Assembly (NCBI GenBank): GCA_028712885.1 | Contig: JAQTPK010000031.1 | Span: 1-34,069, forward strand | Length of the DNA stretch: 34,069 nt | From: Syntrophales bacterium | Lineage (GTDB): Bacteria; Desulfobacterota; Syntrophia; Syntrophales; UBA4778 | Direction: 5' to 3' | In this document: in pieces, positions 1 to 34,069 of the stretch | How the letters are laid out: every line of letters starts with the position of its first letter | Position numbering within the stretch: position 1 is the stretch's first letter | The notes under the pieces: model-generated | Database searches by the model: none | The model's input: only the letters and a program-made list of their open reading frames with translations | What the model was told of the DNA's origin: nothing | Position numbers and translations under genes: made by a program

Positions 1-41
1 AGGAAAACTTTCTGCTTTTCCACCTTTTACTTTTTACCGGC

Positions 42-458
42 AAGCCGGAGCGGGCCGTAAGCCGAGTCCTGTCCTCCGCTCCGGTCGCCCGGAAGCGGAG
101 CGGCGATCATTCATCTGGGACGGCAATTGCTTGCCGCCTCGAGCAACCTACCCGAGAACATCGGACGGGCCGTCCTGGTATCGTTCTCCTATTCGGTCTT
201 GCTCCGGATGGGGTTTGCCAAGCTTTTCCGGTCACCCGGAAAACTGGTGAGCTCTTACCTCGCCTTTTCACCCTTACCGCCGGGGCTGCGCCCCGGAGTT
301 CTCTGAACTCCCATTGCGGGCGGCGGTATCTTTTCTGTGGCACTTTCCTTAGGGTCGCCCCCAGTCGCCGTTAGCGACCATCCTGCCCTGTGGAGCTCGG
401 ACTTTCCTCCCGCAGGCCCTTCCCGGCCTGCCGGCGATCGCCTGGCCTGCTCCGACTT
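42..458 (-). ncRNA. rnpB: RNase P RNA, bacterial type A
   Basis: Catalytic RNA of ribonuclease P, which removes 5' leaders from tRNA precursors. Read on the minus strand it carries the conserved GAGGAAAGTCCGAGCTCC block near the 5' end (about 395-412) and the conserved 3' block ACAGGACTCGGCTTACGG (about 57-74). The ends were set by P1 pairing: ten bases at 449-458 pair without interruption with 42-51. The length of about 417 nt fits the type A class. Both flanks carry GTGAAAAGTAAAAAG-type repeats, so its promoter and terminator probably lie in repeat sequence. Very sure of identity; ends are good to a few bases. Confidence 0.97.
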
Positions 459-460
459 TC

Positions 461-565
461 AGTAAAAAGTAAAGAGTGAAAGGTGAAAAGTTTCCTGAGC
501 TGAATGTCCCTGCTTTGGACTTGCGCCCTGTTAATAACTTTTCACTTTTTACTTTTCACTTTTAC
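461..565. repeat. Inverted low-complexity repeat, GTGAAAAGTAAAAAG vocabulary
   Basis: The left arm (461-495) is built from the words AGTAAA, GTGAAA and AAAAGT, and the right arm (539-565) is their reverse complement, with a non-repetitive loop between. A further piece lies at 21-40 beyond the rnpB 3' end. The right arm overlaps the last codons and stop of the RNase H gene. The same vocabulary returns at 16265-16331. Confidence 0.8.
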
Positions 566-974
566 CGAGAGCCTCGTCGATCGCTTCGTTCGCCAAGCGG
601 TCCGCCATGGCGTTGCGCTCGCGGGGTATATGCTCTATGGTGTAGCCGTCAAGAAATGATAACAGATTTCTGGCTTCGGCGGCAAGTCCCGACAGCCGGC
701 TGTTCTTGATCCGGTAGACCCCCTGGAGCTGTCTGACGATAAGCTCCGAATCGAGAAAGATGCGCAGACGGCGGTTTTTCATCCTGAGCGCTTCCTCCAA
801 GCCCAGAATAAGAGCTTTGTATTCAGCTTCGTTATTCGTGCATACGCCGAGAGATTTCTTGAGGGCGGCTTCGATATCCCCTCCGGGGCCTATAAGAATC
901 GCCCCCGCCCCCGCATTTCCCGGGTTTCCCCGGCTTGCCCCATCCGTGTAAAGATCCCGTTCAGGAGGATTCAT
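549..974 (-). CDS. Ribonuclease HI family protein (RnhA-like)
   Basis: A 141-residue RNase H fold that would cleave the RNA strand of RNA-DNA hybrids. The four acidic catalytic positions are visible: Asp in LYTDGASRGNPG near residue 10, Glu in NNEAEYKAL near 50, Asp in IFLDSEL near 70-75, and Asp in NAMADRLANEA near 130. It belongs to the short 'ribonuclease HI-like' group related to YpdQ/RnhA rather than being a close E. coli RnhA copy. The ATG overlaps the end of the upstream zinc-ribbon gene by 14 bases, suggesting translational coupling. The last residues (GKSEK) and the stop codon are read from the adjacent low-complexity repeat, so the tail is probably not ancestral. Confidence 0.92.
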   Translation of the reverse strand: MNPPERDLYTDGASRGNPGNAGAGAILIGPGGDIEAALKKSLGVCTNNEAEYKALILGLEEALRMKNRRLRIFLDSELIVRQLQGVYRIKNSRLSGLAAEARNLLSFLDGYTIEHIPRERNAMADRLANEAIDEALGKSEK

Positions 975-1686
975 CCTTGCTCCGGTCCTCCCAGTAGATG
1001 ATCCGTCCGCAATAGGGACACTGCATTATCTCTTCGAATCGCTGGAGGTCATTATACATCTGGGGGGGAATGTTCATGTGGCAGCCCCCGCATACTTCCT
1101 TCCAAACCGGTACGACGGCACGGCCGTTCCGGCGTGATCGGATCGTTTCATATTTTTTCAGAAGCGAAGCATCCACACGTTTTCTGGCATCGTCCAGCCG
1201 CGCTGAAGACCCGGCAAGCTCCCGCTCGATCGCTTTTACTTCCTCCTCCATGGACTTCCGCTTGCCTTCGTACTCCGACTGGAAAGCTGCGAATTCCTTT
1301 TCTCCGGCTTTCAACTGTACCTTGACCCGATCTATTTCATCCAGCAGCATAATGACTTCATCTTCGATTTTGCTGTTTTTGCCCTCCTGCGTTTCTATCT
1401 CTTTAAGCATCGCCTGGTATTCTTTATTATTTTTTACCTCAAGAAGCCGCTCCTTCGTCCTTTTTACCTGCTCGACGCCGCGGCGCAGCAGATCTTCCTT
1501 TTCCCGGTGCGCTTTCTGGGCATCCTGAAGCCGCGTTTGTGCATCTTCGAATCTGCTCCTCTCGCGCTGGAGTTCCTTCCCGAGCTCCTCCTGCTTCAAG
1601 GGAAGATCCTTTCTCCTTCCCGACAAGCGATCCATTTCCGAGTTAACGTGCTGAATTTCCACCAGCAGAAGAATTTTCTTTTTCAA
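961..1686 (-). CDS. C4-type zinc-ribbon, coiled-coil protein (COG1579/CT398-like)
   Basis: A 241-residue protein whose first about 180 residues are a highly charged heptad-rich coiled-coil hairpin. It ends with a C4 zinc ribbon: CGGCHMNIPP near residue 198 and CPYCGRIIYW near 222. This is the architecture of the COG1579 family (CT398-like hairpin plus zf-RING_7), whose role is poorly defined, with links to RNA or DNA binding and to secretion in chlamydiae. The start is TTG at 1684-1686, chosen because AGGAGAG lies just upstream and no better ATG exists in frame. It is coupled to the downstream RNase H gene, with which it commonly co-occurs in related genomes (recollection, not checked). Confidence 0.9.
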   Translation of the reverse strand: MKKKILLLVEIQHVNSEMDRLSGRRKDLPLKQEELGKELQRERSRFEDAQTRLQDAQKAHREKEDLLRRGVEQVKRTKERLLEVKNNKEYQAMLKEIETQEGKNSKIEDEVIMLLDEIDRVKVQLKAGEKEFAAFQSEYEGKRKSMEEEVKAIERELAGSSARLDDARKRVDASLLKKYETIRSRRNGRAVVPVWKEVCGGCHMNIPPQMYNDLQRFEEIMQCPYCGRIIYWEDRSKDESS

Positions 1687-1726
1687 CTTTCTCTCCTCGA
1701 TCCTCCTTTAACTCTTCATTTTGTGC

Positions 1727-1759
1727 AAAAAAAAATGCACCGGGTTCCGGTGCATTTTT
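1727..1759 (-). terminator. Perfect stem-loop terminator, usable on both strands
   Basis: A nine-base stem (1735-1743 with 1747-1755) closes a three-base loop. It has eight or more A on its left (a T-run on the minus strand) and five T on its right. On the minus strand it is well placed to end transcription from the upstream CAU tRNA gene before the zinc-ribbon gene. The interval 1760-1922 holds no gene I can support. Confidence 0.85.
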
Positions 1760-1922
1760 CGGGGCATATACCTGCTCCGGCATTTGCCGATATAGATGCC
1801 TTGACATTCATTGTTCCCATTCTCTGCAAAAAACCGCCTTCCACCCCGGCGATGCTGATTCTGATCTCCATTATTTCATAAGCTCCAATCAACGCTGCTG
1901 ACCTGAAATACTGATTCTACTT

Positions 1923-1998
1923 TGGTGGGCCCACCTGGGATCGAACCAGGGACCTACCGGTTATGAGCCGGTGGCTCTGCCAATTGAGCTATGGGCCC
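1923..1998 (-). tRNA. tRNA with CAU anticodon (tRNA-Met; tRNA-Ile2 not excluded)
   Basis: A 76-nt cloverleaf with encoded CCA. The acceptor stem GGGCCCA pairs with TGGGCCC, the T arm carries GGTTCGATCC, and the anticodon loop reads CTCATAA. CAU can be elongator Met, or Ile2 if the C is modified by TilS. It lacks the C1-A72 mismatch of an initiator. The GGGCCCAT...GGGCCCACCA form is, from memory, usually annotated as elongator Met in this group. Confidence 0.95.
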
Positions 1999-2022
1999 TC
2001 CGAAAGGAAAAACATTGGTCAG

Positions 2023-2050
2023 ATTATCTTCTTATTATTCGGCTTGTCAA
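2023..2050 (-). promoter_or_regulatory. Sigma-70-type promoter of the CAU tRNA
   Basis: On the minus strand a perfect TTGACA (2045-2050) is followed after 16 bases by GATAAT (2023-2028), five of six matches to the -10 consensus. It lies about 25 bases before the tRNA 5' end, the right place for its start site. Confidence 0.75.
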
Positions 2051-2056
2051 GCCTTC

Positions 2057-2158
2057 TTTTGTGTCCATTGCGTCGTCTGGTCTATTGCGTCTTTTGAGTC
2101 TATCGGTCCTCCGCACAAAATCGACTCAACGGACTCGATGACTCGATGGACACAATGA
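2057..2158. repeat. Inverted low-complexity repeat, GACTCGATGGACACAATG vocabulary
   Basis: Follows the rpoD stop codon directly. A nine-base arm at 2059-2067 (TTGTGTCCA) is matched by TGGACACAA at 2147-2155. Internal pieces repeat the words GACTC, ATGACTC and TATTGCGTC. It probably acts as the 3' end structure of the rpoD transcript. Confidence 0.65.
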
Positions 2159-2161
2159 TCC

Positions 2162-3901
2162 TTATTTGATGAGCGTCCTGAGCTCGCGTCTCCGCGAGGG
2201 ATTTCTAAGCCTGCGCAGGGCGTTGGCTTCAATTTGCTTTGTCCTTTCCACCATCTCGGCGTTCTCCAGATCCTCCGTCAGATCTGATTTCTCGCCGATG
2301 CCGAAACGCATTCTCAGCACCTTTTCCTCCCGAGGCGTGAGTGTGGACAGGATTTTGCGCGTCTGCTTGGCGAGATCCATGCTGATGGCCGCGTCCGACG
2401 GAGACATGATCTTCTTGTCTTCGATGAAGTCCCCCAGGTGGCTGTCCTCCTCTTCGCCGATCGGGGTTTCCAGGGAAATCGGCTCTTTCGCAATCCTCAG
2501 GACCTTCCGAACTTTCTCCAGCGGGAACTCCATCTTGTCCGCTATTTCCTCCGGGTTCGGTTCGCGCCCGAGCTCCTGAACCAGATAGCGGGAAGTGCGG
2601 ATCAGCTTGTTGATCGTTTCAATCATGTGCACGGGGATCCGGATCGTCCTCGCCTGATCCGCAATGGCGCGTGTAATCGCCTGCCTGATCCACCAGGTCG
2701 CGTACGTGGAAAATTTATAGCCGCGCTGGTATTCGAATTTATCGACGGCCTTCATGAGGCCGATGTTCCCCTCCTGAATCAGATCAAGGAACTGCAGGCC
2801 GCGGTTCGTATATTTTTTCGCAATACTCACCACAAGCCGCAGGTTCGCTTCAATCAGCTTGCGCTTGGCCCGGCCCGCTTTAGTCTCTCCCTTTTCGATC
2901 GAGAACACAACCTTTCTCAGCAACGCCACCGGAATCCCGATCTCCGCCGTCATTCTCCTGATATCGCTCCGCGCCGATCTTACCATCAGATCGAGATCGC
3001 GCAGCCGCGCAACCGAAACCTTGGTCTCCCTGGCGACTAGTTTCTCCTGGCCGGGTTTTTTCAGTCTCGAAAAGGCCTTCTCGAGCATTTTGATCGGCAG
3101 GCGGGTTTCTTTTTTCGCGATGGCTATTTTTCTCTCCGCGTTTCCCACAACGGTCAGCGCATCCTTGAGCCTCGACACCATCCGGCTGATCTGGCGCTTG
3201 CTCAGGCGAATCTCCCTGCTCAGGTCGACTATCTTTTTTGTATTCTTTTTCAGGTCCTCATTAATCTTCGCTTCCTGCGCGGCTTTGACGCCTTCACGCA
3301 GCTGTTTGCGCAACGCCGTGTTCCTGCGGTCGACCCTGGAAATTTTGGCGATCAGTTCGAGAACCCTGTCCCGATGGAGGTCCTCCTCCACGAAGCCGTC
3401 CTCATCCTCAAGGTTGTCCACTACGTTCTTGATGCGCAGATCTCCGGTCTTCAGCTTCTTGCCCATTTCAATGAGGTCCTTCACTGAAATTTCCAGGCTG
3501 AAAACCGACTCCATGATCTCCCGTTCGCCCTCTTCGATCTTCTTGGCGATCTCAATCTCCCCTTCCCGGTTCAACAGGGAAACCAGCCCCATTTCCCGCA
3601 GGTACATCTTGACCGGATCGCCGGTTTTGCCCGCGAGGGAGAAAAGAACGGACAGTTCCTCATCGTCCTCCTTGGTCTCCAGCGCGTCCTCCGCGGGCTT
3701 CTTGAGGACGATTTTCTCACCTTTGTCCGTATCGATGATGTCGATATTTCTTTCGCCAAAAAGCATTATGATATCGTCGATCTGATCGGACGATATGATA
3801 TCGGATGGCAACATGTCGTTCACATCGTCATAGGTGAGGAAACCCTTCTCCTCGCCTAACGAAATCAACTTTTTCACCTCATCCGAGTGTTCTTTAGCCA
3901 T
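2162..3901 (-). CDS. rpoD: RNA polymerase primary sigma factor (sigma-70/RpoD)
   Basis: A 579-residue housekeeping sigma factor. In order: region 1.1 (about 1-75), region 1.2 ([11 protein letters not shown]), a long charged non-conserved block, region 2 with the signature [13 protein letters not shown] for -10 recognition and melting, region 3, and region 4 beginning [20 protein letters not shown]. The ATG at 3901 is chosen over a longer frame because AGGGAG precedes it and it begins five bases after dnaG ends. The oddity is in region 4.2: between EKSD and QIEA there are 15 residues where the family has 18. The conserved EEVG turn and the VTRERIR recognition-helix segment are replaced by [14 protein letters not shown], while the downstream QIEA.ALR.LR.PSR is intact. 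This is a true divergence, a local error, or an in-frame deletion. Confidence 0.95.
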
Positions 3902-3906
3902 TCTTT

Positions 3907-5673
3907 TTACTCCCTTAGGCTTTTTTCCAATTGCAACAGGCCTTCCTTTTCCAGCAGGAGATCCCGGCAGCGGTCCGCGTCTCCGTTCCGTTGGGCTTCC
4001 AACAGCTTTTTTTTCAATTCTCCGTGTTTTCGTTTGAACCACCTGAGCTTGATTCTCTTTATGGTATCTGAAAAGATCCGGTCGCAGCTTTCCGAACCGT
4101 CCTGGCCGTCGCCGGCCCACTTTTTCAGGCAACTTTCCCTGAAGCTTTCATCTTCTATTTCCGAAAGAAGATCTGACGGCCGGACGGGATCTCCGTCGTC
4201 GTGACGTTTCCGGATGGCCTCGCCGATCTTCCTCAGTTCCGGGCTTAAGAAATATGAAAAAACGTCGTGCGCGATCGCCTGCCGAATCCGTTCGGGAGAT
4301 TCGATCAGCATCTGCAGAAAACCCTTCTCGACCCGGTCGGTAAGGGACTGCTCTCTTCGCTTTTCCGGGGAAACGGCCCCCGGCTTTTTGCGCACCGTCC
4401 TGCTTATTTCCGCTTTTAAAAGACCCTGATCTATGCCAAGCAGCTCCGAGACCCTTTTGATAAAAAGGTTCTTCTGCAAAGGCTCTTCTATCTGCGAGAT
4501 GAACGCCACGGCCTCCCGGACTGCGCCGAGGCTGCTTTCAAAATCCTTTCCTCCTGCCCCGATCACATTGTCGATATAGTAATCGACAATCGACCGCGAT
4601 TCCTTGATAAGCGCCTCCAGCCCTTCCGCGCCGTGCGCCTTAATATAATCATCAGGATCCAGTCTGTCAGGCAGCAGGACGATCCGGGCGCGGATTCTTT
4701 CCGCCAGAAACAGCTTCAAGCTCCTTTCGAGGGCGCTCCTGCCGCCCTCATCCGGATCGAAAATCGCTACGACTTCATCCGTATACCTTCGGATGAGCGA
4801 AAGGTGGTCGCGCGTGAGCGCCGTCCCCAGGGTTGCCGAGACGTTGGTTACGCCCTTGCTCCATAATGAAAGGGCGTCGAAGTACCCCTCCACGAGGATC
4901 AGGCAGCCCTTCTTCCGGATACCCTCCCTCGCCTTGTTCAGGAGATAAAGGTTCCGCCCCTTGATATAAACGGGCGATTCCGGCGAATTGAGATACTTGG
5001 GCGTATCTTCTCCAAAAGCGCGTCCCCCGAAGGCGATTATTTCCCCCCTCAGGTCTTCTATGGGAAAGATCAGGCGGTTTCGGAACCGGTCATATAAGTC
5101 GCCCCTCTCCCCCCTGGCGAGCAAGCCCGCTTTTTCGGCAAGCGCGAGGGGAACCCCTCTGCTTTCGAGATGTTCCCTGAGGACGCGCCAGCCCGGGGGG
5201 GCATAACCCAGGCGGAATTCCGCGGCGGATTCCTGCTTCATCCCGCGCTTCCGGAGATAATCGCGGGCCGTTTTCCCTGCGGGGGCGTAAAGATTTTTTG
5301 TAAAGAACTCTGAAGCCAGGCGGTTCAGCCTGAGCACGTCCTGACGGATTTTCCCCTCCGCTCCGGGTCGCTCCGCTCTCTTCTCGGGAAGCGGGATACC
5401 GGCTTTCGCGGCAAGCTGGCTCATGGCCTCCGGAAAAGTCAGGTTCTGAATGTTCATGAGGAACGAGAATACATCCCCTCCCGCTCCGCATCCGAAACAG
5501 TAAAAAATCTGCTTTTCTTCGCTCACCGTGAAAGACGGCGTTTTTTCCTTGTGAAACGGACAGAGTCCGGAGTAATTCCGTCCCGCCTTTTTCAGTACTA
5601 CATGTTCGGAAACGACGTCGACGATATTGATCCTGTTTTTAATCGCCTCTGCGTCCGGTCGAGTCCGATTCAA
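3907..5673 (-). CDS. dnaG: DNA primase
   Basis: A 588-residue primase that makes RNA primers at the replication fork. The N-terminal CHC2 zinc finger is present ([11 protein letters not shown] near 38 and [11 protein letters not shown] near 59). It is followed by the RNA polymerase core with a TOPRIM fold showing EGYFDALSL near 265 and the metal-binding DPDEGG near 310. The C-terminal third is the less conserved helicase-binding region. The start is TTG (5671-5673), supported by AGAGGAG nine bases upstream; no ATG lies nearby. It is the middle gene of the yqeY-dnaG-rpoD operon. The 189-base gap up to yqeY holds no gene I can support, only a loose GGTCCGGA/TCCGGAAC inverted repeat near 5730-5765. 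Confidence 0.97.
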
Positions 5674-5862
5674 AATGAACTCCTCTCAGCGGCTCACGAC
5701 AGGATACCCGCAATTCCCTCGCGATGAGGTCCGGAAAAAAAGCGCATTCTTATCCGGAACGACCTCCTATGGGATGGATTATGAAAGCTGGAGATAAATG
5801 ATGTGATGCGAAGCACGATACAAGCACAATTATGATCGTACCCGGTATTAGATGCTTGGGAA

Positions 5863-6309
5863 TCAGGCGGAGAGGATGGATTTCACCATCTCGCTGACCA
5901 TCTTGCCGTCCGCTTTCCCGGTAACCCGGGCCATGACGGCCTTCATGACTTTTCCCATGTCCTTGGGTCCTGCCGCACCCGTCTCGCTGATGACTTTTCG
6001 GACCTCCGCTTCGAGTTCCTCCTTCGACATTTCCGCCGGCATGAACGATTTTATGATCTGCAGCTCCTGTGTCTCCTTCGAAACAAGGTCCTCGCGGCCT
6101 CCCTTTCGAAACTGCTCGATGGAATCGTTTCTCTGTTTCGTGAGCGAAGACAGGACCTGCAATATTTCCGTATCCTCAGCGGGCCTTTTGAGGTCGATCT
6201 CCCGATTGTGAACCGCCGTCTTAATCATCCGGATGGCCGATAATCTGATTTTATCCTTTGCCTTCGCCGCCTGGATCATGTCGCTGTCGATTCGTTCTTT
6301 CAAGCTCAT
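5863..6309 (-). CDS. yqeY: GatB/YqeY domain protein
   Basis: A 148-residue protein of the YqeY family, a stand-alone homologue of the GatB tail domain that may bind tRNA. Its exact role is unknown. It begins MSLKERIDSDM, the usual family start, so the ATG at 6309 is preferred over an upstream TTG that has no ribosome site. The C-terminal GAAGPKDMGKVMKAVM region with KADG after it is typical. YqeY genes commonly precede dnaG and rpoD, as here. Its transcript starts far upstream (promoter 6419-6446) and carries a repeat hairpin in the 5' leader. Confidence 0.93.
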   Translation of the reverse strand: MSLKERIDSDMIQAAKAKDKIRLSAIRMIKTAVHNREIDLKRPAEDTEILQVLSSLTKQRNDSIEQFRKGGREDLVSKETQELQIIKSFMPAEMSKEELEAEVRKVISETGAAGPKDMGKVMKAVMARVTGKADGKMVSEMVKSILSA

Positions 6310-6327
6310 CGGGCCACCCATAAGTAA

Positions 6328-6398
6328 AGGGTTCAAGGGGCCGGGGACTCAAGAGCCCAAGTGCAATTTACTTGAGACCCTCCCGTCGACTTGAACCT
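6328..6398. repeat. Inverted repeat, GGGTTCAAG vocabulary, in the yqeY leader
   Basis: An outer arm GGGTTCAAG (6330-6338) faces CTTGAACCT (6390-6398). An inner GACTCAAG (6346-6353) faces the near-complement CTTGAGAC (6371-6378). The element lies between promoter and start codon, so it would form a hairpin in the 5' untranslated region of the operon mRNA. Related elements occur at 7661-7743 and 10523-10734. Confidence 0.75.
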
Positions 6399-6418
6399 GA
6401 ATAGTAAGTTAAATTAAT

Positions 6419-6446
6419 ATAATATAGAATTACAGTTATTTGTCAA
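6419..6446 (-). promoter_or_regulatory. Promoter of the yqeY-dnaG-rpoD operon
   Basis: The minus strand shows TTGACA (6441-6446), a 16-base AT-rich spacer and TATTAT (6419-6424), matching 6/6 and 5/6 of the consensus. It sits between the HIT gene stop and yqeY and gives a leader of about 100 bases. Confidence 0.8.
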
Positions 6447-6463
6447 CAGCTATTTTATCGCGG

Positions 6464-6808
6464 TCATTCGAGTTCGAATTTCAGACGTCTGCCCCCAAAA
6501 ACGTGCACATGCAGGTGCTGAACCACCTGCCCGCCTTCGTCCCCCGTATTGATGACGGTCCGGAATCCCCTTTTGTCTATTGCTTTGATTTTCGCTACCT
6601 GCTGGACGGCATTCACAATTTTTTCAGAGATCCCTGCATCTGACTTTCCGATGTCCATCAGCGTCGCAAAATGCTTCTTCGGAACTATAATCACATGCGC
6701 CGGCGCGACGGGATGGATATCATCAAAAGCAAATACGCTCTCATCTTCGAATACCCTGGCGGACGGCAACTCACCCCGGACAATCTTGCAGAAGATGCAA
6801 TCTTGCAT
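6464..6808 (-). CDS. HIT family nucleotide-binding protein (HinT-like)
   Basis: A 114-residue histidine-triad protein, probably a nucleoside phosphoramidate hydrolase. The catalytic motif HLHVHVFGGR lies near residue 97 and the family start CIFCKIVRGELP at residue 4. The ATG at 6808 is chosen because AAGGAGGG lies seven to fourteen bases upstream; ten more codons are open upstream but start in repeat sequence. It lies downstream of hisA, separated by a repeat, and may be on the same transcript. Confidence 0.95.
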   Translation of the reverse strand: MQDCIFCKIVRGELPSARVFEDESVFAFDDIHPVAPAHVIIVPKKHFATLMDIGKSDAGISEKIVNAVQQVAKIKAIDKRGFRTVINTGDEGGQVVQHLHVHVFGGRRLKFELE

Positions 6809-6824
6809 GTTTCCCTCCTTTTCT

Positions 6825-6900
6825 GGCGTAAGGTGCAAGGAGTGAGGCGTAAGGAGTTTTTAAAAACCCTTATTCGCACCCCGGGCTTTTGAACTCCGAG
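6825..6900. repeat. Low-complexity repeat, GTAAGGAGTGAGG vocabulary plus GAACTCCGAG words
   Basis: Words GGCGTAAGG and GTGAGGCGTAAGGAG (6832-6859) are followed by CCTTATTCGCACC (6869-6882), their approximate reverse complement. Then come TTGAACTCCGAG and TATGAACTC, which run into the hisA stop codon at 6901. Confidence 0.6.
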
Positions 6901-7644
6901 CTATGAACTCTGGATGAACTTTCCTTGTGAGGCTCTGATCGCTTCCCGCAGGTCCAGCGCTCCCGTGTAAAGCGCCTTTCCTGTAATGACGCCGATGATA
7001 CGAGGGTCCGCAATTTCGGCGAGCCGCTCAATATCGCGTATCCCGGACACCCCGCCCGATGCGATGATGGGAATGTTGACGGATTCCGCAATTTTCACAG
7101 TCGCCTCGACGTTAACTCCCGTTTCCATCCCATCCCGCATGATATCGGTATAAACGATCGCATGCAGGCCTATTTCTTCATATTTCTTCGCCAGCGACGC
7201 GGCGGACCGGTCCGTATTTTCCGTCCATCCTTCTACCGCGACGTTCCCGTCCTTCGCGTCTATTCCAAGAATGATTCTGCCCGGATACCTCCGGCACGCC
7301 TCACGGAGGAAATCACCGTCTTTCAGGGCGGAAGTCCCGAGAATCACCCATCCCGCTCCCATGCCCAGGTAAGTTTCTACGGTTTCCATGTTACGGATGC
7401 CGCCGCCTACCTCAACCGGCACTCCTGCATCTTCCAGGATCAGGCGAATCGCTCCGGCATTCACTGGTCTCCCTTCACGCGATCCGTCCAAATCCACAAC
7501 ATGGATTCTTTGTGCTCCCATGTCCCTCCATTTTCGCGCCATTTCGGCCGGATCGGCGGAATAAACCGTAACACGGCTGAAATCCCCCTGCCGGAGCCTT
7601 ACGCACTTGCCGTCTTTCACATCAATAGCCGGGATTATTATCAT
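6901..7644 (-). CDS. hisA: Phosphoribosylformimino-5-aminoimidazole carboxamide ribotide isomerase
   Basis: A 247-residue (beta/alpha)8 barrel that isomerises ProFAR to PRFAR in histidine synthesis. The two catalytic aspartates are present: PAIDVKDG near residue 8 and LGIDAKDG near 128. The phosphate-binding motifs VEVGGGIR near 77 and IIASGGVSG near 195 are also present. The start ATG at 7644 has a weak ribosome site. It follows the lipoprotein gene in the histidine cluster; no hisH or hisF lies next to it in this window. Its last codons and stop run into repeat vocabulary. Confidence 0.97.
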   Translation of the reverse strand: MIIIPAIDVKDGKCVRLRQGDFSRVTVYSADPAEMARKWRDMGAQRIHVVDLDGSREGRPVNAGAIRLILEDAGVPVEVGGGIRNMETVETYLGMGAGWVILGTSALKDGDFLREACRRYPGRIILGIDAKDGNVAVEGWTENTDRSAASLAKKYEEIGLHAIVYTDIMRDGMETGVNVEATVKIAESVNIPIIASGGVSGIRDIERLAEIADPRIIGVITGKALYTGALDLREAIRASQGKFIQSS

Positions 7645-7660
7645 GGACTATAGGGAAAAA

Positions 7661-7743
7661 AAGGGTCCAAGGATCGAGGATTCAAGGGACCAAGTGTCCT
7701 GTCAGTTCACTTGCATCCTTGAACCCTCGAATCCCCGACCCTT
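7661..7743. repeat. Inverted repeat, GGATTCAAGGG/CCTTGAACCC vocabulary
   Basis: AAGGGTC (7661-7667) pairs with GACCCTT (7737-7743), and CGAGGATTCAAGG (7675-7687) pairs with CCTTGAACCCTCG (7717-7729) with one mismatch. It would form a long imperfect hairpin between hisA and the lipoprotein gene. Confidence 0.8.
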
Positions 7744-7749
7744 AAAATT

Positions 7750-8427
7750 TTAATCCAGCTCGGGGAAGGTCTGGAGTACCTCCTCCATTCCACCAAGCAT
7801 GAGCTCTTCCGCCTGAACCCAGCGCCCCCTTTCACGGACGAATGAAGATAGTTGAAGGATATCTTCGAAGAGCGATTTCTGGGCCTTATCGAATATTCCC
7901 TTCCAGACTATGGAGCCGTCGCTCGCCCGGATCAGATATATTCCGAACGACGCCATGGCGGGTTTCTCAACGGAATAGGAAAACCCTTTTCTCTCGCGCA
8001 GACAGAATAGGTGTCCCGCAATCAAATAGTCGACTTCAAGTTCGTGTCCGACTTTTCTCAATATCTCCCCGGGATTGGGCTTGAAAGAATCGGCTGATAC
8101 CCGCCTGAAAACTCCTTCCACTTTGTCCGGGGGTATCAGATTGCGCTCGTATTTCTTGAATTTAGCGAAAAAGGCCTTTTCGAGGAGCCGCTCCGAGTTC
8201 CGCTCCGAAGCGCAGGACCTGAAAATAATCCCCGTAAGCGGGCAGCAGACGGTCCGGGCGGATTCGTCCGGCAAGATTCTCTGGAAAGGTACAACCGCTA
8301 TCCTCAACGGCTGGGAGTCCGGCCTGGGATTAAGGACCGCTCTGGTGCTTTCCCTGGCGGAACAGCCGGCTGAGCAGACGAACAGGGCGCAACAGACCGC
8401 AAATAAAAAAAAATGGGAGCGCATCAT
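7750..8427 (-). CDS. Predicted lipoprotein of unknown function
   Basis: A 225-residue protein with a hydrophobic N-terminal signal segment ending CSAGC near residue 22, a probable though not perfect lipobox, so it is likely an envelope lipoprotein. The body begins LRIAVVPFQ and contains VDYLIAGHL and GSIVWKGIFD. This pattern is seen in periplasmic lipoproteins of the LpoB/CsgG/GNA1162-like type; I infer a related fold, not a function. The start at 8427 is preferred over an upstream frame because AGGGAG lies ten bases before it and the signal peptide begins there. It sits between hisB and hisA, where many genomes have hisH. Confidence 0.8.
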   Translation of the reverse strand: MMRSHFFLFAVCCALFVCSAGCSARESTRAVLNPRPDSQPLRIAVVPFQRILPDESARTVCCPLTGIIFRSCASERNSERLLEKAFFAKFKKYERNLIPPDKVEGVFRRVSADSFKPNPGEILRKVGHELEVDYLIAGHLFCLRERKGFSYSVEKPAMASFGIYLIRASDGSIVWKGIFDKAQKSLFEDILQLSSFVRERGRWVQAEELMLGGMEEVLQTFPELD

Positions 8428-8483
8428 CAGATGAACACTCCCTATACTCTTCTTTGCCTGCACTGCAACCCCCGTTGAAGCGG

Positions 8484-9068
8484 TCACAGGGTTCCCTTTG
8501 TTGAAAGGACGCCCTTGATTCTGCTGTCGCCGGCAACCGCCACGTTCAAGGCGCGTGCAAATGCTTTGAACATGGCTTCCGCCCTGTGGTGATTATTGTT
8601 ACCATATAGAAGGTTGACATGCAAGGTGATTTCGCCATTATCAACAAAGGCTTTCAGGAATTCTTTGATCAGCTCCGGATCGAAATCTCCGATTTTCTGC
8701 GGCTCGAATTCCATATTGAAGACCAGGCATGACCGGCCGGACAGGTCAATACTGACGCCGCACAGACTCTCGTCCATGGGAATCACAGCCGATCCGTAGC
8801 GGGTTATCCCTTCTTTCGTCCCCAGGGCCTTTTTGACCGCCTTGCCGAGACAAATCCCGATATCCTCCACCAGGTGATGGTAATCAACCCGGGTGTCGCC
8901 TTTCCCTTCCAGAACCATATCAAACAGGCCGTGCCGGGAAAAAAGGGCGAGCATGTGATCCAGGAAGGGGATGGAAGTGGAAATCCTGTAGTCTCCCGAT
9001 CCGTCCAGGTTCATTTCGAGAGAAATCTCGGTCTCCGAGGTCTTCCGGTCAATCTTGGCTTTACGCAT
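8484..9068 (-). CDS. hisB: Imidazoleglycerol-phosphate dehydratase
   Basis: A 194-residue monofunctional HisB that dehydrates imidazole-glycerol phosphate in histidine synthesis. Metal-binding histidine motifs are present: DHMLALFSRHG near 38, DYHHLVEDIG near 63 and NNNHHRAEAMFK near 158. There is no phosphatase domain, so a separate histidinol phosphatase is needed. The start ATG at 9068 has AAGG nine bases upstream; an ATG three codons earlier (9077) is possible but has AAGG directly abutting. It follows hisG across a repeat. Confidence 0.97.
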   Translation of the reverse strand: MRKAKIDRKTSETEISLEMNLDGSGDYRISTSIPFLDHMLALFSRHGLFDMVLEGKGDTRVDYHHLVEDIGICLGKAVKKALGTKEGITRYGSAVIPMDESLCGVSIDLSGRSCLVFNMEFEPQKIGDFDPELIKEFLKAFVDNGEITLHVNLLYGNNNHHRAEAMFKAFARALNVAVAGDSRIKGVLSTKGTL

Positions 9069-9079
9069 AGCTGCCATCC

Positions 9080-9171
9080 TTGGACTAAGGGCAAAGGGCT
9101 AAGAAAAAATTCCGAATTTCAACTGAGACCACCCCATCCTTTTGCCTTTAGTCTTCTGCCTTATGCCCTTA
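9080..9171. repeat. Inverted low-complexity repeat, AAGGGCAAAGGGCTAAG vocabulary
   Basis: Words ACTAAGGGCAAAGGGCTAAG (9085-9104) on the left face TTTTGCCTTTAGTCTTCTGC and CTTATGCCCTTA (9139-9171) on the right, their approximate reverse complement. It fills the hisG-hisB gap and touches the hisG stop. The same vocabulary is at 30915-31008. Confidence 0.75.
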
Positions 9172-10044
9172 TCATATTACCTTGTTCAGCGAGTACTCGA
9201 TAATCCCTTCCGCGCCGGCTTCCTGCAGCAGGGGAATGAGTTCCCGCACGATGCTCCTGTTGATGACCGTTTCGACCGCAAACCATTCTTCATTGAACAG
9301 ACCCGAGATCGTCGGCGCCTTCAGCGAGGGCAGAAGCAGAATCACGCGTCCGAGATTTTCTTTCGATACGTTCAGCTTTATTCCGACCTTGTCCAGGGCC
9401 TGGAGAGATCCGTTGAGGAGAAGGCGTATCTGTTCCATCTTTTTTCTTTTCCACTGATCCGCGCAGGCCTGCCTGTTCGCAATCAGCTGCGGATTGGTCT
9501 TCATCAGCTCATGGACAACCCTCAGTTTGTTTGCCCTTATCGTGCTGCCGGTTTCGGTAACTTCCACAATGGCGTCGACCAGTCCTTCGACTACTTTCGC
9601 CTCGGTCGCCCCCCAGGAAAACTCGATATGGACGCGAATGCCCATCTCTTCAAAGTACCTTCTGGTGAAGTTGACCAACTCCGTGGAGATCCTTTTCCCA
9701 TCGAGATCCCTGATATCCTGAATGGGCGAATCTTCCCTGACGACGAGGACCCAGCGGGCCCGGCCTGCGGATACTTTGGAATAAACGAGATCCTGCAGAA
9801 CCTCCACTTGGGATCCGTTTTCCATGATCCAGTCCCGGCCGGTCAGTCCGAGATCGAGCGTCCCGTCTTCCACGTAACGGGACATTTCCTGCGCCCTGAC
9901 CAGCGTGCACGAAATCTCCTCGTCGTCTATATCGGGAAAGTAACTGCGGCTGTCGTAAGTTATCCGCCAGCCCGCCCTTTTGAAAAGATCGATCGTATTC
10001 GCTTCGAGGCTGCCCTTGGGTATCCCCAGTTTCAGCTTTCTCAT
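9172..10044 (-). CDS. hisG: ATP phosphoribosyltransferase, long form
   Basis: A 290-residue HisG that joins ATP and PRPP in the first step of histidine synthesis. The start [14 protein letters not shown] and the PRPP-site stretch [14 protein letters not shown] near residue 170 are typical. The length marks the long form with a C-terminal ACT-like regulatory domain, so no HisZ partner is expected. The start ATG (10042-10044) overlaps the hisI stop by four bases (ATGA). A much longer frame upstream is only an overlap with hisI. Confidence 0.97.
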
Positions 10045-10433
10045 TTGTAAATCTCCTCCGGGTCGAAAACTTTCTGTCCCGCGATCTCGACCCCGTCCCT
10101 GCGTATGCGCCGGAAAAAGCAGGAACGATACCCGGTGTGGCATGCGGCGCCCCCGATCTGTTCCACCTTCAGCAGAATTACATCCTGATCGCAATCGATC
10201 AGAATATCCCGCACGAACTGCACGTTCCCCGACTGCTCGCCCTTGACCCAGAGGCGGGACCGCGACCTGCTCCAGTAGGTTGCCTTGCCGGTCTCGACGG
10301 TTCTGTCCCACGCTTCCCTGTTCATATAGGCCAGCATCAGGACCTCCCCGGTCTTCTCGTCCTGAACTATGGCCGGGACGAGGCCGGCGCCCTTGTCAAA
10401 ATCGGGTTCGATTTTTTTTTCGTTTATATCCAT
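10041..10433 (-). CDS. hisI: Phosphoribosyl-AMP cyclohydrolase
   Basis: About 130 residues; hydrolyses the adenine ring of phosphoribosyl-AMP in histidine synthesis. Visible motifs are [27 protein letters not shown], and the metal ligands in DCDQD and [14 protein letters not shown]. It has no HisE domain, so phosphoribosyl-ATP pyrophosphatase must be elsewhere. The start is uncertain: ATG at 10433 fits the family best (MDINEKKI), but in-frame ATGs at 10439 and 10448 are possible and none has a clear ribosome site. It is the first histidine gene of the cluster and is translationally coupled to hisG. Confidence 0.95.
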
Positions 10434-10522
10434 TGCCATCACCGTCATCGGGTTTCAGCGCGACTGATAGATAGTTGAAACAATTTGAGAAATCAAGTTA
10501 ATTTTTGAAATCAGAGCTCAAT

Positions 10523-10734
10523 GATTCCAGGGTCCAAGGGGTCAAGGACGCCGAAAGCCTGCGCCTCCAGGGCTCGATCCGGATCGATATGATCCTTTGC
10601 TATTGATATAAATAGCCATTTCACCTTGCCGAAAGAAAAATCTTGTGTTATTAGCATAAAAAGTCAAAGTTAATATGGGACCAAGATCCAGATCCTGCTC
10701 GCAGTCACTTGGACCCTCGAACCCCTGAATCCTC
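10523..10734. repeat. Divergent intergenic region with split inverted repeat, GGGTCCAAGGGGTCAAGG vocabulary
   Basis: The roughly 300-base space between hisI (minus) and the small membrane gene (plus) holds two repeat blocks. One at 10523-10546 uses the words GGGTCCAAGG and GGTCAAGG. The other at 10677-10734 contains the complementary CACTTGGACCCTCGAACCCC. The bases between are AT-rich. A weak hisI promoter candidate on the minus strand near 10465-10495 (TTGATT, 17 bases, TATCTA) is not convincing. Confidence 0.6.
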
Positions 10735-10748
10735 TAAGGAGGACTACC

Positions 10749-11045
10749 ATGACCGTCCTGGCCGGAGGCGCCGCAGCATGTTTCCTGGGTCTGATCGGAC
10801 TCTTGTTCTGGTGGAGAGAGTTTTTCATTATCCTGAAGGGCGGAATACCGATAATTCTGCTGCTGGGAGGAATCCTGGCGGTCTATGTCGGACTCGATGA
10901 AGTACGGGACAAGATGCGCGAGGAGCGCGAAAAGGAAAAGGAAGAACTGAACAAGGCCAAGGAAGAGCTGGAAAGAGCCAAGGCGGAAGCCGACCGGTAT
11001 CGCGAAGAACTGGAAAAAGTACGGTCCGAGCCAAAGCCGGAATAA
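10749..11045 (+). CDS. Small membrane protein with charged coiled-coil tail
   Basis: 98 residues. Two hydrophobic segments (about 3-20 and 28-48) are followed by a long Glu/Lys/Arg-rich helix with coiled-coil character (about 52-98). The start is secure because AAGGAGG lies seven bases before the ATG. I do not recognise a family. The topology suggests a small inner-membrane protein with a cytoplasmic helix. It precedes the liv operon but is separated from it by a promoter-like site and a stem-loop, so it is probably its own unit. Confidence 0.75.
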   Translation: MTVLAGGAAACFLGLIGLLFWWREFFIILKGGIPIILLLGGILAVYVGLDEVRDKMREEREKEKEELNKAKEELERAKAEADRYREELEKVRSEPKPE

Positions 11046-11067
11046 TTCTCCCTCTGCCGGAAAAATC

Positions 11068-11096
11068 TTGACAGTGGGCGTAAAATGGCCTAAATG
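11068..11096 (+). promoter_or_regulatory. Candidate promoter before livK
   Basis: TTGACA (11068-11073), 17 bases, then TAAATG (11091-11096). The -35 is perfect and the -10 is poor. It lies about 190 bases before livK and would give a long leader containing the 11183-11211 hairpin. Confidence 0.4.
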
Positions 11097-11182
11097 CATC
11101 CGAAGACATTATAACTGGTTGAATATGAATAAGAAAAGCCGCTTTAATCCTTCCCCGTTTTATCTGACCTACATGTATTAAT

Positions 11183-11211
11183 GCCTGCAGCCCGCGTCCG
11201 GGCATGCAGGC
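11183..11211 (+). other. GC-rich stem-loop in the livK leader
   Basis: GCCTGCA pairs with TGCAGGC and GCCCG with CGGGC around a four-base loop, with one bulged base. No T-run follows, so this is not a standard terminator. It could be a leader structure or a pause site. Confidence 0.5.
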
Positions 11212-11281
11212 GAACCTGATTTACCCGCGTTGTTCCCAATCATAAATACTCGTGATTATCATACTTAAAAGGAGGAGAGAG

Positions 11282-12427
11282 ATGAAGAAGAGTATATTTC
11301 TATGCCTGTTCATGCTTGCTGTGATGATGGTGCTGACGGCGGGGCCCGCTGTGGCGGCGCCTCCCGTCAAGATCGGGGCCCTTTTCTCCGTCACCGGCCC
11401 CGCCTCATTCCTGGGCGAACCCGAGCGCAACACCGCCCAGATGGTGGCGGACGATATTAACCGCTCCGGAGGAATCAATGGCCGCAAGGTACAGCTCATC
11501 GTTTACGATACCCAGGGAGACGCCACCAAGGCGGTGCAGGCGGCCAACCGTCTCATCAAGGATGATAAGGTATCCGCCATCATAGGTCCCAGCATCACGG
11601 GCGATACGATGGCCGTTATTCCCGTCGTGGAAAAGGCCGGCATCCCGCTGATTTCCTGCGCCGCGGGCATAAAGATAACCGAGCCGGTGAAAAAATGGGT
11701 ATTCAAGACCGCCCAGAACGATTCCCTCGCCGTTTCCAGGATTTATGAATATATGCAGAAAAACAGGATCAACAAGGTGGCGCTGCTGACCGTGTCCGAT
11801 TCGTTCGGTTCGTCAGGCCGCGAACAGCTTGTCATGCAGGCGAAGGCCTTCGGGATCCAAATTATTTCCAATGAGACGTACGGGCCCAAAGATACTGACA
11901 TGACTGCGCAACTGACGAAAATCCGCGGTACGGGCGCTCAGGCGATCATCTGCTGGGGCACCAATCCGGGCCCGGCTGTCGTAGCCCGCAACACCAGGCA
12001 ATTAGGCCTGAAAATCCCCCTCTTCATGAGCCACGGCGTCTCCTCCAGGAAATTCATCGAGCTGGCGGGGAATGCCGCAGAAGGAATAAGTCTTCCGTCC
12101 GGAAGGGTGCTGGTTGCGAATCTTCTGCCGAGCTCCGATCGCCAGAAGAAAAACCTCCTCAAATATAAGAGAGACTACATGAAACGTTTCGGAACCGAGG
12201 GAGATCACTTCGGGGGGCATGCCTGGGATGCGATGATGCTTCTCAAAACGGCCATTGAAAAAGGCGGGGATTCTCCGGCTGCCATTCGCAGCCAGCTCGA
12301 AGGCATCCGGAATTTCTCAGGTATCGGAGGAATCTTTTCCTTCTCGCCCCAAGACCATGCAGGGCTGACAAAAGACGCCTTCGTCCTCGTGCAGGTGAAG
12401 AAGAAGAACTGGGTTCTTATGAAGTAA
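11282..12427 (+). CDS. livK: Branched-chain amino acid-type ABC transporter, periplasmic binding protein
   Basis: A 381-residue type I solute-binding protein. The signal peptide MKKSIFLCLFMLAVMMVLTA ends near AVAA (about residue 25). The mature domain starts VKIGALFSVTGPASFLG and contains AANRLIKDDKVSAIIGP, the usual Leu/Ile/Val-binding family pattern. The start ATG at 11282 has AGGAGGAG directly upstream. In Desulfobacterota such proteins often bind aromatic or fatty acids rather than Leu/Ile/Val, and the paaK gene at the operon end suggests an aromatic acid here (inference). A terminator-like hairpin follows, so livK may be made in excess over the membrane parts. Confidence 0.93.
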   Translation: MKKSIFLCLFMLAVMMVLTAGPAVAAPPVKIGALFSVTGPASFLGEPERNTAQMVADDINRSGGINGRKVQLIVYDTQGDATKAVQAANRLIKDDKVSAIIGPSITGDTMAVIPVVEKAGIPLISCAAGIKITEPVKKWVFKTAQNDSLAVSRIYEYMQKNRINKVALLTVSDSFGSSGREQLVMQAKAFGIQIISNETYGPKDTDMTAQLTKIRGTGAQAIICWGTNPGPAVVARNTRQLGLKIPLFMSHGVSSRKFIELAGNAAEGISLPSGRVLVANLLPSSDRQKKNLLKYKRDYMKRFGTEGDHFGGHAWDAMMLLKTAIEKGGDSPAAIRSQLEGIRNFSGIGGIFSFSPQDHAGLTKDAFVLVQVKKKNWVLMK

Positions 12428-12457
12428 ACAGGTATTGGGTATTGGGTATTGGGTATT

Positions 12458-12512
12458 GGGCGTCAGGCGTTGGGTTACGTTACAGAATCCAACCCTGACG
12501 CCCGGTTTTTTT
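12458..12512 (+). terminator. Intrinsic terminator/attenuator between livK and livH, built from repeat
   Basis: GGGCGTCAGG (12458-12467) pairs with CCTGACGCCC (12494-12503) and GTTGG (12469-12473) with CCAAC (12489-12493), one bulge, followed by seven T (12506-12512). Just upstream are four tandem copies of TATTGGG (about 12433-12460), a low-complexity word array. It would let most transcripts end after livK. Confidence 0.8.
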
Positions 12513-12624
12513 CAAAAATCAGAAAATTCGACATATCAAAGACTGTTCAGGCGGGAATAAGTTTGATATGCATACCGCCGGAAGTTATGAACAGAATTAT
12601 GGATTGAGCAAGACCCTTAATTGA

Positions 12625-13506
12625 ATGGAAGCTTTCGGGGAAATATTCCAGTACATCCTGTCCGGTTTTTCGACCGGAGCGATCTATGCGCTGATCGGAT
12701 TCGGCTTTGCCGTCATTTATAATTCCACCGGGATCATCAATTTCGCCCAGGGGGAATTCGTGATGCTCGGCGGCCTGGCGACTATATTCTTTATAAATAT
12801 GAATTTCCCGCTCCCGGTGTCTGTTATTTTCGCCATCGCAACAGCGACGCTCACCGGAGTGGTTTTTGAGCGGCTGGCTATCCGGCCCCTGAAAAACGCC
12901 ACCCCCCTGAACCTGGTGCTCATTACCATCGGGGCAAGTATTCTCATCCGGGGCGGGGCCATGCTGATGTGGGGAAAAGACACGCATGTCCTGCCGTCTT
13001 TTTCGGGAAGCGATCCCATTTACATCGCAGACGCGACTATCCTGCCGCAGCATCTCTGGATATTCTCGATAACCGTCCTGATCATTGCGGCCAGCCGGAT
13101 GTTCTTCAACCGCAGCATCACCGGCAAGGCCATGCGCGCGTGCGCTTACAACCGTGAGGCGGCGGGACTCGTGGGCATCGACGTAAAGAAGATGGTTCTG
13201 TTTTCTTTCATCATCAGCTCGGCGATAGGCTCGCTGGCCGGGATCATCATTGCGCCGCTGACCATGTCCTCCTACGATGTAGGGGTCATGCTGGGTCTGA
13301 AAGGATTTTGCGCGGCCATCATCGGCGGGATGAGCAACGGGGCGGGGACCGTGATCGGAGGGCTTCTGCTCGGCATCCTCGAATCGCTCGGCGCAGGCTT
13401 CATTTCCGCCAGCTACAAGGACGCCATTGCATTTATCATTCTCCTGCTTATCCTCTTTTTCAGGCCGGAGGGGATTTTCCGGAAAGATGAGACGGAGCGG
13501 GTTTAG
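12625..13506 (+). CDS. livH: Branched-chain amino acid-type ABC transporter permease
   Basis: A 293-residue integral membrane protein of the LivH family with about eight hydrophobic segments. The start region GAIYALIGFGFAVIYNSTG followed by NFAQGEFVMLGG is the family signature, as is GFCAAIIGGMSNGAG near 230. It forms the inner-membrane channel with LivM. The ATG at 12625 has no clear ribosome site. A 400-codon open frame on the opposite strand is a shadow. Confidence 0.94.
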   Translation: MEAFGEIFQYILSGFSTGAIYALIGFGFAVIYNSTGIINFAQGEFVMLGGLATIFFINMNFPLPVSVIFAIATATLTGVVFERLAIRPLKNATPLNLVLITIGASILIRGGAMLMWGKDTHVLPSFSGSDPIYIADATILPQHLWIFSITVLIIAASRMFFNRSITGKAMRACAYNREAAGLVGIDVKKMVLFSFIISSAIGSLAGIIIAPLTMSSYDVGVMLGLKGFCAAIIGGMSNGAGTVIGGLLLGILESLGAGFISASYKDAIAFIILLLILFFRPEGIFRKDETERV

Positions 13507-13512
13507 GAGGGT

Positions 13513-14478
13513 ATGACCGAAGCCAAGAGAGACATATTGGGATTCCTGCTCTTTGCCGCAGCCGTTCTGATTGCGCCCTTTTTCTTCGCGGACAGCTATA
13601 TTCTGAATGTGCTCGTCTTTGTCGGCATCAACACGCTGCTGGCAGTCGCTCTCAACCTCCTGCTCGGATTCGCCGGCCAGATATCCCTGGGTCACGCGGC
13701 TTTCTTCGGCCTGGGGGCATATATCTCCGGCGTAATGACTGCGGCCCATTCCTTCGATCCCTGGCTCGCCATGCTGATTGCGGCCGTCTCAACGGGAGTT
13801 GCGGCGTTCATAATCGGATTTCCCATCCTGAAGCTTAAAGGCCATTACCTCGCCATGGCCACTCTCGGCTTCGGAATAATCGTCTATATAGTTTTCAATG
13901 AGACAGTCGATCTCACGGGAGGACCGTCCGGCCTGCCTGGAATTCCCAATCTCTCTCTGGGAGAATTCTCATTCGACAACGACATTAAAAATTTTTACCT
14001 GATCTGGGCCTTTACCCTCCTGGCGATGAGGATCTCACTGAACCTGTACCGGTCGAGAATCGGCAGGGCGCTCCGGGCTATTCACGATTCCGAAGTTGCG
14101 GCGAGGGTTGCGGGCGTAAACGTCAAAAACCTTAAAGTGCAGATCTTCACCATGTCCGCGGTTATTTCAGCACTGGCCGGCAGTTTGTACGCCCACACGA
14201 TGACGTTCATCTCGCCGGCCTCTTTCGGATTCAATTTTTCAGTGGAACTGGTGACAATGGTGATCATCGGAGGCCTCGGAAGCGTCTACGGATCTTTCAT
14301 GGGGGCCGCCATTCTGACTCTGCTTCCGGAATTCCTGCGGATTTTTCACGACTACGATATAATCGTGTACGGGCTCCTCCTGATTTTAATAATCATGTTC
14401 ATGCCGGGCGGACTGGCGGGAGGATTCCGCACGGCTCTCGAACGCCTGAGCCGGTCAAGAAAACAGGGCGCGGATTGA
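13513..14478 (+). CDS. livM: Branched-chain amino acid-type ABC transporter permease
   Basis: A 321-residue LivM-family membrane protein. Typical motifs are NLLLGFAGQISLGHAAFFGLG near residue 48, LTGGPSGLPGIP near 136, and the C-terminal GGLGSVYGSFMGA near 254. It pairs with LivH as the transport channel. The ATG follows the livH stop by six bases with AGGAGG between, so the two are co-translated. Confidence 0.95.
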   Translation: MTEAKRDILGFLLFAAAVLIAPFFFADSYILNVLVFVGINTLLAVALNLLLGFAGQISLGHAAFFGLGAYISGVMTAAHSFDPWLAMLIAAVSTGVAAFIIGFPILKLKGHYLAMATLGFGIIVYIVFNETVDLTGGPSGLPGIPNLSLGEFSFDNDIKNFYLIWAFTLLAMRISLNLYRSRIGRALRAIHDSEVAARVAGVNVKNLKVQIFTMSAVISALAGSLYAHTMTFISPASFGFNFSVELVTMVIIGGLGSVYGSFMGAAILTLLPEFLRIFHDYDIIVYGLLLILIIMFMPGGLAGGFRTALERLSRSRKQGAD

Positions 14479-14479
14479 T

Positions 14480-15232
14480 ATGCTTGAGATCAGGGGAATG
14501 ACAAAAAAATTCGGCGGGCTGATTGCTCTCGATGATGTTTCGATGTCGGTCGGGAAAGGCTCGATAACCGGAATAATAGGACCGAACGGCGCCGGCAAAA
14601 CCACTCTTTTCAATATAGTCACAGGCCTTTATACCCGTTCCTCCGGAGAGGTTTACCTGGAAGGGACGGATGTTTCCGGGTACGCCCCGGAGAATCTTGC
14701 CCGGCTCGGTCTGGTCCGGACCTTCCAGAATGTAGAGCTGTTCGGAAGGATGACCGTGCTGGAGAATGTGATGGTCGGCCTCCATACCAGAAGCAGGAGC
14801 GGTATCTTTTCCTGCAGCCTCAAATGGCCCACGCACATCATGGAAGAGAAGCGCATTCGGGATGAAGCGATGCAGCGGCTTGAATTCACCGGAATGACCG
14901 GCATAGCGGACATCCCGGCGGGAAGCCTCCCGTTCGGAATGGGACGGCGGCTGGAAATCGCCAGGGCCCTGGCCCCCGGCCCGAAAATCATGCTCATGGA
15001 CGAGCCCGCGGCGGGCCTCAACAGCCGGGAAACTCTCGATCTGGCGGACCTGATCAGAAAGATCCGGGACGCGGGCACTACCGTCGTCCTGGTGGAGCAT
15101 GACATGGAACTGGTCATGGACGTATGCGAGACAATAGTGGTCCTGAACCTCGGACGCAAGCTGGCGGAAGGCGCTCCGCGCGAGATTCAGGAGAACCCGG
15201 CTGTTATCGCCGCCTATCTGGGGGAAGAATAA
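14480..15232 (+). CDS. livG: Branched-chain amino acid-type ABC transporter ATP-binding protein
   Basis: A 250-residue ATPase. Walker A is GPNGAGKTT near residue 35, Walker B is IMLMDEPAAGL near 170, and the switch histidine is in VLVEHDMELV near 205. The signature loop reads LPFGMGRRLEIARAL, the usual LivG variant. It begins one base after livM ends. It drives transport together with LivF. Confidence 0.95.
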   Translation: MLEIRGMTKKFGGLIALDDVSMSVGKGSITGIIGPNGAGKTTLFNIVTGLYTRSSGEVYLEGTDVSGYAPENLARLGLVRTFQNVELFGRMTVLENVMVGLHTRSRSGIFSCSLKWPTHIMEEKRIRDEAMQRLEFTGMTGIADIPAGSLPFGMGRRLEIARALAPGPKIMLMDEPAAGLNSRETLDLADLIRKIRDAGTTVVLVEHDMELVMDVCETIVVLNLGRKLAEGAPREIQENPAVIAAYLGEE

Positions 15233-15235
15233 AAG

Positions 15236-15440
15236 ACGAAGTTGCGAAGATAAGAAGATGCGAAGATGCGAAACAAATCCCAAATTAATCCCAAATCCCA
15301 AACAAATTCCAATTTCAAAATTCGAATCACAGAACATGTCTTTCAAGGAACCAGTCTTTCTATTTTAGATGTCATCCTGAGCCTGTCGAAGGATGGTGCT
15401 TGGGATTTGGGATTTTCAACAGGGATTCAGGATTTGAATT
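15236..15440. repeat. Composite intergenic repeat: GATGCGAAGATG, AAATCCCAAATT and CTGAGCCTGTCGAAGGATG words
   Basis: This roughly 210-base gap between livG and livF contains no gene. It starts with GCGAAGATAAGAAGATGCGA-type words (15242-15275), then AAATCCCAAATTAATCCCAA-type words (15274-15330). A REP-like GTCATCCTGAGCCTGTCGAA element follows (about 15370-15395), and the region ends with the reverse complement CTTGGGATTTGGGATTTTC (15399-15417). The outer words form an inverted pair around the REP-like core. livF begins directly after it. Confidence 0.75.
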
Positions 15441-15443
15441 GCC

Positions 15444-16187
15444 ATGCTTGTCATTAAAAACTTGAATACATACTATGGTCAGGTGCACGTTTTAAAGAAC
15501 GTATCGCTGCACCTGCGTGAAGGAGAGATCGTAGCGCTGATCGGGGCGAACGGCGCCGGCAAAACCACTCTGCTCAATACAGTGTCCGGAATCACGCCCG
15601 CCCGCAGCGGCATTGTATCCTATAGGGGATTGCCGGTTCAGGATCTTCCGCCCCACAGGATAGTGGGCCTGGGTGTTTCGCAGGTCCCCGAAGGAAGACA
15701 GGTATTCAAGCCCCTCGTTGTGGAGGAGAACCTGGAGCTTGGCGCATATCTGCTGCACCGGAACAAAGAGGGGAAGGAGGAAGCAAAAAAGAACCTGCAG
15801 ATGGTTTACGAGCTTTTCCCCGTGCTCGCGGAAAGGCGCAGGCAACCCGCGGGGACGCTCTCGGGAGGAGAGCAGCAGATGCTTGCCGTCGGGCGAGCTC
15901 TCATGGCCGGACCCAGGCTTCTTCTGCTGGACGAACCGTCGATGGGCCTGGCGCCGCTGATCGTCCAGGAAATATTCAGGGTCATCAGGAGCCTGGTGGA
16001 GGAAAGGAAAACGACCATTCTGATCGTGGAACAGAACGCAAAAGCGGCGTTGAACCTGGCGGATCGCGGGTACGTACTGGATACGGGAAAGATAATCATG
16101 GAGGGCGCGGCCTCGGACCTCCTGGTCAACAGGGATGTCCAGAGGGCGTATTTAGGCCGGGACAAAAAAGAAATCTGGGAGCGATAG
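15444..16187 (+). CDS. livF: Branched-chain amino acid-type ABC transporter ATP-binding protein
   Basis: A 247-residue ATPase. Walker A is GANGAGKTT near 36, the signature is LSGGEQQMLAVGRAL near 138, Walker B is LLLLDEPSMGLAP near 158, and the switch His is replaced by Gln in IVEQNAKAAL, as is usual for LivF. VPEGRQVF near 91 is also a LivF marker. The ATG at 15444 has no good ribosome site and comes immediately after the composite repeat. An AT-rich hairpin (AAAATAG/CTATTTT, about 16220-16241) follows the gene as a weak terminator candidate. Confidence 0.95.
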   Translation: MLVIKNLNTYYGQVHVLKNVSLHLREGEIVALIGANGAGKTTLLNTVSGITPARSGIVSYRGLPVQDLPPHRIVGLGVSQVPEGRQVFKPLVVEENLELGAYLLHRNKEGKEEAKKNLQMVYELFPVLAERRRQPAGTLSGGEQQMLAVGRALMAGPRLLLLDEPSMGLAPLIVQEIFRVIRSLVEERKTTILIVEQNAKAALNLADRGYVLDTGKIIMEGAASDLLVNRDVQRAYLGRDKKEIWER

Positions 16188-16264
16188 CCGGCTGAATATA
16201 ACAACAAAAACGTCCAATAAAAAATAGTATCGCTATTTTATGTATTTGTGTGGGGCATGTATAT

Positions 16265-16331
16265 GTGAAAGGTAAACAGTAAAAAAGTATTCAGCTGAGG
16301 CGCTTTCATTTTTCACTTTTTACATTTCACT
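16265..16331. repeat. Inverted low-complexity repeat, GTGAAAGGTAAACAG vocabulary
   Basis: The left arm 16265-16288 and right arm 16308-16331 (CATTTTTCACTTTTTACATT and on) are near reverse complements around a 19-base loop. The vocabulary is the same as around rnpB. It lies just before the paaK ribosome site. Confidence 0.8.
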
Positions 16332-16354
16332 ACGCCGATATTAAGGAGACTGAA

Positions 16355-17647
16355 ATGAACATCTGGGAACCCGCTCAGGAATGCATGTCCCGGGACGAGC
16401 TCGAACAGCTTCAGCTGGAACGGCTCCAGGCGACCATCAACCGGGTCTTCAAGAACGTTACATTCTATCGCCGGGAATTCAGCAGGATGGGAATAATTCC
16501 TGAAGACGTCGAGTCCCTTGCCCATCTGAAGCGGCTTCCTTTCACGACTACTGAAGACCTGGACAAGAATTACCCGTACGGGATGTTTGCCGTGCCGTTG
16601 CGGGAAGTCGTCCGCATACATTCCTCTTCGGGGAGAGGGGGAAAGCCGGTCGTTGTCGGCTATACGAAAAACGATATACGCGTGTGGTCCGGCCTGGTCG
16701 CCCGGTTCATGACGGCGGCAGGCGTCACCAGGGACGATGTCGTGCAGATCGCTTTCCGTTACGGGCTCTTTACGGGAGCATTCGGCCTGCATTACGGCGC
16801 CGAGGCGATCGGCGCATCGGTGATTCCGATCAGCACCGGGAATACGGAAAAGCAGATCATGATCATGCAGGACTATAAAACCACCGCGCTGGTCTGCACT
16901 CCCGGTTATGCCCTCACCCTGGCGGAGCGCATGGAGAAGACAGGGATCGATGCCAGGGGGCTGTCGCTGAGAGTCGGGCTTTTCGGCGGCGAGCCGTGGT
17001 CGGAGACCATGCGCCGGGATATCGAAAACAGGCTTTCGATCACAGCCACGGACAATTACGGGCTTTCGGAAGTAATCGGTCCCGGGGTCGCCGGCGAGTG
17101 CGTCCATAAATGCGGCATGCACATAGCAGAGGATGCGTTCATTCCGGAAATCATCGATCCCCTGACGGGCGAGACGCTTCCCCCCGGACAGACGGGCGAG
17201 TTGGTCCTTACCACCCTCACTAAACAGGCCTTTCCCATGATACGTTTTCGGACCAGGGATATCACCAGCATCGATTACGGGCGATGCGAATGCGGCAGGA
17301 CCTTCGTGCGCATGAAAAAACCCTCGGGCCGCTCCGATGACGTGCTGATCGTCAAGGGAGTCAACGTATCCCCGGCGCAGATAAGAGAGGTCCTTTTCGC
17401 CGCGGCCCAGGGCGAACCGCGGTATCAGATTATAGCGGACCGCATGGATTCGAAAGACGCCCTCGAAGTCAGGATCGAGGTCACGGAAAAGATTTTCTCC
17501 GCCGAGCTTCAGAACCAGAGGTCTTTTCTCGAGATGGTCCGAAAGAGGATAGAGGCGTCTATCGGAATCCATGTGACGGTGAAACTTGTTGAGCCGGGGA
17601 GCATCCCGGAAGGCGAAGGCACGATTATCGATAAGAGGATAATTTAA
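16355..17647 (+). CDS. paaK: Phenylacetate-CoA ligase family protein
   Basis: A 430-residue member of the PaaK group of adenylate-forming enzymes, which activate aryl or arylacetic acids to CoA thioesters. Matching segments are FTTTEDLDKNYPYGMFA near 64, NYGLSEVIGPGVAGEC near 233, and VLTTLTKQAFPMIRFRTRD near 285. A ribosome site AAGGAG precedes the ATG. Two motifs are unusual. The A3 phosphate loop reads SSGRGGKPV where the family has SSGTTGKP. The C-terminal A10 segment reads EGEGTIIDKR and lacks the usual EGKAxRV part with the catalytic lysine. It may be a divergent subfamily or have reduced adenylation activity. Its place after the liv genes suggests it handles the imported acid. Confidence 0.88.
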   Translation: MNIWEPAQECMSRDELEQLQLERLQATINRVFKNVTFYRREFSRMGIIPEDVESLAHLKRLPFTTTEDLDKNYPYGMFAVPLREVVRIHSSSGRGGKPVVVGYTKNDIRVWSGLVARFMTAAGVTRDDVVQIAFRYGLFTGAFGLHYGAEAIGASVIPISTGNTEKQIMIMQDYKTTALVCTPGYALTLAERMEKTGIDARGLSLRVGLFGGEPWSETMRRDIENRLSITATDNYGLSEVIGPGVAGECVHKCGMHIAEDAFIPEIIDPLTGETLPPGQTGELVLTTLTKQAFPMIRFRTRDITSIDYGRCECGRTFVRMKKPSGRSDDVLIVKGVNVSPAQIREVLFAAAQGEPRYQIIADRMDSKDALEVRIEVTEKIFSAELQNQRSFLEMVRKRIEASIGIHVTVKLVEPGSIPEGEGTIIDKRII

Positions 17648-17648
17648 T

Positions 17649-17691
17649 TGAATAACTGCTTACGCTGAGCGCGCAATTATTCACTGTTTTT
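17649..17691 (+). terminator. Weak terminator candidate after paaK
   Basis: TGAATAA (17649-17655) pairs with TTATTCA (17677-17683), followed two bases later by TTTTT. The stem is short and AT-rich with a large loop, so confidence is low. Confidence 0.35.
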
Positions 17692-17741
17692 GCTTCCTGA
17701 AAATCTGATATTTTTTTTCTTTTAAAACACCCCTTTTTTGC

Positions 17742-17770
17742 TTGACAGCTCACAAGCTCCGGTGTAAATT
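17742..17770 (+). promoter_or_regulatory. Promoter of the accessory module leader
   Basis: TTGACA (17742-17747), 17 bases, TAAATT (17765-17770). A perfect -35 and a 4/6 -10 predict a start near 17777. It stands in T-rich DNA after paaK and heads the structured leader. Confidence 0.65.
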
Positions 17771-17822
17771 TCATTCCACTTTTTTTCTTGGACGAAGGAA
17801 ACCGACGCATTCGTCTTTACCC

Positions 17823-17966
17823 ATGAAGCTGGCTGGCGCGAAATGGGCATGCTCGGTGTATTACAGCGGAGGGCGTTACGCCCGCTGTAAAAATCCGAAC
17901 CGGGCGCGGTTCGTTGAGGGCTTTCCGGAAAACCGCATTCAGTGCCGGAGTGCGGCATCCTTATAG
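17823..17966 (+). CDS. Possible 47-residue cysteine-containing peptide inside the leader
   Basis: The frame reads MKLAGAKWACSVYYSGGRYA and goes on with two more cysteines (ARCKNP and IQCRSA) before TAG. The composition (Trp, Tyr pair, three Cys) and GC-rich third positions look more protein-like than random. There is no ribosome site and the ATG lies inside a predicted hairpin arm. No family recognised. It may be a leader peptide or chance. Confidence 0.35.
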   Translation: MKLAGAKWACSVYYSGGRYARCKNPNRARFVEGFPENRIQCRSAASL

Positions 17967-18004
17967 AGGACAGGAAATCCCGGACATGCGGGACACCGCT
18001 TAAT

Positions 18005-18053
18005 GTACAATCAGGGGAGGCGTACAGTGCAGGCGCATTGTACGCCTTTTTTT
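18005..18053 (+). terminator. Perfect intrinsic terminator with a possible antiterminator
   Basis: Twelve bases at 18019-18030 pair with 18035-18046 (one G-U) around the loop AGGC, then seven T (18047-18053). GTACAAT at 18005-18011 can instead pair with ATTGTAC at 18037-18043 inside the right arm. This would break the terminator. The layout is that of an attenuator. Confidence 0.85.
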
Positions 18054-18173
18054 GTATCGAGCCCTGAAGGCTGGCAAACGAGACCTCGCTGCCGCCGGCT
18101 CCGGCGGCCCGGCACTTCAAGAATATAAAACGGCTTTCAGCCGGTTTGGTCAATCCTCGTCAGGAGAGTGAAT

Positions 18174-18338
18174 ATGCGGATAGAAAACCCTGAGTTGGAA
18201 GCTCTTCTTACGGCTATGCCGCTGCATGAGCGCCGGATAGCCGAACTCTTTGCCCAGGCCCTGGGAGAAGATCACGTCCTTGCCGTAATTAAACACCGGC
18301 TCGCAAAAAAAGATAAGGAGGGTGAGCAGCCGAAATAA
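18174..18338 (+). CDS. Hypothetical small protein, 54 residues
   Basis: Begins MRIENPELEALLTAMPLHER, continues with an amphipathic helical stretch and ends with a Lys/Glu-rich tail. The start is supported by AGGAG eight bases upstream. It is the first gene after the leader terminator and would be expressed by readthrough. I do not recognise a family. The 120 bases before it hold a perfect hairpin (CCGCCGG/CCGGCGG, near 18090-18107). Confidence 0.65.
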   Translation: MRIENPELEALLTAMPLHERRIAELFAQALGEDHVLAVIKHRLAKKDKEGEQPK

Positions 18339-18359
18339 ATCTGAAAATGGATAAAAAAA

Positions 18360-18400
18360 GTTCACCTGCCCGAATTGACCCCCAACGCAGACAGGTGAAC
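18360..18400. promoter_or_regulatory. Nine-base inverted repeat before ssb, possible operator
   Basis: GTTCACCTG (18360-18368) is matched exactly by CAGGTGAAC (18392-18400). A third half-site, CACCTGTCC, lies at about 18431. A further seven-base inverted pair, CGTCGAA/TTCGACG, is at 18477-18504. The 285-base space between the 54-residue gene and ssb holds these sites and a 62-codon open frame without a ribosome site that I do not accept. An operator or a transfer-origin-like site are both possible. Confidence 0.5.
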
Positions 18401-18623
18401 GAGAGGGTCCGGAAGACGTACTTGGGAGAACACCTGTCCGGCACACCCCTATGTTATTCAGCCTACAGGAAAAGATCGTCGAAGTCAATCATTTACCTTC
18501 GACGGCGCCTCTGCGCGTCTTACAGCATCGGATAATTTTCTGTCCCGATTGCTTCCATATTTATCCACCGGACCTCCTCACTAATTCAGCAAAATCTCAA
18601 AAAACAACAGAGGAGGAACAGCC

Positions 18624-18974
18624 ATGTTCAACAAAGTCGTACTTGTCGGCCGCCTGGGTGCGGATCCCGAAACGCGCCAGTCCCAATCGGGAGTTGCCGT
18701 AGCCAGTTTCCGGCTCGCAACATTGGTGTCAAAGAGAAGCAAGTCCGGTCAGAAGGAAGAAAAAACCGACTGGCACCGCATTATCGCTTTCAGCAACCTG
18801 GCCGGTTTCTGCGGAAAATACCTGACCAAAGGCCGCCTTGTGCTTGTCGAAGGCCATCTATCCAACAGGGAATCCGCGGACAAAGGGCTTTTTACGGAAA
18901 TAGTGGCCTCCACCATTCAAGCCCTGGATCGCCCTCCCGACAGCAACAGGAATACGACAACCCCGAAGGAATGA
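18624..18974 (+). CDS. ssb: Single-stranded DNA-binding protein, short accessory form
   Basis: A 116-residue OB-fold protein starting MFNKVVLVGRLGADPETR, with TDWHRIIAFSNLAGFCGKYL near 48 and VEGHLSNRE near 75, the normal SSB core. It lacks the flexible tail and the acidic DDDIPF-like tip that recruits partner proteins, ending in NTTTPKE. Such short forms are common on plasmids and conjugative elements and are unlikely to be the chromosomal housekeeping copy. AGGAGG precedes the ATG. Its role here is probably protecting transferred or replicating single strands. Confidence 0.92.
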   Translation: MFNKVVLVGRLGADPETRQSQSGVAVASFRLATLVSKRSKSGQKEEKTDWHRIIAFSNLAGFCGKYLTKGRLVLVEGHLSNRESADKGLFTEIVASTIQALDRPPDSNRNTTTPKE

Positions 18975-19010
18975 AGCTATCGCTCAAGATGCAAAAAGGG
19001 AGAAGTGAAA

Positions 19011-19574
19011 ATGCCTGAATTCAACGTCAATACGCCGGATCGCCATTCCGTTGCAGAACTGAGGAAGAAAGCGATCGAGTGGCTGGAAAAGAAGGAAAAC
19101 ATGCGGAGAGTAAAGAGAGCGGGAAGAAAACTTATCACCGGCACTCCCTATTCCCTGGAGGATTGCGTACAGGCGGCATACTGCATCGCTCTTGACGCCG
19201 TTGCGCTGATGATTCGAAAAAAAGGTGAATTATCGTTCCAGCGCTGCTTCTGGGCGCTGTTTAATTTTCATATGAAAAACCTCCGCTCCACGTCCATTCG
19301 AACGATCTCCATCGAGCAATTGGAGAATCTTTCCATACCGTCGGAAGCTCTCACGCCTGACGAAATCCGGGAAAAGGCCGGCATGGAGCGGATGGCCATT
19401 TCCTATGCCGCGTGCGCACTGTCCGGAATCAAAGTCAGGACGGTCATTTCGATACTGGAAGGAAAAACACGCCGGCAGATTGCAGACGAGCTTTCCCTGA
19501 CGGAAGGCGCAGTCCGCTATCATGTCCGAACCGCAACGAAGATCCTTGAAGAATTCCGCGAATACGGCAAATAA
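19011..19574 (+). CDS. HTH protein with sigma region 4/LuxR-like C-terminus
   Basis: 187 residues, starting [12 protein letters not shown]. The last 60 residues form a helix-turn-helix: [20 protein letters not shown], like sigma-70 region 4 or LuxR/FixJ output domains. The N-terminal two thirds are helical and charged, with no receiver domain and no clear sigma region 2. The ATG at 19011 is chosen because GGGAG lies eight bases upstream; a GTG at 19005 is too close to it. It is probably a DNA-binding regulator of the module. It could also be a degenerate sigma factor. Confidence 0.7.
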
Positions 19575-19629
19575 AACAAAAGCGCCTCCCGTTCCGTTTT
19601 TTAACGGGCTTGGACAATTTACTGTAGGA

Positions 19630-20139
19630 ATGATTGTGAATAGCCGGAAGAAAAACAATGAAAAAATATTTTTGAAAAGACATGAAAGAGCGGTTCTCGT
19701 GCTGTGCGCGGCGGCCGCTATCTGTGGATGCCCCGGTCTCGCTCAGGGCCTTTATGAGCGCTGTTTCGAGCAGGCCGGACTGCAGTACGACATCTCGCCT
19801 CTCCTGCTTCGAGCCGTGGCGAAAACAGAAAGCAACTTCGTACCTTCCGCAATTCACCGCAATTCTGACGGTTCATATGATTACGGCATTATGCAAATCA
19901 ATTCACGATGGGAGCGTAAGATCGGCCGCAGGGGCTGGCTGCATCTTCGAGAGCCCTGCTACAACATCCACGTCGGGGCATGGATCCTTTCGCAGTGCAT
20001 GGGCCGGTACGGATATACATGGGAGGCTGTGGGCTGCTATAACGCCGTCCACAGAAAGAAGCGTCTGGCATATGCGCGAAAAGTTTCCGTCACGCTGCGC
20101 GAAATCGCGCGGTCCGAGGATGGATCCCGCAGAGATTGA
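19630..20139 (+). CDS. Lytic transglycosylase (SLT fold, VirB1-like)
   Basis: About 169 residues with a hydrophobic export signal ([16 protein letters not shown]) and then an SLT domain. The catalytic Glu is in [12 protein letters not shown], followed by [12 protein letters not shown] and [13 protein letters not shown]. It cleaves peptidoglycan glycan strands, which conjugation systems use to open the wall for the transfer channel. The start is uncertain: ATG 19630 (with TAGGA touching it) or TTG 19672, which would give a shorter and cleaner signal peptide. Its end overlaps the next gene by 20 bases. An earlier in-frame open stretch overlaps the HTH gene and is not accepted. Confidence 0.87.
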
Positions 20140-20890
20140 AATATTTCTGCAGGAAATCACCGATTCATACCGTGTCCCCGTCGATTTTGCCGTAGAGAAG
20201 CTGGAGCAGGCCTGCAACGAGGTGCTTGCCCGAATCACCGGCTATGAAATCGAGACCTGGGTCACGCGCAGGGAGTCGGGAACCGCCATCGTAATCTGGG
20301 CCATTTCCGGTCCATGGCATGATCCGGTCATCCGCCGGCTCGCACCGGATAAAATAGGCACAAATGCGGCCAAATGGATCGGCAGCCGAATCCGCGCCCT
20401 GATCAGGGAATATTCGGTGCTTGACCATTTCGGATCGCTTCTGCGCCTCCATCACAGAGTATATAACGGACAGATCTCAAAGCCGCCCGCGAGAGGGGCG
20501 CCTCTCATCGTGGACCTGACTTATACATACGCGGGAAACTCCGTGCAGACAGTGACCGCCGTCTGTCCTTTGAGATTTCAACCGCCGCGTGAGCGAGGAT
20601 CTTATGCTCTCGGCCAGGTGCATAAATTTTACGTCAGCAAAGTTCGGCTGGCGAAAAAAAGAAGGGAGCTCGGCATATCGATCGAGCTCAGCAGAACGAG
20701 CAGGAAGTTTCCCGAGACACTTATGAAAGATCTTTGCCGTGAAGTGCTGGACAGCCGAAGAGTAATCCGCTGCGTCCGCCGCGTCCTCGGTTACAGGACG
20801 GAGGTCGTCGTTTCCGATCCGTTGCCGAAAGAGGTTCTCCTCGCCGTCAGGCAGGAGATCGGTGAATATCTCCAGGTGAGATTTATTTGA
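20120..20890 (+). CDS. NusA-like protein, short paralogue
   Basis: 256 residues beginning [20 protein letters not shown]. By eye it follows NusA: an N-terminal domain with [19 protein letters not shown], an S1-like segment (about 110-195) ending [20 protein letters not shown] where NusA has its conserved LSRT...L.KLF, then the first KH part with [11 protein letters not shown] in place of NusA's G.R.KIAV. It stops soon after, so KH2 and acidic C-terminal repeats are missing. NusA binds RNA polymerase and nascent RNA and controls pausing, termination and antitermination. The ATG overlaps the transglycosylase gene, and its stop overlaps the TraD start. The assignment rests on my pattern match, not a search. 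Confidence 0.65.
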
Positions 20891-22290
20891 GCACGATCAC
20901 AACACTGAAGCGCATTATATGCGGAAAAGGAAAGGCATCCGCCGTACGGGATGACGGCGTCGCAATCGGAACCGGTTACCGTCTCGATTCCGCATCGCCC
21001 TCCGGCTACATCCTCCCGGAAAAAATTATTCTGGCTGACGCCTGGAGAAAAGGACACCTCTGGTGTTTCGGGACAACCCGCGTGGGAAAAACCAGAATAA
21101 TAGAAAACATGATCAGCCGGGACATTCACAGGGGGAACAGCGTCGTCATTATCGATCCTAAAGGCGACCAGGAACTCTTTGCCAAGACCGTCGAGACGGC
21201 CCTGGAGGCCGGAAGACTGGATGAAATGATGTTCATCTCTCCCGTTTTTCCGGAATACTCGATGACGGTGGACCCGCTCGCCCATTATTACATTCCTGAA
21301 GAGCTGGTGGCCCATATCATCAGCGGCGTGCAGGTCGGGCGCGAGCCTTTCTTCTACAATGTGGCTTACGAAATCAGCATCGCCATCGTTCAGGCGCTCC
21401 TGCTCACCAATGGAAGGCAGGGTCCCTCATTCAATCTGACGGATATAAAAAACTGCATGTCCAAATCGGAGCTTGAGCGCCTGGCCGGGAGAGTTGCTGA
21501 AGCCGATTCTCCGGATGCGCGACAGCTTTACACCGACATGAGGAAGATAATCGATTCTCCGCAGGACTACTACGGCAAGGTCTCATCTTCCCTGAGAGTC
21601 GCCCTGATGGAGCTGACAACCGGACATATCGGAAAAATTATCGGCAGGGAGCGTCATAACCTTTTCATCGAGCGTCTGGAAAAAGGAGAGCGGGTGATCA
21701 TGCTCGTCCACCTTGGAAGCCTGATGATCCGGAAGGCCGCATATACTCTGGGAAAAGTAATTCTGTCCATGATCCAGTCGTTTGTCGGGCGGGTTTTTTC
21801 CTCCGGAAGAACCGTTTCCCCTCCCCTCTCCCTTTATATCGATGAAGCGCACAACGTCCTCTATTTCATGATTGACGACCTCTTTGCCAAGGCCGGCGGC
21901 GCGGATATCTGGGTCCACGGATTCGTTCAGTCCGTATCCCAGCTGTATTCTTCAATCGGCAGGGACTACGCCAATACTGTTCTGGACAACACTAATACGA
22001 AAATTTTCATGAAAGTCCCTGATTATGAAACGGCGCAGTACGCAGCTTCCCACTTCGGGTGGAAAAGGAGGTATTCCGGCGTATTCGGGGCGGATGGAGG
22101 AATCACCATGAGAGAGGAGGAAACCGAATGCCTCAAGCCGGAAGACATTCTCTCCCTTGGCGAGAGGGAATTTTACCTGATGACATACTCGGGCTTATAC
22201 AGGGGGGAGTCGTCCCGGGTGGATCCCGCCCGTATCCGCATCCAGCTGCCCCGGATCAGCTCGGGAACGTCCGCTGCGGCGCCGGAATGA
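20887..22290 (+). CDS. traD: TraD/VirD4-type coupling ATPase
   Basis: A 467-residue hexameric-ATPase family protein. Walker A is GTTRVGKTR near residue 62, then VVIIDPKGDQELF near 87, Walker B is LSLYIDEAHNVLY near 315, followed by the helical bundle and a TraD C-terminal segment with TKIFMKVPDYETAQ. It is closest in pattern to TraD proteins of the ICE SXT/PFGI-1 type, which bring DNA or protein to a type IV secretion channel. It lacks the usual N-terminal membrane helices, so an anchor may come from a neighbouring membrane protein. The start is TTG, overlapping the stop of the NusA-like gene (TTGA). Confidence 0.88.
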   Translation: MSTITTLKRIICGKGKASAVRDDGVAIGTGYRLDSASPSGYILPEKIILADAWRKGHLWCFGTTRVGKTRIIENMISRDIHRGNSVVIIDPKGDQELFAKTVETALEAGRLDEMMFISPVFPEYSMTVDPLAHYYIPEELVAHIISGVQVGREPFFYNVAYEISIAIVQALLLTNGRQGPSFNLTDIKNCMSKSELERLAGRVAEADSPDARQLYTDMRKIIDSPQDYYGKVSSSLRVALMELTTGHIGKIIGRERHNLFIERLEKGERVIMLVHLGSLMIRKAAYTLGKVILSMIQSFVGRVFSSGRTVSPPLSLYIDEAHNVLYFMIDDLFAKAGGADIWVHGFVQSVSQLYSSIGRDYANTVLDNTNTKIFMKVPDYETAQYAASHFGWKRRYSGVFGADGGITMREEETECLKPEDILSLGEREFYLMTYSGLYRGESSRVDPARIRIQLPRISSGTSAAAPE

Positions 22291-23225
22291 CGGGCCGCAC
22301 AAAAATAACCGCCGCGTTTGCCGTCGTTGCGGCCTCGGCCTGCGCAATTTTTTTCGGGTTTCTGCTGAAAGAGCACGGAGGCCTGATTTTCCTGATTGCC
22401 CTTGTTGCGTTATCGGCCGCGCTGTGCGCGGGAGCGGCGCTGCCGGCATGCCGCCGTCGCGGCAGTCGCCCCGAGCCGGAAAAAAGTCCCCATGCATGCG
22501 CCAGGAAAGAAATACCGCTCGCGGAACTTGCCGCAATATGGAGGCCGTCCGGAAAAGGAAGTTTTTCGCCGGATTCCGGACAGGAAACCGGGGCAATGAA
22601 GATTGCGGAGAAAACCGACGGAGCAATTTTCAGGAACGCCTCGATCCGCAAGTTCTTTGAAGAAAACATCGGCAATGATTGCTTTTTTCCCCGCCGGGCC
22701 GCTTCCAGGGCCGTCGTGCTGGAACTGCTCTCGGTACTCGACCTGCATGGCGATTGTCCGTCGGTAGTCGACTGCGACATGAGATTCGTTTCAGGAAAAA
22801 AGGAGTCCGACGCGGAAAGGAGGAGAGCCGGCGGCGGCGGCCGGACTGTGTTCGAAATTCTTTCCGGCACGTCCCTGCGGGACCATTCGCTCGCCGTTGC
22901 GGAAGCGTCCGCCCGCAGGTGCGGCATTGGAAGCGGCGCACCGCTGATCATTATTTCAGCGCTCGCCCACGATCTGGGGAAATTGCCCCATTATCGGGAA
23001 AAGCCTTCCTTTCATTCGATCGACCATGCCCGGTCAAGCGCTTTGATCCTGAAAGGAATGCCGTCATTTTCTCTTCTCCCCTCCGGCATGGCGCGGGAAA
23101 TTGAAGACGCAGTGGCGAACCACCATCGACACAGGCCCGGCGCGCTCGCGGAAACCCTTCAAAAGGCCGATGCAGAATGCCGGGAGAAGGAGATTGCCGC
23201 AGCAAGAACCGGTCAACCGTGTTGA
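22287..23225 (+). CDS. Membrane-anchored HD-domain protein
   Basis: 312 residues. Two N-terminal hydrophobic segments (about 7-24 and 31-53) are followed by a basic linker. A C-terminal HD-type domain follows, with DHSLAVAEAS near 205, SALAHDLGKLPHY near 230, HSIDHARSS near 250 and AVANHHRHRPG near 280. HD domains are metal phosphohydrolases. In SXT/PFGI-1-type elements the gene beside traD is the MOBH relaxase TraI, which also has an HD motif, so this could be a remote or reduced relative (inference). The start overlaps the traD stop (ATGA). Confidence 0.7.
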   Translation: MTGRTKITAAFAVVAASACAIFFGFLLKEHGGLIFLIALVALSAALCAGAALPACRRRGSRPEPEKSPHACARKEIPLAELAAIWRPSGKGSFSPDSGQETGAMKIAEKTDGAIFRNASIRKFFEENIGNDCFFPRRAASRAVVLELLSVLDLHGDCPSVVDCDMRFVSGKKESDAERRRAGGGGRTVFEILSGTSLRDHSLAVAEASARRCGIGSGAPLIIISALAHDLGKLPHYREKPSFHSIDHARSSALILKGMPSFSLLPSGMAREIEDAVANHHRHRPGALAETLQKADAECREKEIAAARTGQPC

Positions 23226-23231
23226 GGAACC

Positions 23232-23480
23232 ATGCACCTGCTGGACTGCATTGATCCTCTGCACTACATATCCCAATCGGATTATACGGAATTCTGGACC
23301 GGCCTCTTCTCAACAATACTTCGCGGATTCTGGGGCAGATCGCTGGCCGTCATCCTTATTGTCCTTGCGTTTTACCTGGGGATCAGAAGACAGCGTTTCC
23401 AGCTCGGAATATGGTTTATTTTCCTGGCGGCAGGTGTGATTTACGGCGCCACACTGCTGAAGTGGCTCGGCCTTCTATAA
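23232..23480 (+). CDS. Small membrane protein
   Basis: 82 residues with two strong hydrophobic segments (about 33-51 and 58-80) and an aromatic N-terminus MHLLDCIDPLHYISQSDYTE. AGGA lies just before the ATG, six bases after the HD gene. No family recognised. The size and place suggest a part of a membrane complex encoded by the module. Confidence 0.65.
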   Translation: MHLLDCIDPLHYISQSDYTEFWTGLFSTILRGFWGRSLAVILIVLAFYLGIRRQRFQLGIWFIFLAAGVIYGATLLKWLGLL

Positions 23481-23576
23481 AAAATTCTGAGTTCCAAGTC
23501 CGGAGTCCCGGGTTGGAAGGCCAAAGTCAGACGTGGACGCCGGACTGATCTCAAGTAAAAGGATTTCATAAGAAGC

Positions 23577-24287
23577 ATGACAAAAGGCGGCGGTCCGATA
23601 ATTACGATTCAGGGGGTTGCCGCCAAGCCGAAAGGCTTTTTTGAGGCGATAAGCCAGATTGAGCGATGCCATGAACTGGAATCGCGCGGAGGAGAAATTC
23701 CGGGCGGAATGTTTACGACTCAGAATAAAATCGAATTCTGGGAGGCCGGTTTCATCAGTTGTGTCTGGAGCGGATTATTGACTGTATCATTCACTCCCCT
23801 CGCAATCGGCGTCATCGAAAGAATGATTCCGGTATTCGGCGGCGACGAGCCGAGGGCGTTCGATCAGGTCCTCGTATTTTTCCTGGCTGTAAGCTTTACC
23901 CTCGGCTTTGCCGCATTCCTGGGCCGGCTGGGAAAGTTCTATGAAGGCATGTACACCAAAACCATGATCAGGAGCTTCCTGAGCGGGATCGCGATTGGCT
24001 CGGCCCTGAAAGTCTTTTTCTCTTTCATCCTGTTCCATTTTCTCGCCCTTTATGTCTCGGAACCGGTTCGGCTGGGAAATTTCATCCTGCTTGCCCGCGG
24101 GTGGATCTCGCCCGGGCGGCTTGAATCCATGTATTTTTTTCTGCTCAATTTCAGGAGAATCTATCTCATCTCGGCCTGGTTCGTCCTGATCACGACCATC
24201 TGTTACCTGTCGGTTCCCTTCGCGAGCATCGGGTTGAGGATCTGGAGAGACGACAGGATGAAAAAGAAAGGAGGAATTCGCATATGA
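23577..24287 (+). CDS. Polytopic membrane protein of unknown function
   Basis: 236 residues. A soluble N-terminal stretch of about 50 residues is followed by four hydrophobic segments (about 58-80, 93-115, 132-156 and 196-220). No family recognised. The ribosome site is weak. The space before it (23481-23576) contains repeat-like words GAGTTCCAAGTCCGGAGTCC. Its stop overlaps the next gene start (ATGA). Together with the 82-residue protein it could serve as membrane anchor for the TM-less coupling ATPase (inference). Confidence 0.65.
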   Translation: MTKGGGPIITIQGVAAKPKGFFEAISQIERCHELESRGGEIPGGMFTTQNKIEFWEAGFISCVWSGLLTVSFTPLAIGVIERMIPVFGGDEPRAFDQVLVFFLAVSFTLGFAAFLGRLGKFYEGMYTKTMIRSFLSGIAIGSALKVFFSFILFHFLALYVSEPVRLGNFILLARGWISPGRLESMYFFLLNFRRIYLISAWFVLITTICYLSVPFASIGLRIWRDDRMKKKGGIRI

Positions 24288-24649
24288 CGGAAGAAAACGG
24301 GGCGGCGCAGGCGGAAGCAACTAAAGCACAGTACGACGACAGGATCCGCAAGCGAATAGAGCGGAAAGTGAGCCTCGCCGAAGAGCGCGACTCGAGAGTA
24401 ACGTTCGCGTATACTCTTGATACGAGAATACTGCTTGATCTGCAGTATCCTCTGGACAGAAGCCTGCGGATCGCACGCTCAAGGGTGGGCGTGGACCCCA
24501 GGTACAGTCCTGAAATCGTGTTCGGCCTGATAGAAGAACTTTACGGTGCTTTCATGAAGCTTGACGAAATCAACCGCAGGCTCTGCGATCTTACGGGGCG
24601 GCCTTACCGCACGCCGCGTTTCCTGGAGAAGTTCCGGAAGCAGGAATAG
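24284..24649 (+). CDS. Hypothetical charged helical protein
   Basis: 121 residues, MTEENGAAQAEATKAQYDDR onward, highly charged and mostly helical, with no signal or membrane segment. AAAGGAGG lies nine bases before the ATG, a strong ribosome site, and translation is coupled to the upstream membrane protein. It is the last gene of the accessory run, and I do not recognise a family. Confidence 0.65.
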   Translation: MTEENGAAQAEATKAQYDDRIRKRIERKVSLAEERDSRVTFAYTLDTRILLDLQYPLDRSLRIARSRVGVDPRYSPEIVFGLIEELYGAFMKLDEINRRLCDLTGRPYRTPRFLEKFRKQE

Positions 24650-24650
24650 G

Positions 24651-24693
24651 AGTTTCTGGTTTCTGGTTCTGGTTTCTAGTTTCTGGTTCTTGG
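24651..24693. repeat. Tandem TTTCTGGTTTCTGG low-complexity repeat
   Basis: Five imperfect copies of TTCTGGT directly after the stop codon of the last module gene. It is another vocabulary of the same repeat type seen throughout the window. The remaining space to 24854 shows no gene. Confidence 0.7.
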
Positions 24694-24854
24694 AGCCGTT
24701 TTATAAGGCGAGATTCGATGTAAAATACTTCAGGCCACATCGGCGAACGAGCACCTTCAAGCATGTCCGTGCAGAGCGGGCGGGTATTCTTCCTCCCCGT
24801 CCTGTTCATTTGCCGTTCTCTGTTACTGATAATAAAGCCTGCCATTTGTTTGAC

Positions 24855-25598
24855 CTATAAGGAACTCCCTGAATGAGGGCATACTTTGTCAAGCCATTTT
24901 AATATTTCAGGTGCCGTCTTCTTCCCAGGCACCTCTCTTCTGTCGTAAATCACCCGATGCTTCAACTGAACTCTGCATACCGTGAATGCGTATCTCGGCG
25001 GCCGGCTGTTGTCGGTCAGAATAGCGGCATCACTCTCACCAATTGCCATGCTGACTGCTTTCTGTGTTCTCGGGAAGCGTGAAATAATTTTCCTGCGGTC
25101 AACTCCATGTCCACCTTGAGCAACTCTACTGAGAACGCGTCCTTCGGAGACCTGAGCGCTTGAAAGACCCACAAAAAACAAAAGGACAAAATATCCGGCG
25201 TTCTGCATTCCCTTTATAAGATCAATTTTGGATCGTCGTTTTCCATCCACAAATCTCCATTCCGAGAAAACCGTTTCCATAGCGAAAGGGACCTTCCTGA
25301 GAATGGCGTGCGCGACGAATGCCTGTACTCCATGCTGGGCTACATGCATCCAGCTTTTATCTCTATCTCTGATTTGTGTCGCCCAGAGAGGCAATCGAGG
25401 TGGGCGTCCGGTTTCTTCGGGCAATATGGACATCATCATGCGATCGGCATTTATAAGGGGCATTTGAAAACGATCGGCAAGACGTCTTCGCCACATAGTC
25501 GATTTGCCGGAGCCGTTATGACCAGCAAGTATAATAGCAAGAGGCTTTTTGGAATTTTTTTGAGCGGATAGGATGGTCTCGACTGCTTCCGTCAGCAT
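24855..25598 (-). CDS. Zeta-toxin family P-loop kinase
   Basis: 247 residues with Walker A GHNGSGKST near 26, LINADRMM near 49, and AMETVFSE near 105, the pattern of zeta toxins and related UDP-GlcNAc kinases. These stop growth by blocking cell-wall precursor synthesis. The conserved Asp/Arg of the ADR motif is present. The gene lies two bases after the antitoxin-like gene on the same strand, in toxin-antitoxin order. Base composition is lower in GC than its neighbours, suggesting recent acquisition. It could stabilise the accessory module next to it. Confidence 0.85.
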   Translation of the reverse strand: MLTEAVETILSAQKNSKKPLAIILAGHNGSGKSTMWRRRLADRFQMPLINADRMMMSILPEETGRPPRLPLWATQIRDRDKSWMHVAQHGVQAFVAHAILRKVPFAMETVFSEWRFVDGKRRSKIDLIKGMQNAGYFVLLFFVGLSSAQVSEGRVLSRVAQGGHGVDRRKIISRFPRTQKAVSMAIGESDAAILTDNSRPPRYAFTVCRVQLKHRVIYDRREVPGKKTAPEILKWLDKVCPHSGSSL

Positions 25599-25600
25599 CG

Positions 25601-25909
25601 TTACGGAATTCGAGTAAAATGACCTTTTACGAATTTACCTCTTTCAAGCTTTCCGTCACACTTACGAATCAAGAGATCCGGATTTTTTGGATCCGCAATA
25701 AAGAGAGGCACACCTTTGGCAGTTTTGATCCTTACGCCGGGAGTGATTATTTTCTTTTTTGCTCTAGCGAAAGCAGTCTGACCCGCTTTGATATTGCGTT
25801 TGACTTCAGCTCCTGACACAGCTGGCGCTGTTACTTTGACTGAGCCGAACTTCACACTTATATTCCCGTTTTTCTGCCCTTTAACCAGCGCACTATACTT
25901 TATTATCAT
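25601..25909 (-). CDS. Putative antitoxin of the zeta-type module
   Basis: 102 residues, basic, MIIKYSALVKGQKNGNISVK onward, with a small beta-rich start and a middle segment AKKKIITPGVRIKTAKGVPL. No epsilon or PezA antitoxin motif is visible, so it is called by position: first gene, small, tightly coupled to a zeta-like toxin, behind a palindromic promoter. It may belong to a stand-alone antitoxin family that pairs with type II zeta-like kinases. Confidence 0.6.
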   Translation of the reverse strand: MIIKYSALVKGQKNGNISVKFGSVKVTAPAVSGAEVKRNIKAGQTAFARAKKKIITPGVRIKTAKGVPLFIADPKNPDLLIRKCDGKLERGKFVKGHFTRIP

Positions 25910-25936
25910 AGTCGATACTCTTTTCTATGTAACCGA

Positions 25937-25965
25937 ACTATATAGATATATATATCTATTGTCAA
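25937..25965 (-). promoter_or_regulatory. Toxin-antitoxin promoter with operator in its spacer
   Basis: On the minus strand TTGACA (25960-25965), exactly 17 bases, TATAGT (25937-25942). An 18-base perfect palindrome, ATAGATATATATATCTAT (25942-25959), fills the spacer. A protein bound there would block polymerase, as in self-repressed toxin-antitoxin operons. Confidence 0.85.
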
Positions 25966-25986
25966 CACAATAGAATTTAAGTCATT

Positions 25987-26020
25987 TGATTTCTGTGTTA
26001 TCTGCGTCTATGTGGTGAAT
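25987..26020. repeat. Low-complexity element with TCTGTGTTATCTGCGTC words
   Basis: A short block of the type TCTGTGTTATCTGCGTCTAT followed by GTGGTGAAT, between the toxin-antitoxin promoter and the small membrane protein gene. It resembles dispersed words seen in many environmental genomes (recollection). Only one copy is in this window. Confidence 0.4.
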
Positions 26021-26076
26021 CTTCACTTATTCCGAAACAACAGGCTGGCGATTGCACCCGGCAATCGGACGATCAT

Positions 26077-26367
26077 TCAGAGACTTGCCATAACCATGCC
26101 GGCCAGGACGCCGAAACCGGCGATTACGACTAGGCTCCCGATTGAGACGGGACCGGTTACGGATTTGAGGATCCCGAGCAGCAGGCCGGGATAAACGGAA
26201 AAAAGCAGGATGGAAGCCGCCACCAGGGGCAGGACGATCCACTGTGAGCGCCCGGCCCAGATCCTGTCCAGGAATACGGAAGTGCCGAGCATGATCAGGA
26301 CGAAATAAAGCAGATGGAAGAGTATCCCTATTGCGTCCGAGATTCCATTTACAGTCATTGCGTCCAT
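26077..26367 (-). CDS. Small membrane protein
   Basis: 96 residues with three hydrophobic segments (about 12-30, 43-60 and 70-94). Start ATG 26367 with GGAG five bases upstream. No family recognised and no partner on the same strand. A stand-alone gene between the toxin-antitoxin module and a long repeat region. Confidence 0.65.
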   Translation of the reverse strand: MDAMTVNGISDAIGILFHLLYFVLIMLGTSVFLDRIWAGRSQWIVLPLVAASILLFSVYPGLLLGILKSVTGPVSIGSLVVIAGFGVLAGMVMASL

Positions 26368-26377
26368 CGTTTCTCCG

Positions 26378-26582
26378 GAGGAATTTCAAAGTTTCAAAAT
26401 CCCAAATTACAAATTCCAGGAACCGAATCCCAGACAAATCCTAAATCCCAAGCACTAAATCCTAAAAATATTCCAAATTCGAAATTCAAAATTAAAAACC
26501 CATGAAGTCCAGGTTTTTGCGTTTCGAATTTTGGATTTTGTGATTGCTTGGGATTTGGAATTTGTAATTTGGAATTAATTTA
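26378..26582. repeat. Long inverted low-complexity repeat, AAATCCCAAATTACAAATTCC vocabulary
   Basis: The left half (26379-26500) is made of the words CAAAATCCC, AAATTACAAATTCC and AATCCTAAATCCC. The right half (26524-26582) holds the complementary TTGGATTTTG, GGGATTTGGAATTTG and TAATTTGGAATT. The loop lies near 26501-26523. The vocabulary is shared with 15274-15330. Confidence 0.8.
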
Positions 26583-26636
26583 CTTTAGATAAAGTTTTGT
26601 GATTCGTCAAACACACATCTCACCTTGTCGGCTGCG

Positions 26637-26864
26637 CCTCCTATCCTTGCATCTTCCCAATTTCGCATCTTCGTCTTTTCTCACCCTCTCACCATCTCAA
26701 CCTCTCACCTTCTGATTCCTAGCCCTCCTATCCTCGCATCTTCCCAACTTCGCATCTTCGTATTTTCTCACCCTCTCACCATCTCAACCTCTCACCTTCT
26801 GATTCCTAGCCCTCCTATCCTTGCATCTTCCCAATTTCGCATCTTCGTCTTTTCTCACCCTCTC
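26637..26864. repeat. 87-bp tandem repeat, two full copies and a partial third
   Basis: Copies start at 26637, 26724 and 26811 and differ at only a few bases. Each contains GCATCTTC, CCCAATTTCGC, TCACCCTCTCACC and CTCACCTTCTG, the reverse complement of the GCGAAGATG/GTGAGAGG vocabulary at 15242 and 27811. The third copy runs into the EamA stop codon. The unit has no spacer/repeat structure, so it is not a CRISPR array. Confidence 0.9.
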
Positions 26865-27789
26865 AGTCGCTCGGCTTCTCAGCTTCTATTCCTTTTCGCA
26901 ATTCCGTGCGGAATACCCCCATGACCGCAAGGATGATCATAGCCGCTCCCGCCGCGATATTCCAGGAAAGGGGTTCGCCGAGAACGAGCCATCCGAGAAC
27001 AACCGCCAGCACCGGGTTGACGTACGCAAACGTCATCACGATGTCGACGGGAAGGAGCCTGAGGGTCATCACATAAGAAGTGAACGCAAGCACCGAGCCG
27101 AACAGGATCAGATAGCCCCATGCCGCCCATGCTTCGGGGATCGGGGCGGGAGCCGGCTCGCCGAGTACAAGCGATATCAGAATCAGGACTGCCGCCGAGG
27201 ACAAGTGCTGATACGCGGAAACCGCGAAGCCGGAGAGATCCAGGGGACGCCTGGCCTGGAAGACCGAGCCGATCGACCAGTTAATGGACGCAAGAACCAG
27301 GGCTGCTGCGGCGACGAATTGATTCGCGAACCCGCCCGCTCCCGGCGCTAAAAGAAAACCCACCCCCGCAAAGCCCAACAGGAGATAAAGCATCAGGCGC
27401 AGGGAAGGCTTTTCCCGCACGAGTGCGGATTCCGTCAGCGCCGTCCAGATCGGGATGGTGGAAACCAGAAGCGCTGTTATGCCGGAACCCACGGACTGCT
27501 CCGCCCAGGTGATGAGCCCGTTGCTGCCGACCCAGAGCATGACGCCGGAAAACGATGCGACATAAAGCTCTCTCCGGGTAATCCGGATCCGGTCCTTTCG
27601 AAGAAGACAGATTCCGATCAGAATCAGACCCGCCACCAGCATCCGGCTCCCCGCCATGATGAAGGGGGGAAAACCGCTCCCTTCCCGCACCGCCACGCGG
27701 ATTGCAAGATAAGTACTGCTCCAGACGGTATATACTACAAGAAGGTGCAGCAGCCCCGGGGTGGATAGGTGCTCGATTCGGCGGATCAA
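26863..27789 (-). CDS. EamA/DMT-family transporter
   Basis: 308 residues with ten hydrophobic segments in two repeated halves, the standard drug/metabolite transporter layout. Motifs include YTVWSSTYLAIRVAV near 20 and AYVNPVLAVVLGWLVLGEPL near 255. Substrate unknown; likely an inner-membrane exporter. The start is TTG (27787-27789), chosen because AGGGAG lies nine bases upstream. The last few codons and the stop are made of the adjacent GAGAAGCCGAGCGACTGAGAG repeat words. Confidence 0.9.
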   Translation of the reverse strand: MIRRIEHLSTPGLLHLLVVYTVWSSTYLAIRVAVREGSGFPPFIMAGSRMLVAGLILIGICLLRKDRIRITRRELYVASFSGVMLWVGSNGLITWAEQSVGSGITALLVSTIPIWTALTESALVREKPSLRLMLYLLLGFAGVGFLLAPGAGGFANQFVAAAALVLASINWSIGSVFQARRPLDLSGFAVSAYQHLSSAAVLILISLVLGEPAPAPIPEAWAAWGYLILFGSVLAFTSYVMTLRLLPVDIVMTFAYVNPVLAVVLGWLVLGEPLSWNIAAGAAMIILAVMGVFRTELRKGIEAEKPSD

Positions 27790-27810
27790 TAGGTGCTCCC
27801 TCTGTCAAAA

Positions 27811-28043
27811 ATGGAAGTTGCGAAGATGAGAGGATGCGAAAATACGGCAAAACGACGCAGATGCGAAGTTACGAAGATGCCAAAACGAAGCTTCGAATCC
27901 TGCGATCCGAACAAATAGATTTTGCCGAGAGATCTCTAACCGGAGCGGAAGCGCAATTCAAGGCGGAAGATATTCCCTCAGCCGACCGCCCTTTTTGGGA
28001 TCTCACCTTCCTATCTTCCCATCTTCGCAACTTCTCAACTTCG
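27811..28043. repeat. Inverted low-complexity repeat, GTTGCGAAGATGAGAGGATG vocabulary
   Basis: The left block 27812-27885 (GAAGTTGCGAAGATGAGAGG and related words) faces the right block 28000-28043 (CCTATCTTCCCATCTTCGC, CAACTTCTCAACTTCG) across about 115 bases without a gene. It lies between the EamA gene start and the PhaC-like gene stop. Confidence 0.7.
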
Positions 28044-28049
28044 TTCCCG

Positions 28050-29876
28050 TCAGGCTGTCTTCCTGAGCTTTTCCCCCGGGCGCTCGTCGCGGAAGAACGC
28101 GAGCACGATGTCGAGATATTCGGCCAGGAGCTGTTTGCTGACGACAAAGATATGTCCGACGTTCTTCTCGATCGTGCGGTTCAGGCCGCCGCGGGAAACG
28201 GCGAGGTTCCCGTCTTCAACCATTCCCCACAGCTCGCTCGCCACGCAGGATCCCGCCGGGGCGATCGGGTCGCGCGTGCCCCGGTATGAGAAGATCTGGA
28301 CGCCTGCCCGCCGGAGAGCGCCCATGTCGACCGGCTTTCCGTCAAGCTCCGGGACGGAGGACGGCAGGCGGTATTTCCCCTCTGCAATTTCGTTCCCCAT
28401 GAAGACGCGCTCGATCCATTCCCGGTGCGCCTTGGCCGGAAATCTCGTCCCGTGCGTCAGCCAGTAGAGGAAAGGCGCCGCATCCTTGGCGGCGTGCGGG
28501 ATCTGGACCCGTCCGTAAAAGCCCAGCGAGACGGTATACTGAACGCCGGGCTGGATCTCGTTCATCCCCGAGTCTATAACCTGGGGCGGGATATTGACGG
28601 GCCCGAACAACTGGTCCATGATGACGGGATCGTATCCGCGCCGGATCACTTCCCGTATCGCACCGTGGCCGCTCTCGGCATCGTCGAATTTTACGGGAGC
28701 CGCCATTACGGCAATTTTCTTTATATCCATCTCCTTCCCCTGCGCTTCGAGCTCCTCCGCCCTTCTCGCCAGATAGGGGAACATCAGCGTCCCGCCCATG
28801 CAGTAGCCCATTACGAATATTTCATGCCCGGGATGCCTCTTCTGGATGAGGCTGATGTAGTGGTCATGAACCGTTTTCCCGAAAAAGCCCAGGCCGAGCT
28901 CGGTCTCGGACGACCCGGGATTGCCGAAATCCACCATGTAGACCTCGAAGCCCTCGGCCAGCACCGCCGCAACAACCGACTTGCCTTCGGCCAGATCGAG
29001 TATCTCCGGCTTATTGATCAGGGGAGTGGAGAAATAGAGGATCTTCCCGTTCGGCTCCACGCCTTTAGGCGTCCGGTATTGGCGAAGCCTGACGCTGTTC
29101 ATCTTGGAACCGCGCACGTATTCAAAGGGAGAAAAACCGATTTTGCCCCCTGTTATCCTCTCCGAAAATTCGCGTATGTCGAAGGCGTTTTCCTTGAAAA
29201 GATAGACAAGCCTGTTCTGGTTCTCCTCCAGGTACTGTTCGAAAGTCTGGGCCCAGGTCCCGTCCGCGTTCTTTTTCATGAACGGGATATCTCCGTCGCG
29301 GGGCGGGGTTTCCGTGATCACGATCAGGATGCTTTTCAGGAGATCTTTCATCGCCTTGAGGCGGGTTAGTCCCCGCGAGCTGTAGCTTTTTTCCAGCTCG
29401 GCAAAATCGTTCAGGTAATTCTTGAGATACTCCTTTCCCTCCCGGGTACAGGTTGTCTCCAGCATTATTCTGCGGTCGAATTTATCTCCTTTGATGAAAT
29501 GGCGGCAAAGGTTGTACAGGACATCCGCATAATTCGTATACACGAAGGCGTTCATTTCTCCGAACAGGTCCGGATTTCTGCCCGTCCGGGCGGCGATGCG
29601 GGCATGGGCCTTGACGTGGCCCAGGAATGAATTCTCCATGATGTCGCTCTGTAAGCCCGCGCCCAGCGACATCGGCCCGAAAAAGAAAGGATTCTTGCGA
29701 ATACCTTCGAGCATATACTGCCAGCGCAGCATCGCCCTTATCTGCTGTCCGGCCAGTTGGCTCTTCCAGGAAACCGCCGTGTCGTACCCTTCCGGATTGT
29801 CCGCCGGCGTCGCCCCTATTGCTTCCAGCAGCTCGTCAGGAGTAATTCTTGCCTCTAATGTGATCTTTCTTTCCAT
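28050..29876 (-). CDS. PhaC-like alpha/beta hydrolase (poly-hydroxyalkanoate synthase family)
   Basis: 608 residues. The C-terminal half is an alpha/beta-hydrolase fold with the PhaC-type box GYCMGG near 365 (catalytic Cys), a catalytic Asp in GTRDPIAP near 545 and His in NVGHIFV near 580. The N-terminal about 280 residues match the PhaC_N-type helical region with NSFLGHVKAH in it. PHA synthases polymerise hydroxyacyl-CoA into storage granules, but no phaA, phaB, phasin or phaE is next to it. A divergent synthase or a related acyltransferase both fit. GGAGG lies before the ATG. Confidence 0.8.
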   Translation of the reverse strand: MERKITLEARITPDELLEAIGATPADNPEGYDTAVSWKSQLAGQQIRAMLRWQYMLEGIRKNPFFFGPMSLGAGLQSDIMENSFLGHVKAHARIAARTGRNPDLFGEMNAFVYTNYADVLYNLCRHFIKGDKFDRRIMLETTCTREGKEYLKNYLNDFAELEKSYSSRGLTRLKAMKDLLKSILIVITETPPRDGDIPFMKKNADGTWAQTFEQYLEENQNRLVYLFKENAFDIREFSERITGGKIGFSPFEYVRGSKMNSVRLRQYRTPKGVEPNGKILYFSTPLINKPEILDLAEGKSVVAAVLAEGFEVYMVDFGNPGSSETELGLGFFGKTVHDHYISLIQKRHPGHEIFVMGYCMGGTLMFPYLARRAEELEAQGKEMDIKKIAVMAAPVKFDDAESGHGAIREVIRRGYDPVIMDQLFGPVNIPPQVIDSGMNEIQPGVQYTVSLGFYGRVQIPHAAKDAAPFLYWLTHGTRFPAKAHREWIERVFMGNEIAEGKYRLPSSVPELDGKPVDMGALRRAGVQIFSYRGTRDPIAPAGSCVASELWGMVEDGNLAVSRGGLNRTIEKNVGHIFVVSKQLLAEYLDIVLAFFRDERPGEKLRKTA

Positions 29877-30082
29877 CCCACTGTCCTCCCCCTCTTGTGC
29901 TCTACTCTACCCTAACAGATTCCGGGAATTTGAGACATATTTATTTCAAATCATTAGCTTTCTTGCTGCCAAGACCCCGTCCCGCAGGCGCGCTCCGGGA
30001 CATACTTTCCCCTTGACGCGTCTTCCGGGTAATTTTAAGTATATATCGACTTTTCCGATAAAAAATGAAATGGAATGGAAAT

Positions 30083-30913
30083 ATGAATGTTCGCAGGACG
30101 GTTTTTTTTGTTTCCGACAGAACCGGCATTACGGCCGAGACCCTCGGGCAGAGTCTCCTGACCCAGTTTGATCATATCGAATTCGACCTGATAACCATGC
30201 CTTTCATCGACACCCATGAAAAGGCCTCGAACGCGGTCGTCAGGATCAACAGCACGGGGCAGGAAAAGGGAATACGGCCGATTGTTTTCAGCACGCTTAT
30301 CGACCCGGAGATCCGGGAGATTCTCATGACGAGCAACGCCGCCTTTTTCGATTTTTTCGAAACGTTTATTTCCCCTCTCGAAAGCGAGCTCAGCGTGCAA
30401 TCTTCGCATGTCGTCGGCCGTTATCACAGCCAGGCCAGCGACACGGCGTACCAGATCCGGATCGATGCCGTCAATTACGCCCTTCAGAACGACGACGGCA
30501 TGTCGACAAAGGATTATGATAAAGCGGATGTGATCCTGGTCGGCGTCTCCCGGAGCGGGAAAACTCCCACCTGTCTCTACCTCGGACTTCAGTTCGGGAT
30601 CCACGGCGCGAATTACCCGCTTACGGAAGAGAACCTGCTGAGCCGTTATTCGAAAATGCCGGATGCCCTCGAGAGCTACCGGAAGAAATTGTACGGCCTG
30701 AGCATCAATCCCGACCGTCTGCAGAAGATCCGGGCGGAAAGAAGGCCCGACAGCCGCTACGCTTCTCTGAAACAGTGCCAGCTCGAAGTCTTCCGGGCCG
30801 AATCACTGTTTTATTCGGAAAACATACCCTTTCTGAATACAACGATGATTTCAGTGGAGGAGATCGCCGCGACGATCATGCATGAGATGAAGCTGGTGCG
30901 GAGGGTGCACTGA
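30083..30913 (+). CDS. ppsR: Pyruvate phosphate dikinase/PEP synthase regulatory protein (DUF299)
   Basis: 276 residues of the PpsR/PDRP family, a bifunctional ADP-dependent kinase and Pi-dependent pyrophosphorylase that switches PEP synthase or pyruvate phosphate dikinase off and on. The P-loop GVSRSGKTPTCLYLG lies near 157, and FFVSDRTGITAETLGQSLL at the N-terminus is characteristic. The start is either ATG 30083 (GGAAAT just before) or ATG 30065; the shorter form fits the family. Its target enzyme is not in this window. It converges on leuD across a repeat hairpin. Confidence 0.92.
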   Translation: MNVRRTVFFVSDRTGITAETLGQSLLTQFDHIEFDLITMPFIDTHEKASNAVVRINSTGQEKGIRPIVFSTLIDPEIREILMTSNAAFFDFFETFISPLESELSVQSSHVVGRYHSQASDTAYQIRIDAVNYALQNDDGMSTKDYDKADVILVGVSRSGKTPTCLYLGLQFGIHGANYPLTEENLLSRYSKMPDALESYRKKLYGLSINPDRLQKIRAERRPDSRYASLKQCQLEVFRAESLFYSENIPFLNTTMISVEEIAATIMHEMKLVRRVH

Positions 30914-30914
30914 A

Positions 30915-31008
30915 GGCAAAAGGCAAAAGGCTAAAGGCACGCAAAAGATTCGGTGGCCCTTTATCGCTTTGCCCTTAGCCCTTTGCCCTTAGCCCTTTGC
31001 CTTTAGCC
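30915..31008. repeat. Inverted low-complexity repeat, GGCAAAAGGCTAAAGGC vocabulary, between convergent genes
   Basis: The left words GGCAAAAGGCAAAAGGCTAA (30917-30936) are answered by the right words TTTGCCCTTAGCCCTTTGCC (from 30968), repeated three times to 31008. The hairpin would serve as a two-way terminator for ppsR and leuD. It includes the leuD stop codon. Confidence 0.8.
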
Positions 31009-31489
31009 TCTTCTTGATATGCGCCATCAGCCCCCCGTCGTCCAGGAGTTCCTGCATGAACGGAGGGATAGGCTGAATTTTCAATACGGCGGGATCACCC
31101 GGGATGCGTATGGTCCCCGCATCGCCGTCGATCTCGATTTCCTCGCCTTCCGCTATCCTGTCCCGGAGTTCGGGTGATTCGAAGATCGGAAGCCCCATAT
31201 TGAACGCATTGCGGTAAAAGATCCGGGCAAAGCTCCTGGCTACCACGCAGGAAACGCCGGCCGCCTTGATCGCGATAGGGGCGTGCTCCCGGGAAGAGCC
31301 GCAGCCGAAATTTACGCCGGCAACGATTATATCGCCTTTCCTGACCTTTTTCGGGAATTCCGGATCGGCATCCTCCATGCAATGGGCGGCCAGGGCCTGC
31401 GGGTCCGAAGTCGTCAAATACCGGGCGGGAATAATCGCATCCGTGTCGATGTGATCCCCGAATTTCCAAATCCTTCCTTTAAACTTCAT
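30989..31489 (-). CDS. leuD: 3-isopropylmalate dehydratase small subunit
   Basis: 166 residues, the swivelling small subunit of isopropylmalate isomerase in leucine synthesis. Motifs are DHIDTDAIIPARYL near 12, NFGCGSSREHAPIA near 63, and SFARIFYRNAFNMGLP near 90. The length and pattern are of the short prokaryotic LeuD2/HacB type. The start ATG 31489 has only a weak ribosome site; a longer frame upstream runs through repeat. The last four residues (KAKG) and the stop are encoded by repeat words. Confidence 0.95.
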   Translation of the reverse strand: MKFKGRIWKFGDHIDTDAIIPARYLTTSDPQALAAHCMEDADPEFPKKVRKGDIIVAGVNFGCGSSREHAPIAIKAAGVSCVVARSFARIFYRNAFNMGLPIFESPELRDRIAEGEEIEIDGDAGTIRIPGDPAVLKIQPIPPFMQELLDDGGLMAHIKKRLKAKG

Positions 31490-31511
31490 ATTCGTTCTCG
31501 TATGATTTATT

Positions 31512-31586
31512 CGTAAGGAGTGAGGAGTAAATCGTAAGGTGTAAATTCGGAAAGAACACCTCACCCCTTACTCTTTACTCCTTACG
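31512..31586. repeat. Inverted low-complexity repeat, GTAAGGAGTGAGGAGTAAA vocabulary
   Basis: The left arm 31512-31543 and the right arm 31556-31586 (CACCTCACCCCTTACTCTTT and on) are near reverse complements. It fills the leuC-leuD gap and overlaps the leuC stop codon. The vocabulary is shared with 6825-6860. Confidence 0.8.
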
Positions 31587-32846
31587 CCGAAGTTCTTCCG
31601 GGCCGGCGATCCTGCCTGATACCGCCGAAGCCGCCGCCACCGCCGGTCCGGCGAGGTAAACTTCGCTCCCGGTGTGGCCCATGCGGCCGACGAAATTCCT
31701 GTTCGTCGTGGAAACGGCGCGCTCCCCTTCGGCAAGAACCCCCAGATGCCCCCCCAGGCAAGCTCCACAGGAGGGAGGGCTGATCACGGCATTGGCCTCA
31801 AGGAATGTCCGAAGGAGCCCTTCTTCCATGGCCTGCCGGTAGATCAGGGGCGTTGCCGGAACGATGATCAGGCGCAGCCCGTGAGCGGCCTTTCTGCCTT
31901 TCAAAATACCGGCGGCTGTCCTCAGGTCCTCTATCCTGCCGTTGGTGCACGAGCCGATGAGCACCTGGTCTATCCGGATCTCGCCGACCTCGCTTATTCC
32001 CCTGACGTTCGAAGGGAGATGGGGGAAAGCCACCTGGGGCTCTATTCCGCCTGCGTCGATCTCGATTTCATCGCAGTATGCGGCATCGGAATCAGACCGG
32101 TAAATGCGAATTTCGCGCTCCGCCCTCCCCCGGATGTACTCCAGGGTAATTTCATCCGGAGCGAATATTCCATTCTTGGCGCCCGCTTCGATAACCATGT
32201 TCGCGATCGTCAGGCGATCGGCCATGCCGAGAGCGCGTACCGTCTCGCCCGTGAATTCCAGGGCCCTGTACAGGGCGCCGTCCACCCCTATCCGTCCGAT
32301 CAGGTTCAGGATGAGATCTTTACCCGAGACCCACCGGCGCAGCGATCCCCGGAAAATCACCTTTATGGATTCGGGAACCTTGAACCAGGACTGGCCGGTC
32401 ATCATTGCCGCCGCCAGATCGGTGCTGCCCACTCCTGTCGCAAACGCCCCCAGGGCCCCGTAAGTGCAGGTATGGCTGTCCGCTCCGATAACCAGGTCGC
32501 CGGGAACGACGACGCCCTGTTCGGGAAGCAGCGCGTGCTCGATGCCGATCTCGCCACCTTCGTAATAATGGCGCAGCTTCTGCTCCCTCGCGAATTCCCG
32601 TATCTGCGCGCACTGCCGCGCGGCGTCGATGTCCTTGTTCGGCGTGAAATGGTCGGGGACAAGGACCACGCGGTCGGGATCGAACACTTTCCCTCCCCCT
32701 GCCTTCCTGAATTCGGAGATGGCAATGGGCGCGGTGATGTCGTTGCCGAGCGCAATGTCTATTTTTGCATTGATCAGCATTCCCGGACGCACTTCCCGCT
32801 GTCCGGAATGGGCGGCCAGGATCTTTTCCGTTATTGTCATTCCCAT
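31575..32846 (-). CDS. leuC: 3-isopropylmalate dehydratase large subunit
   Basis: 423 residues, the iron-sulfur subunit of isopropylmalate isomerase. It begins [15 protein letters not shown]. The cluster cysteines are visible in [11 protein letters not shown] near 300 and [13 protein letters not shown] near 360, with [14 protein letters not shown] near 120. It is the shorter LeuC2/HacA type, matching its LeuD partner. The start at 32846 is chosen from the family N-terminus; an ATG two codons later is also possible. The final RKE and stop come from the adjacent repeat. It follows the truncated leuA by 74 bases. Confidence 0.95.
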
Positions 32847-32888
32847 TGAAAACTGTCCCCGGAGAAAATTTCCCGCTTCATAACACAA

Positions 32889-32951
32889 TTATTCCGCTTT
32901 CACCATCTTCTTGTCGCGCTTCAGGAACTCGAGACGGTTGAGCGCAGCCTG
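32889..32951 (-). pseudogene. Out-of-frame remnant of the LeuA C-terminus
   Basis: In the frame shifted against leuA, 20 codons read [20 protein letters not shown] followed by TAA. This closely resembles the normal LeuA end (alanine-rich, NRLEYL-type). It directly abuts the point where the in-frame leuA sequence stops matching the family (after FRVEDKY). Most simply, the dimerisation/regulatory domain was deleted and the ends joined out of frame. Confidence 0.65.
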
Positions 32952-34069
32952 TATTTGTCCTCGACCCGGAATACCTCTTCATAAATGACAGCTTCCAGGT
33001 CCTCGTCGAAGACCTCCTTCTTGACATCGGCGAGTTCCTTGAAGCGCGCGAAAATCCGGTTCATTTCGTCCTCGCCCGGACTGTAGCCCATCTTTTTCAG
33101 GCGCTCCCTGATCGCATGCCGGCCGGAATGCTTGCCGAGGACGATGTTGCTTTCCGGTATGCCGACTGATTGCGGGGTCATTATCTCGTACGTGCTCTTG
33201 TCCTTTATGAGACCGTCCTGGTGTATCCCCGATTCGTGGGCAAAAGCGTTTGCGCCTACGACGGCCTTGTTCGGCTGAACGGCTATCCCGGTGACCTGCG
33301 TGAGAAGCTTCGAAGTGGGATAGATATTTTCCGTCTTTACCCGGCAGCCGACTCCGAACCGGTCCGCCCGCGTGTTCAAAGCCATCACGAATTCCTCCAG
33401 AGCCGTATTGCCCGCCCTTTCTCCGATCCCGTTGATGGTGCATTCCACCTGACGGGCGCCGTTTTTCACCGCGGCGAGTGAATTGGCTGCAGCCAGGCCG
33501 AGATCGTTGTGACAGTGGACCGAAATTACCGCCTTCCGTATATTCCGGACGCCCTCTATAATTCCAGCGATCAACTCGCCGAATTCGTCCGGCACCGCGT
33601 ATCCCACCGTATCGGGGATATTCACCGTGGACGCGCCCTCTTCTATTACGGCTTCAATCATCTCCAGCAGATAAGCCTTTTCGGTGCGCGTCGCATCCAT
33701 GGGCGAGAATTCCACATTCGGCGTGTACTCCCGGGCGTGCCGGACGGCTTCGCGGGCCTCTTTCAATACCTGGGACCTCCCCTTTTTGAGCTGGTATTTG
33801 AGATGTATGTCTGAGGAAGAGATAAAAGTATGAATCCTCGGATCCCTTGCTTCGCCGACGGCATCCCAGGCGCGGTCGATGTCCGCGAAATTGGCCCGGG
33901 CGAGCGCGGCGACCTGGGCTTTTCTTATTGTTCTCGCAATCTGCCGGACGGAAAAAAAATCCCCTTCGGAAGCCACCGGAAAGCCGGCTTCGATAATGTC
34001 GACGCCGAGTTTCTCGAGTTGCCTGGCCACGCGCAGCTTCTCCTCGGGGTTCATGCTCGCCCCCGGGGA
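32921..34069 (-). CDS. leuA: 2-isopropylmalate synthase, partial at window edge and truncated at the C-terminus
   Basis: 382 or more residues; the 5' end lies beyond 34069, where the frame is still open ([20 protein letters not shown]). The TIM-barrel catalytic domain is complete from there, with [16 protein letters not shown], the metal-binding [11 protein letters not shown] and [14 protein letters not shown]. The linker [18 protein letters not shown] and GKHSGRHAI are also present. It condenses acetyl-CoA and 2-oxoisovalerate. The family continues for about 110-130 residues with the leucine-binding LeuA_dimer domain, but here the frame ends at once (RLRSTVSSS). The normal C-terminus appears in another frame next door. 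The product may be feedback-insensitive or inactive. Confidence 0.93.

Follow-up and report, generated by a model that had tools for sequence, protein, structure and literature searches.

What is the small gene between a lytic transglycosylase gene and traD in a conjugation-type gene row of this Syntrophales bacterium, and what might its product do there? A sequence-only reading of the DNA had described a NusA-like protein of 256 residues, whose gene overlaps both neighbors. We followed this up in the window, that is, the whole stretch of 34,069 nucleotides, with profile searches, structure prediction and a survey of related elements, and refer to the protein as NusAL.

The NusAL gene and its row

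The NusAL open reading frame starts with an ATG at position 20120, and its stop codon ends at 20890. The overlaps are confirmed: the start lies within the lytic transglycosylase reading frame (20 nt), and the stop overlaps the TTG start codon of traD (4 nt). NusAL is translationally coupled to the lytic transglycosylase upstream and to TraD downstream. The row, all on the plus strand, contains the following genes:

18624-18974 (+), single-strand DNA-binding protein, ssb (Pfam SSB, 5e-27)
19005-19574 (+), sigma-70/ECF-like protein (TIGR02937, 1.3e-7, near full length, below the curated cut-off)
19522-20139 (+), lytic transglycosylase, slt, VirB1/IagB-like, start codon uncertain (Pfam SLT, 1.9e-20)
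20120-20890 (+), NusAL, element-borne NusA paralogue of 256 aa (TIGR01953, hhalign, Foldseek, relatives)
20887-22290 (+), TraD-type coupling protein, SXT/TOL-like, TTG start (TIGR03743, 1.2e-44; TIGR03754, 3.5e-34; Pfam TraG-D_C, 6e-13)
22291-23225 (+), HD-domain protein, start codon uncertain (Pfam HD, 2.6e-8; conserved downstream of TraD by synteny)
23232-23480 (+), small membrane protein kept across these TraD elements (synteny)
23577-24287 (+), membrane protein family present in most of these TraD elements (synteny)
24284-24649 (+), small protein conserved in the module (synteny)

The window corresponds to the entire contig C43, in which apparently chromosomal genes flank the module on both sides; the TraL-E-K-B-V-C genes of the same genome sit on contig C54. 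The HD-domain gene (22291-23225 in the window; L015:21861-23381) is found directly 3' of traD in nearly all loci, and because typing places most of these plasmids among the non-mobilizable ones, its product may be an unrecognized MOBH-like relaxase or another transfer protein. The membrane protein family encoded at 23577-24287 has no Pfam or NCBIfam match and accompanies this TraD in most elements, in two phyla. At the edge of the module, a gene for a zeta-toxin-like kinase (24855-25909, minus strand) lies beside a 102-aa reading frame, a possible toxin-antitoxin pair. Short reiterated coding-like repeats (SPPILASSQFRIFVFSHPL) at 26625-26924 are probably intergenic repeat DNA, and Rfam locates a class A RNase P RNA at 43-453 and a tRNA gene at 1926-1998, both on the minus strand.

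Relationship of NusAL to NusA

The NCBIfam NusA model TIGR01953 matches residues 73-232 of NusAL (E 9.8e-10, 37.9 bits), and also matches all five of its first relatives. As the score is far under the cut-off of the model (253.4 bits), the match identifies the predicted protein as a homolog of NusA, not as a housekeeping equivalog. When a 22-member NusAL alignment was compared with nine host NusAs by hhalign, we obtained a score of 80.3 (E 7.3e-11) for 199 columns running through the N-terminal domain (NTD), the S1 domain and the entry into KH1, while among the controls the reversed NusAL family scored 18.5 and 30 column shuffles did not exceed 21.3. The NusA-like domain order with an LSRT segment and a GYRTEVVV-like KH entry, noticed by the sequence-only reading, is present and lies well above chance by TIGR01953 and by hhalign. 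A 19-row NusAL profile returned Mycobacterium tuberculosis NusA from the PDB (3.8e-9), all further matches up to 0.012 being NusA as well, and in a scan of 395 genomes the next matches of the NusAL profile after the NusAL loci were NusA-length frames of about 410-600 aa. Foldseek searches with two AlphaFold models (mean pLDDT 66.8 and 66.1, both built on 3-row alignments) listed only NusA among the first 19 and 20 PDB matches, respectively. The NGN-KOW domains that mark NusG paralogues were not found in NusAL, its profiles and folds matching NusA only.

Pfam gave no match for a single NusAL sequence, phmmer found no NusA in the PDB, BLASTP against the NusA of the host itself was not significant, and a single-sequence search of the genome contigs returned nothing. 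The homology is missed by single-sequence Pfam and phmmer searches and is detected only by NCBIfam and by family profiles. Taken together, sequence profiles, profile-profile alignment and comparison of predicted structures all rank NusA first, and identify NusAL as a NusA paralogue rather than another fold, in line with the initial assignment.

The host genome has a single full-length NusA of 419 aa, encoded on a different contig, and a full-length NusA scoring over the curated cut-off is present in 12 of the 12 NusAL genomes tested. We considered NusAL as a recent duplicate of the host protein and rejected this: in a tree, the host NusAs group in a single clade that contains no NusAL, although some NusAL branches are long and leave the branching order within NusAL uncertain. 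From this we infer that NusAL is an old, separate lineage and not a recent copy. A phage origin was also rejected, as none was found in phages, in IMG/VR scans or among viral structures below 1e-3. In close NusAL pairs dN/dS amounts to 0.06-0.33, indicating that the gene is maintained by purifying selection.

The predicted domains of NusAL are arranged as follows:

20120-20359 (+), NusA N-terminal domain, shortened, residues 1-80 (AF2 pLDDT about 60-85; alignment with the NusA NTD)
20360-20449 (+), long basic linker helix between NTD and S1, residues 81-110 (AF2 helix 81-110; aligns to the NusA linker helix)
20459-20692 (+), S1-like barrel ending in LSRT, residues 114-191 (hhalign, AF2, PDB profile)
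20708-20887 (+), reduced KH1 with no GxxG and one helix fewer, followed by neither KH2 nor AR, residues 197-256 (spacing count, model)

In the AF2 model the NTD begins with two helices, which are followed by strands, and by hhalign it is about 24 columns shorter than that of NusA. The protein had been described as ending in a first KH part and lacking KH2. KH2 is indeed absent: all NusALs stop after KH1, without KH2 or AR domains. KH1, however, is not merely cut at its end but internally reduced; it keeps its last strand, and about 12 residues with the GxxG loop are gone from its middle. Between the arginine of the entry motif and a glutamate near the last strand we count 24-27 residues in 22 NusALs versus 37 in 11 NusAs. 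GxxG occurs in none of these 22 proteins, and is likewise missing from two members found later (G224, BuS5). The KH1 part of the model of a Syntrophaceae relative reads helix-strand-strand-helix-strand (pLDDT 68-84), suggesting a KH1 that has lost one helix and the GxxG turn. What appears to remain are the N-terminal module, predicted to bind RNA polymerase, the S1 module, and a KH1 without its RNA-gripping loop.

This domain content bears on the idea that NusAL has lost RNA polymerase binding and acts as an RNA-binding post-transcriptional regulator, controlling how tra mRNA is translated or how stable it is. Conservation along the protein is highest in S1, the Campylobacterota members described below also match models of ribosomal protein S1, and translational coupling to traD would suit such a role. 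We nevertheless consider it unlikely, as the NTD and linker helix, which are specific to NusA and absent from S1 proteins, are kept and align with NusA, whereas the RNA-binding GxxG loop is lost.

Distribution and genomic context

We found 24 NusAL members, 18 of them loci in 14 Thermodesulfobacteriota genomes (G000, G036, G224, G351, G355, G373, G413, G426, G468, G487 and G503 with one each, G019 and G038 with two, and G498 with three) and six on plasmids. Plasmids pSD from Geobacter anodireducens and pPRO1 from Pelobacter propionicus are both typed MPF_F, one plasmid is from Desulfosarcina sp. BuS5, and the others are from Campylobacterota (Campylobacter upsaliensis, C. iguaniorum pCIG1485E and Nitrosophilus labii pHRV44). 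Taken singly, the three Campylobacterota proteins give weak TIGR01953 matches or none; by profile they fall within the NusAL family (E 2e-13 to 3e-12; hhalign 98.3%). Several NusAL-TraD loci can occur in one genome, with two in G038 (contigs C9 and C55) and three in G498 (C111, C115 and C118).

The gene had been assigned to the conjugation module on the basis of its position, and its co-occurrence with traD bears this out. Among 395 genomes sampled from the phylum, this type of TraD is present in 16, which include 11 of the 11 NusAL genomes (hypergeometric 5e-18, an overstated value that treats genomes as independent though the elements are related; the genomes span many families). PLSDB contains seven plasmids with this TraD, six of which encode NusAL; the seventh, pACIB, has a weak candidate reading frame near the head of the row (L146:37278-37952, minus strand, E 0.07).

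NusAL is located immediately upstream of traD in 17 loci, usually in the order slt, NusAL, traD, HD gene. On the three Campylobacterota plasmids it lies a few genes upstream of traD in the same row, which it opens or in which it comes second, following a divergent HTH gene. The tra genes of G036 extend over about 34 kb, and almost all of them share one strand. Adjacency to traD, in most loci with overlapping start and stop codons, could mean that NusAL assists the coupling protein or the relaxosome, as a TraD partner that binds protein or ssDNA and is encoded next to traD for complex assembly; S1/OB folds can bind ssDNA. Such a role seems improbable to us. In G355 NusAL is near traD but on the opposite strand, and on contig C153 of G019, in G224 and in BuS5 it is located away from traD (by 9.3 kb in BuS5), near ssb, rep and sigma-70-like genes. 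Moreover, the fold of NusAL is specifically that of NusA.

Further candidate transcription factors are encoded at these elements. In G500, whose TraD is 42% identical, a reading frame between ssb and traD (L095:10978-11409, minus strand, 136-144 aa) resembles NusG, RfaH and UpxY (3e-4 to 3e-3 with RfaH/UpxY/NusG models; 0.005 with a NusG KOW domain from the PDB), and NusAL was not found in the 20 kb surrounding the locus. By sequence, a relative of another general elongation factor would fill the slot of NusAL in this single locus, which also argues against a post-transcriptional regulator. Diverged sigma-70/ECF-like genes are found near NusAL in five elements (the window, G019, G224, G355 and BuS5; 19005-19574 in the window, L056:179-745, L141:4589-5116, L094:7152-7988 and L145:6994-7551). 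Their products all score below curated cut-offs, the one in BuS5 being annotated as sigma-70 by RefSeq, and are possibly element-specific sigma factors. The vir operon of plasmid R6K has at its head the gene for ActX, a NusG paralogue, beside the lytic transglycosylase gene sltX1 (PMC13250579). The NusG-like gene in the G500 slot, ActX beside sltX1 and the nearby sigma-70-like genes together suggest that the process NusAL serves is transcription and not DNA transfer.

Proposed function and comparison with known systems

We propose that NusAL, a NusA derivative, probably acts as an elongation factor dedicated to transcription of the element and serves antitermination of transfer operons. The proposal builds on the observed homology, domain content, KH1 reduction, operon position, co-occurrence with TraD and purifying selection; from these we infer RNA polymerase binding, target specificity, and antitermination rather than enforced pausing. 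The NTD of NusA binds the flap-tip helix and the alpha-CTD of RNA polymerase, and its S1, KH1 and KH2 domains line the RNA path (PMC8940904). NusAL, produced early from the transfer operon, would dock with its NTD on host RNA polymerase at the position used by the NusA NTD (beta flap tip/RNA exit channel), its S1 barrel touching the emerging RNA. With KH2 and the AR domains absent and KH1 deprived of its GxxG loop, most of the RNA-gripping and regulatory surface of NusA would be gone. NusAL would then displace host NusA, or compete with it, on polymerases that transcribe the element, and these polymerases would pass the pauses and terminators of long transfer operons. Because NusA normally promotes pausing and termination, the effect of NusAL could also run in the opposite direction.

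LoaP antiterminates by antagonizing NusA, and this antagonism alone can give antitermination (PMC12691694). The same precedent fits a dominant interference by NusAL, in which it would titrate host RNA polymerase against host NusA and dampen host transcription, or Rho/NusA-dependent silencing, globally; a truncated protein would compete for the NusA site without the KH and AR functions. Its location at the head of transfer modules, or close to it, suggests a function specific to the operon instead, and we regard global interference as a poor prospect. For an operon-specific antiterminator, we looked at the surrounding DNA and found no conserved leader RNA and no nut- or ops-like site near NusAL, Rfam yielding nothing in the cluster; what aligns upstream of NusAL in the Syntrophales trio is mostly a coding gene. 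Terminator-like sites are only mildly above shuffled sequences in the window cluster, and not clearly above them in pPRO1.

More tentatively, the elements may carry a "private transcription kit", comprising the NusA-derived factor and, in some of them, a sigma-70-like factor, by which the host RNA polymerase of Thermodesulfobacteriota and Campylobacterota would be reprogrammed to transcribe transfer genes; this would be the first class of specialized NusA paralogues. In the largely open-access literature searched, we found no report of a NusA paralogue or of a plasmid- or ICE-borne NusA, and the impression of the sequence-only reading that no element-borne NusA had been described stands within that scope. 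Specialized NusG paralogues (RfaH, ActX, LoaP and UpxY) are well-known cases of operons that bring their own elongation factor. New here would be such an element-borne factor from NusA, those from NusG (ActX, RfaH) being already known, and a NusA counterpart widespread in conjugation modules would mean that mobile DNA has recruited the second major Nus factor as well. NusAL represents a natural experiment in doing without parts of NusA (KH2, AR, GxxG) and is a concrete candidate for controlling transfer in elements from syntrophic, metal-reducing and Campylobacterota bacteria; genes now called hypothetical become testable on pSD, pPRO1, pCIG1485E and pHRV44.

Compared with housekeeping NusA (TIGR01953), NusAL retains the order NTD, linker helix, S1 and KH1 entry, including the LSRx segment and the KH1 entry motif, and finds its best profile and Foldseek matches there. 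Unlike NusA, it is element-borne and outside the host NusA clade, comprises about 221-262 aa versus 387-450 aa in the host NusAs, and lacks KH2 and AR, GxxG with about 12 residues of KH1, and about 24 NTD columns. A dedicated antitermination system for conjugation operons, similar by its description to the role proposed here, is the bipartite system of pLS20-type plasmids (PMC8955417), which, unlike NusAL, was described in Gram-positive plasmids. ActX is encoded primarily on conjugative plasmids (PMC12691694), and NusAL resembles ActX-type factors in its location in the transfer operon of mobile elements whose host keeps a separate housekeeping copy. With ActX, RfaH, UpxY and LoaP it would share, by analogy, the role of a specialized paralogue of a general elongation factor; those proteins are NusG-derived (NGN-KOW), whereas NusAL is NusA-derived and no ops-like site was found for it. 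We thus propose, by this analogy, that NusAL is the NusA counterpart of ActX and RfaH.
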